From NCBI RefSeq assembly GCF_963675165.1, contig NC_087377.1:1327501-1391500 (forward strand): 64,000 bases of DNA. Direction: 5' to 3'. Each line of letters opens with the position of its first letter. Within the stretch, counting starts at the first letter, position 1. Under the pieces are notes generated by a model. That model was given only the letters and a program-made list of their open reading frames with translations. It searched no databases and was not told where the DNA came from. This stretch comes from Halichondria panicea. Its lineage: Eukaryota; Porifera; Demospongiae; Suberitida; Halichondriidae. The position numbers and the translations under genes are program-made. Shown one piece after another: positions 1 through 64,000 of this stretch.

Positions 1-527
1 TAGCTGTGAAGCTCTTAGTCTAGTCTATAGCAGAGTCCAGTCTACGGTAGCTAGCTATATAGCTCAGTAGGCCATGTGCAAATTTATAAATTCATTACTG
101 CAGTGATCTTTACAGGATTACTGGCTAATATTATTTTGTTCCCAAGTTGAAAGATCCATACCAAGAACATTGTCAGTAAAAAAAACTCATGCCACTTCAT
201 TCATTACCACAATAAGCGTCAAACAAAACAAAATAATGTGCAAATGTGCTTATGGTTCTATAGTGTTGGTAGTGTCTGATGGTGTTGACTGATCCATGAC
301 CTCCAGTCCTGCATGAGGAGGGAGGGAGACACAAGAGTCAGCAACTAGCAAACCTACACTTGCAGTATATATCCAATACCATTTTGACAGTGTGTATTGC
401 AAACACTTGGAATGCTGTTCTTACTATAATTATACAATTCACTATTGCATGGCACTACTGTACTGACAAGCAAGCTCACAAAGGTAATGGTCGAAGTGAT
501 CATAAACTAGGTACATTTGTAACTCAC
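1..527. other. No gene recognised; downstream flank of a Death-like exon
   Basis: I see no supported exon here. If the minus-strand gene holding the Death-like exons continues, its 3' part is this intron or lies off the left edge. Confidence 0.4.
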
Positions 528-875
528 ATGTATGCTCCACACAGGCCTTGTGAATGCTGCGAACTACCTCTCCGTCCTCAATCTTTGCAGCAATCTCCAC
601 TAATCGACCGTAAGTAGCTGTTGAATTCAATGGATACATTTCGAGAATACTTTTACTCTTCCACATCTTCAGAGCAGCGAGAAATCTTCCTGGGATATTA
701 TCAACCATGGAAGGACACTTATCGATAGCGTCAATCTTAGCATCACTGAGGCCCAGCCTGAGTTTGTATCTGTCATAGCCAGCAATCTCGGTACACAACT
801 GAAGAAGAGCTTCATCCGAGCACTCTTGATTCAACTGAGCGGCAGTCGCTGTCACTATCGTCTGATGTGGTTGAA
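528..875 (-). CDS. Death-like domain exon (copy 1, intact)
   Basis: Internal exon of 348 nt (116 codons), phase 1 at both ends, with acceptor TACAG before TTCAACC and donor GTGAGT. The peptide has the helical pattern of a Death-fold domain: LGLSDAKIDAID, then IPGRFLAALKMWKSK, then ATYGRLVEIAAKIEDG and VVRSIHKACVEHT. In this family such domains bind each other in apoptosis or innate-immune signalling complexes; the partner here is unknown. Other exons of the gene are not identified. A close second copy lies 570 bp upstream in the gene's direction. Confidence 0.7.
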
Positions 876-1447
876 CTGTACAGAACAAAATACCTTACAA
901 TGACAATGTAATGCACGTAGTAGCTTATAATACTCTGAACTGTACACCACATACGAGACGTACACAATACAACTATAAGGCTATATACACTCAACCACTT
1001 TAGACTATAATATTATACTGAACTTACATTGACTATAATTTTTATACTTGTACAATTATTATGTCACGCGTGATTACTTTGCGAGTACCAGCATTTATAG
1101 CAACAAGCTAGCCTCCCCTAGCCGCTCATTGCATCATTCCCAAGTGGTTCCCTTAATTATAAGCTTAATCCCTTCACACTAAAATCAATAATTATTCAAG
1201 TTCCAACAAACACACTTGCAATGTGAAAAAACTTACAGGACTGGGCAGGAAAAGCACCAAAAAGCATGGAAACATGCAAGGAGAGAGCTGTATACCAATG
1301 ACATTGACATTGACAGTACAATCATAATTATGTTGCCAACATTTAGAATGCTGTACAGAGTTCACTATAATTATCGTGGCACTATAATTATACACGAGCA
1401 AGCTCACAAAGGTAATGGTGAAAGTGATGATTCACTAGGTAACTCAC

Positions 1448-1785
1448 TGGTATGCTCCACACAGGCCTTGTGAATGCTGCGAACTGCCTCTCCGTCCTCA
1501 ATCTTTGTAGCAATTTCCACTAATCGACCGTAAGTAGCTGTTGAATTGGATGGATAGTCGAGAATGATGCTTTTACTCTTCCACTTCTTTAGAGCAGTGT
1601 GAAACCTCCCTGGGATGTTATCAACAGTCCGATCGATAGCACTAATCTCAGCATCACTGAGGCCCAGCCTGTGCTTGTATCTGTCATAGACAGCAATCTC
1701 AGTAGACAACTGGAGAAGAGCTTCATCCGAGCGCTCTTACTCAACTGAGCTGTAGTCGCTGTCACTATTGTCTCATGTGGTTGAA
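1448..1785 (-). pseudogene. Death-like domain exon (copy 2, frameshifted)
   Basis: A tandem duplicate of the 528-875 exon that keeps the same acceptor (CTACAG before TTCAACC) and donor context (GTGAGT). It is 338 nt against 348, so its length is not a multiple of three. A one-base loss lies in the N-terminal part (TTGAGTAAGAGC against TTGAATCAAGAGTGC in copy 1), and the segment before VDNIPGRF is shortened. Downstream of that the frame still reads YDRYKHRLGLSDAEISAID and IPGRFHTALKKWKSKS. It is either a dead exon or one used in another phase. Confidence 0.6.
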
Positions 1786-1974
1786 CTGTAGAGATAAAAC
1801 GTATGTTCTAAAAATAGCAGCGCACACATGCAATCATACAGATTTAATTATAGTAGCTGTGAAAATGAGGTGGATGTGGCTACCAGCCCTGGATGTTTTC
1901 TATTTGAACGCTAGGTCGATAACTATTTTTAATCAGGGCTGGTGCGAGACTATCGAACAACCCTCCACAGTGGT

Positions 1975-2067
1975 CTATCCTCGGCATCACAAACAAGCCA
2001 AGAAGCTCGCCTCTACACTGCTGCAAAACAGCTCAAGCCCCCAGCAAAAAGAGCTGCTTCTAGTGCT
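1975..2067 (+). repeat. Left half of an older dispersed repeat, split by the DNA transposon
   Basis: This segment (AAGCCAAGAAGCTCGCCTC, CTACACTGCTGCAAAACAGC, TTCTAGTGCT) matches 24385-24466. The match resumes at 7417 after the 5349-bp insertion. It is the interrupted target of the Academ-like element. Confidence 0.75.
2059..2067. repeat. Left 9-bp target-site duplication TCTAGTGCT
   Basis: TCTAGTGCT directly precedes the left terminal inverted repeat and recurs exactly at 7417-7425 after the right one. The related empty site near 24457-24465 has the word only once. Confidence 0.85.
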
Positions 2068-2136
2068 TAGCCTCGAGACCAGCCGTTCGTTATCTGAAAG
2101 AACGCCTGGTCAAGTTCCAATGTAGCACTCGTTCTA
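2068..2136 (+). repeat. Left terminal inverted repeat (69 bp)
   Basis: Begins TAGCCTCGAGACCAGCC and ends CACTCGTTCTA. It is the exact reverse complement of 7348-7416; similarity stops at the next base. Confidence 0.9.
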
Positions 2137-2286
2137 TGGTCCAGGAATTTCTTGGACCGATAATTGCCCGCAACAAGGTGTGAAAACCATAATTATTTAC
2201 CTGTGAATATCATTATGACGTTACAGCAACGGCAGCTAGCTAGCTTGGACCATTCAACGTACTTGCTGCCTGTACTGTGAGACACT

Positions 2287-5200
2287 ATGAGTGTAGCTAT
2301 AGCTCATCAGAAAATGGACCATTACACTTGCTGCCTGTGTAAATCAACGCTTCCTAGTGATAAGAGGACAAGGAGAAAACTGCATGGAGAAAGTTGCAAG
2401 GAAGTAAAAGAGCAATTACAAGGCATCTCAGTTGTTCCATTGGCCAACTTTGAAGAGACAAGTGACCCAACTGCATACTTATGCCGCAAATGTGAGCAAC
2501 AGGTCATATCCTTTGGTAATTGGACTGCAAAAGCAACTGCACTGAAGAAATGTATTGAAACTCTTCTTTCTCAGCTACATTGCACTCGAAAAAGATCCAT
2601 TTCCGCAGATGCTCAGTCAAGTACGCCAAAACAACCACGTTTATCACTAGGCCCTATTAGGCCTAGCAGTTCATATATTCCTCCTGCAGAGAGTCAGAAA
2701 TCCCCAGATGTCAAGGTATTGCTGATGCATGGAACTTTATCATATCATGCGTATATATATATATAGTTGCGTATAGTATTGATTATTGTTCGTTCTCGTG
2801 GTATATAGGTTAGAATCAATTACAAATCCGGACCAAAAGAACTCAAGATATGCACTCCTGCGAGGAAAACAGGCATCAAACGTTTTGCACGGAAAAGTTA
2901 TAAGTCACTGGCATCAACTATGGTCAATTCTAAGGATACTTTGAAACCAATTGTCTCGGAAGTGTGTCTTAAAATTAAAAAAGAGATGAAAAGCCTTAGC
3001 TCTGACCAATACGACTCCATTTTAAGGGACAGGATTGAAGCAGTAAAGTGTTTCAGCTGGGAAACAGTGATTTTGGATATGGAAAAAATGATTCCTACTC
3101 TACTTTCTTTATTGAGACAAGTAGTTCCACAACCAGCTAAGCATAAACCATTGATTTGTTTCTTAGCATCCCTACTAATAAAGTCGCGACACAAGCGCAT
3201 GGGGCTGGTACAGCGTGCAACTTCAATCATGTTGTATGGAAATGGATCTAACAAACAGGTAATAATACAAACATATATTCCTATATAACTTCTATATATC
3301 TATCCTACTTCAGATCTACATGAACCTTCAGCCTCTCAACATATGTTTGTCTTATCAAGGGACACTCAATCTTGTGGAAGCAATCAGTGAGGGGTATGAT
3401 GTGGCTGTTGAATATTGGGGAGATGAATTAAAAGAGAAGTTAACGTCACTTGAGCAAGTAAGTATGCGACATTGTGTGATGCATGTATATACGTATCATA
3501 AGAAGGTTGGCCACAAATTATAACAATTATTGATTATACAGTTATATATATGCAAGTGCATGTATAATTATTGTGCAGGTTGATGGGTGTAGCTCAATCC
3601 CAATCACTCACCGAAAGCTTGCACCAGCCTTTTTAAGGGATAATGACGACGACTCTGACTCTGATAGTCACAATTATGCCCCAGATTTCAGTCCTTTGTC
3701 GGATATGGAATTTGAAAATTTTGAATTGTTTTCTGAAGATAGTTCATGTGATGACACACACGATGTTCAAGCGAAAGATAACGAAGCTGACAGTAATGAC
3801 TCAGAAGTGCAGCAAACAGATGATGATGACGATTCGTTGTCCGGACAAGAAGATTTAGATCCCACACAAGCCGATTCGTCATGGAATGGCTTCAAGATCG
3901 TGGGTGATAATATTGATAAAAATATCAAACCATCTTTTCAGCGTCACGAAATTAAAGGAAAATCCCTCCACTATTTTCATTCGTACGCAGTGAAGGATAG
4001 AGTGGACCTATCTTCCCTCAGTGATACTACTCCAGAAATATGTGACCCTGACCCAAGCATGCTTGTGCCGTGTGCAGACGATATATCTTGCATATTGAAA
4101 GAAATAGAAATTCTTCTGTCCAGGTATAATTATGTGGTATATAATTGTACTATAAGACTATTGTATGCATGCATGCATGCATGGTTCCATATACGTATAA
4201 TGTATAACTATAATTATTATAGGGTTATTGTTCAGCACATGGAAGGATACAAAGATCAAGCAACGAAAATAATATGGCATATACAAAGCAAGCAAAACAA
4301 GGAGATGGCTCTAAAGTCTCTAGTGGTAATTTAAAATTGTTATGCCACATTATACATAATTTGGTTCGTTTTTAGGTGCCACTTGGGGTACTCCTTCACA
4401 ATGAAAATAAGCTTAATGAAATGTGTAAGATCCTGGAACACTGTGTGAAGTTTGTTCCTACCCGACCAGCTGAAGGAAAGTACATTCTTCCTAATGGGAG
4501 TATACTCGACTTTGATGATACACGATTCTTCAAAATACTTCTTGGTGGCGACCAACTAACAGTGGCCAGAGTACGTGGTGCCCAAGCACTTCGAATGTCA
4601 CAAGACAAGGCTAAAGACCGACTAGAAGGGATCGTTCCAGTAGTCGAGGATTGGCATGCCAGAATGACACTCATGAAGGTAAGAAAAATGGATATAAAAA
4701 CTGCATGTGTGTAATTGTAGAACTCGGATTGTTTTATTTATGCATTTGTTCAATTTAGACTATATGGCAACGGCTTTATTCTGTGAAGTCATCACGGGAT
4801 AAAGGGACTATGTACCAACTGAGAAATTTGATTAATAGGACATCTGTACCAACTGATCCTTGTGACAACATGAACTCTGCTGAAGATTACTTCTTGCTGC
4901 TGGTGCATACACATGCCATTGCTGCTGCAAAGGAAATACTTTCATACACCTCGATGGATTCAGTTTCAGATCTTGCCAAAGCAATCACAACCAACTTTAC
5001 ATACGTTTCACATCTAGATTTTTCTCAGCAAACTACTGAAAAACAGAAGACAGTAGATGATAGTGTACATTTATACGCAGTTGAACTATTGACCCTAGGA
5101 TTGTTGTGGCATGGCTTCCATGATGCCATCAAAGAGGGTGATGGGGAACGAATCATGAGGTATTGGAAGTTTTTGTTAATTCTATTTAAGTCGACCAATC

Positions 5201-5697
5201 ACCCCAATTATGCTAAAGAGGCAGTGAATTTGTTGCTGCAATACAACTACTTGTTTTCTGAAAGGCAAAAGTCTCAACTTCTTTGGAGTAGATGCGTAAA
5301 TACACGAGGGCTCCCTGGAACCAACATTCCGTGTGATCTTCACATGGAACATCTTAACAGAAGACTAAAGACAGTGCTAAGGAATATGGGAGCAAATGTC
5401 AACGACAAAACCGTTACAAAAGCTGGGAAGTGTATTGCTGTTGTGCAACGTGTCTGTCAAGCTTTTGAGGAACAAACTTCTTCTACGGCCTCACGCTCTG
5501 ACAATCACCCCTACCCTAAATTTGGGAAGGACTTTGACATGGTGCTGAACGTTCTCGAACAAGAAAGAGTCTTTACGTATACAGCAAACAGAAAACATGA
5601 TACTTTCAGTTTTTCTAAAGGACTACTCGTAAAACTATCTAAGAAGCAGCTTCTCAATAAAGTCCAGACTAGCATTGACCAGATATATTTGGTGTAA
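2287..5697 (+). CDS. DUF6589/Academ-type transposase, seven exons, about 970 aa
   Basis: Probable transposase of the surrounding element, cutting and joining its terminal repeats. Exons are 2287-2715, 2809-3258, 3314-3457, 3579-4123, 4223-4325, 4376-4678 and 4759-5697. All have GT-AG borders and phases join into one 2913-nt frame. The N-terminus has a zinc-finger-like pair (C15xxC18, C66xxC69). An acidic low-complexity stretch (DNDDDSDSDS, DDDDDSLSGQ) lies mid-protein. The core has GGDQLTVARVRGAQ near residue 615, EDWHARM near 650, then NMNSAEDYF and DLHMEHLNRRLK, typical of DUF6589 proteins. Acidic residues in GGDQ and EDWH are candidate catalytic positions, by inference. ATG 2287 lies 150 bp inside the left repeat. 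Confidence 0.85.
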
Positions 5698-5858
5698 CGA
5701 ACAGTCAATTTATGTCCTCTATCATTGTTATTATTAATATGCAAAACTTGTCGTCAACATTATACTAACATATACATATGCATTAATTAGAATCATACGT
5801 AACTGATTTAATTTCAGTCATGATGCCAATCAGGCATGTATACCTAGCATAATTTCAG

Positions 5859-7308
5859 TTAATCAAACTTCTCACAAGACAATACACATAAATCACAGCA
5901 TCTAGATCGGCTCATTCTTACTGAACCATCGTAATACTTCAAAAAACCTTCGAACAGAAGTTTTCGCCTACAAACAGTAGCATTGCTCACATACTCTTTT
6001 AGTCTTTCAGAAGAATGTTGTCCACCCTTTCCTTCAAACAAGGTTGCTTTAGCATCTAAACCGTCTCGACCAGCACGACCAGTCTCCTGGACATATTCTT
6101 CCATGTTTGATGGTAACCCCCAATGAAAAATTTGTCGAATATCAGAACAATCTATGCCAAGCCCAAAAGCTGATGTGGCAATTATTAATCGCAGCTTCAT
6201 TCCAGTTCCTAAAAATGATGATATCACTTGCTCTTTCTTTTCAGATGTATGAACACTGCTAAACATATCAAACAGCCGGTATTCTGAAAGATTTGGGTAC
6301 CCAGGAGGATCTGTCATATCTTCACCAAGCTTGCGTGTTAAAGCAATGTATAAATCCGAACAATCCCTATATCTGCGAACAAATACCACAGTTTTTGGGT
6401 ACGCAGTTCGTTTTCGGCACAGCCCGTAACACAAATCCTCACTCAACCTTTCAAGATCAATCTTTGGTTCTAACGTATAGAAGATATTACCACGATCAGG
6501 GGGTAATGCAACCAATACTGGCTCCTTCATACTTAGTCGTTTGGATACAATATTAAAGGTTTCTATAGTGGCAGTAGCTGTGAGAGCCATCACGTTAACT
6601 TCAGTGGGTATGATACTGCGTAAGTCACCAAGTGCTGCAAAGGCTCTTCTAAATTGATCCCCCCATGTTTTAACACAGTGGGCTTCATCCACTATTAATG
6701 CCACAAGCTTCTTCATGTACACTTCACTCTGGAGCATATCTCTATATCGAGCATTGTTCATAATGTTCTCTGGAGTTATAAAAACTAACTGCACTACTCC
6801 ATCGAGCACTCTCTTTGTTGCTTCTTGGTCAAGTTGTGCCTCTCCTACAAATTCTGCTTTCAAACCGCTCCGAGTAAATTTAGAACTTTGATCAACCATG
6901 AGAGACGACAAAGGGCTGATACACAAAACAATACTTCCACACGAATCTGCATGTGGAACGTTATAATGTAATCTGTTATAATTGGCATTCATATTACTTA
7001 CTATAATGCAAAAAATTAATCTGCATTCATTACTTAGATCTATTACCTTTCAGTTTGTCAAATACAAGTGGCAGAACGGCATATATGATAGATTTTCCAT
7101 ATCCAGTAGGGAGTGATACAAATATGTCATGGCCTTCAACAAACTTGAGGACAGCTTCCAACTGTTTATCTTTGAGACTTTCTATTCCTAGTTGTCGGGC
7201 ACTGTCAGATATAGCTGCAGCTACTCTCTTCTCCATCTCTATTTCTTCACACTGCAAACACATGCACACCCCCGTAGTATTGTTGTGTTTGCGGTTACCG
7301 CAATGCAT
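5859..7308 (-). CDS. RecQ-like SF2 DNA helicase of the transposon, two exons, about 449 aa
   Basis: An ATP-dependent DNA unwinding enzyme, here transposon-encoded. Exon 1 is 7308-7047 and exon 2 is 6946-5859; they join in phase 1 (donor GTAATAG, acceptor ATGCAG) into 1350 nt. Motif I is LPTGYGKS (about 66-73), motif Ia is VLCISPLSSLMVDQ, motif II is VDEAHC (about 173-178) followed by KTWGDQFR, then TATATIETF, and motif VI is QETGRAGRDG. The C-terminus is cysteine-rich (CRRKLLF, CCDLCVLSCEKFD), resembling the start of the RecQ zinc-binding segment, but no winged-helix or HRDC domain follows. The start is 40 bp inside the right terminal repeat. A host RecQ is unlikely given its place inside the repeats. 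Confidence 0.88.
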
Positions 7309-7347
7309 GCCGCAATCATGTCGTAACTAACCACTCGCTGACTCAGC

Positions 7348-7416
7348 TAGAACGAGTGCTACATTGGAACTTGACCAGGCGTTCTTTCAGATAACGAACG
7401 GCTGGTCTCGAGGCTA
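7348..7416 (-). repeat. Right terminal inverted repeat (69 bp)
   Basis: Exact reverse complement of 2068-2136, ending CTCGAGGCTA and followed at once by the second copy of the 9-bp duplication at 7417-7425. Confidence 0.9.
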
Positions 7417-7830
7417 TCTAGTGCTATGGTGAAACAGAATTGACATGCATCACAAGGTCGAGAACTAGTTGGGCGTGGCTTAGTTGGGCGTGGCTCGACC
7501 GTCTCCCGTCAGGAGACGGTCGAGCCACGCCCAACTAGTCGAGAACTAGGTCTAGGAACACAGAAATCGAATCTTCCACAAAATGAACCTTGGACAATTT
7601 TAAAACCTGCATTGTTAAGGGTGCAAAGAAGAAGCTCCAGTCCAGCAGTGCTGAACATTCCTGCATGGCTTTACTTTGATACTTGTTATTTCTCATGATA
7701 ATTTTAATTGTCTGTCTAATTGCCAGAGGGGCGTTTTGTGGTTATGCATTATGACTTTGCATTGTGACTTTCAGCAGTGCATTATGCTGCATATTGCACT
7801 TGGCAACAACGTAGCAATGGGATATAAACT
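7417..7830 (+). repeat. Right half of the dispersed repeat split by the transposon
   Basis: Continues the match to 24457-24810, for example CAGAATTGACATGCATCAC, AATGAACCTTGGACAATTTT, and CATATTGCACTTGGCAACAA. It includes the small fold-back insertion at 7469-7537, which the paralog lacks. Confidence 0.7.
7457..7549. mobile_element. 69-bp fold-back insertion with 12-bp flanking direct repeats
   Basis: GTCGAGAACTAG at 7457-7468 is repeated at 7538-7549. Between them, 7481-7506 and 7512-7537 are perfect 26-bp inverted arms around a 5-nt loop (CGTCA), preceded by TTGGGCGTGGCT. The paralogous repeat at 24.5 kb has the flanking word once and no hairpin, so this is an insertion. Confidence 0.75.
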
Positions 7831-7845
7831 GTTTAGGAAGTTTCT

Positions 7846-7930
7846 ACATGATTTAGAAGCCCAAAGGGCTGGTTGTAGTATCCCGAACGCAGTGAGGGTT
7901 CTACTAGCCCTGAGGACTTCTAAATCATGT
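7846..7930. mobile_element. 85-bp fold-back element
   Basis: Arms ACATGATTTAGAAG (7846-7859) and CTTCTAAATCATGT (7917-7930) are exact inverted repeats. Inner arms GGGCTGGTTGTAG and CTACTAGCCC also pair, so the segment would form a long hairpin. No coding sequence is supported. Confidence 0.55.
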
Positions 7931-8257
7931 GGTCCATTCAACGCCCATTCCATATATATAATCGTTCATTGTTTGCCAACTGCACTGAAAAAGTTATATG
8001 CCTTGATTATAGAGACATGCTTATTATTGGCCCACTCAAAAGGCGTCTATATGCAAGTTTATAGAGTTCTATTAGATCTAGAGAAGTGGAAAGAAAGAAT
8101 GTGTGGGTGTTGATAATGACAAGAGTTCATGAACTCTTGATAATGATTATAGCCAACACACAATAAACAATAACACATTAATGGTGGTGACCTAGGTAAC
8201 TAGTAACTACACAGTTCTCTAGTGAGCATATCACCAGCTCTTCAGGAGGAATCTTGT

Positions 8258-8322
8258 ACTCCTGTGTGTATGTATGTGTGTGTGTGTGTATGTATGTGCA
8301 TGTGTGTATGTGGGTGTGAATA
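8258..8322. repeat. TG-rich microsatellite
   Basis: Imperfect TGTGTATG/TG tract directly before the small CAGGG-ended element. A similar GTGTGGGT tract lies at about 9255-9340. Confidence 0.8.
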
Positions 8323-8330
8323 TAAAATAT

Positions 8331-8479
8331 CAGGGCTGCATCCAGGATTTTGGATCGGGGGGGGGCGAATTGGGGAAATGAAAAATGTAGGTGGGGCAAA
8401 GTTATCAGAATTATAGCAGTACAAATGCCTATTAATGAATCTGACAGATCCTAAGGCCCCCCCCCTCAATGCAGCCCTG
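8331..8479. mobile_element. Small CAGGG-ended MITE, degraded (149 bp)
   Basis: Starts CAGGGCTGCATCCAGG and ends ATGCAGCCCTG, an 11-bp inverted end. It resembles the better preserved members at 11197, 17214 and 22985, but no clean target duplication is visible. Confidence 0.5.
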
Positions 8480-9569
8480 TACAGTATGTTTGCGTTACTA
8501 GCGTTAATTGTATTTGATGCTTATGTAAGACAGAAGTTCTAGTAAAAAAGTGTACATGTACTTTCAGGCCGTGTGTTATTACTTAAATTGTATTAATTAT
8601 ACTTAGAACTGCCACGGTAAAAGCTCTTTGATAAAAGGATACAAAATATTGTGCTTTGAGATGGTTACCTTGATTATACTCTGTGTATTATTACACGAGT
8701 GGATGCCTTGCAATGGTGTTAGGTCACCCTCAATCATGCCCAATAAATCAGACGCCTGAGTGAGAAAATAATGAATGGTTACAGGTTGTAGTGATCAAAG
8801 AAATGCATAATAGTGGAAGAAAGGGAGTGGGGAAAAAAGAATCTTTGAACGGCTACAAGAATGTGAATTAACGCTTAGAGAGAGGCTTTTCAGATGATGT
8901 GGGTAGTGGCTAGATCGATATAGAGGTAGTGGTATGATAAGAAATCACATTAGATTTCAGCTACTGAATGCACTAAATGCACGATACCTTTGCATCAGCC
9001 TCATTTGAATGCAGTGCCACTAGGAGAATATTTTGTGAAGTGTCTTTAATTCCCAATTTCTTGAAAGATTCGCTGATCTGTACACAAAGATGTCATAATC
9101 ATGATGTCATACACCACACTGCTTACGTTCGTTGAAGGAGAGAGAGAGAACATTATTTCAAAGTAGACACTTCTAGTTTTCATTTGCTGGTTCTCTGGCC
9201 ACTACAGCTTTGTACACTGCACACAGAACGTGGAACGTACTAGCAACCTGTGGGAAGTGTGTGTGGGTGTGGAGTGTGTGGGTGAGTGTGTGGGTGGGGT
9301 GTGTGTGTGGGTGGAGTGGATGGGTGAGGGGTGTGTGTAATAAGTGTTCAAGTACATGTACAGGGATGTGCCCACACTGGTCAGTGGTGGTGGTTGGTAC
9401 TAACTACCTCTGGACATAAATAACCATCTAGAGTCGCACGTTAGTCTATCAAAAGCAAATTTGTCAGGAAATTGAATATTAAAAATAGCCAGAACTTGGG
9501 GAACATTTTAGGCAGATACATGTACCTGCATCTTCCAATGCTGCAGCTAATAATATAGCCTATGATAGC
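8480..9569. other. No gene recognised
   Basis: AT-rich sequence with a GTGTGGGT tract near 9255-9340. No exon with protein similarity that I can recognise on either strand. Confidence 0.5.
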
Positions 9570-9572
9570 TTA

Positions 9573-9899
9573 GGCCATGCAAAGTCAATTTGTAGTTTCT
9601 CAGGCCCTCGCGCTTGGAAATTGGCAGCTTTACAAAAAAGTTAAATATCACGTGACCACAAATTAAAGGCACTAAAAGAAAAGAAAAGGATAAGTTTGTA
9701 TGGTTTTTTGGTCATGAATATAATTATGACTAAAATTAATAAGTAAAAATTATGCACTTCCGCTTATTGAGGAAGTTAGGGGTGTGTTTTCAATTAAAAT
9801 TCTATGAATATCATTATCTTTAATATTTTCAAATGCCTCAATCTGCTTGCTATTTTAGGAATAATAGCCTGAGAAACTACAAATTGACTTTGCTTGGCC
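9573..9899. mobile_element. Harbinger-like MITE (327 bp)
   Basis: Inverted ends of about 33 bp beginning GGCCATGCAAAGTCAATTT on the left and, read inward from the right, GGCCAAGCAAAGTCAATTT. They are flanked by TTA on both sides (9570-9572 and 9900-9902). A 3-bp TTA duplication is typical of PIF/Harbinger elements. A solitary end of the same family occurs near 19778. Confidence 0.65.
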
Positions 9900-9903
9900 T
9901 TAC

Positions 9904-10725
9904 TTGTTGTAGTCTACCCAGGGCCAATCCAGAGTGTACATTGGTAAGACTGTCACTCATGTACAGCATGAGACGCTACATATTCCTGCAACCAACCTAG
10001 GAGAGAGGGCCGGGGGAAATTGCTGACATATAAATTAAAGCAATCGCTAATCTAAACACACCATTTGATAGGTCTTTCAAAGAGTAGTCGCTGGTCAATA
10101 TTCTGTTCAGCGCTGGATACCTGACCACCGATAACTGTACAAGGTAAATAAATAAGACATTATTTATAGAGATGATTGATACTAGGTGCAGAATATAATG
10201 GCTGGTAGATCCACACACCTTTCTGTACAGGATGCTGTACTTGTGGTAGCTCTTTATGACAGGAGAGACTTGTGTTGTTGAGGTAGAGGGTTAGTAATAG
10301 CAGCGCCGTGCTCGCGCGAGTAGCGCTAGTGCAAGTACTTTCAGTATTGATTTATTGGCTAGTGGGTAAGGATCATCAAACAAACACCTCATTTATAAAT
10401 ACTTCTATAAGAAGCTGCAACTGAAGTGATTCCTTACCAGGAACAATGGAAGACAGCTTGAACTCAAATAAAATAATTCATGTCACATTATTTTATAATT
10501 AAAGGGTATATAGACGACATTGTCAGTATAATAATACAGAGTCAGTTCTTTACTTGCAATGTTTATTTGTCCCCTTAATTCAAGTGAATTCCATACCTGT
10601 ATGAAAACATGAGTACAGCACAAATCAAGCTATGCAATAAAACATTATTGGATCAGTAGTTACTTATAATTATAATGGATCATAATAATACATTAGTACA
10701 AACGTACCTTGTTAGGTTCTCATGA
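9904..10725. other. Gene-poor flank, 3' side of the Roc-COR gene
   Basis: No further exon seen. The part from about 10410 (AAGAAGCTGCAACTGAAGTG, GTCAGTTCTTTACTTG) is similar to 59323-59640 beyond the paralogous gene, so the duplication included 3' flanking sequence. Confidence 0.6.
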
Positions 10726-13700
10726 TCAATTGGTGGCACTATGAGCAACTGCAGTTGCTGTCCTCACATACTTGTCTTCAATTTCCTCGGCTACATCGTT
10801 ACGTGCAACAGTAGGCCTCCTTAGACATTCACATATGTAAGGCCATGTCATCGGATGTTCTGGATCAGTGACTTCAAGACGCTTGGCTACCACCTTCATT
10901 AGGCGGCGATCGTTATGACGGTAATCATCTTCAATGTTTTCCAAAACGTTAATCTTCACTCCGAAAGCCAATCCTAAATCAAACCAATCTTTGCTTGCAT
11001 TCTTGAGACTCTCGCGAATTGCTTGAATATCATCTCCAGTCAGAACAATCGACTGGTGTGTACTTCCTCCATTGCTAGTATCCTTCTCTGATGATGATCC
11101 TGCATGTACACACATGTAAAGATAATAACTCAAGAAAGCAATTGCAAATAATTATTGTTGTGGTTAGTTAAGTCCCTTAATTGTCTATTGCATGGGCAGG
11201 GTGTCATACAGGATTTTGAAGTAGAGGGGGGAAATGAGAAAAGTACCAGAAAATGTTGCTAAAAAAAAGGTCAACTGTTATTTCAATACCCATGCAGCTA
11301 TGGACATGCACTCAGTCATAATTGAAGGGGGGGGGGATTAGAGCTAGGGGGATATCCCCTGTATGACACCCTGATGGGCACAGCGTAAATTATTAAATTA
11401 TAATTATACCATTAAACTGTCTACACACACAATTAAAATCAGTATACAAACACATGTTTTACTGAATGTTATTTGAACTGCAGATAATTATACCTTGTAC
11501 AGTGACATCATTTGGACGCTTCGACAGAGATTCAACTTCTACATCTGATGGCAATGACTTTTTGCGCTGGCCTGAGGCTAGAGGATCTGTACGTAGTGTG
11601 TAGGAACAGATACAGCTAGACACACTAATATTAATGGGGAATGCCGGGCCTGTAGGAATCAAGATCATGTATTTTCCAGACTGAAGGCTTTCGAATATAG
11701 CAATCCGATTATGATACATGGAATTACGATCTGATAGAACTGGAAGTAAGATAGATAGTGGGTAATATTCGTGGGGTAAAAATCCATGGCATTCATTGAC
11801 AAATCGAAAACGGTAATTTTTGTCTGTTATTGCCTGTACTGCATTGCATGCGTTTTGGTAACTGTTTTCATAGGAAGCTTGCCCACGGAAATAACGAATA
11901 TTTTACCCCTCGAAAATTACCCGCTATACGGTAGTTAATGTAATGCAAACACTTTAAATACACAAGTGGCCCCCTAGCAAATAAAAAGCTTCACACATAA
12001 TTATGGTAAATAGAATTGGGCAGTTAATTGTAAGAGTTCTGTTGTCATTGTGGGGCAGAGGAAGTAAACACTGTGTACACTGGTTATGTATAATAAGTAG
12101 AAAATCACAACTTAGTATGTGATAAATGGGATCAACTAGGACAACGGGGATACTTGAGGTTAGATAACTGACTTGTGTCCTCTTTGTAGAGAGCTGTGTA
12201 GAGAGTGAGGAGCACTTTCCCAGCAGCTGCATCCTTCACTTCACACTGGTAGTGACCAAAGTCCTCCTCTCTCACACTCGCGAAGCTGACAGTGTTGGGC
12301 CGATCATCAGTTGTCTTAATCTGACGTCTGGAGCCCTCTTTGCTCCAGTGGAAGGAGAAACCATCCTCAGCAAACTTTAGCACCTTTAGTTCCGTCCTGT
12401 TTCCTAGACACACGTGCTGTAGGGACAAGACAAAAAAGGGGAAATGAAAATGCGAGACACATTAACAAACTAAACAAACTTGTCGACGTATATAGAACAC
12501 ACAAGCTTATTATTTTTTATACCTTCTGATTAATGCTGCATGTAACAGTACACCAAGTTTAGTCCTATACTATTGTACTTGCACACCCTAAAAAACTTCA
12601 CCCTATCTGTACACATACACACAAAGTCATTATCAGCCATAATTATTATAACAAACGGTCTCTTTTCCCCAAATGCTGTACATGAGTATTAGCTTAGATC
12701 ACACATCGCCAACATGCATGCAGGAGAATAGCTCACCTTCCCCAACCACACTTGTTGTGCTTCACTGAGGGTGACGGGACTTCTACCACACAGGAAGTAG
12801 ATCTTTCGGCCTTGAACAAGGGTGCAAAGGTTGTTGAGACTCTTGCTTGCTGCGTGTTTGGGACAGGAGCATTGAAATGCAACACTGAGGATCAACTTTG
12901 GGAACAGGTTCTTGAGCATATACAGGATTGCTGACAAAGTGTGGGAGCAAAGATCGTGAAGAGATAAATCCATCTGTTTTGCATTGCGTTCAACTCGTAT
13001 CTCGTAGCTTCTGTCGTGAGAGAGCAGTGTCACTTTGTGTACGTAGTCAACATAAAAGGAGACGCAGTTTCGTTTGATGCCATCTTCCACCAATTCCCAC
13101 GTCAATCCGAGAATTTTATGAGGGCCTTGGGAAACTAGTCGAGTGATGAGCCCACAGAAGACTCCTGTTGGTACGTAACCAAAACTAAATGTGATGTGGA
13201 GTGGTTCTGGGTTGTTGATGTCTGGTTGAGATGGGTTGGTCAGCTCCTCTGGTGAAGCACACTCCAATATAGCCGGCATGAGGTACGTGATTCGTTCACC
13301 ATCTTCATCTTTGTGTGTGATATCAGAGAGAAGGTTGAGGTACTTGAGAAGTTTCACAAGCGGTCCGGATGGTATTAGTAAATTGTTTTTCAGATTTTTG
13401 GAAACTTGAACATCTACTTTGCAATGTCTCTCGATGGCCTCTAGTGTAAACTGACCTTTCCTGATCAATTCTGCTATCTCAAACTCGGTGTTGAGGCCTC
13501 CATCATGAACATTCTGCATCGAAACGATTATCAGTTGGCTTATGCTATCGAAGATCACTTGAGGTAAGCAGATGACGTGACCTTTGAGGAGCCAGCGTGG
13601 ATCATCATCATTGGGAACATCCGTATAGTACAGGATCGATCCTATACTATGAAGGTAGAGGAGGCAGATTGTGGTTTCTTCTTCATCCATCTCCAACCTT

Positions 13701-16597
13701 TTGCCTATTTCGATACAGTCTGCTACTGTGGCAATTTGATATTCCTTTCGGAGAATAATTCCTAGTACAAGCCAATTTTTGGGTATTGGAAGAGAGGTTT
13801 TGCCGAAGCGAGAGTAAAATAGTTTATTCAATAAGCCACGTAATGGAGAAATTTCAGCATTCTCCGTGCCTTTATCGTTATCGAGGGCAAAAAAGGACAT
13901 CCTGTCAGAAGAGCAATTAGCTTCTTTATTAGATGTGTCATCAGAAGCCTCATTTTCTTGCTTAGGAAAAACTAAAATGTTCTCGAAAGTTTTGGTGATG
14001 GGCTTCAATGCTGTGTTTATCTCCACCATTTTGTCTCTGGTCAATCGTTCTTTTTCTGGACCATCTGTTGAGTCTCCACCAAGCTTATCTTTGTGGGTAC
14101 CTATTAGGGCTGCCACTGGAGGGACAGCGAGAAAAGCTTCAAATTTTTCCTTCAACTGAGGAGTTTTTAAGAGAGGCTTCGAAATTTCCGACATGTGACG
14201 CACACTAGCAATGGATGAGAGGATTTGAGAGACTGCGGTTTTCACTGTGTGCATTGATTTATAAGGAGTGATGACTTTGCCATCACGACAGAAGGGAATC
14301 TTGTAGGGCTTGTCAAGTTCCTTGCTCAGATCCAAGAACACTAGATACATGGCAGGACCATTGCTCAGGGCTGGTAGCATTTCTAGGAATTCTGGTTGGC
14401 CTCCGACATCGTTTATGTTCAGCAAGGTGTTGCCAAGACATTTGGCCATTTGGGAGTAGTTTCCGCTCTTTATCAGCTTTTGCAGTCGAAGAATGACCTG
14501 TGCTAGTTTGTTGCTGTGGGTTACAGCGGCTTTATCCTCAGAGTCGGTAAGTGTGGCTTGTTGTACAGTTTGTGTGTGGACTTTGTAAGGTACTGTTTCT
14601 TCAGATCGGGTGGCCTTTGTCGATTCTTCATTGGGTATATCTATTTCATCGAGAGTTAAATTGCCACATAGATAACCAAATATCATCTTGGCTTCTTCAT
14701 CGACATCCTTGGAAGATATCCACTCATCTTTATTAATCAACGCCATAACTTGGATACAGTTAGCTAGTAGAGTGCTTGGATGTTTCGCTTTGTCTCCAGC
14801 TGATTGAATGTTTTCATACACTTGCAGTAGACGATTGAGTGTGGTTGTCTTCCCAACGTGAGGGGGACCAACGAGACACAGTTTCAGAGTGCACATATCG
14901 ATTGTTTCTTTATCAACCATTAGAGTCATGAGTCTATCGAGGTATCGACGCTGCCATTTGATAACTGCAGGGAAACAGCATTTACTATAGGTGACACATT
15001 TCAAACAGAAAATTAACATACTGTAAAAGAAACGAGTGATCAAGCTGCGCTGTGTTCTAATGCCTCTCACCATGATACGCTTTTGCTCAATAGATGTGAT
15101 TTGTATTATCGAACAGAAAGTATAATTAGTATCTATAACAAGCAGTCTATAAAAAACATGAGAAGAAAGTGTGTAAAATAATGGACTGATGTACACGCAT
15201 CTATTGCATCATTGCGTTGTAGTATTAATTGTTGTGGCTTTATACCAAGACCTCAAGAAAGCAAGAAAGAAGGATAATTAAACTGAAAAGAAAACACTTG
15301 TGTGTAGTAGGTGGGTTGCTGTATTAAAGTAGAGACAAACAAAACAGTCGAGGCATAATAATAAAGGCGCCACCTAAGAGACAAACTAAACAGTCTGAGT
15401 TACAAAAGAAATCTCCAAACTACATTATAGTCGCCACATGCGCAGAATAATTTACCCGTTGCATTTTTAAAACAGTCGTTGAACCACTGGCGTAAAAATG
15501 GAACAGCAACGTAAGGCAGCTCATTCAAAATGTATAACGATACAGTACATCATATTCGTTATTGTAGTAATGGAATATATATTTATCACAACGTGCAATA
15601 TCTACCATCATAAGTACATTATGCCCTCGATTGTGCTATTCAACTATAAAATAGTATAAACATAATATTATTTAAAAGGTGTCATATCTACAGTACTAAA
15701 GTTATGGCTGTTATGTTCCCCCTTTCATCTTGAGAGGCTTCATGCATGCAATGCAATATTCAACACAGGTGAGTGTAACTTCAATACAGCAACCCACCTA
15801 CTACTACCCACAGCTCTTACTAACTACTACCCACCTTTGTCGAGGTTTTCCCTCAGGTTGGCTGCAAGTTCCATATGTCCGAGCTCACGAAGGTGGTGAA
15901 CTACTGTCTCATATGTCCTTTCACCAGTCAAAGAGATTTTGTTGTCTAGGAGCAGCTTTTCTAGAGCATCTGAGTCTTCCTCAGTCAATGGAGTGCCTGC
16001 AAACACAACCAGCAATGTTGACACAGCTGACAATAATAAAAAAAACACCAAATGAATACATACTGACACATTTGGCTAGTGTTAACATGATACGTGACTT
16101 CAGCTATAACACTTTAAGACAATCAGAATCACAGAAATATTAAAATGAACACTATATACAGGGAAATAGGACATGTGCCCAGTTTAATTAGGTGTTCTTA
16201 GGTGATCGAATTCTGGGCGGCTTTATATACGTTGTCTTTTCACATACTCAATCATACAAGGTAGTAATTGAATACACATTATAATAATTATAGCCTATAA
16301 CATTATGGGGGGGAGGGTAAATTGGTCCACTTTCCTCCCCATGCACTGTATGCCCTGGTATTACTCACTTGACAAGGTTTGGTCATCCGTTGAAAGTTGT
16401 GTGGAATCATTTTGAGTATCTGAGGTGTACAAGTAACAAGTCATGTAACACAGTATATAACCGAAAGGTCTTCGTTCTACAGTAGATGGGTAGGCACATG
16501 ATTATTGTTGGGCTATAATAGAGTCTCCTACCAGTTGTTTCTGGTTGTTCATCGCCAGCACTGGGTGTCTGTTGACCAGACAGAGGGTCAGAGGTCA
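10726..16597 (-). CDS. Roc-COR-like GTPase with Ig-like and Death domains (copy A)
   Basis: Supported exons in coding order are 16597-16532, 16419-16369, 15996-15835, 14964-12737, 12416-12173, 11586-11494 and 11099-10726, in one frame giving about 1072 aa from the first listed exon. The 54-codon helical exon (15996-15835) has ISLTGERTYETVVHHLRELG. The large exon has P-loop GPPHVGKTTT, DVGGQPEF (switch II type) and GTHKDK, then a COR-like region (SIGSILYYTD, VICLPQVIFDSISQL). Next come an Ig-like module (FSFHWSKEGS, EDFGHYQCEV), a basic linker and a Death domain (WFDLGLAFGVKINVLENIED). The family suggests a cytosolic GTPase signalling scaffold, by inference. One extra base near 10756 relative to copy B brings an early TGA. 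It may be one gene with the ankyrin-Death exons upstream. Confidence 0.78.
11197..11373. mobile_element. CAGGG-ended MITE (177 bp) with 5-bp duplication
   Basis: Inverted ends CAGGGTGTCATACAGG and CCTGTATGACACCCTG (16 bp, perfect), flanked by ATGGG at 11192-11196 and 11374-11378. It lies in the intron between the Death and linker exons. Non-autonomous, family not certain; hAT-like ends are one possibility. Confidence 0.75.
11494..11586 (-). CDS. Basic linker exon, NLS-like
   Basis: A 93-nt phase 1-1 exon whose peptide reads PLASGQRKKSLPSDVEVES then LSKRPNDVTVQ. The two basic clusters separated by an acidic spacer resemble a bipartite nuclear localisation signal; this is inference. Three further copies of this exon type lie at 19517-19612, 19834-19938 and 20272-20367. 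Copy B of the gene lacks it and splices Ig directly to Death in the same phase. Confidence 0.7.
11749..11933. mobile_element. TACCGTATAGC-ended MITE (left end degraded)
   Basis: The right end reads CGAAAATTACCCGCTATACG then GTA. The left end is a mutated inverse (ATAGTGGGTAATATTCGTGG). Same family as 37111-37348, 39298-39492 and 55727-55921. Confidence 0.6.
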
Positions 16598-16599
16598 CT

Positions 16600-17213
16600 G
16601 GAGGAGGAATGAGACAATTGTCTGACAGTCAGTACATAAAAACCAACTCCAATGACTGACTATAGGCCGTACACTGAAAAAAGGTCAGAATCACTTGAGA
16701 CATACAATGCTGATAAAAATCTCAACTGCTGTAGGAAAGGCAATGAATAACATTCGTCATTAAGACCGTAATTATTAGACTATTGCTCCTGCGTCCTCTG
16801 GGTGAGGATTAAAACATGTTTAGCTGACTCAGCATTAATAAACCTAACATGGTAGGGGAGTAGATGCTCAGTGTATAGCATATTATATTATATTATTATT
16901 ATGTAACACCAAGAGTTCATTAGGAAGAGTACGCAACTCCACTTAAAACCATAGTAGGCGTTCCTTCAGGCCTACGTCCACAAGCGTTTCGTCACATTGA
17001 AATTCCACCACTTAGTTTTAACAGGAAGTGGCTACATTTGTAACATTTTTCAATGTTTAGACCACGCCTTTCACAGGAAAAAAGTCATGCTTTTTCAAGC
17101 CACGTGTACGCATAGGGGGCTTTCCAAACACGCTCAGAAGTCACATGGGAAGGAAGTGCAATTCAAGGGCTCTCTTTCAGTGCAAAAAACAAACAAATTG
17201 TCCTAACCACAGC
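16600..17213. other. No gene recognised
   Basis: Intron or intergenic sequence upstream of the first supported copy-A exon. Nothing recognisable on either strand. Confidence 0.4.
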
Positions 17214-17641
17214 CAGGGGCGGATCCAGGGGTGATTTTGAGGGGCTGAAGCCCCCCCCTTTTGAAAAAACTACCATGTGTTGTAGTCTGACTCTACAACA
17301 ATTTTGCCACCAATTATGCATCTGTAGACTCACTTGAAATCACTTGAGAGATGCTAGACAACAGCTACTAGGAGTATAAAGGATCTAGGGTAGCTAGCTG
17401 GACGTACCTAGCTAGCTAGCTAGCTGTACGTACGTACATGTACATCTGATCAGTACAGTACAGTACAGTATCACCATAGTATTAAAAGTAAGTGCAGAGG
17501 TCAACATATTCTACTCATTAATATGAAAGTTCAAAGGTCAAATCTTGCAAAAAAATTCGCCTCCGGCGAGGCTGCCCTTGTAAGGGGCTTCGCCCCTTTC
17601 TAGCTAGCCCCCCCCTTTTGTTTTTCCTGGATCCGCCCCTG
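17214..17641. mobile_element. CAGGGGCGGATCC-ended MITE (428 bp)
   Basis: Inverted ends CAGGGGCGGATCCAGG and CCTGGATCCGCCCCTG (16 bp, perfect), flanked by ACAGC at 17209-17213 and 17642-17646. Inside each end are C-rich and G-rich runs. No ORF of its own. Confidence 0.8.
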
Positions 17642-17646
17642 ACAGC

Positions 17647-19146
17647 CATGTTATAGCTCGTACAGCTACACAACTCTCTTATCAGCCCGCTTACTAACCC
17701 CAAAGAACTTGCTGTATCTCCAGTGCAACAATTTTTTAGTGAAAAACACAAGAACAGTCGTTCACAGTAAGTTAAAGGCTATGTAGGGGTATATTTTTTG
17801 TAGTTGGCTAACTTTTTTAAAAGGAGATATGTACATTTGTAAAAGCCATACATTTTTTCACTCTTAGGTCTTGTACTAGCTACTAGCTAGCTAGCTGCCT
17901 TGTATTTGTATCAGGCTGTGTATCAGGTATATGTAATGTGAGTTTCCTAACTTTGATTTTACCGTCTCAGGATCCATATTTTAGTCCACGGTATATATCT
18001 GGAGCTGGAGGTCTGCCTTCAACTTCGTGGCCAAACTTTGTTGAGGAGATATCGTCGCTCGTATGGGTTTCTTGTCTTCAGTTAAAGAGTGAGCCAAGCA
18101 ATGCCTTTCGTCGCTCTTTGCCAGTGTGCCTAATTTCACTAGCGACGTGACATGGTTACCACCACTCAGCATCAACCGGTGAGAAGCTGTTTGTTTCTAC
18201 GGCGAATTGTGGAGGTATTCCACTCGGAACACGAGGTGTGCTGATGGGTACTGAACGATTGGCTGTCAGGATAGTTCTTTATGTATAAGTACGTACTTAC
18301 ATGTCCTCCTGTTTTCACTTGTAGGGTTGGAGACACACTGCTGGACAGGCTAATAATTTTCTACAAAGCTGTGAGAAAACAGACAAAAACTTTCAGAGAA
18401 TCGCAGTTTTGTAGCTTCCTCTCTAGAGGTGTTAGCGGAGACTGTGACTTGTGTATAGGATGTCGTTACAGCAGTACACTCACTAAGGACATGAGGATCG
18501 AGGATCTTTCATGAACCCTATTCCTGTGCACAACTTGCAAGTGACCTTGATGTTTCCGAGAGGCGTTAAATGATGTCAGGGGGACGTACGTACGTGTTGC
18601 AGTTGTCGGCTAGGTGGTCCCGATAGCAGCATGGACACGACAACAACTTGGACTGCCTCAACTACTCACAGCAGTATGCTGCACAGAAGTACGACAAACT
18701 GTCAACTCAATAGGTTGCTGAAGCACTGTCGCTAAAATTAATTATCATCGATTCTTATTGGCTATGGTCTTTATAGCTGTTGATACGATATTGTTGGTGT
18801 CGAACTGATCAAACAGCCCCCTATATAGCTTATAAATAAGTTGCTCATTCATTCCTATGTGTGTAACAAGCAATTCAATTCAACCTACTTGTTGTATATA
18901 CTTACAAGCATTTTATTGTGTGATTTTGTGTTGATAATGCCACAACTTTGAATGTGAATATCTTTTTGTAAAAAAGTTAGCCATCTACCTGTCTTTGTTA
19001 TTGAAGTAGCTCTATGCTTTTTACATTGAGTGATTCACTCTGAGAGTCCTGGAAAATTTTTGTCTGCCCAGGATGGAGCTCAGAGTAGGTACACTATACA
19101 AACTGCATAAAATTATATACGTGTACAGATCCTAACCTAAATAACC
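17647..19146. other. No gene recognised
   Basis: Short open frames near 17938-18175 and 18281-18514 have no domain I can name. If the ankyrin-Death exons and the Roc-COR exons form one gene, this is part of a roughly 2.9-kb intron. Confidence 0.4.
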
Positions 19147-19208
19147 GGTCAGCCTGCCCACGAAAATAACGAATATTTTACCCCACGAAAATTACCCGCT
19201 ATACGGTA
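19147..19208. mobile_element. Solitary end of a TACCGTATAGC-type MITE
   Basis: Contains CCTGCCCACGAAAATAACGA and TTACCCGCTATACGGTA, nearly identical to the right end of 39298-39492. The other end is missing. Confidence 0.6.
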
Positions 19209-19246
19209 GCTAATTATTGGTACAAGATAATTTAATAACATTGACT

Positions 19247-19373
19247 TAGGAAATGTCAGCAATACGTATACGTGATGTAACGGCATTAAAGAATGAAATG
19301 GCAGGTTTCTAATTACGAGTCCTCTGCATGAGCCTCTCACCAGTGATGTGGGGTGGTCGGGACGAGGGTATTT
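19247..19373. repeat. Partial duplicate of the 20385-20510 segment
   Basis: Both share TAGGAAATGTCAGCAATACG, GGCAGGTTTCTAATTACGAG (with changes) and CTCACCAGTGATGTGGGGTG. The copy at 20385-20510 includes the 3' end of a coding exon. Here the exon's splice donor remains but no acceptor, so it is a dead fragment. Confidence 0.65.
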
Positions 19374-19516
19374 TCACTCGATTATAAGCCCCCCCCCCCA
19401 AATAAGCCTAGACTTCTTGCAGAAAAGGGTGGGTGTATTTTCACGAGGGTATGGTACGTAATAAAATTATTTACAGTATATATACTACTACTCTTAATTT
19501 ACTGTCCGATTGATAC

Positions 19517-22500
19517 CTTGTACAGTGACATCATTCTTTGGACGCTTTGACAGAGTTTCAACTTCTTCAGCTGATGTCAATGACATTTTGCGCTGACCTG
19601 AGGCTAGAGGATCTGTAGCAGAAAATAGATACAGTCAGTGTTATTAATTATGATGATCATTGTACCAATAATTATGTGAAGAACGAACATGTTGCAACAA
19701 CAACTGAGAATTGCTAAAAAGCCAAAGGTAGACATAATTATAATTAATTATTTTACAGTATTATTATACATGCTCTTAGGCCATGCAAAGTCAATTTAAT
19801 TATAATGCCTTAATTGACGGTCTGTATTGATACCTTGTACAGTGACATCATTTTTTGGACGCTTTGACAGAGTTTTGGACGACGGTTGTGCAATTTCCAC
19901 TGTTTGGTTTCTGCTAGTATGCTCCTCTTGTGATGATCCTACACACACACAAGTACATATTGCATTAATACTAAGGGAAAATGGAACAACCCTTAATATT
20001 AGATTAACTCGGTAAGCACAACCTCAATCTAAAAACTTGAATTGACAGCAGATCACGTGCACAATTATTGATCTAGTGAAAATTGCATTGACACGATGGA
20101 CAACCTCTACAATATGGAACACTCGGCCTGATCATAATAACTATAGCAAGTGAGTGACATGCAGCTATAGGACGACAACACTGGGAATTACTGATACTAA
20201 AAGTCGAAACCTCATAATTTACAGTATACACATGCTATACAGTAAATACTGTTTGACTGTCTGTAGTATACCTTGTACAGTGAAATCATTCTTTGGACGC
20301 TTTGACAGAATTTCAACTTCTATATCTGATGGTAATGACCTTTTGCGGTTTTCTGGGGCTAGAGGATCTGTATGTATATGCAGTAGGAAATGTCAGCAAT
20401 ACGTATACGTGTATATGTAATCTATAGTGCGGATGAAATGTCAGGTTTCTAATTATGAGTTCTCTGCATGGATCTCTCACCAGTGATGTGGGGTGGTCGG
20501 GACGAGTCCTCTGTATGGGGTCCGGGAACACACGAATCGTTTCTTTGTCTCCCAGATAGCCGACCTGGTTTTTGGAACATTTTTGCTATAACAGTGAACT
20601 TTACACAATCACACTTACCATTGTATTTCTCCTCAATCGTATTTGCTAGAACGTCTTGTCTGACAGTGCCACTTCTGAGGCCATTGCAAATGTTACTCCA
20701 TGTACGAGAAGGTGAAGATTCCAGCCACTGGGTCAGCATTCTAATCAAACTATCTCTATTGCAATTTGTATGACACTTGATATTCTCAAGCATGGCAACT
20801 GGAATCCCTAAAGCGAGGCCCAACTCAAACCAAACATTAATGGCTTCTATTAATTGAGAAACAACTTCTTGCAAATCTTTAGTGTATAATTGATCTTGAT
20901 CATCATGTACAGCAATGCCTGCAGTGAGAATGTCCTTTAACTAAAGATGGGAATGACAAATATATAGATAGCTAATGTGTATAATAGGTAACTGCATTAC
21001 CTGTGAGGACGATATGACAATAATTATAACAATGACCATGCAAATCCACAATACAAACCAATGCACAGTATCTGCTACCTGACGGAGTGGTTGTGTGTGG
21101 AGTGGCTAGTGGAGTCACTGCATTTTGTGGAAATTAGGTATGGGATTTCTAGTGACACATACCTGGTTCAGGAGCGGAGGGCTGCAGCGACTGGAGATAG
21201 TCAACAATTTCAGTGTGACCACTCCGTACTGCCAGGTCATCAGTCACATCTGGACAGGTGAGGGACAGATCTCTTGTGCGAACAAACCCTTCTGCCAAGT
21301 CAAGAGGAGTGTTGCCACCAACATCAGTCACGTCTGGACAGGAGGGACAGAGATATTGTAGTGGTACTGACAGCATTGACCATTACCATGCATGCACAAT
21401 CAGCACAATCAGATAATTATTGAGTACAGGATGTCATTTATAGTATCGCGTATGTATTGTATTACAGTTACCATAATTATAATTATGACTACATGATGAT
21501 ACATACAGGTACAATTAATTCACGGGCTGTTTACATTTCCAATTAGAGGATCTAATGAAACGGTACCCACTACAGAAATAACTCACCAACATCGACCTTG
21601 CACTCCTCTACTAAGTGCTGTACAACTTGTATACTTCCTCCCACACAAGCCCTGTGCAGTGGTGTTTGGTCCCACTTGTTCCTCACATCTGTACGTGGTG
21701 ATATGACCTCAGAGAAGTGATGACATGCACACACTAATGACAACATAACTAAAATGTATTACAGTAGACTCTCGTTAATCCGGCCACCCTTGGGACCATG
21801 CAGCTTGGCCGGAATAGCGAGGTGGCCGTACTTCAGATAATTAGCCGCGGCTTAAAACCGACCTTACCTCGAATCTAATCACTGATTTGCAGTTTTTGTC
21901 TCGAGGATAATGAAAGATAATGAATCATTCTGCTCTCTATTTAAGTGTAATCCAATTTTATTTGCTAAACCACACCCAAAACATAATATCCGGCCGTAAT
22001 ACACACATAAAATTACATTGAAAACGTTATTTGGGACAGCCAGCACTGGCCGGTAAACGGAATAGTGAGTGGCCGTACTTCAGGGTGAGTTTTGTGCAGT
22101 AAACATAGAGGTAGCATTCCGTGCCAAACCAAATGGCCGGTATATCGAGGTGGCCGTACTTCAGAAAGCCGGAATAGCGAGAGTCTACTGTATTGGTTTG
22201 TCAAAATGAAGTAAATTATGATAATAAATACACCATGCAGTATTAAGCTTCTCCGTGCTAGTCAATAATTATCCCAGCTGGGTGATGTTATTAGTGTGCG
22301 TGTACACAGTATCAAGGATTGTGGGAAATGAGTGAAAAAACATGTCTTATAATTATTATTACAATCTACATGTGTATCAACACATGCATGTTTTGTCATT
22401 ATTTAGGACAGTCTATATTAACAACATTCTTGTTGGGCTCAATCCTTTAGCTATGAACACTACGCGACTGACACACACTTACCAATACTACATTTTGCAT

Positions 22501-22805
22501 CTTTTGACAAGTACACCACAATCTCCATATGTCCTCCCCAACACGCAGAGTGAAATGCAGTCATGCCTGATACTCTATCACCTTTCTCTATATCAGCTCC
22601 ACCACTAATGAGTGCTCTAGTGATCTCCAGGTAGCCCCTCCCGCATGCTTCATGTACTGGAGGGACTCTATTCTTGTCACTCCACTCCTCACTCCAGTAG
22701 AGCTGGTGATTGGGGTTGGCCCCCTGTTTCAAAACGGACCTCACTATGCTGACGTCATCACGTCTAACAGCCTCCCACAGATCCACGGCCAGCTGCTCCT
22801 GAACA
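19517..22805 (-). CDS. Ankyrin-repeat and Death-domain exons with repeated basic linkers
   Basis: Exons in coding order are about 22798 (or 22805)-22483, 21688-21587, 21333-21163, 20918-20619, 20585-20481, 20367-20272, 19938-19834 and 19612-19517, mostly phase 1-1. Ankyrin units are VDLWEAVRRDDVSIVRSVLK, VPPVHEACGRGYLEITRALI, MTAFHSACWGGHMEIVVYLS, QTPLHRACVGGSIQVVQHLV and a partial one ending VRSGHTEIVDYLQSL. The Death exon has WFELGLALGIPVAMLENIK and TWSNICNGLRSGTVRQDVLA. Three linkers end in LSKRPKNDVTVQ or similar. These motifs bind proteins; an adaptor role is inferred. No start codon or upstream exon is found. All phases would allow splicing on to the Roc-COR exons at 16597, making a DAPK-like ANK-Roc-COR-Death layout. 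Confidence 0.72.
21762..22190. mobile_element. pogo/Tigger-like MITE (429 bp)
   Basis: Inverted ends CAGTAGACTCTCG and CGAGAGTCTACTG, flanked by TA at 21760-21761 and 22191-22192. The inner motif GAGGTGGCCGTACTTCAG repeats in both halves. TA target and CAGTAGACTCTCG-type ends are typical of Tc1/mariner pogo relatives. It sits in an intron of the ankyrin gene. Confidence 0.75.
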
Positions 22806-22984
22806 CTGCATGTACGTACAATAGTTGGGAGCATCACACATAAGTTACATGTACTATTTACCATACAAGTGCATTTAGTGGTGACCTTTGACCTGTTATG
22901 ATACCAACATGTTGTACAACGCCCACTCACATGATTAGGACTATAATATTATACACTATTTCTGATATTATAATGTACGTATGT

Positions 22985-23672
22985 CAGGGGCGTAGCTTAA
23001 TGGTTTCCTAGTTGCCCAGAAACCCCCTTGCTTGCTGAAAAATGGGTGGGGCTGATCATGTGCTGAAGTTAATATTGACCACAAGTAGATTAATATCCAG
23101 TCTGTATTTATTGTGTCTATTAGTAATACCTTCTGCAATCCAAAATAAGAGACCAAGATCAGCCCAGTTCCTCTACTACTGCTCAGAGTCAGACTCCAGA
23201 CTGTATTTTACAGTGTATATACTGCTATAAATGGCTGGAGACTAGCAAGAGTAGTATGGATTGATATCTAGCCTGGATTTATTTCAATGCCTATTATTAA
23301 TACTAGTTTAGCATCTGCAATCCAAGATAAGAGACCTGATTGTCAGCCCAGTTCCTCTACTGCATGCTCAGACTCCATGTATATGCAGTCTCACCACAAT
23401 CTGATTCTCAGCCACCAACCTCAGAGCTCATGCCCACTGTCAATTTCAATGGTACTGATCCTGGTAGTACATTTGTACTTACAATAGTTTAGGAGATGAG
23501 GCCGAGGAGAACTGAAGCTACGACTTATCAAAAATGCAGCCATAAGGGGTGTAACCGGCATAATTAAGGGGCGTGGCACCTAAAGTGGGCGTGGTCTCAA
23601 AATTTTCGCGGCGTGATAGCCTTATTCCTTCAGAAACCCCTTTAATAAAATTAATGTCTAGCTACGCCCCTG
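22985..23672. mobile_element. CAGGGGCGTAGC-ended MITE (688 bp)
   Basis: Inverted ends CAGGGGCGTAGCT and AGCTACGCCCCTG, flanked by TATGT at 22980-22984 and 23673-23677. Internally there are two related copies of a segment ending in CAGCCCAGTTCCTCTACT. Largest member of the CAGGG family here; no coding capacity seen. Confidence 0.8.
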
Positions 23673-23734
23673 TATGTCATAGTGTGGGACACTTCATACC
23701 TGTATGTAACTGGCTCAGTTTCCAGCCACCTGTG

Positions 23735-23925
23735 TGATGTGTGTGTGTGGGTGTGGGTGATGTGTGTGGGTGGGTGGTTAGTGTGTGTGTGTGTGATGTG
23801 TGATGTGTGTGGTTAGTGTGTGTGTGTGTGGGTGATGTGTGTGGGTGGGTGGTTAGTGTGTGTGTGATGTGTGTGTGTGGGTGGTTAGGTGTGTGTGATG
23901 TGTGTGTGTGTGTGGGTGTACATCT
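23735..23925. repeat. GTGTGTGGGTG minisatellite/microsatellite
   Basis: About 190 bp of variable GTGTGTGGGTG and GTGATGTGTG units, purine-pyrimidine alternating. Confidence 0.9.
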
Positions 23926-23956
23926 ATAAGCTCCACACTAGCTATAACAAGTTATA

Positions 23957-24070
23957 GTTATAACACGGGCACAAGGGATGTATGGAATATATTGCACTGA
24001 AGCACGAGGGCGCCAGCCCCGAGGGCTGAGTGCAATATATTCCATGCAGCCCGAGTGCACGTGTTATAAC
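23957..24070. mobile_element. 114-bp fold-back element
   Basis: Outer arms GTTATAACAC and GTGTTATAAC, and inner arms GGAATATATTGCACT and AGTGCAATATATTCC, pair around a GC-rich centre (GCCAGCCCCGAGGGCTG). Confidence 0.6.
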
Positions 24071-24384
24071 TAGTTTATATCCCGAGGGCATAGCAACATA
24101 ACACTGTCCTAGTAACACAATATAAACTGCACAAAAAAAGACAGAGACAACTCTAGACACAGCTCCATCTCTTCTCTCTTCTAGACGCCAGTATATCTGC
24201 AGCCTATAAGATTGGCAACCGACGAATGGCTTGACACAAAATTGTTGGAGTTCCAACGCTGAAATCTGCAAAAGAGCCCCACCCCACTTCTGGTGCTGCA
24301 AAACAGCCCCGCCCCACCTACTGCTGCATAAAAACAGCCCCACCCCACTACTCAGTGCAGTGAATACATGTTGGTGCTGGTCTA

Positions 24385-24810
24385 CGCTCGGCCTCATAAC
24401 CAAGCCAAGAAAGCTCCCTTCTACACTGCTGCAAAACAGCTCATGCCCCCAGTAAAAAGAGCCACTTCTAGTGCTACGGTGAAGCAGAATTGACATGCAT
24501 CACGAGGTCGAGGACTAGGTCCATCTAGGAACACAGAATCTTCCACAAAATGAATCTTGGACAATTTTAAAACCTGCATGGTTGCAAGAAGAAACTCCAG
24601 CAGTGCTGAACATTCATTCCTGCATGGCTGGACATACTTTGATACTTGTTATTTCTCATGCGTATTAATTTAATTTTAATTAATTTAAATGCCAGAGGGG
24701 TGTTTTGTGGTCAGTGCAATATGACTTTTCAGCAGTGCAATATGACTTTTCAGCAGTGCAATATGCTTCATATTGCACTTGGCAACAACATAGCAACGGG
24801 ATATAATGAT
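24385..24810 (+). repeat. Uninterrupted paralog of the transposon's target repeat
   Basis: Matches 1975-2067 joined to 7417-7830 (TCTACACTGCTGCAAAACAG, ACTTCTAGTGCTACGGTG, CAGAATTGACATGCATCAC, TTGGCAACAACATAGCAACG). It contains TCTAGTGCT once, lacks the 5349-bp element, and lacks the 69-bp fold-back insertion. It therefore acts as an empty-site reference for both insertions. Confidence 0.75.
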
Positions 24811-26850
24811 TAGTATAATTAATAGTATCATGGCTAAGAGTGCAATATGGGATTAATAGCACGAGTAACAAGCAATGGCAAGGATGATGAAAAATTCAAG
24901 ATGCTAGAAATTCATTTTCTCATCAGCACCATTTCTTAGAAAGGTTCCAAGTAGGGGATTAATTTTTTTCTCTAATACCATCATATTAACCTTGCTAGTC
25001 AAATCAGAGCCAAATTCCCCCATTATGTTTCAGGTGGTGAGGGTAGCGGGGCAACACATTGATAGGTGTATAACGATCAAACTATACTATAAGTACTGGT
25101 GGTATGCTCAGTTATAAGTCCACTAGCTAGAGTAACACAGCATGCAGAGCTTCCGTTGATGAGCTCCATGCATGCATTCAATTCTGATGATCGAGCGGAT
25201 TCTAGCTAGATTTGTGATCCTCCCTCCATACAATCACAAGGTGGCACTCTATAGTCTGTTCACTCACCCTGAGTCTTCTCCAGTAGCCATTATAATTATA
25301 TTGAAGCTTGGACACACACTTGAGCTTTCTTTGTCTCAGGTCCGCCCCTTTTTCAGTAAACAAAGTAAAGTGCCCCACCCTCTTTCTGTACAGCTCATCA
25401 GCACCATTCTTAGAAAGGTTCCAATTAGGGGATTAATAAGAACAGCAAATTGTTATAGTGGGGAGAATAAACAAGTGGTACCTTTTCTCAGATTGCATCA
25501 CAATTATGGCTGAATATCTCATTAGTAAAGTGACACTCATTTGGCTTTGGTTATAGCAGACAAAGCCTAGAAGCTGCATACACATTTTTGCGCCATGGCC
25601 TGGCCTCCATTGGACAAAACAAATAATCACAATGCCTGCAAACAGGGTTATATACTTTATATGGTCATTCCTAACTAGGACGTGCAACTCGATCTATCAC
25701 TTAATCGTGAGATCGAAACTAGAATATGCTGTAAGATTTCAATGCAAACATTATACAATTTCTAAATGGATGAACTACCGGGTGCGGGACTAATTGTAAC
25801 ACTGGAGGGGGCGTGGGAGTATATCGAAAATGAAGGTTGAAACGTGTTGAAAAAATCAGGAAAGTTGTCATAAGAGATTTGTACTTGTTTTTGTACTGTA
25901 TAATAATAATTATTATCATAATAATGCATTAATGGAAAATGGACACTTAGGGATTTTCTCACAATTAAAATATCGCTATTGATTGGGTGTACTACAGGAG
26001 TGCTCAGACCATCGAAAATAATGTATGGTACATGCAGATGAGCCCCAGTTTCTGTTCAGCTTCTTTGTAGGAGTCAGTAATAAGTATAATGATCCAGCGG
26101 TATACTAGACAGCATCACACCAGAAATGGTTCAGTTCAAGAATTGCACAGTTAAAGATCATATTCATAATTGGAACCTTCTTCTTTGACAAATATTTGCT
26201 GGGTAACTTCATCATTAAATTTTAATAAGTGTCATCATGAGGTGAATTAAAAAAATAATCTAGCTACCCTAATTATGAAATGGCAGATACGCCTCCATCG
26301 TTGAGGTTGCCTGTATACTATTATCATCTCAAAGGATGATATAGAGCTGCATGCATGGATTAATAAATCTCAACATATAAATCTCAACAAATCAACACAT
26401 CCACCATCAGCATCCGCGGTGCTTTCATATTATTGGTGAGGATCCGGAACAATTAAGGTGGCTGTTCTCTTACCTGATGTGGTATTATGATACTAATAAC
26501 ACTGTTTTGGGAAGTTATTTACCCTCACATACATATTTAGCACGTACTAAAACGAGGGACCAGCAGTCCTAGATGCTATGAAGCAGGATATAATGTACAA
26601 TTCTTCTTCTTTTTTATTTTTGTTTTGACTTCATTTTATTGCTGTGAGACGTGCACTGTTCAGTAAAACTCGTGCTATACTTCGCTTACACGATACAAGC
26701 TAAAGCTTTTTTCTCGAGCTATTACGGCTACAAGTGATTTTTCTGAGATTCAGCGATGGATTTCAGTCAGTCAGGGAATCTAAGGAAGCGAAGGCAAACT
26801 ATCAACTATCAATGTAACTAACTGCTATCACTATGCATGGCCGCCATGGC
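24811..26850. other. No gene recognised
   Basis: AT-rich sequence. A short stretch (CAGCACCATTTCTTAGAAAGG near 24925) recurs at about 25400 with changes. No supported exon. Confidence 0.5.
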
Positions 26851-26853
26851 CGC

Positions 26854-27232
26854 CGTACCTCATGCAATATTCACATCCTGAGAGGTATAGCCGTGCCTCA
26901 TGCAATATATTCACATCCAGGGGTAGCCGTACCTCATGCAATATTCACATCCAGGGGTAGCCGTACCTCATGCAATATTCACATCCAGGGGTAGCCGTAC
27001 CTCATGCAATATTCACATCCAGGGGTGCCGTACCTCATGCAATATTCACATCCAGGGGTAGCCGTACCTCATGCAATATTCACATCCAGGGGTAGCCGTA
27101 CCTCATGCAATATTCACATCCAGGGGTGCCGTACGTCATGTAATATTCACATCCAGGGGTAGCCGTACCTCATGCAATATTCACATCCAGGGGTATAGCC
27201 GTACCTCATGCAATATTCACATCCAGGGGTAG
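26854..27232. repeat. 34-bp minisatellite, about 11 copies
   Basis: Direct contiguous units containing GCCGTACCTCATGCAATATT and CACATCCAGGGGTA. Some units lack two bases and one reads GTACGTCATGTAAT. Units abut without spacers. Confidence 0.95.
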
Positions 27233-30200
27233 GTTGTTATAAGACTATTATTGAAACTAACGTAAGTTGATTACATTCACATACTCGATAATATCACTAA
27301 ATGTTCTCATTTTCTTTCTTTCAGAGGCAAAAAGAAAGAAAATTGTGCGAATTTCTGGCGGTGCTTTATATAATACACTCACGTACTATGTGTTTAAATC
27401 CACAATTTTGTTTGGGGTGCCAGATCATGCAGGAAACCAGCGTGGACAGACGACAGACGACTACTGCACCGCCGCTTTAAATTGAATAAGTACGGTACCT
27501 TGAAAGAGTATACAATGGCGTAATTAAGAACACCGTGTGAATATAATTTGTATGGTGACACCGACTGGTGAGGTGTTATAAGCAGATTGTGAATCCACAA
27601 TGAAAATTAGTGAGGACTTCATTACTGCTAGTACAGAACTGTTTAAGACTCTGCTATAAGTGCGTCACTATATAATTTTCTTACACTGTGGTGTAGTTCA
27701 AAGAAGTTCGAAACACTCTATCATCCTTTGAGATGATACTAGGAGAGAACAAGGTGAAGAAGGGGCACAACCATAATTATGCTTCCATGCACTTTTTAAG
27801 AATGACATAGTCCAACTATATATGCCTTCGATGCAAAAGACAAAGTCACTAAAATACTTCCAACTATACTACCAATCAATTTCGGGTACGTACAAACGTG
27901 TCAGTTAAGGCGTACATGCACCACTTCCGCATCTTACGTGACGCCGCTCTGACATATACTGTGAGCTAGGGGGACTCTTCCTCTGACTCTCATGCAGGCT
28001 GTTCCTAAAGGACCACTCCATAGTTGTTCATTGTCCCATTGTGTCAACTTTGAAACGGAACATTGTGAATGCTACGATAAGTAAAGGAAGTGCAATGTAC
28101 GTGCCAGGCTGCACCAGCATGCCACAAAAGAGACCAGCAGGTCATATCAAGCTGTCAAAACTGTATAAATATAAATTATTAGTGACCACTTGCTCGAGGG
28201 CCAGCTCCCGATCACGTGATTGCGGGAAACCTTGTCATAATTGTTGTTTTTGCAATGAATGAAAGATATTTCCTTACCCCCAGGAATCTATTTGTCCCTA
28301 TCAAGGATGGGTTAACTGATGGGTTAACTGCTCTAGGAGGTGAGCAAAGGCAAGGCCTCCATGCTCTGGGCTCATCGTTAAGGATGGCTTGAGTTCATTA
28401 GGAGGTGAGCACAGGTAAAATACATTTAGTACGCCTTACATCTACAACGTCATGCATTCATATATTCTATCTAGTACATAACTATTTTTGTTTGTTCAGC
28501 TTCTCCAGTTGCTCTCAACCATGAATGATTGGGAAATCTTGGTGAACAACATCTTACTGTATAAGGCAGACACTATAATAGTGTATCTTTGCATTATGCA
28601 GAATTATATTTTATGCAGCGACCAATACACAGCGAATTTTGTACAATGTCACCATTACTGCATGCTGATCACATCATCTCATGAAAGTGTGATAATTATG
28701 AACGCACAAAGTGTTACGCAAAATTATAATGAGTGTGATTTCTCACAGTAATACAAGCATCAAAAACGAAAAAATAGATGGCCAGGTCAAGTATAATTAT
28801 TGTGTGGCCCCAATACGTAAGTGTCAGCTTTTCAGTCCATAATCATCCAATGATGTATGTATCCTCCATTCCCCCCTCCTCCATTCGGTGCTCCCCACCT
28901 TTCTATGGCCATGAGCCATACGTGTCAAGACGGAGGGACCAGGGCCAGCAGAAAAAACAGGCCATACAATAGAACCCATACCCCTGCAAGGCCATTGCTC
29001 AATACTCTCGCACCAGCACCGTTATCATCCTCAACTTCAAGCATGTCCAACAGCTGACGATTGTCCAGAATAAGGAGTGATCAATCGGGACTAGCTATTG
29101 CGAACTTAAGAGATCTATTAGATTTTGTTTGTTGTTTACATTTATTTATGTTACGTTATTATTACGTTATTATTATGGAAAGATCGTTAATGTCATAACA
29201 TCATTATTGTTAAAAAATATACTGTTGGAAAGATTGTTAATTTCATCAACCAAAATTTGTTGCACGTGATTGTGTCCAGTTCTCGAAACCTTGAAGAAAG
29301 TTCAGTACAGAAAAGCTATAGAAACAGCCTCAAACTCATCTGGGTGAAGATCGTTAGGTAAACAAACGCTAAACATTGATTTCAAGCGCATGCGCATAAT
29401 TATAAATATGTCATGCAATTAATATCCTTTTACAAGTAATGCACGAGGCTGTAGAGTACGTTTTCTCGCATGTAAATACACTTGATTTCACCTCTATTCT
29501 AGAACCACTCCCTGCATGATGTAGAAAATAATATCCAAGATCCAGATCCAGATCCTCCTGGCAGAATCATCTTTTTCTTGAGGGCTTGATAAGCCACAAT
29601 AATTCTGCAACCTTTGCTTTCATTGTCACTTTACTTTTAAATCCAAAGCACCCAGCGCAGACAGAGTCCATGCTTTCCTCAAAGATCATCAAAAAGAAGT
29701 TTCCAACAAATACAAGACAAAGCAAAGACTAATTTTAGGAAGTAATTGGACTACAGCAGCTTTTAGTGTGCATGTACATTGATTTGTTTATTATCAAGTT
29801 AATGAGTTATGATTAATTGGTGACGCTCATGGTTAGGCTAGAACTTTGTCAACAATAAGGCAGGAGACATCCCATGGCTAGTATGCGCGGCCCCTCCTGG
29901 CTAGGCTAGGACTTTGTTCTTTTACAACAATAAGGCAGGAGACATTTGGTCACCGTAACACAATAGGCGGTTTAAATTAATACGTAAAAGTAAATTCCCT
30001 ATTCCTCGAAAAACTAGAGGCTAGTTTCAGGGCATTTGTAAATCGCAAGATAAAGTCTCACGGTTCTGTTGATTGTAAAACATGTGGCAAAAACATTCGA
30101 TCTGGAAAATAGTTCATTAAACACATAATTTATATCAACACTACTAGGACCAACTGGTTCACAGGCCTACCTGGTAAAAGTACATTGATGCAAAAAAAGA

Positions 30201-30480
30201 AAAAGATTAAATTAATAAACTCTCTTTGTGGCCATGCATGATTATAGCTAGTGTGCCAATAATTATACATAAGTGTGGGAGGCGTTATTTCTATCATTTT
30301 TTTGTTGTACATAGCCAGTCACGGTAATGCCAAGAAGAGGTTGCCAGTGAAAAGCCGAGGGCGAGGGGATCGGAGTCGGTTACCAAGAAGATCGAGGTTG
30401 CTAATAACTAACTCATTTCAGAGGCCAGGTGCGGTCATCAACCTCACTGTGAAAATGTTTTTAACGATTATTTATGGACA
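27233..30480. other. No gene recognised
   Basis: Short open frames (27267-27485, 28041-28262, 28488-28751) show no domain I can name. A GGTGAGCA-containing short repeat occurs twice near 28335-28410. Confidence 0.45.
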
Positions 30481-30539
30481 AGCTTGACCATAATAGATAA
30501 AAAAAAAGCCAGCCAAGCTGAGCGATAAAAAGAGAATAA

Positions 30540-30850
30540 ACAACCAGGAGGAAGAGATGGACCAGGTGAACGATACACCGGACACCAACCAGGAAACCAA
30601 CCAAACTGGAACTGAAGTGAAGAGAGAGACTGGCAGTGGTGAAGGTAGTGAGACCAACCAGGAGGGAGAGACGGACCAGGTGGCCAACCAGGAGGGAGAG
30701 ATGGACCAGATGAATGATACACCGGACACCAACCAGGAGTGAGAGATGGACCAGGTGAACGATACACTGGACACCAACCAGGAGGGAGAGACAGACCAGG
30801 TGAACGATACACCGAACACCAACCAGGAGGTGAACGATACACCGGAGACC
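30540..30850 (+). repeat. Acidic coding-like minisatellite
   Basis: Irregular tandem units built from ACCAACCAGGAGGGAGAGA and GACCAGGTGAACGATACACC. The plus frame reads MDQVNDTPDTNQE and NQEGETDQVANQEGEMDQMN but meets a stop in the unit after 30739. It may be a decayed linker exon of a gene like the Roc-COR genes, because the next recognisable sequence is a copy of their helical exon. Confidence 0.6.
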
Positions 30851-30865
30851 AGCACTGTTGTGTAT

Positions 30866-30950
30866 AAATTATGAGACAGTTAGTTGTCCACCACATTCCT
30901 TCGTGAGCTTGGACACAGGGAACTAGCTGACAACCTCGACAGAGCAAACC
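30866..30950 (+). pseudogene. Frameshifted copy of the helical exon of the Roc-COR gene
   Basis: Two frames together read YETV and then LRELGHRELADNLDRA, matching TYETVVHHLRELGHMELAAN in the 15996-15835 exon of copy A. A frameshift between the parts makes it non-functional as read. It lies on the opposite strand to the other copies. Confidence 0.55.
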
Positions 30951-33760
30951 ACCTTAGTTGTACCGACATACGACGGACCAGTAAACACAGTTTTAGGTGG
31001 CAGATTTGTAGCAAATAGTTTTAAGATTGAATAGTAGTTCAGAGTCAGATATTAGATGAAAAAGGGCTACCGCTCCAAGTTCCAAAGTGGCAGCATCCGT
31101 GATACCAGGATCACGTTCAGATTACACATGCTACGAGATCAAAGAGGATTCAATTATTGAAAAAAGAGAAGAAATTTTTTTTTTAAATTGCTTTTTGCGA
31201 TAATTGTGATCAAGAGTACAATGGCATAGTTCACTCTAAGCAGATATTGTGAATAACACAAGGAAAATAATTATTAGCGCGGTCTTAATTTAGCGTTAAT
31301 TACAAATTCGCTAAAAATAAAATAGTAAGTGTTTATAAAAGCAACAATTAAGGTACTGCATGGCTCACACAGAACTGTTAATTAGTGCTATGCATGTTAC
31401 ATTTTTGACATTCTTCAAACAGCAATCATGATCGACTCTCTTTGGCATGCAAATACATGAATTTGTGTATTGATAGCTTCACGTCATGTTGCAGGCGGTG
31501 TGTTGATTCTCTCGCCTAATTTTCGTGTTGTTTATTATTTCAGAATAGCTCCATCTCTTTGCAGGTGATAATGGAGTGACAACACTGGGTAATGTCTAGA
31601 CTTTTTTCACCGGGGCATATCGTCTATCCCTCCTCTAGGATACAACCGAGCCTTTCCTTTGATGACAGTGCACAGTTCCCGACCTCCTCTACGTGTGCTT
31701 GTCACTAGTGCTACCAACCTGCTTCACTAAATATGGCAATTTTAAAACCAAGATGTTGCAGAGTCTCCAAATGCATGGAGGTTTTGGAAACTATTGAATC
31801 GGAAAACAATAAAAGTGTGGGAAGTCATTGTGTGCATGTGTTGCATATGCAGTAATTGTTGTCCTCAATAAAAATATTGTGGGAAGTCATCGTGTGTTGC
31901 AAAGTAAAAAGAAGAACGTCGGAAAACACTATCTTGTTCATCTTCACCGAGGCATCACTTCTGATGCCCTCAAGATGTGAGACGTTCATCTCCACCGAGG
32001 TATCACTTTAAATTTGCTGCCATCCACCCAGAAAGGACTCAAACACAAGAATCTCGTAAGTGTTACTGACTTATACTATACTTATGTAGCTAGCTAGCTA
32101 TATAGTTACGCTGGGCTGTAAATAACATCTAGGACATACCAACGCCTCGGTACTTCCACTTCTTTTCAAGAATGCTGAAGAACACTTACTACCATTTTGT
32201 GGGTAAGCCACTGTACAAAGAATAATAGTCATGAAACTACTGGCATTGCTATCAGCATAGCTCTAGCTAGCCTCGATCCTAGGTCGCACTTCCTTGAAGG
32301 TGCATGAGCTCTAGCCAGCTAGCTAATATTGCAATCGGAGCTCCCGTAATCGTAAGTAGCGAAATTAAACTTAGGATGCAGTCTAAGTCTATATTTATGT
32401 TAATGACATGTGCATGCGGACGAAATTTTGTCGCTATGATGCAGCTTGTATTTTATTCCATACAGACGGAGTTTCTCCTGGAATGACCGGGCTGATTTTA
32501 AGGATAATTTTTTTCGAACTTATTCTGGACTGAAATTGGACATCATAATATCTGTCATGGATGTCAAATGCGTGAAACTTACTATGAACTTGCTTTAGGT
32601 GTTTTGTATACAGGGTCACACTTCAAGGAAGAAGACTGACCAATGAACAATTGAGAGAACTAGCAGATATAACAGTCGTCTTATTACCAAACTTATTGCT
32701 CATCATAACGTGTTCATGTTATTCTTTATGTGAAAATATGTTCTATTAATAACAGGTGCATACGATGAGACTGTTCCAAGATAATTAGAAGCTGCTGTAA
32801 TAGAGCAAGAAGCGCATTTGAACAAGCACCCTAATTTTTCCGCAGGACATGTGGTACAAATATTCAAACCAGGAAAGGAGTACTAACTCACAAGATTGTG
32901 CCGTGGTGAGTGTCCTATAATTCATGACAAGAACTGGAACTACCGAGGTACTGTTATGTCCCTCAATGCTACTTGCAACCGGAAGCCCAGCTAGGTAATC
33001 TTAAGTTCACAACGAAAAGCTTAGACTTGAGAATACTGAAGAAGAAATATTTATTAAACACATAATAGCGTTATTAGACGGAGAGGAGGAGGCTGGAGGT
33101 ATACAACACCTTGTAGTCATATAAGAGCATGCCACGATGTCATAGAAAAGAACAAAATTATAATAGAAAAATAATTATAGGATATAAGAACATAATAATG
33201 AAAGCACTACCCATCTCAACAAGGTAAGTAGTCTTTTTACTTCATCCACATGGATCTGAGAGCTTGAAGAAATAATTATTTATTTTCAATTGAAGTGAGC
33301 ATGCATACAATAATGTGAGCATGTGTCGAGGTCGTGTGATTGGTCAGTTTATATTTATTGCCCGCTGTGCTATATGCAAGCATGCAGCTCAACACATTTC
33401 TGACAGTACAATTATAAATAATATAATTATTATCACGGTACTCGTGTCACAAAAGAGTTTGTATTTGGCCGCTCATTTCGACAACCTGGAAATGTTCACG
33501 GGGACTCACTCCTGCTGAACAAGTCAGTTTTTAAACAGCACAGATAGCTGAGTGCTTGTCCCTGTGGCAGAGAACTATATGGCTCTGTCATGACATCGTT
33601 ATAATTATACGCTTCAGCTACAGGCAATCCCCTCTAGACAGTTTAAAAGAGTCGCGTCCACATGCAGGGTGGAAGAATTTATGCAGGCAAGTAACTCAGA
33701 GGCTGCAACTTACAAAGCTCTTGTGAAGATTACCAAAATTATAATTATTGTACTACCTTC
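30951..33760. other. No gene recognised
   Basis: AT-rich sequence with repeated short phrases near 31930-32000 (TTCATCTCCACCGAGGTATC and a variant). No exon supported on either strand. Confidence 0.45.
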
Positions 33761-33764
33761 AAGT

Positions 33765-33848
33765 AGCGTAAGTACTGCTTTTGAGGGCAGCATAAGTACT
33801 ACTTTTAAGGTAGCATAAGTACTGCTTTCGAGGGCAGCATAAAGTACA
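33765..33848. repeat. Short tandem repeat, about 30-bp unit, three copies
   Basis: Units of the form GTAGCATAAGTACTGCTTT followed by GAGGGC or AAGGTA. Confidence 0.75.
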
Positions 33849-34313
33849 CCACACCGAGCAGTGCATACCGTGAGTTACAGAACTCCGGATAAAGTAGCGC
33901 TCTGATGGCAGATGCCAGTTTCCCGACACCCAACCACCAGCTCCGGAGCCCCATGAATAACCAACCCAAGCGCTACTTTGGGTCACCGGAAGTGGTTTGT
34001 ATAAAGTGGGCAGTGAATCTGATGGTCTGTGTCTCATAAATTAGCCGCCCTTTCTAAGTCTCCTAGCTGATTATTCACCAGAAGCTAATTAATTATGGGT
34101 AATTAATTGTTATAATTATACTTGACCTAGCCTAATTATATTATCCCTTCACGACTCACGAGTGGACATCTTGCAACACTATGGCAACCAGATAGAAAAT
34201 AGAGGGAGAAAGATGAAAAACGTAGTCATCACCAGAACATAAAGTAAAAGTGCTCACATTAACTGTTATTTGTTTGCATTCTATGTTAGATAGTCGTATA
34301 ATGGCTAAATGCA

Positions 34314-35243
34314 GCTAGTGATAGCCAATCAATTCAGGGTTCGTCCTTCTCTTGTGGGTGTGGTCTGTCAATCCAATCACCAATGGGCAACGGTCGCTCC
34401 CAAACACCTCCTTACGAATCACCACATCAGTTACATGAGGGAGGAGCCGCTCAGACACCACGAAATAATCCAGTCTCCTGAAGAAAAAGAAATGTGATCA
34501 TATTAACAGTAATGTACTTAATGGCCACTCTTAACCATCTACGATATAAAAAGCCCACCTCCTACATACCTTATTTATCGGACAGCAAAAAATAATTATT
34601 TTGGAAATTGTCCGGGTATAATTGGAACAGATTTTTATAGAGCATGTGAAGTGTCCGGAATAATTAGAACAAGCAAGCAGCTGCATGCGAGCTAGCTAAG
34701 TTTAATAGAATACTGTGCGATTGAATAGTTGCACTAGCTATCTAAAACTAGCTATCTAACTGCAGCACTCTAAGTCTTACTTGCCGTCTGTGAATGTAAC
34801 TCAACTTTTCAAAGTATTGTCCGGATTTTTAGAACAAATGTAACATTAAAGCACTGGAGTGTCCGTTGTATTAGAACAACGAAAATTGCCCAAAAGAGAG
34901 TCCGGGGTAATTAGAAGTGTCCTATAAATTAGAAGATATACGGTAATTATAATGGACAAACCCAAATGTTTTGTGTTATAAAATGGTTCCGCTGTAACTA
35001 TACAGCTTTGCTCACACACACACTGAAATTGAAATTACACTCTATTTCTAGAGTAATGCGGGAGCACTCACCAGCCAGTGTTCTTGGCTCTGGCGTTGAA
35101 CTGGTAAGTGTACGCTCCAGCGAGGTCGGGATACAGGTGACGGAAGGTGTCCACGAAACTCTCCTCCAGTAGCTCTGTGAAGTCCTGTCTCTCCTCGGGC
35201 GTGAAACCAGCTGTCTTTGTGTTTGTCTTGGGGTTCTTCAAAT
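34314..35243 (-). CDS. AP endonuclease (exonuclease III/APEX family), last two exons only
   Basis: C-terminal part of a DNA base-excision repair enzyme that cuts at abasic sites. Exon 35243-35072 reads [20 protein letters not shown], then [20 protein letters not shown] and NARAKNTGW. Exon 34477-34314 reads [20 protein letters not shown] and then [11 protein letters not shown], with a short tail and TAG. The splice restores the W between the exons (donor phase 2). [14 protein letters not shown] and GSDRCP match the conserved C-terminal APEX region; the family's catalytic histidine in SDHCP is replaced by arginine here. The N-terminal two thirds, with the metal-binding residues, is not found upstream in the window. 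Either the intron is very long or the locus is a truncated copy. Confidence 0.85.
34600..34935. repeat. Dispersed GTCCGG...TTAGAAC motif repeats
   Basis: About six copies of a motif like GTCCGGAATAATTAGAAC (also GTCCGGATTTTTAGAAC and GTCCGGGGTAATTAGAA) spread over 330 bp inside the AP endonuclease intron. Subterminal repeats of a degraded pogo-like transposon are a possible source. Confidence 0.55.
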
Positions 35244-35523
35244 CTACGAGTAGATACATACAAAATATACATGCATGTACACAAAGTCAACGCAAACTCT
35301 GAAGGTATACCTATCTCTTATGCAGTGCCAGTGTGCGTACCTCCTAGCATACAGTGCCAGTGTGCGTATGTACTGACACTAAAGTTCAGAGACAGAGCAA
35401 GCTAGGACTACGTACGTACAGGGTATAGAGGAAAGACACAACAAACTCTATGGTTACATAGTATAATACCGGAGTGTTTTAAAAAAAGGGAGGCCTCCTA
35501 AGTAATTAAGGGCACTGCCTGCG

Positions 35524-35850
35524 AATGCATTTTTTGGGATCTGTGAGGGAGTGATAGGAACCAGTTACATAACTGGAGGAACCTCAGCCGCGGCTTTAAT
35601 TGCTCGTTAGGGCCTGTGCCGGGTTAATCACAATCTATATATACATGTATATGCAACGGAGAAGTATAGCACAAGTTAATCGACTGAACTACTACTATAC
35701 CCTTAATAATGACTCACGCTTTCCCCGAAACAAGGGAGGATTAGGAGGGCCTCCTTAACCTCTCCTATAATATAGTCACGCCTGGATAAAGGCCGCCCAA
35801 ATGCATTTTTTGGGATCTGTGAGGGAGTGATAGGAACCAGTTACATAACT
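35524..35850. repeat. Exact 51-bp direct repeat around decayed RRM-exon fragments
   Basis: The segment beginning AATGCATTTTTTGGGATCTG is identical at 35524-35574 and 35800-35850. Between and before them, minus-strand fragments such as VKEALLILPCFGE resemble part of the RRM exon found across the downstream array. Confidence 0.6.
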
Positions 35851-35917
35851 CAAATTAAGTTGAGATATAATTATACTCAGCTCATAATTATTGTTATAGT
35901 TAATGTATAATTATATG

Positions 35918-36080
35918 CACAATTCCCCAAATTAATGGAGCCTCGGCTGTCAATTCCTTCGATCCTATTGACCTGACCACAAAACACTTGCAACACACAT
36001 TGCATGACTAACAAACATTTGAATGTAACTAACATAATACGGAACACTACATGCATTCACATTAATATATACATGGCCCT
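35918..36080 (-). repeat. Unit of an inverted/dispersed repeat linked to the RRM array
   Basis: Contains AATGGAGCCTCGGCTGTCAA and ATAATACGGAACACTACATG. The same order occurs at 38670-38810 (minus). It occurs inverted at about 40115-40285, and in part at 41515-41605 (plus: TTGACAGCCGAGGCTCCATT). Confidence 0.75.
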
Positions 36081-36935
36081 CACGGTTTCTGCTGATGGAC
36101 CAGATGAACCTGCAGGGATGTTTGTGGCTGCTCAGGAGGTGGGGTAGAGAACGAAGGCGTCTGTAAAGGAGTGGATGACAGTGCATGACACAAGTGTATT
36201 ACAAGAAGTGTGCTTGTGCATGCAATCGTGGATATGATAATGGATGTGTATAAAATATTATATAGATTTAGCAATTGGTTAGAATCACTCTTTTTGCGTT
36301 ATTAGGATCGTTGTTGGCTATTGGGTCAAAGGTAGCTACTGGCAAATGTGGTCTAATGTCAGTGAGTGGGAGTTCACAATTGAACCAGCTGGTTGGAGGG
36401 GATCTACTTGCCATCATGGTGATCATGCACCTTCTTGTGAGAGGTTCTATATATTGTGCTCAGTACAGTGCATGCAACACAATGTAGACAGCATTTGAGT
36501 GATTTGGCTAAAATCAATTCACACACATACGTACACACAAAGACTCTAATTAGAAATACAATTAACCAACACAAGTACATACAGTCACTACTCTTTTTTT
36601 TTGATTTCAACCTGCAGACAAAGTGCATGCATGCATGGTGCCAGCACATCACACAAAATTCGAAAAACAGGAACAAATTAAAACTTACACTTTGTCCTTT
36701 GATCAATAATTATATTTTTTTTTCCTAAGGCCATTTTGCTGAGAGTTCATTAAAAAATGTAATGAAGGCAAACCCGATACAGAAAGTATAATGGTTTACT
36801 TATACAATAATTATTGTGAGTGGATGGTACTAACCCCTCCCTTCCCTTCGCCCATGGGATGTCCACCGACTGCACAACAGAGAAGTAAAGCACATGTTAA
36901 TTTGTCGAACCACCATGCACTTAAAAATGATTCAC

Positions 36936-37036
36936 GCTGGTTCCTCCAAAACAATGGAGGGCAATTCTTATGTCCCCCTTCGTGGTGCGGGGAGGGAGGC
37001 CTCCCAAGTAAATTTCTCTGGATGTCGTCCGTGAGG
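36936..37036 (-). pseudogene. RRM first-half exon, minus strand
   Basis: The frame reads REIYLGGLPPRTTKGDIRIA then LHCFGGTSV, with RNP2-like IYLGGL and the family signature KGDIR.ALHCFG. Acceptor and donor positions match the plus-strand copies. Partner exons on this strand are not found intact, so I treat it as a remnant. Confidence 0.6.
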
Positions 37037-37110
37037 GGGTGGAGGAACCGGTTATACATGTATATTCAGCTCATTATTAAATATCATCCTCCAAAATAGT
37101 AACATGCATA

Positions 37111-37348
37111 TACCGTATAGCGCGAAATTTTTGAGGCACTTATATTTCGTGGATTGGCCTCTAAAAGCCATTTCGTTGCACAATGTTCGCGGAATGACTG
37201 CTTACCGGAAGCCACGCCTTTAAATATTTGCATGATAGCAGGTAATTCTTATTAACGAACACTTTTCGTGGACTTAATTTTTGTGTAGAATTCCAACGCA
37301 CGAAATTCGCGAAAATTTCGCCCCTCGAAAATTTCGCGCTATACGGTA
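37111..37348. mobile_element. TACCGTATAGC-ended MITE (238 bp)
   Basis: Inverted ends TACCGTATAGCGCGAAATTT and AAATTTCGCGCTATACGGTA, flanked by TA-rich sequence. Best preserved member in the window. Confidence 0.8.
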
Positions 37349-38606
37349 TATATATATATACGATTCCTCGAGCATGGATATCCTTGTGAATGCGTAATAT
37401 ATAAATTATAGTGGTTAGCTCTCTATAGATTTCTGTGTTAGAGTAGTATAGTGTCGTTGTTGGCTTTGTTCATGCGAGACAGTGACTCAAGAGTTATACA
37501 CAACTCCAATGCATCTTGTCGACCTATTGATAGGCGTACTTTTTCCATTTAAAAAAGTCGAGCCCCCCCCCTCATTGTGAAATTGCTTCATACACCACTG
37601 ATACAGATATAGACATAGAACACGTACACATGCATGTCGATACAGCATAAAACAAATCGTTTGCGCGGCTTGAATTTATACAAATATAGGCAATCTTGTA
37701 CTATATATAATTCGGGAATTCGAGCATAACTGCATATAATACATGTATGCACGCACATGGTCACTCACTGAACGTTTCCTCTTAGGTGGAGGGGGCACTA
37801 GCTGACTAGCGGGTACCTGTGGAGGGAGTGCAGGGGTCAATGACATGAACTCAAGTTAAATGCTATACATCCTGTGTAACGAATGGCACGCTAAATAATC
37901 GTTTTATACGGTTGGAGGTGGGGCTGGTGAGTTAGGGAGTGGGGTATAATGGATGGACCAGCACTGACACTCATAGTGTCGTTGTTGGCTATACATGTTG
38001 TGATTAAGGCATAATTGTTCGGGACACTCACGCAACGCTTCAACCGTAGGGTCAGGCCCCTAGCTAGGGCTGGTGGGTTCGGGAGTAGTGCGGCACACTG
38101 GGTGGAAGAACTAGCCTGTGAGGGAATTGGAGGAATCACATAAACTAAATCAAGTACATGCTTCTGTACTATTGTACTACAAACACCTAGTGATAACTGG
38201 TTCAGTCTTGTATACGATGCGAGTGCATAAAAACAGCTGCTATAATTATATACTAAACAGGGCTTCACCTATAAAATATTATAGCCTTACGCAGCTCAGT
38301 ATAATCATACAGAATGATATAGGTCTGCATACATGAAGTAGTATAGTGGTAGCTTAATCCTGTACACTTGTATGGTTTTATTATTTATTCTGAGCAGTAT
38401 TCTCAGGAGGCAAACATTTGCGAAACGAAGCCAATGCACACGAGAAAAAATAATAGACCATGAGTAATTTTATAGACCACTATAGACCATGCACCAGAGA
38501 ATAAGTGTATAATTTTGAGTTATGACAACCCTAGTGGGACCAGCACTGCATGCACACCACACACAACACTGGGTATTAACTATAATAACATGGAGGGAGA
38601 CTAACC
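37349..38606. other. No intact gene recognised
   Basis: Repeats of GTTGTTGGCTAT and of GGTGGG/GGAGTG phrases shared with 36100 and 38820 indicate duplicated non-coding or decayed sequence. No exon supported. Confidence 0.4.
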
Positions 38607-38665
38607 TGGTTTGAGCATCTTGTGCTGCAACAATTTGTACAGGGTGTGCCCCCCTGGGCACACAC
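38607..38665 (-). pseudogene. Cysteine-rich motif exon fragment, minus strand
   Basis: Reads VCAQGGTPCTNCCSTRCSNQ up to a GTTAGT donor, the second half of the cysteine-rich exon seen in the plus-strand copies. Confidence 0.6.
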
Positions 38666-38669
38666 ATGC

Positions 38670-38810
38670 ACACAATTCACCAAATTAACGGAGCCTCTGC
38701 TGTCATGCAATTCCTTCGGCCCTATTGATCTGATATGCACAATGCACATTGGCTATCAAGTATTTGACATAATACGGAACACTACATGCATTCTATACAT
38801 GGCCTCACGG
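38670..38810 (-). repeat. Second minus-strand unit of the RRM-array repeat
   Basis: Carries AACGGAGCCTCTGCTGTCAT and ATAATACGGAACACTACATG, matching 35918-36080. Near 38880-38930 a short minus-strand remnant of the RRM exon follows (LTDDIHLF). Confidence 0.65.
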
Positions 38811-39297
38811 TTTCTGGGGTGGCTGACGAAGAGGCTGCACCTGGTGGGGTTGGAATCAAAGGCGTCAACTCTATCTGAAATCCATCAATCTGAAGACAGT
38901 TAGCTCTGCAGGCCTCCTAAATAAATGGATGTCGTCTGTAAGGGAGGAATCAGTGACACAGACTTAAGTGTATTTACAAGAAGTGTGCTTGTGCATGAAT
39001 TACAATCGGCATGGATACAATTGTGAATGCGCATATAGATCTAAATTGATTAGTTCTCTCTATAGATTTCTGGGTTAGAGTAGTAGTGTTGTTGTTGGCA
39101 GTTATACACAACTTCAATACATCATAATTGTCGACCTATATATCTTCACAAATACTAACTAACGGAGCCCCCATATTTCTAGGCTATAGAGATGACTTAT
39201 CAACCTGCACTATGTAGATTGATAGACGTACTAAAAAACTCGAGCACTCGACAAGCACTGCACACACACACACACACACAACACTGAGTGAATTAAC

Positions 39298-39492
39298 TAC
39301 CGTATAGCGGATAAGTTTCGTGGGGGTAAAAAATTCGTTCAACTCCAAAAACGGTGAGTAAATATTTCGTTTAGTCTCGTTGCCTGCACACTGCATTCCG
39401 GTAAGCCACGCCTACGTTAAACTTTCGTGGAGGTCAGCCTGCCCACGAAAATAATGAATATTTACCCCACGAAAATTACCCGCTATACGGTA
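39298..39492. mobile_element. TACCGTATAGC-ended MITE (195 bp)
   Basis: Inverted ends TACCGTATAGCGG and CCCGCTATACGGTA. Its right part is nearly identical to the fragment at 19147-19208. Confidence 0.75.
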
Positions 39493-39515
39493 TAACAACA
39501 TGGATAGAGACTAAC

Positions 39516-39630
39516 CTTATTTGTGCACCTGTAGCTCTGATGCAGTTGCTGCCGGTTCTACCTTCCTGGGCACACACACACAGCTGTTGCACAATCCAGT
39601 CGTGTACTTGCAGCTGCATTTAGATGCCAT
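39516..39630 (-). pseudogene. First exon of a cysteine-rich/RRM gene, minus strand
   Basis: Starts with ATG at 39630 and reads MASKCSCKYTTGLCNSCVCV, then loses the consensus GGRPCSNC frame before a GTTAGT donor. It shows that the cysteine motif is the N-terminus of this gene family (C.C...G.C..C.C). Confidence 0.6.
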
Positions 39631-40114
39631 GGGCCTGGTGTGTTGCGGCAGAGCTAGACGACGTTGAGGAGGTGAGATTTGGGGGGAAATCGATGTGGCA
39701 GATGCTGAGAGCTGGGATGGATATAATTATATGGAGATGGCAGACTTAATTATTTTTGCAAATGCACCAGAAAACAATAAAATCCAGTATATATAAAAAT
39801 CCAGTATATATATGACAACTTATGAGCTAGTGGGCCCAGTACTGCATGCATGTTATATAGTATAATTATCAGGACAAGTTGATGGGAATATAGAACTAAC
39901 TGCATTATAGTATAAGCTTATATGCCACAATAAAATATAGATCCTTACTTGGTATCCGAGGTCCACCAGACGAGTCTGCCAGGGGGTTGTGGGGAGGGGT
40001 CAGCTATAGAGAGATAGAGTGTCATAGTTTAATGCCGAGTAAGGGCACCAAACAAGATAACTTGTCTATGAACTTCAGTACAATGCACTCACCCAACACA
40101 GGTGTCCCCCCCCA

Positions 40115-40285
40115 GAAACAGTGAGGGCCATGTAGTGTTCCGTATTATGTTAGATGTTTGTTAGCCATGCATGTAATGTGTGTTGCAAGCGTTTTGTGGT
40201 CAGGTCAATATATATATAGGGCTGAAGGAATTGACAGCCGAGGCTCCATTAATTTTGGGAATCGTGTGTATACTATAATTATAGG
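40115..40285 (+). repeat. Plus-strand unit of the RRM-array repeat
   Basis: Carries CATGTAGTGTTCCGTATTAT and TTGACAGCCGAGGCTCCATT, inverted relative to 35918-36080 and 38670-38810. A shorter copy is at 41515-41605. Confidence 0.75.
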
Positions 40286-40389
40286 CTAATAATTATGAGC
40301 TGAATATAATTATATCATTGACTCAACTATATATATAGAGTTCATGTCACTAGTTCCTCTATACTCCCTCACAGATTCAATCAAAGAAG

Positions 40390-40555
40390 GTGCACCTATG
40401 CTGGCCTACATGTAGGTTCAACCGAAGGGGATATCAGCCAGGCCCTCCGCAGGTTTCGCCTTCGCTACTTTTAAAGCTCAAAAATCGGCCCAAGAGGCAA
40501 TAAAAAGAAGTTTTGTTGCCATTAATGGGAAAATGTTGCAATTCAGAAAATAAAA
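40390..40555 (+). pseudogene. Decayed RRM (both halves fused, intron lost)
   Basis: In one frame EGDISQALRRF matches the first-half signature, and in another GFAFATFKAQKSAQEAIKRS then FVAINGKM matches the second half with RNP1 (GFAFATF). The frames differ and an in-frame stop follows the first part. The two halves lie directly next to each other without the usual introns. Confidence 0.55.
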
Positions 40556-41142
40556 AAGTAACTGATATTAATGTTCGTCTGTGCATGTTGTCTATAATAC
40601 TATATATTTATTATGATGCCAAGCTAAATCACTCAAAATGCATGCATGTTGTATGCAATATAATTATATATATTACAGAACCTTTTACAAGAAGACAATC
40701 ACCCGCTATATGGCAGATAGTGGTTGATACTTGAGGGTGCTGACATTCACACTATAATTGGTACTATAATAATATACTGATCCAAGTTTCCATTCTCAAC
40801 TGCTGATCCAATTTATCTTTGTTCTTCACTGAATCTATTGCTCATTGTTACTGATGGCTGGTCGAGGTATTCTGCCACGCCACTATGTCTGCATGCCTAG
40901 GAAGCAGTTTAAAATAGCTTAATTATGAATGTACAATATCGGCAATGCTAACGATGATGGCATGTAATAATTATTTCAATGTACTTGATGTGTTATTTCT
41001 GGATATCAAGATCAGAATTCCAACATGGCAAAGACATCTTTGTTCCATGTAAGTATTTATTAAATTAAATAGATGTTAAAACGACTGGTGATCGATATCC
41101 ACTGACAAAGCTGTACAAAAAATATTATTATTAAAGGCAAAA

Positions 41143-41487
41143 ATGTCAAGAGGAGAAGAGGAACGGAGGACTACAACTATCACTAATTCCCCGTTGCCAC
41201 TTTATGCAATGAAAGGGCATTCCTCATATTGCAAGAGAAACCAAACCTGTCGCTTTAATTTCCCACACCCTCCTAGTGATGAAACTTTGAGGCCCGAGAT
41301 GGCTATTAAGAAAAACACACCGCAAAGGGCAATGCTCGGGAGGACACTGTACCACTTAACCCCCGAGCATATGCAAACGCCTCTGCACAAGGCAACCACT
41401 CTCAGTCGAGATGCTCACCAATCTTCCTCGACCAACCCAGCCACAGTCTCCACCCCAGCCACAGCTAATCCAGCAGCGAACCTATAG
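41143..41487 (+). pseudogene. Possible transposon ORF fragment
   Basis: Open frame of 114 codons with YCKRNQTCRFNFPHPP followed by SDETL, a pattern I associate with helicase-bearing transposon proteins. The C-terminal part is Ser/Thr/Ala/Pro-rich. Identification is weak. Confidence 0.25.
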
Positions 41488-41728
41488 CCACAGTCTCCCC
41501 CCCCCCCCCCCGGAAACCGTGAGGGCCATGATGTAGGGTTGAATTGACAGCCGAGGCTCCATTAATTTTGGGAATCGTGTGTATACTATAATTATAGGCT
41601 AATAATTATGAGCTGCATATAATTGTATCATTGACTCAACTATATAGAGCAACTAAAACCGAGTGGACTCGACTAGACTATCTTCAACTGCCTCACATCA
41701 AAACTGCAACTATACACCTCACATCAGC

Positions 41729-41851
41729 ATGTCGTGCTGCAGATGCAAAATAGGAATATGTAGCGGGTGTATGTGTGCCCAGGGGGGCACACCCACTCAA
41801 GAGGCAATAAAAAAAAATTTCGTTGCAATTAACGGAAAAAAAGGAAGTTAA
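41729..41851 (+). pseudogene. Cysteine-rich exon fused to RRM tail
   Basis: MSCCRCKIGICSGCMCAQGG then TQEAIKKNFVAINGKKGS and stop. The cysteine motif runs directly into the end of the RRM, so everything between has been deleted. Confidence 0.6.
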
Positions 41852-42120
41852 TGTGCATGCATGCATGTTCCTGTTATGTGATGTGCTGGCACCACATGCA
41901 TACACTTCATCCACATGTTGAAACTCAAGAAGTAACAGTACTGTTATTATGATGCAAAGCCAAATCACTCAAAATGCTTGTGCTGTCTCCAGGGTTCGCC
42001 TTCGCCACTAAGAATCGGCCAATGAGGCAGTGAAGAAAAAATTTGTTTCAGTTAAAGGAAAAAATGTAAGTTAATGTGCATGTCACTGCATCATCTCAGC
42101 TCGCATGGTATCTATAAATA

Positions 42121-42360
42121 GCTATTAAATGCTGTAGATGTAGCACAGGAGCATGCCACAGATGTGTGTGTCCATGCATGGCAGACCTTGCAGCAATTGC
42201 ATCCCTGGAACAAGCTCGAGGTGCACCAACAAGGTTAGTCTCTATATACATATAATTATATATTCATGTTGTTATAGTTATGACAGCATCCAAACAATCT
42301 ATTTACGAGGCCTCCCTACTGACGACAAAGAATTGAGACTCTCAGCTCCACTGCTCTGGT
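42121..42360 (+). pseudogene. Cysteine-rich exon (frameshifted) and RRM first-half exon
   Basis: CCRCSTGACHRCVCP in one frame continues as GRPCSNCIPGTSSRCTNK in another, up to a GTTAGT donor at 42234. The next exon starts near 42289 and reads SIYLRGLPTDDKELRL with an RNP2-like IYLRGL. Confidence 0.55.
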
Positions 42361-42365
42361 CTGAC

Positions 42366-42664
42366 TAGCGTGACCATGTCGGCATGCTGCTGCAGATGCA
42401 CAAAAGGATCTTGCCAAAGTTGTGTGTGTGCCCAGTTCCGTGACCATGTCGGCATCATGCTGCAGATGCACGAAAGGATCTTGCCAAAGAGTTGTGTGTG
42501 TGCCCAGTTCCGTGACCATGTCGGCATCATGCTGCATATGCACGAAAGGAGAGTTGTGTGTGTGCCCAGGCCGTGTACAAATTGCTTCAGCACCAGCTGT
42601 ACTAACCAGGTTAGTCTCTATGATATCAAACAAAATTTGGTTTTAATCAAAGGAAAAAATGTAA
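42366..42664 (+). pseudogene. Triplicated cysteine-rich motif and RRM tail remnant
   Basis: Three direct units of 70-72 bp start TGACCATGTCGGCAT at 42371, 42441 and 42513, each encoding MSA(S)CCRCTKGSCQ or a variant. The third runs into RPCTNCFSTSCTNQ and a GTTAGT donor. Near 42620-42664, VLIKGKN is the end of an RRM before GTAAGT. Confidence 0.6.
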
Positions 42665-43114
42665 GTTATTGTGCATGTTCCTGTTATGTGATGTGCTGGC
42701 ACCATGCATGCACTTTGTCCACACGTGGAAATAAAAAAAAAAGAGTAGTGACTGTACGTACTTGTGTTGGTTAATTGTATTTCTGTGCGAGGACAAAACA
42801 ATGGTACCTACAGTTGTAGCCACAATGAGGATCCAGAGGTTTTGTACAGTATAATTATGCCTCGGTGATCTCCAAATTAATGATAAATAATTAAGGTAGT
42901 GTTTTAAATTTTAGGACAACAATGCTAAAAAGCAGTACAAGTATACGGTGGCCAAAATAGCATCAAACGGAGGCCCTACATGAAGATGTCTATTATAAGA
43001 AAACATCTCTGGTCTCTTGCGGCTATTCACAAAGTTATGCCAGTGGGTATACTATGTACTATGTGCTCATCATTCTCAGGCATGCACCGAGAAGAAGTGT
43101 TTTGGGAGGTCTAC

Positions 43115-43265
43115 CTCATGGGTGCACAGAAAAATAAAGAGAGAAGAGTGTTTGTCTCTGGTCTCCCCCCACATACGTCGAGGGACTCTGTGGCGGAGGC
43201 CCTGAAGATGTCTAATAATAACAAAGCTATGCCAGTGGGTATAATTATGTGCTCATCATTCACAG
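43115..43265 (+). pseudogene. RRM-like first-half exon
   Basis: Reads RRVFVSGLPPHTSRDSVAEA then LKMSNNNKAMPVGIIM, with RNP2-like VFVSGLP. It is more diverged than the KGDIREALHCF copies. An adjacent upstream segment repeats the AMPVGI phrase. Confidence 0.5.
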
Positions 43266-43734
43266 GCATGAATGCACTAACTGGTGTTCTCTGTTCTCTG
43301 ACCCCCCACTCCCTCACAGACAACTGGCACAACTCCAGGAACACCTCCGACAGCACCTGCAGTCGTCACTGTTAATGTTGTCCTCTCTGGTATAGAAAGG
43401 AAGGAAGAGGGTTCCGGTTCGCCTTTGCAACTTTTTTTTTAGTAAAAAAGCGGCCAAAATGGCAATAAAGACCGCATGTTTTCATGAGGCTTGCCACAGA
43501 TTTGATGCGTATTATGAATCGATTTTCCAAGCCAAAATGCTCTAGCGTTATAATTATAAATTAAAAAAGGTTGTAAAAATGATGTTATAATTGCAGTCTA
43601 ACAAATATCGGCTTGTAGAAATCATATGCTCTAGACGGACTAAAGCGGACGTCATGAGAACGGTATATGCTTTGTGCTCTGCCTTGGTACATTTTCACTG
43701 CATGGTTGTGTATATAGAATTTCTCGTTAGGTCA

Positions 43735-43815
43735 CAGGTGTGTGTGTGCCTTGGGAGGTGGAACCTGTAGCAATTGCCTCCCTGGAACGGGATCCATGTG
43801 CACCAACAAGGCTAG
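43735..43815 (+). pseudogene. Cysteine-rich motif exon
   Basis: CALGGGTCSNCLPGTGSMCT then NK before a splice-like GCTAGT site where other copies have GTTAGT. The first half of the motif is missing upstream. Confidence 0.5.
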
Positions 43816-44094
43816 TCTCTATCCAAGCTCATCCCTCAGCACCGGCCATATCTATGCATGGTACTTTAGGTAACTAGCTGTGAGCTGGCTAAGGCTATGG
43901 CTATCTATAGTCACTTTCAATTTGTTTTATATTGTCAAAGCTTTTCCTCGCAATGAGCGATTCTTCAGGACAAAAAATAATAGAAAACAACTAGTGACTT
44001 TTATAGACAAAAATGAAACACATGACATGTGACACTCAGACACCAAACCAGACGTCAAACCAGACGTTATACTGGTATGACTGGTATTTTACTA

Positions 44095-44130
44095 TAGGGC
44101 TACCTAGTCAACGTTGACTAGGTAGCCCTA
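44095..44130. other. 36-bp perfect palindrome
   Basis: TAGGGCTACCTAGTCAAC followed by its exact reverse complement, with centre AACGTT. It recurs at 44683-44718; the third unit ends within it near 45296. Confidence 0.95.
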
Positions 44131-44400
44131 AAATTTCGACAGACAAGTTTGTTTTAGAGGATACAGATTTATAACATATAGTGACATTAAAGTTATCCCC
44201 TAAGTTCGACTCAAATATATTCTTCAAGTTTACACCATCAAAAAGAGGATTTCTGTATGTCTTAAAAAAGACTGTAGGGTTTGCTGCCTTTTCCTTTTTT
44301 CTTTTATATTTAATGAGTTGACTTCTTGAGTCGTAGCTGACTTCCTCAAAAATCGTCTTCAAAAACCAGATAGGATATCCTCTATTTCTAAGTCGGTTAT
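44108..44400 (-). pseudogene. Reverse-transcriptase C-terminal fragment in the tandem repeat
   Basis: Reads RLRNRGYPIWFLKTIFEEV, then VFFKTYRNPLFDGVNLKNIF and FNVTICYKSVSSKTNL. The RGYP..FL, F.TYRNPL and Y+...NL pattern resembles the end of Penelope-like reverse transcriptases. There is no catalytic YADD part, so it is a fragment. A second copy is at 44706-44990. Confidence 0.45.
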
Positions 44401-45475
44401 AGAACAGATTTCTAATCCTTTGAAAATCACATCTTCTTGTGGATAAACGTACTTTAGGTAACTAGCTGTGAGCTGGCTAAGGCTATGGCTATCTATAGTC
44501 ACTTTCAATTTGTTTTATATTGTCAAAGCTTTTCCTCGCAATGAGCGATTCTTCAGGACAAAAAATAATAGAAAACAACTAGTGACTTTTATAGACAAAA
44601 ATGAAACACATGACATGTGACACTCAGACACCAAACCAGACGTCAAACCAGACGTTATACTGGTATGACTGGTATTTTACTATAGGGCTACCTAGTCAAC
44701 GTTGACTAGGTAGCCCTAAAATTTCGACAGGCAAGTTTGGAAATAGAGGATACAGATTTATAACATATAGTGACATTAAAGTTATCCCCTAAGTTCGACT
44801 CAAATATATTCTTCAAGTTTACACCATCAAAAAGAGGATTTCTGTATGTCTTAAAAAAGACTGTAGGGTTTGCTGCCTTTTCCTTTTTTCTTTTATATTT
44901 AATGAGTTGACTTCTTGAGTCGTAGCTGACTTCCTCAAAAATCGTCTTCAAAAACCAGATAGGATATCCTCTATTTCTAAGTCGGTTATAGAACAGATTT
45001 CTAATCCTTTGAAAATCACATCTTCTTGTGGATAAACGTTAGTACTTTAGGTAACTAGCTGTGAGCTGGCTAAGGCTATGGCTATCTATAGTCACTTTTA
45101 ATTTGTTTTATATTGTCAAAGCTTTTCCTCGCAATGAGCGATTCTTCAGGACAAAAAATAATAGAAAACAACTAGTGACTTTTATAGACAAAAATGAAAC
45201 ACATGACATGTGACACTCAGACACCAAACCAGACGTCAAACCAGACGTTATACTGGTATGACTGGTATTTTACTATAGGGCTACCTAGTCAACGTTGAGT
45301 TATTGAATTATGTATATACATTACTGAAGTATCAACCACTATCTCCATGAACACGAACACGAACACGAACACAAGCATTTTATGTGGTCCCTCCATTTGG
45401 TAGGGAAAGCCATGGACATTTTCAAAAGACGATGGTGTAGAAATAATTTTTTTATACTATTATAATTACTCTCGC

Positions 45476-45670
45476 AACCGAAAAGTTTTGGGCGGCTTGC
45501 CCCTTGGATGCACCATTAACACTGTGAAGGTGGCCCTCCAATGCTGTGAAACAATCCATGTAAGTTATAATCCCATCGCCTGGGTTCGGGTTTGCTACCC
45601 TAAAAACAGTCGCAGAAGCTGAGAAGGCTATAGAAGCCAAAAGTATTATAATAAAAGAAAAAAGAGAAAT
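45476..45670 (+). pseudogene. RRM halves, decayed
   Basis: RKVLGGLPLGCTINTVKVAL then QCCETIHV followed by GTAAGT resembles the first half. Near 45575-45665, GFGFATLKTVAEAEKAIEAK then SIIIKEKRE resembles the second half with RNP1-like GFGFATL. The connecting short exon is not seen. Confidence 0.55.
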
Positions 45671-46008
45671 AGTTGTGTGAATGCATGTTATATGATGTGC
45701 TGGAACCATGCACATACTTTGTCCACATGCATTGACTCGACTGAGTGTTGATGTTACTGGTTCCTTTACTCACAAAAAAGTGCATTTGGGCTGCAGGGAC
45801 AATCAAAGATGACATCAGTGCTTTGGCCCCACTAGCGTGAGTCATTATAAGCTAGGGTATACATTTAAAAAATGATGTAAGTTTAATGTGCATGTTCCTG
45901 TTTTGTGCTGGCACACACTTTGTCACAGGTGAAACTCCAGAAAAGAGTAGTATGTTATATAGAAACAGAGCATAATAATATATTCATAATTATATCCATG
46001 GGTTCGGG

Positions 46009-46475
46009 TTTGCAACCCTAAAAACAGCTGCAGAAGCTGAGAAGGCTATAGCGGCCAAAGCTGTTGTAATTAAAGAAAAAAGAGTAAGTTTTATAATAGT
46101 TGGCACCACATTCGCCACATTCGCAAAAGTGTCAGCTGACAATGACGTATACAGGGGAAAAATGATTTAAAAATGATGTAAATTAATGTGCATGTTCCTG
46201 GCACACACTTTGTCACAGGTGAAACTCCAGAAAAGAGTAGTATGTTATATAGAAACAGAGCATAATATTATATATGCATATAATTATGTATATAGATTGT
46301 GCACATCCCAGCCCAGGGGTTCGCCTTTGCCACCCTAAAAAGCAAAGCCACGGCTGAGAAGGCTATTGAAGCCAAAACTATTTTAATTAGTTTGGATTCG
46401 TTACAAAAGCAGCAGCAGAGAAGGCTATTGAGGCTAAAAGCATTATAATTAAAGAAAAAAGAGAAAGTTTTAATA
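46009..46475 (+). pseudogene. Three further RRM second-half exons
   Basis: At 46009-46083 GFGFATLKTAAEAEKAIAAK then AVVIKEKR before GTAAGT. At 46317-46385 GFAFATLKSKATAEKAIEAK. At 46395-46465 KAAAEKAIEAKSIIIKEKRE. They are repeated 3' exons without matching first-half exons between them. Confidence 0.6.
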
Positions 46476-46627
46476 TAATTATAATTATTATAATTATAGT
46501 TGTGTGATGTGCTGGCATGTACGCACTTTGTTCACAGATTGAAATCAGAGTAACAACTTCATGTGTAGTATTATTATTAGTTAATCATTATAAAAAGGGC
46601 CTCATCTTCTCTAGTGCTCTCTCCGGC

Positions 46628-46981
46628 ATGGCATCAGTAAACTGCTGCAGGTGCACGACTGGGAGCTGCAGCGGATGTGTGCCTACCAAATGAGTTGTGT
46701 ATAACTGCCAACAACGACACAATCTGAAGACAGCACCGGCCTCTAGATCTATCCTCTAGGAGTAACTGCTAACAATGACACAATCTGAAGACAGCACCGG
46801 CCTCTAGATCTATCCTCTATATCAGCTAGCTCCTAGATGGATTCCAATTCCAAGGGAACAACAAAGTTTTGCAGACGCACAACTGGCACATGCACTCAAC
46901 TGTGTATATATGTGCCCGGGGAGGCAGACCATGCAACAATTGCCTTCCTGGAGCCCGTGGCAATTGCACCAATAAGGTTAG
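46628..46981 (+). pseudogene. Two cysteine-rich first exons
   Basis: ATG at 46630 reads MASVNCCRCTTGSCSGCV and stops after PTK. ATG at 46838 reads MDSNSKGTTKFCRRTTGTCT then shifts frame to GGRPCNNCLPGARGNCTNK before a GTTAGT donor near 46977. Between them a 59-bp phrase (AACGACACAATCTGAAGACA) is tandemly duplicated. Confidence 0.6.
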
Positions 46982-47019
46982 TCTATCCATAATGTGATAG
47001 TTATAGCTGCATTTAAAAA

Positions 47020-47100
47020 TAATACAAATGTACATAGGAGGCCTCCCTATTGGTACCACAACAGGGATATCAGGAATGTTTTGCACCCACCAGTGCGAGT
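47020..47100 (+). pseudogene. RRM first-half exon remnant
   Basis: YIGGLPIGTTTGISGMFCTH resembles VYLGGLPAAVSKGDIREALH in position and ends near CACCAGTGCGAG, like the CACCAGCGTGAG ends of other copies. Confidence 0.5.
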
Positions 47101-48740
47101 CAAAAATCTGGCAAAAAAGCAACAAATAAAAAAAATATGTTTTCACTGACGGAAGTTATGATGTGCTGACCGTGCACACTTGTCCACAGGTACGTGAAAA
47201 TTAAAGTATAAGAATCAATTATGTATTATCCAGACAGTCTCGATCCCAGAAGTGTCGTCGATATCCTCTAATCAAGAAACGACTAGTCGATGAAATAATC
47301 AAAGATGATGTGAGTTCGGGTTGATTCATTTATGCAATCCTCAGTAATCCTATATTCAGGACTTCAGCAGCAGCTACGGTTGAAAATGGGTGATAACTTC
47401 CCAAGCTGTTTACAACGTGCTGTTGTCGCACCTTCCTTGTCTATTGAAACAAGAATAAGGCATTTGGATAAAGATCTCTCAGTTCTCTGATTCGCAAGGT
47501 TTCAATTATTTGCAAGTTATTTCTCAGAGCCAGAGTGAACAGAAGAATGAATGGATGATGGAGTGCGTGTATAAGTTAGTGACAGTACAAATTGTCACTG
47601 ACATTCCTTTTTTACTGTTCATCATAATTATTCAGATATTCTATGATCCAAGTTCTCAACTGAGCGAAGTTCAACTCCATGTGGCAAAAACATTCGAACC
47701 GGAAAGGGTTTTATTAAACATAATTATTGTGACACACAACGAAGAAAATGTGGAACCCATAAGTCTGCTCTTGTTAACTATGGCACTTATACGTACACGT
47801 CTATTATCGTTACGTGCAGACATTGGATATGAGTAAACGAGCTGGAGAGTGCGACTATTAGCGACATTCGATGATACGTGTCTAAATTATATAATGCAAA
47901 CATTCATTTACGTGGTATATTCGTTTTGTGCAGATCTTCACAAAAAGATGGTTGTTGCGGTGCTCGCTCAAAGCGCCGCCAACCAAACGCGAAATTGTAC
48001 TGCCTCCAGTGTTACATGCAGGCGACAGGCGACAGGAAGTGTCAGCGTAAGCATAACATATAAATAAACATAAACTGTCACGTCTATAGCGCAGCACATC
48101 ATAAGTTATGCATGTAATCTCGACAAAAATCCATGAGTTTGAGTTCTCAACTGCGCTTCAGTGTTTGCCAATATCTACACTAACACGTTACAATGTACAG
48201 ATCCTGCCTTCTACTAGCCGTACATAATTAAGATGCATGTCTGAATCTAGTCTCATGACACACAGCAGAAAGGTTGCGAAGAATAGCAAGAATCAAAATC
48301 ACTTTGTAACTTATGTTTACTGAAGTAATACATTGTATTGTGTCATTTCTGTAAGTATACTTTAATTCAAAATACCGCGATTTATGGGCTGGGGGCTTTA
48401 AGAATTCACTCCAAAAACTAGTAAATGCAGTAAAAATGAGAACACAGCTTTATTATACAACGATAAGCACAAAATTGTTCCAGTTTCAAATGGTTGGCTC
48501 CAGCCATGACTTGTAGTCGGATACTTAGATTCTAACACGCTTTGAGGTATAAAATGGAGGACTGTAAACAAAATCGTGGCAGTGGGCAGTGACCTTAAAG
48601 AAGGGCTAAAAGCAGTGGGAAGCGGCCTTTAAGAAGGGCTGAAAGCAGTGGGCATGCATTTGGGTAATAAACGAGCTGAATATGCATGTCATAATTATAT
48701 AATTACTCAACTTGTCATGAGTTCAGGTCACTCATTCCTC
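47101..48740. other. No gene recognised
   Basis: Open frames at 47510-47836 and 47849-48067 show no known domain. The latter overlaps a Cys/Lys/Arg-rich frame (KDGCCGARSKRRQPNAKLYC) I cannot place. Confidence 0.4.
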
Positions 48741-48752
48741 TATCCCTCACAG

Positions 48753-49102
48753 ACACTATCAAAACAATTATGCAAGGTGTATTTGGGCGGCCTCCCTGCT
48801 GCGGTGAGCAAAGGAGACATCAGGGAGGCCCTCCATTGTTTTGGAGCCACCAGCGTGATTCATTATTAAGGGTGGTGGTTCGACCAATTAACTTGACTGT
48901 GCTATACTTTTCTGTTGTACAGTGTGTGGAAATACCAGGACGACAAGGAGTGACAAGGGGTTAGTACTATGCATCCACTCATATAAAATTGCAATGCATT
49001 GCTTGTTGTCTCCAGGATACGCCTTCGTCACATTTGGTTTGCAAACGTCAGCTGAAAAGGCAATAAAAGCCAAACAAATTAATTGTTATTAACGGGAAAA
49101 AT
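48753..49102 (+). pseudogene. RRM gene copy, three exons, frameshift in last exon
   Basis: Exon ending at 48852 reads CKVYLGGLPAAVSKGDIREA then LHCFGATS. Exon 48923-48959 reads CVEIPGRQGVTR. Exon 49016-49102 reads GYAFVTFGLQTSAEKAIKAK. Phases join (0, then 1). RNP2 is VYLGGL and RNP1 GYAFVTF, so the product would bind RNA. An extra A after CAAATT in the last exon shifts the frame to a stop just before the consensus NGKNV end. No cysteine exon lies close upstream. Confidence 0.7.
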
Positions 49103-49683
49103 GTAAGTTTTTACTGTTTTCATGAATGTTGTGTTGATGTGCTGGCACCATGCATGCACTTTGTCAACAGGTTGAAATCAAGAAAGTAGCATAGAATCAA
49201 TGTGTATAATTATAATTATTAGTCTGTATAATTATTATTCTGTGTATGAATTAATGTAGTCTGATGAATTAATCACTCAATATGCCGCTGCACATTGTAC
49301 TTGTTTCATGCAGCATGGAGACAACAAGCAATGCATTGCAATTTTGAGTGGATGCATGCAATGGTACTAACCCCTCGTTTGCATGATAATACTTACAACT
49401 TTAGGCAAAATACAACTGTGTAACGCAGTACATTTTCACAACTGAAATGTGCATTAAAATTAGCCTTTTTCAATACATTTTTCTGGTGACTCCCTAATAC
49501 ACAAAATCTTTTCCCCACATAATTATAATTATAGCCAATTATGTACTGTACACAACATGCATGTATAATATAGTCATTGGTATTTTGGAGCCAGTCTCAT
49601 GCGCATGCAGGATGACTGTGTATAGTATAATTATAGTACCCATACAGTGCATGTCTATAATAATCATTATTATAATTATTATA

Positions 49684-49985
49684 TCAGGCCAACTGTTTAC
49701 TGGCCAGACCGCTTTTTTTTACATGTGTTAGATACGGCGGTGTCGGAGGGGAGGGTAAACTGCAGGATCTAGTGACACCATATAAATTACAATTACAGTG
49801 TCTAGTAAGGGTTGAGCTAAAGATTAACCTTTGGTTCAATAGTTGTATGTTGACAATTTTTTTTATTGTACAGACATACGACCACCACAGCAACCACAGA
49901 ACAACGACAACTAGCAAGAACATGGATTGATTAATTTTAAAGGACGAACTAAATCACTTGTACATTCATTTTTAGTAGTTTGTGT
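49684..49985 (+). repeat. Segmental repeat shared with 52850-53330
   Basis: Shares TACTGGCCAGACCGCTTTTT, AGATACGGCGGTGTCGGAGG and CATACGACCACCACAGCAAC with the region around 52856-53290, where the pieces occur in a different order and partly twice. Confidence 0.75.
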
Positions 49986-50001
49986 CATTCTTATGCTGCC
50001 C

Positions 50002-50200
50002 TCAAAAGCAGAAGGGGGGGGAGGCAGGATCTGTACAAACTGCGCCCCAGGGCCTATGTGCACTAACAAGAAATTTGCACCAGCCTAAGCGTGTGGTTGT
50101 TTAGCTGCAAAGATGACGAGATGCTCCAGGTGCAGAACTAGCACCTGCCAATATTGCATGTGTGTACTAAAAGGGAGGCAGGATATGCAGATGGTTAAAT
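50002..50200 (+). pseudogene. Cysteine-rich motif remnants
   Basis: GGRICTNCAPGPMCTNK near 50018-50072 is the second half of the motif. ATG at 50113 begins MTRCSRCRTSTCQYCMCV, the first half, which then loses frame. Confidence 0.55.
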
Positions 50201-50423
50201 TGAATGAAGTGTCTACATAGCTGATGAAGACATGCTAACCATCGGCCTCACATGCCGCTGCATGGAAGACGTTAATTTAAAGTACTGTTAAAACGATTTT
50301 CCGTTTCCTCGTTGTAAAATTCATTCTTGAGCCCAAGTTCTCCTTACCACTGAGTTCTATGACACATGGTATGCACAGTTCTCTGAAGTCCACCCTAATG
50401 GCTTCGGTCACTTTGCGTTGGAC

Positions 50424-52272
50424 CTATCCGGATATAAAATGAGGGGTGCCAACAGCTGCTCCAAGATGTCTTTTACCCTCTGCTGTGATTGACACTCCTG
50501 AACCATTAAATTTCGCTTTGGCCTCTTCTAGGTAATCTTCTTTCATGATAAGCCAGGTCTTTTCGGTATTAGGGTAGTATCCGTAGTCTGGGCCCAATTG
50601 CGCTAAGCGGTCCCATGCACCATTCTCTGAGATCTTGAAGTGACCCACCAGCCGTAGCATCATCAGCATACCAGGCTTGCTTGATTCCTGCATTTTCTAG
50701 TCGATAGATGAGTGGGGTTATGGCGATTGCGTACATGGCCATGGCTAGTGGATCCCCTTGGGTGGTGCCTTCCTGGGAATGGAGTGTGTTCCCTTCAATG
50801 AATAGTTCTGACTCATTTCTGTAGGTGTTGATGCATGATAATTCTTGAAAGAGAAGGGCATAACTGTTGAATGTTGCGTAGAGCAGCCTCACGGTTAAGT
50901 GAATTGAAAGCGTTTGAGGCATCGACTAGGATAACAGCTTCTGTCGGTTGAGAATCAGACTTCACGCATGGCATGAACAGCTGCTTCACATCCGACCTGC
51001 GCATACCTGAAGGGGACCTGCTGCATCTTGGATGTCTTCTTTGAGGGTTGATGCAATAGCTTTCCCGATAATTCTCCTAGCGGTCTCTCCAATGCCTATG
51101 GGGCGGACTCCTGGGCATTTGTCCAAAGCTATGAGTCTGCAGGCAACAAAAGCTGATAGCCCCTTGGGATCCACAAAACTGGTGCTTAGTCGTCTTGCAA
51201 CTGCTGCTAGGGTGTCACATAGCTCAGAGGAAACTGCTTTGAATGAGGTACAGAGCCGTTTCCAAGCAGCGACGTCAAGGCCTGATGGTCCGGCAGCTCC
51301 ATCCATCTTAAGGACCGTGCTGCGTATCAATTGTCCATCAATTCTTTCGAAAATAATAGGGTGGTGATCTGTGACTGGTGGGTTAGAGTTTACAATCGTA
51401 TCCATCTTGTAAGGTTGCTTTGGTGGATGTTTCTTTAGCAAGCTGTCGAGGACACTTTTAGTGGCATTGTTTGGGTCTGCTGCGCTGTCTAGACATAGTG
51501 GTTTGGATGTTTGATTTTCAGCTATCAGTCTGAGAGCCGCCCTCACTTTGCCTTCCATCATAACTTTAGAGAATTTTCTAGAAAGCTGGTCAGTTGAATT
51601 ATTTTTATACTGGTTTTCTTTTGTCAGGCGCAATTGGATTGTTCGTCCTTCTTCTAGTAGGTTGTCCAAACTGCCTTCCTTCCAGAGGCCTAAGCGGCGT
51701 TCTAGGTGTTTGGCATGATCTTTTGTTCTTGATCTAGGGTGTGGTTTTTAAAGTAGCAAGGCCGGTAGGATCATTGCTGCTTTCATTGCTATTCCTTCTA
51801 TAGTAGATCTTTCAGCATATATATAGGCCTGGAACAAGTGCGAGATCTCGCGGACAAAAGATGTTCCTACTTTTCCAGAGGGGATTTTAAACAAAATTCC
51901 TGCTCCAGTGGACTACTTCTTTGTAGCATTGGTCAATCTTTTCTGTGAGGTGCTCCCCATCCATATCACCCCACCGGAAAGTCGAGTAGCTATAAAGCTG
52001 GGTAGGGGATGTACTTCCTCGAAATGTTGAGACTGTGGTGTGGGTATTGTTTGATTCTGAATGTGAGATTGGGGGTCTGACGGTTCTGACAGGAGACAAG
52101 ATGGCAGTACTCTCTTATTTGAAGCAGTGGCACTGGCTTGGGCATGGTGAGCTTGAACATTGGAGCAATGGCCGAGACGACTGGGAAAACAGTTGTGACT
52201 AATATTTCCAGCCTTTACACAGGCACAGTTAAGACAACGCCTGGTTCTATTGCATTTACAACAAAGTACCAT
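50424..52272 (-). pseudogene. Decayed reverse-transcriptase element with cysteine-rich N-terminus
   Basis: From ATG 52272 the frame begins MVLCCKCNRTRRCLNCACVK and ends the motif in CFPSRLGHCSN. It continues in other frames with [96 protein letters not shown] and WYADDATAGG (catalytic YADD). It ends NTEKTWLIMKEDYLEEA and GKRHLGAAVGTP. Several frameshifts and a stop make it inactive. The RT type recurs in invertebrate genomes; I cannot name the retroelement clade. The cysteine motif matches the first exons of the nearby RRM gene family. Confidence 0.8.
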
Positions 52273-52357
52273 AGTGCCTGGCCAGGATCAGTTCAATTCA
52301 GATCAGTTCAATTCAGTTCTGTTCAGATCTAGGGGTTCCACTCTTTTGAGTGGCCCC

Positions 52358-52503
52358 TAAAAAAAAAAAAAATAATAATAATAATAATTTGACTCAGTAC
52401 ACCTCTCACGGCCTCTCACGATTTTATCTCTCTCAGCACAACACGGTCATTAAAAAAAAAAAAAAAAAAAAAAAATAATAATAATAATAATAATAATAAT
52501 TAA
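52358..52503. repeat. Poly-A and AAT simple repeats
   Basis: A-tracts each followed by AAT repeats at about 52358-52388 and 52450-52503. They lie on the 5' side of the reverse-transcriptase element, so they are not its own poly-A tail. Confidence 0.9.
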
Positions 52504-52849
52504 TATTAAATTAAGAATTATTAAGAAATTAAGACCTCTCACAGCGCAGTCTGAGATTCCCAGTCTCTCCCAGTCTCTCTCTCCCAGTCTCTCTGTACAA
52601 TCTCTCAGGTTCTCAGGTTTAGTGACGTCAACTTTAGCGTTAATTCAAAGATCCTGATTCCAGTACGTACGTATAGTACGTATAATTATATAGCCGAGCT
52701 AAAAGTGTTAGAATATCCTCGAGAATATCAGATCTGCAGAATAGTTGAGTCAACGAAAAAGTCATCAGAGAAAAAGTCATCAGACAGCTAGATCTAGCTA
52801 GAGCTATGGGGTAAGTGTAACTTTTCTTGCCCCAATTATTGTTGATTTT

Positions 52850-53330
52850 TTTTTATTGTACAGAAATACGACCACCACAGCAACCACAGAACAACGACAA
52901 CCAACAAGAACATTGATAGATTAATTTTAAAGGACGAACTGTATATTCATTTTTAGTAGGTTGTGTCAAATACCTTATGCTACCCTAAAAAGTAGTACCT
53001 TCAAGACTTACCCCCTAGCTAGGCGGTACTGGCCAGACCGCTCTTTTTTTACATGTGTTGTTAGATACGGCGATGTCGGAGGGGAGGGTGAAGCAGGCCC
53101 TTGTACAGGATCTAGTGTGACAGCCAAAACTGACACCATAATTACAATTACAGTGAAAAACAGTTCACAAAAAATAATCGTTTCAATAGTTGTATGTTGA
53201 CAATTATCGTTGATTTTTTTATTGTACAGACATACGACCACCACCACAGCAACCCAACGACAACGATCAGCAACACAGAGAAGAACATTAATTAATTAAA
53301 CCTGGACCCAACACTCCAAATCACTTGTAT
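52850..53330 (+). repeat. Segmental repeat shared with 49684-49985
   Basis: CGACCACCACAGCAACC occurs at about 52868 and again near 53232. TACTGGCCAGACCGCTC and the GATGTCGGAGGGGAGGGT phrase lie between. It is non-coding as far as I can see. Confidence 0.7.
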
Positions 53331-53616
53331 ACATTGTATTCTTGACAGTTATTTTATATGCCTCGATGCACGTGCGCAAGACCATGATTTTACATTAAAA
53401 GTTAGGTGACTTGTTTGTGTGGTTGGTTGCCAGTTTGAACAACTGTGATAGAATGGCAACTCCTATATACAACCCCCAGTGTGCCCCCTCTTCTCTGGCG
53501 GCCGTAACTCGTGCTCTTCCTCCTTTTAATTGTTTGATTGTAGAGATACAATGTACCTTCTATTACACTTAGCTAGCTTGCATGCAAATTATTCCGGTCA
53601 TTTAATTCCCTCACAG

Positions 53617-53970
53617 ACAGCGTCAAACAAATGGTGTCAAGTCTATTTAGGAACCCTCTCTGCTGATGTGAGCAAAAGAGACATTAGGGAGGCCCTCCAT
53701 TGCTTTGGAGCCACCAGCGTGAGTCAGTATTAAATGGTGGTTCGACCAATTAACTTGACAATGTGCTATACTTCTCTATTGTACATACAGGGTGTGGAAA
53801 TACCAGGACAGACAGTGACGAGAGGTTAGTACCATGCACTCATATAAAATAAGTAGCAATGTATTGCTTGCAGGATTCGCCTTTATCACATTCGAAAATC
53901 ACGTTTCAGCCGAAAGGGCAATAAAAGCAAATCAATTAATTATGGCACTTTGGCTACATTATTGGCAAGT
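53617..53970 (+). CDS. RRM protein, three exons with open frames (partial)
   Basis: Best preserved copy of the array. Exon about 53617-53718 reads KWCQVYLGTLSADVSKRDIR then EALHCFGATS. Exon 53791-53824 reads GVEIPGQTVTR. Exon 53874-53970 reads GFAFITFENHVSAERAIKAN then QLIMALWLHYWQ before GTAAGT. Splice phases 0 and 1 agree with the other copies. RNP2 (VYLGTL) and RNP1 (GFAFITF) support RNA binding. The end differs from the usual VAINGKNV, so the last beta strand may be lost. The first exon with the cysteine motif is not found nearby. Confidence 0.65.
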
Positions 53971-54429
53971 GTAAGTACTGGGCGCTCGGATTATAACTGT
54001 TGAATTCAACAAACTAGCGAGTGTCTCCTGTGTCACTGGACCATATTAACTATAGGATGTTTTACACTGAAAGATAATTATGGCTTGTATAATCGATTTG
54101 TTTGGCGCTACATATTATACATCAGAGGATCTTTGCTATAATTTAAAAATAGACAAATTAGCCGAAGCAATACTAAATCTTAATTCAGCTTTCAGGAGTC
54201 TCAAACAAAGAAGGCCTGTGTGCCTCGAGAGTCTCCCATAATCAAGGCGTCGGCATAGTAATCAGTATTCTGTCCGTGGCTGTAACAATTGGAAGAACCT
54301 CCAGTTACATTATAATACTGAATAGTCATAATAATAATACATGATTGTCGCAACTCTGAGATGGTACAATGTACTTTCTATATAGCTAGCTCGCATGCTA
54401 ATTATTCTGGTCATTTAATTCCCTCACAG

Positions 54430-54815
54430 ACACTATCAAAACAATGCAAGGTGTATTTGGGCAGCCTCCCTGCTGCAGTGAGTTGGAGCAACTAGCGTGA
54501 ATCATTATTAAGGATGGTGGTTCGACCAATTAACTTGACAATGTGCTATACTCTGTTGTACAGTGTGTGGAGATACCAGGACGGAGAGTGACGAGGGCTT
54601 AGTACCATCCCGCATGATCTCTCAGACTCACTCAAAATAATACACGCAAAGAGGCTCTTCAATAACATGTCCCTGAAGTAACTTCCTTGAAATTGTCAAC
54701 TTGGGAGCATTCAATAGTTAAGATTACAATACATTTATTGCAGTCTTCAGGATACGCCTCACATTCGAAAATCAAGTTTCGGCCGAAAGGGCAAAAAAAT
54801 GGACAAAACGTAAGT
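54430..54815 (+). pseudogene. RRM gene copy with internal deletions
   Basis: First half keeps CKVYLGSLPAAVS and then jumps to GATS, losing the KGDIREALHCF part. The short exon is present (VEIPGRRVTR type, near 54568-54600). The last exon has lost bases inside RNP1 (GGATACGCCTCACATTCG against GGATTCGCCTTTATCACA). Confidence 0.6.
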
Positions 54816-57800
54816 TAAGACTAGAGTGTGTGTCACGGCATGACAACATTGACTTGGACAGAATACACTGAAAGATTATTATGGTTTGTATGGCGCTATA
54901 TATACATCAGAGGTTCTTTGTTATAATTATATTCGCAATTATAGCAACACTAAAATAAACACCGCGCATGCCTGCCTACACGTGCAAATACAGCTGCTTA
55001 CAAAACTGCCTCACGAGGATCTACTGACTGCTGCTTAATTTTCGAGCCTCCCACCCCCCCGAGTCTGTTACCACCTATCACCGATACATAAGAAGCAACA
55101 AATTTATAGCCTCCCTCAATATAAAAGGGAGGTACGATCCATCTCTTCTAAATGCGTTACCACCAGACACAAAAACAATACTATTTCCATCTGACAATGT
55201 GATTACCAGGAGGGGACTGAATGCATGAGGGCCTCCCAAACACTTACGTGCCTATAATTTATCGTTAACCACGAGGGCCCCTCTCTCAGGGCTCCCCCAA
55301 AACCTAACCACAGTCATGTGACCCTCGATCTCTACGGCGACAGAGTCCATGGGACACCAGCTTAGACCCGGTACCGCCAAAATGTTAATAATATCCGCTG
55401 CTTAAGTATTGCAACACTCTTGCGACCGTATTAGTTAATGGACAAAATGTAAGCTTTAAAGCACCAGAAAACACATGGATAAGAGAATATAAAACTAGTT
55501 ATGGTAGGTAGGATTTGAAGGATACCCTTGCTGGCATACATAGAATTCGAAGGGATAATGATGAGACAACAGGCAGGCTTTAATCAACCTCAGTAGATAG
55601 CAAACACTTTAAAATTGAGACAGCAATCAAAATCCATGGCGTATGCAAAATGACCAATTGCCGCACCAATTTTTGTAACTTATTTATCAATTGAAAACAA
55701 CGTTGTCATGTATATACTATATATATATCGTATAGCGGGTGATGTGGGATAAAATATTCGTTATTATTGTGGGGAAGCTGCATGGCCTACACGAAATTTT
55801 TCCCCCACAAAAACGTAGGTGTGCTTACCGTAACGCATACTAACGAAATTTATACCCGCGAAAATCACAATTTCCCATCTAGTTAAAACGAATCCCACAA
55901 AAATTTACTCACTATACGGTAGTAAGACTTTTGCTCAGAAGCAGAGATACACACACCTGTTCACATTTCTTAAGCTCAGATGGCACCAATGCAAAACTGT
56001 GAAAATACTTTCATTATAAGTACAACCAGAAGTCTCGAGGTCAGCTGCGCGTTTACCTCCTCAAGAGAAGGCCACACACTAGTACAAGAGCACTGACTTA
56101 TACTTGTACCTCTGCTTCAGAGCAAAATGAGCAAAATTAAAATTGCTTCTCCTCCAAACACTTCAAGCTTTTTAAACTAGTATGCCAATTCTTAATTTCA
56201 TAAGCTAAATGAAAACATTCTCCCTTAGGTATTACAAAAGAGATATAATAATACAGTCCTACACTTTGCCCACTTTATGTGTTACCTCATTGAAATCAAT
56301 TTAGCATTATTATAAATTAGGTATGGGCAAAGTGTAGTATCTGTTGTAATTTGTTTCACCTTATAATTATCGCGGAGCTCAGACAATGTATGATACCAGA
56401 CTTGAGTTTCATTCTGATTTCTGTCACAGATCTTGATTCTTTGTAGAAACGGGACTTGCACGCATGCAGCAGTAATTCAGTCTGCAGGTGTGTTATGCAT
56501 GTGTAGTCAGTGGGAATCAAAGTGATAAGAACACATGCATGTTCAATGCTGTTAACAAGGCCATTGTGCAACAGAGAATTTCCTAACAGCAAAACCACAA
56601 TAGATAAACTAAGCCTAAACTTGCACCAAGCAAGAGTACTCTTGTGTATACATCAAACAGCCCCTTCACGCCACCTCTGTATAATGGCCAAAACATGTAT
56701 ACATTTCCCACTGTGCACAAAACCCACAAGTGTGCATGTGACTGTGGCAAAACAGTTGGTAAACCACAGACATAAGACACTACCTATTCTCACAACTCCA
56801 AGGCATGTGGGGTCAGCTTACTCAGACAACAAGATTGAATTGCAAGCCTCTCTGTACTAGCTATATCCTTGAGATTGTAAGCAATTCCTATACTAGGTTT
56901 GTGAGCTACTACTATAGTCACACAGACTGAATGTCTGGAGCTAAGAGAGAAACTGTCTTCTCAGCGTCGGGGCAAAGTACTTTAGATAGTTCTATATACA
57001 TGCATAGTACTGGAAGATACCCTCTAGACCTACTTTGAGTGTAACCAGTAATATATTCCCCATACATGCACTCAGCAATTCTGTGCTCACCTGATGGGAT
57101 GTTGTGGGGGGGGGGGGCTGCATGGGGTAACTGGATTAGGACTCTCATGCAGGGGGGTCTTGTACACCCTTGCAGCTGGAAGGCCTGAGAGAAAAAAGGA
57201 TAGTCACTTATACTCAATAATTATTATAATTATTGGCTATAATAATTATTTTCCCTCACTTGTCTATTTGAGAGCTTGCTTCCAACATAATTTATACTGC
57301 ACTGTTCAGCCCATCACTCGATCACTTAGCCTCGATTCCAGGCCACCTTGTTGAGGCCTTGTAAAGGAGGCTATCAATCACTGTGCTCGATCTCGCTGCA
57401 TTGAATGTTCAGAAAACCACTCTGAAAAGCACTCGACGTGTGCTAGAAGGTCATAAGAAGTTTAAAACCAAGTTGTCACTTAGAGTTGAAATGTGAAGAC
57501 ATCTGCAGAACAACAATTAACGTTGTTAGCATGCATGATTGCTGAATACACTGTATATAGTTTATAGTCTATACAATTTAATTATACTGAATATAAATGT
57601 TTCCTCACTAGTGTAGTGCCTCCATGACTATGCAGCCAGTCAGTCAGTCTCGCTCGCTGGTTTGTGTTGTCACTAAGAGTTGAGACATCTGCAAAACAGC
57701 AAAACAGGCAATAATTGTTAGCTGGTTGCAGAATACAGACTGCAGAATTATTAATGCACCGAATAATTATTATTGTGACAATGACCTAACAGCAAAACTC

Positions 57801-58340
57801 ATGCTTGCGCTTACTCACTAGTTACATATACACAACTATAGGATTTTTATATATTATATATAATTATTATACACAGCAATCCACTTACCAGTTGCTTGGG
57901 TGGTTGGAAAGACACCATTTTCCTCTGGTGAGTTTCTTCATCCTCCACAAGGAGGTTGCGCAATCAGATCTACGCATGTGCAGAAATAGTGAGCCCCACC
58001 CCCCTTCTTGTTTTTGCACACATGGACTGTTTCCCATGTTTAATATAGCTATGGCAGCTAGCTGTGGGCCTCAAGGATCCCACTTCTGTACAAGCCAACT
58101 CCTGGGAGGAGGAGTAGGTATATATAATGTTTGACTCCCAAGTTTATTTTCATTATTTTTATATCAATAACATTGCTGCTGAATTATTAGCAAGAGAGAG
58201 TGCATGTGATACACAACTGTTACAAGACTAATAGTTGATGGTTTCAAATGTTCAAGACTATGGACTTCAGAGAACTGATTTCTCGTTTCCTCGTGACATC
58301 CCAGCAGCTGGCTATCTTGTTAACTGCGACTTCTCTTTAG
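54816..58340. other. Gene-poor region
   Basis: No exon recognised apart from the MITE listed separately. Open frames at 56510-56860 and 56918-57217 have no recognisable domain. Confidence 0.45.
55727..55921. mobile_element. TACCGTATAGC-type MITE (195 bp, diverged)
   Basis: Left end TATCGTATAGCGGGT and right end ACTCACTATACGGTA, with internal AAAATATTCGTTATT and related motifs of the family. Confidence 0.65.
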
Positions 58341-58345
58341 TTCAC

Positions 58346-58622
<277 letters not shown>

Positions 58623-58649
58623 TACCATGCAAACAATGTAGGAGGGTGT

Positions 58650-59657
58650 ATATATAATAAGGTATTGACTAAAATAATATTGACCAGGTGCATGTTTCCT
58701 TTACCTTGTGAGGGACGGTATCCCAACACTTTGAAATCGGATGTTCGTAGTACAACCTCAAATTTAAATTTAGCTATAAAAATCTGAAAAGTACATGCAC
58801 CCATTTATAATAATTATAGCCCACGCTATGGACAATTTGGGCCTGAAATAAATCACGGATCTAAAAACATGTACCATTATTGGACATTCCAAACACATTT
58901 AAGGCAGACAACAGTAATATATTGTGTTTGGTCCTGCTTGGTCTAAATACAGTTACCATAAGACCTCAATTTAAAGTGTCACTTTTAAGACCTCTGCCAG
59001 AGCTAGGTTGCTTTTTTTTGGAGGTGAAAAATTATTCGCATCTAATTGGAGGTAGGTACACCTACTGTGGTTCTTTTGTGTGAAAGGGGGGTTCCATATC
59101 ATGGAACCTGTCTGGATCCGCCACTAGTACTGCTATAGATAGAGAGAGTATCTGGGTCCGCTCAATAAGACCTGACACTACTCATCCTAGTATGCATTGT
59201 CCAGCTCCCTCTGCAGACTAACCACCATATCCACCACCATTAATACTGGACTGCAACGCATGGTCCTCCAGCGCTCATGCAGCGCAGTCTAGCTCTCTCT
59301 CAGCTAGCTATGTGGTTAACAAGAAGCTGCAACTGAAGTGATCCCGTACCCAACAACAATGGTAAAGGGTCACAAAACTAGAAAGCTGGAAATGAAATTT
59401 TGCCAAAAAGTATAAAAATAGAAGGTGATGGTATAATTATATACATGTATGCACACATACACAGAACACAGAGCATTATAATAGTCAGTACTTATAGTCA
59501 ACACAGAGTTAGTTCTTTACTTGACATTCTTGCATGCTTCTTTACTTGACATCTTTATTCGTCCCTTTCCAGTATCTGTATGAAAGTGAGCACAGCACAA
59601 TCAACCAGAGTCTTATAAGCTATAAGCAACATGACATAAGATTAGGCTACAGTTAGA
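58650..59657. other. No gene recognised; 3' flank of the second Roc-COR gene
   Basis: From about 59323 onward similar to 10410-10725. Near 59110, CTGTCTGGATCCGCC looks like a remnant of a CAGGGGCGGATCC element. Confidence 0.5.
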
Positions 59658-62600
59658 TTACAAACACACGTACTTTGTCAGGTTCTCATGATCAATTGGT
59701 GGCACTATGAGCAACTCAGTTGCTGTCCTCACATACTTGTCTTCAATTTCCTCGGCTACATCGTTACGCTCAACAGTAGGCCTCCTTAGACATTCACATA
59801 TGTAAGGCCATGTCATCGGATGTTCTGGATCAGTGACTTCAAGACGCTTGGCTACCATCTTCATTAGGCGGCGATCGTTATCTTGGTATCGATCTTGAAT
59901 ATTCTCCATCACGTAATAGTTCACCCCGAGGGCCAGTCCCAGGTTGAACCAATTATAGCTGGCAGTTTTCAGACTCTCACAAATTGTATTAATATCCGCT
60001 CCAGTCAGAACAATCGGCTGGTCTCCATTGCTGGTATCCTTCTCTGATGAAAATCCTGTCACACATGATTAATATTATCATTAATACTCAAACGCTACCT
60101 AGACCACCAAACACTGCAAGATAAAACGAAAGAAGAAGAGAAATAGGATCATGTGTAGCCTCTTTCTTTGCATAATTATGTACTTAATATGGAAATACAA
60201 AACAACCTAAAAAAACAGAAACTACTAATAATTATGCTCTACCCTTACCGACTCTGTTTCTCAGGCAGTGGTACACGGTGAAGAAATGCTGGTTCTTGGA
60301 GATCTCACAACTGATAAAGCCCTCAAAATGATCATTTGACAAAGCCTTGAATTCCAATTCTTTTTTAGTCCCGCTAATTTCCGGACTTCTCTTCCTCCAC
60401 TTGAAAGAAAGGCTTGGATCTAGGTCCTCAGCAAAGGGCAGGGCGAGGAGAGTAACATCATCTCCCAGGCTGACTTCCTGCACACACAGAAACAATAGAG
60501 GAAGATCATTAATTTTGGAATACCAGTTCAAAAATGATAGTTACTATATTATAATTATTCAGTTAGAGTTATAGTTACTTTTGCAAACCAGCACTCTTGG
60601 TGAAGACTAAGAGAGATTTCGGAATCACTGGTACATTTAAAGCTTGGGTATCTTCCTGTTGTGAGGAGGCAAAGCTTGGAACCATCTTCATGTTTGCCAC
60701 AGTAGCAGTCGAAGGCAATAATCGGAGTGAGTAGTGGACTAATATCCTTCATCACCAACAGGAGGGTTGAGAGGACGTAGGAACAAAGATCGTGCATTGT
60801 GTACTTTCTATCCTGTCGAATAATCCGTATTTCGTAGCTATCAACCTGAGAAATCAGGGTAACAAAATGCTTGGCAGATTCGTCAATGTGAAAGGAGACG
60901 AGGTTTCTCTTTACTGGAGAATCGGTGGCAAGTTTCCAAGTCATGCCCAGAATGCCTTTGCCTTTATTCCCCTTTGAGACCAAATCACTGATCATGGCAC
61001 AGAATATTCCAGTGGGAACGTATTGGGGCTCAAATGTGATCTTGATTGGAGAGGGTGTATCAATGCCAGTGAGGGGGGGTGGTTTCGTTAGTTCCTCGGG
61101 AGATGCACACTTGAGAATAGCAGGGATGAAATACATCGTTTCGATTTTTTCAGTGGTATGGCCTTCCTTCACTACTGCTGTGATTTTGGCCAAAAGATGG
61201 GAATGCTCAAGCAGTATGAGCAGCTTCTCAACAGGAATCAACTGGTCTTTCTTCACACCCTGGTTTTCTTCCAAATGGCATCGAGTGATTGTTTTCAGTG
61301 AGAATTGCCCCTTCAGTATCCAATTCCTTCTCTCAGCTTCCTTGAAGTGAATACTGCTCTCTTTAGAATGGAGCTCCAGCAGCGGATTGACAACGAGAAC
61401 ACTGAGGCTGTTGAATACTACTTGGGGGTTGCAAATGACAAAGTTCCCAAACCAACCATCTTTGTCCTCGATCTCTGGACGATAGATCAAAGCTCCAACG
61501 TACCGATCCAGGTACCAAACGGTGAATCGAACCTCCTCCTCTCTCATCTTTAACCCCTTGGTACCGATACGAATGCAATCTGCCATAGACACAATGTTAA
61601 ACTCTTTTCTCAGTACAACTCCAAACAAAAGCTGTTGTGGACGAATTCGAAGCTTGGCATCTTTGAAATAGCTTCTGAATAAGCCATAAATATGTTTACG
61701 AAGAGCTTCCATATCAGAATCAGTGCCTTCGTAGTTGTCCACTGCTATGAACTTCTTGTCTTTTGGGTTAGAAAGTAAATCCTCAAACTTGCTGGTAATC
61801 GTGCTCACGGCTTCGTTTTTCTCCGTCAACTTTTGCTCTAAACGGTCTTGGACACATTTATTGAAAGCGTCTGAGCTGAGGTGTTGGCTGACTGTTTGCT
61901 CAATAGCAGCCATATCTTCTGCACTGACATTAGCTTGCTCATCACTCTTCTGTTGAGTCAAAATGTCCTGAATTGCTTTCTTTTGTTCGTGTTCTTCTAG
62001 GCTCTTGCTGGCAGTGGTACTATCGCTCTTGCAGACAGCTTTTGTGGAGGCACTATATTTCTCGTACAGAAGATCGACTTTGATTTGCATTGTCAGTTCA
62101 TCCTTGAAAGTACCTATGAGGGTAGCAACAGGCTTAGCAGAGCCTAGATTGCCCAGTTTACTACATAGCTCTATGTCAATATCCGAGTCAATCTTGGTAT
62201 GATGGCTGATAGCTGAGAGGATTTGACAGAGCGTTTCTCTGTTTGTGTAAGTTGAATCGTACGGTGTGATCTTGTCCTTTCCTCGTTCGTAGGAGACTTG
62301 ACACATGTCATCGAGGTCTTTGTCCAGTCGAAAAAATACCAGGAAAATCCCTGCGCCTTTGCTTAGAAATGGAAACATCTCCACGAATCCGGGCTGCCCA
62401 CCTATATCGACCAGATTGAGTAGGACTTTGTTCAGCAGCTCATTAGTGTACTCTCCTGAACCCACAATACTCCGAAGTCTCGAAACAACCTTTTCAACAT
62501 CTACAGTGGTCACTTTTACGACCTTTTCCGGTGGTTCTGGTGTTGGCCCAGGTGTTGGTGATACCGTTTCTTTGGGTGCAGTAGAAGCTTCATCAATCTT

Positions 62601-63203
62601 GAGTTGAGTTTGCTTCTTTGGGTCAGTAGTTTCTTTTGTGGGCTGTTCCTTAAGTGGACTGACAGTGCTGTCTTCAATAGGTTCACAGGACATAAGGTAA
62701 GAGAAGATAAACTGTGTTTCTTCCTCTAGACTTGAAGATGCTTTGAATTCAAGCTTGGTTCCAGATTTGTCAACAAAGGCCAATACTTGTTCACACTCGG
62801 CTAGTAATGTACTGCAACGTTTCCTTTGATCTTCGGGCAGCAAAGACAGGTTAGTAATGGATCCAACAAGCCGCTGTCGAGTGGTCGTTTTTCCAAGACC
62901 CGAGGGACCAATGAAGTGCGTCTTGAGATAGTGTAGCTCTATTGTACCACTTGTGTCGGCAATCAGCTCATCCAGTTTTTTCAAGTAGGTTCGGTTTTGA
63001 ATATTGACTGTAAAACAGCAAACAATCGGTCATACATAATTATTTATTAAATCAAAGTACTTAATTTCAGTAAATTGAGGTATACAAATTGTAACATTAG
63101 ATCAACGGTACTAACTACAATTGTGTTCAATGGTTCGGGAGCAGAATTTAGTAGTTCCAATTTTATGATTTTCTGAACAAGACATCTCCACTGGCAAGTT
63201 CAT
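59658..63203 (-). CDS. Roc-COR-like GTPase with Ig-like and Death domains (copy B), about 1046 aa
   Basis: Exons 63203-63119 (probable start, MNLPVEMSCSENHKIG), 63007-60579, 60477-60249 and 60055-59658 join as one 3141-nt frame. The large exon has P-loop GPSGLGKTTT, a long acidic/Thr-Pro insert, DIGGQPGF and GTFKDE, then a COR-like part (LLFGVVLRKEFNIVSMADCI, FVICNPQVVFNSLSVL). The third exon is Ig-like (VSLGDDVTLL, LSFKWRKR, FISCEISK). The last is a Death domain (WFNLGLALGVNYYVMENIQD, TWPYICECLRRPTV) with a short tail. Known Roc-COR proteins act as GTP-switched scaffolds, some with Death domains as in DAPK1; Ig followed by Death recalls MALT1 in reverse order. A signalling role is inferred. 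Exon 1 is less certain than the rest. Confidence 0.8.
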
Positions 63204-64000
63204 AGTGAATGGTTGTCTATTTGGTGATACGTATAATTATATAGTAGCCATCATAAGTTTCCGTTTCGTTTTTAAAGCTGGCATAACAACACAACAGCAA
63301 CGCAAGGCAACTTATTACAAATTTATACGACGTTAGAGCATAATTATACATTGTTAAAGGGAAGGTACCATGAAAATATAAAGTTTTATTTTTTTGCCTT
63401 AAAATGTTCTTTGTGGGGTATAAAATAGCCCTGAGACAAAAAAATATTTTTCTGAAAATTAACTTTTCAGAGAAACAGGACTGTAGAAACACAATTTCTG
63501 GCTTAAAATTTTGCTTCCTGTTGTGGTCAAATGTGGGCGCGGTCAAACGTGACGTCAGAGTAGGCATTTGTGCTGCATGTAAAATGTATTCTGTGTGTGT
63601 TGAGTGTGTTGCAGCTGGTTGCTCCTTTACATCTAGCAGTCATACAGTTCTCTCAGTTGAAATATGAGTGGGAAAAACAAGTCCTATGTACCAGAGCTCA
63701 CTGAAAAGCAACAGAATCCTGTTTTTGTGTACAGTGAAAACTCACAGATATGACCTCCCTTGCTGCTCAGTTTGGGATCCAAAAGAGGAAGAAGCTGAGA
63801 TCTGAGGTCTGGAGCCATTCTAACTGTTTTCTATAAGGCAGTTATTCAGAAATAAACTGCCATATCGTCCTGTAAAAAGAGAGACCCTGAGATCAGAGTC
63901 ATGGAATGGAGAGATAGCCCTATAGAGAAGTGCCCGGTCGGCCGCTGTATACGGAAAAGCGAGAACGGAGACAGGTTAATAGCTTCTGTTTTTGTTCAAT
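63204..64000. other. Upstream flank of copy B; no further exon recognised
   Basis: Probable promoter side. AT-rich, with a CGTGACGTCAGAG word near 63548 that resembles a CREB/ATF site; whether it is used is unknown. Confidence 0.35.

Follow-up and report, generated by a model that had tools for sequence, protein, structure and literature searches.

The window, a stretch of 64,000 nucleotides of Halichondria panicea contig NC_087377.1, contains at positions 2068-7416 a 5,349-bp element that is very probably an autonomous AcademH-type DNA transposon, a label that combines one statement in Kojima 2023 (PMC10045372) with a set of matching features. The element represents a new family within a lineage that has itself already been described. 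This AcademH lineage of Academ DNA transposons was reportedly the subject of Kojima 2020. Comparison of the inverted repeats revealed that the left arm (2068-2136, plus strand) and the right arm (7348-7416, minus strand) are 100% complementary over their 69 nt. Comparison of the flanks showed that the 9-bp word TCTAGTGCT directly abuts the element on either side, at 2059-2067 and 7417-7425 on the plus strand, as expected of a target site duplication.

An uninterrupted version of the insertion site is found in the same window. The flanks of the element, once joined computationally, align across the junction to a host-repeat paralog at 24378-24518 of the plus strand with 88.7% identity (141 columns), and a second flank piece aligns to 24507-24806 at 78.6%. 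The paralog contains TCTAGTGCT once, at position 24467. A scan of the whole window located this word four times on the plus strand (the two flanks, the paralog and position 46610) and nowhere on the other strand. The earlier note on this DNA had claimed perfect 69-bp ends, a 9-bp duplication and an empty paralogous site with the duplicated word in single copy, and all three observations hold.

The element is predicted to encode two proteins in a tail-to-tail arrangement. Our splice model of the first gene comprises seven exons on the plus strand, coding for 970 amino acid residues: 2287-2715, with an inferred start ATG and a further in-frame ATG 27 bp downstream, 2809-3258, 3314-3457, 3579-4123, 4223-4325, 4376-4678 and 4759-5697, which includes the stop codon. 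This protein matches DUF6589 in Pfam with an E-value of 3.4e-51, the only other match at E up to 1 being a sub-threshold one to YlbD_coat. Alignment placed D451 within a GDNID motif (exon 4), D616 in GDQLT and D649 in DWH (exon 6), and E855 in HMEHLN together with the C-terminal part of DUF6589 (exon 7). These four residues are invariant in 6/6 aligned relatives, among 12 invariant D/E positions. We propose that the DUF6589 protein is a DDE transposase with D451, D616 and E855 as its likely triad. Viral contigs scanned with exon 7 of the transposase gave no match, and a literature search on DUF6589, and on Academ in sponges, returned nothing.

The second gene, on the minus strand, is predicted to encode a RecQ-type helicase of 425 amino acid residues. 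Its first exon (7047-7236, start ATG inferred) derives from the splice model and copy comparison, and its second exon with the stop codon (5859-6946) from domain matches, sequence matches in the structure database and copy comparison. The helicase scores 238.3 bits against TIGR00614 (recQ_fam), above the cut-off of 219.8, and among solved structures the top-scoring relatives are those of WRN and BLM, at about 1e-36. The Pfam matches of the element's proteins include no nuclease model. Three between-family comparisons of the helicase gave dN/dS values of 0.12, 0.14 and 0.33, these being the pairs with a computable dS, which is saturated for most between-family pairs. A helicase gene lies tail to tail with the DUF6589 gene at 28 of the 48 DUF6589 matches taken.

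We then analyzed the distribution of the element in the 131-Mb host genome. The 69-bp end has at least 63 matches, at least 36 of them over 69/69 positions, both counts being lower bounds because scoring covered 40 of the 285 first-look candidates. These matches represent 30 elements with two ends, plus 3 single ends. Six copies are full-length, with a mutual identity of 99.89-100%, and 23 short copies of 219-237 bp have no room for genes while carrying the same ends and duplications as the full-length element. After merging of duplicated loci and exclusion of the single-end copies (L021, L025 and L037, with a single end recognisable in the retrieved sequence), 25 insertions could be compared: the duplication is exact at 9 bp in 19 and at 10 bp in 1, has 9 bp with one mismatch in 2, and is absent in 3 (L010, L011 and L034, two of which are full-length copies). 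The 19 exact duplications display no strong base preference. Both predicted reading frames are intact in 5/5 copies of 5,349 bp, of which L010 and L011 are identical in sequence; the helicase of the window copy has two residues unlike all four others, and L013 carries a 5-bp insertion in exon 4. The near-identity of the six copies and the intactness of the predicted frames support recent mobility of this family, as judged from sequence comparison. The earlier note had proposed a recent autonomous element pairing a DUF6589 transposase with an SF2 helicase, and had looked to the conservation of ends and the matching of duplications in independent copies; the genomic survey supports this proposal, the ends being conserved in other copies and the 9-bp words matching exactly at 19 of the 25 insertions, and the helicase proves to be RecQ-type.

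A few loci deserve separate mention. The 1,317-bp copy L014 was considered as an internal-deletion derivative and rejected as such; in our reading it is a short element interrupted by a nested insertion that bears poly-T and may be LINE-like. L010 and L011 form an inverted pair, for which recombination between copies or aberrant transposition was envisaged; neither was adopted because the second matching pair of flanks that would be expected is absent. A degraded helicase copy (L047/L059) was also observed close to the single end L025.

Other interpretations of the element were weighed against these data. MULEs (MuDR superfamily) typically have long inverted ends and 9-bp duplications, just as the window element does, but the 970-aa protein belongs to DUF6589, its Pfam matches up to E 1 include none to a MULE model, and MULEs are not known to carry RecQ helicases; we consider a MULE extremely unlikely. 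Kolobok elements insert at TTAA, which is found in 0/19 of the exact duplications, these being 9 bp long and varied in sequence. A Kolobok-type, KolobokH-like element would account for the helicase, since PMC9587614 describes RecQ helicases encoded by KolobokH and by a rhodophyte Kolobok, the latter's on the complementary strand, and presents KolobokH and Kolobok-1_CCri as likewise associating a DDE transposon with a RecQ helicase, which Kolobok-1_CCri has on the complementary strand. Kolobok is nevertheless a different superfamily with another target duplication, and the DUF6589 transposase also argues against this assignment, which is very unlikely.

The copies could also be old dead repeats that owe their identity to gene conversion or to recent segmental duplications, with no transposition involved. 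Some short copies have indeed been duplicated along with their flanks (L016/L017/L018, L020/L022 and L027/L033/L038). However, the 300-bp flanks of the six full-length copies match those of no other copy (E 1e-5), and 4/6 of these full-length copies are bordered by exact 9-bp duplications that all differ from each other, which makes this scenario scarcely credible.

Assignment to AcademH is consistent with both features of that lineage, helicase coding and duplications of 9-10 bp, whereas AcademX, of the same superfamily, carries a nuclease and duplicates 3-4 bp (Kojima 2023, PMC10045372), unlike the window element with its helicase and 9 bp. The duplication length, which the earlier note had singled out for comparison with the lineage, is thus ordinary for AcademH. 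Inspection of 14 related loci (L053-L066) of the same genome for ends revealed ends with duplications in five full-size or truncated members (L053, L054, L056, L063 and L064), so that the 8-9 bp observed in helicase-bearing relatives with findable ends is a figure for five copies of two families, one of which has 6-bp inverted ends. L055 has ends and no duplication, ends with a duplication were not found at L058, L059, L060, L061, L065 and L066, and L057 and L062 contain smaller repeats only.

A helicase-less DUF6589 family of the same genome generates a 4-bp duplication in 3/3 copies. It encodes a single long protein of 1,732 aa and has the DNID, GDQ and DWH motifs in common with the window element. 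For its member L067 we placed the ends at 364 and 6582, an earlier placement at 643-6293 being rejected as the copies stay alike past those points. This family may be AcademX. The C-terminal part of its protein may be XPG-like, judging by motifs; this likeness is unsupported by Pfam, PHROGs and PDB sequence searches, and hence we do not claim a nuclease. The XPG_I model has 9 genomic matches, 0 of them at the listed DUF6589 places.

Our proposed mechanism is as follows. The transposase would bind the TAGCCTCGAGACCAG... ends, free the element from the donor site and cut the target with a 9-bp stagger, and host repair would fill the resulting 9-bp gaps to yield the target site duplication. The RecQ-type helicase would take part in this reaction too, its most likely task being to unwind intermediates of strand transfer or gap repair, and the short copies would be mobilised in trans. 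In human cells, according to PMC5386867, SDSA was not reduced by any helicase knock-down.

The contrast within one genome between 9 bp with a helicase and 4 bp without is relevant to the idea, put forward by Kojima, of a relation between accessory enzyme and duplication length. Helicase-bearing DUF6589 elements mostly have 9 bp with either 69-bp or 6-bp ends, and a helicase-less family has 4 bp. The stagger of the target cut in the superfamily might be set by the partner enzyme and not by the ends, a speculative reading that we hold to be rather unlikely. If true, it would make the helicase an integral component of the integration complex. The family is young, its predicted genes are intact and its copies nearly identical, and with short natural substrates available it offers a good start for functional work on AcademH.

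The element occupies positions 2068-7416 of the window (5,349 bp) and is bounded by exact 69-bp inverted repeats, with TCTAGTGCT adjoining it on both sides. The host repeat occurs again at 24378-24518, where it aligns across the script-joined junction of the two flanks (88.7% identity, 141 columns) and contains this word once, at 24467. The element has inserted with a 9-bp duplication, and an unoccupied paralog of the host repeat is present in the window, as the earlier note had claimed. Just to the right of the insertion, at 7464-7539, lies a palindrome with perfect 26-bp arms around a loop of 5 bp, plus another arm of 17 bp; positions ~7469-7537 have no counterpart in the 24.4-kb paralog, and the palindrome is possibly a separate foldback element.

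Two genes were predicted from the sequence, splice sites and starts included. The left gene consists of seven exons (2287-2715, 2809-3258, 3314-3457, 3579-4123, 4223-4325, 4376-4678 and 4759-5697) separated by GT-AG introns, and its predicted 970-aa protein, the putative transposase, matches DUF6589 (3.4e-51). The right gene lies on the minus strand (7236-7047, 6946-5859) and would encode a 425-aa protein matching DEAD (3.9e-23) and Helicase_C (2.2e-11), with a RecQ_Zn_bind match (E 0.03) below that model's cut-off. This protein exceeds the curated cut-off of TIGR00614 recQ_fam (238.3 vs 219.8 bits) and falls below the cut-off of the RecQ equivalog models against which it was scored; its nearest solved chains, with the exon 2 open frame as query, are WRN and BLM (~1e-36).

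Searching the host genome (131,455,214 bases, 39 contigs) with the 69-bp end and counting copies and 9-bp duplications, as the earlier note had proposed, yielded at least 63 matches, at least 36 of which are identical along all 69 bases; these counts are lower bounds, with 40 of 285 candidates scored. The matches resolve into 30 elements with both ends and 3 single ends. Six copies are full-length: the window copy and L009-L012, of 5,349 bp each, and L013, of 5,575 bp. Interior DNA (2137-3300) used as query returned the same six and no other long high-identity match among the 40 of 153 candidates scored. Any two full-length copies are 99.89-100% identical, and both predicted frames are intact in all five 5,349-bp copies; the proteins of L009-L012 agree, and the window copy departs from them at two helicase residues. 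The family has recently multiplied. In L013, 7 bp are deleted, 5 bp are inserted within exon 4, and a nested palindromic insert of ~228 bp occupies the first intron of the transposase gene, apparently at a TA site. Short copies of 219-237 bp number 23, one of which (L024) matches the window element at 88.7% over its first 151 bases and 100% over its last 80. A single element measures 1,317 bp (L014, 601-1917), a short non-autonomous copy seemingly with a nested 5′-truncated LINE-like insertion and a poly-T run.

Exact 9-bp duplications flank 20 of the 30 two-ended elements, exact 10-bp duplications flank 2, 9-bp duplications with one mismatch flank 2, and 6 have none. Flank comparison identified duplicated loci (L016/L017/L018, L020/L022 and L027/L033/L038), and merging them left 25 independent insertions: 19 with an exact 9-bp duplication, 1 with 10 bp (a weak case, in a CA-rich repeat), 2 with 9 bp and one mismatch, and 3 (L010, L011 and L034) with no matching duplication. 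The 19 exact sites reveal no strong base preference. L011 (C10:1593011-1598359) and L010 (C10:1620706-1626054) are both full-length, 100% identical and oppositely oriented, ~22 kb apart on one contig. One copy's inner flank, ATAGAACCA, matches the other's outer flank as its reverse complement; the remaining flank pair does not match and neither copy has a duplication of its own, a pattern showing signs of inversion between copies or aberrant transposition.

The host genome holds at least 123 matches to the helicase (105 of 233 candidates scored) and at least 92 to DUF6589 (102 of 106 scored), the latter having matches in none of 14 control genomes. Pairing was analyzed for 48 of the 92 DUF6589 matches (roughly one for each place, E up to ~1e-10) and for 63 of the 123 matches to the helicase. 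A tail-to-tail helicase accompanies DUF6589 at 28 of these 48 places, separated by 235-1,410 bp in 27 cases and by 3,906 bp in one; at 2 the helicase is otherwise arranged, as part of a neighbouring element, and at 18 there is none within 6 kb, a result unchanged against all 123 helicase matches listed. DUF6589 exceeded its cut-off in all four relatives scanned. D451, D616, D649, E855 and eight further D/E positions are invariant across six aligned relatives, and D451, D616 and E855 would form the putative catalytic triad. Between families, helicase dN/dS was 0.139 (L063-L065), 0.123 (L060-L066) and 0.332 (window-L060); all other such comparisons, for both genes, were saturated in dS, with pN of 0.28-0.48. 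Within families, values resting on few changes were 0.28-0.29 for both genes (L063-L064), 0.70 for the transposase and 1.04 for the helicase (L063-L058), and 1.89 for the helicase of the window element and L059. The L059 helicase contains a stop, so that a value near 1 is as a degraded copy would give. Six XPG_I open frames of 588-601 aa lie within ~114 kb (G000:C13:3752339-3866203), none adjoining any DUF6589 match listed.

Ends were sought at 14 related loci (L053-L066). L056, whose transposase is 28-30% identical, carries TAGCCTCGA ends, and its 9-bp duplication, GTGTTTACC, is exact. A helicase-bearing family (L053, L054, L055, L063 and L064; L063 transposase pieces 37-52% identical) has an inverted end of only ~6 bp, TAGTCT/AGACTA, with duplications of 9 bp in L053, L054 and L064 and 8 bp in L063; in L054 and L064 the match may also extend past 9 bp, the target bases that follow being identical to those at the start of the element. 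L055 has the ends with no duplication found, and ends with a duplication were not found at L058, L059, L060, L061, L065 and L066. As far as these copies go, long inverted ends are not needed for the duplication length. L057 and L062 gave solely smaller repeats with 9-bp words (3301-4085 and 4470-4512, respectively), which have TAGCCTC-like ends, exact flanking words GGCAATTTC and GTTCTTTTC, and are possibly further non-autonomous copies.

The window element resembles AcademH, the helicase-encoding lineage reportedly defined in Kojima 2020, and its 9-bp duplication has the length expected there. Duplications are given as 9 or 10 bp for AcademH and 3 or 4 bp for the nuclease-encoding AcademX, a difference that seems tied to the encoded helicase or nuclease, in the Discussion of Kojima 2023 (PMC10045372). 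The comparison urged by the earlier note is thereby answered, and its lineage assignment is right as far as could be tested, namely a DUF6589 protein with an SF2 (RecQ-family) helicase and a duplication of AcademH size. Excerpts of other papers describe Kolobok DDE transposons with RecQ helicases (PMC9587614), mention a fungal AcademH (PMC10799480), or mention Academ elements with no further criterion (PMC8290104, PMC10294476, PMC12210899).

A helicase-less DUF6589 family is represented by L067 (G000:C9:1647800-1655300) and copies at C3:3629098 and C14:4797543. L067 has one 1,732-aa open frame (DUF6589, 1e-13), no second open frame above 132 aa in its 7.5-kb stretch and no helicase match within 6 kb. 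The DNID, GDQ and DWH motifs recur in its protein, as does a cysteine motif at the N terminus. Family ends, set by comparing the three copies, are flanked by 4-bp duplications in all three (GAAC, TAAT, TGAA); two copies lie ~5.4 kb or less from a helicase-bearing DUF6589 element. This length fits the AcademX value of 3-4 bp, with a nuclease not among the domains detected; a search for a nuclease domain in the L067 protein found no support. The two transposases are remote (19% identity, 353 columns, pairwise E 0.007), so that transposase divergence confounds the contrast in duplication length.

The DUF6589 protein would cut and paste the element and may mobilize in trans the short copies, which have the same ends and duplications as the full-length element. 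The helicase would work on DNA intermediates, most likely supporting strand exchange or donor-gap repair. In Drosophila, the repair of P-element gaps has been connected with Blm, a RecQ helicase. SDSA in human cells was reduced by none of the helicase knock-downs in the excerpt of PMC5386867. That the helicase directly sets the 9-bp stagger is possible, a reading confounded with transposase divergence. By its features, the window element would represent a young and new family within an established type of transposon, and what it adds is a contrast of duplication lengths within one genome.
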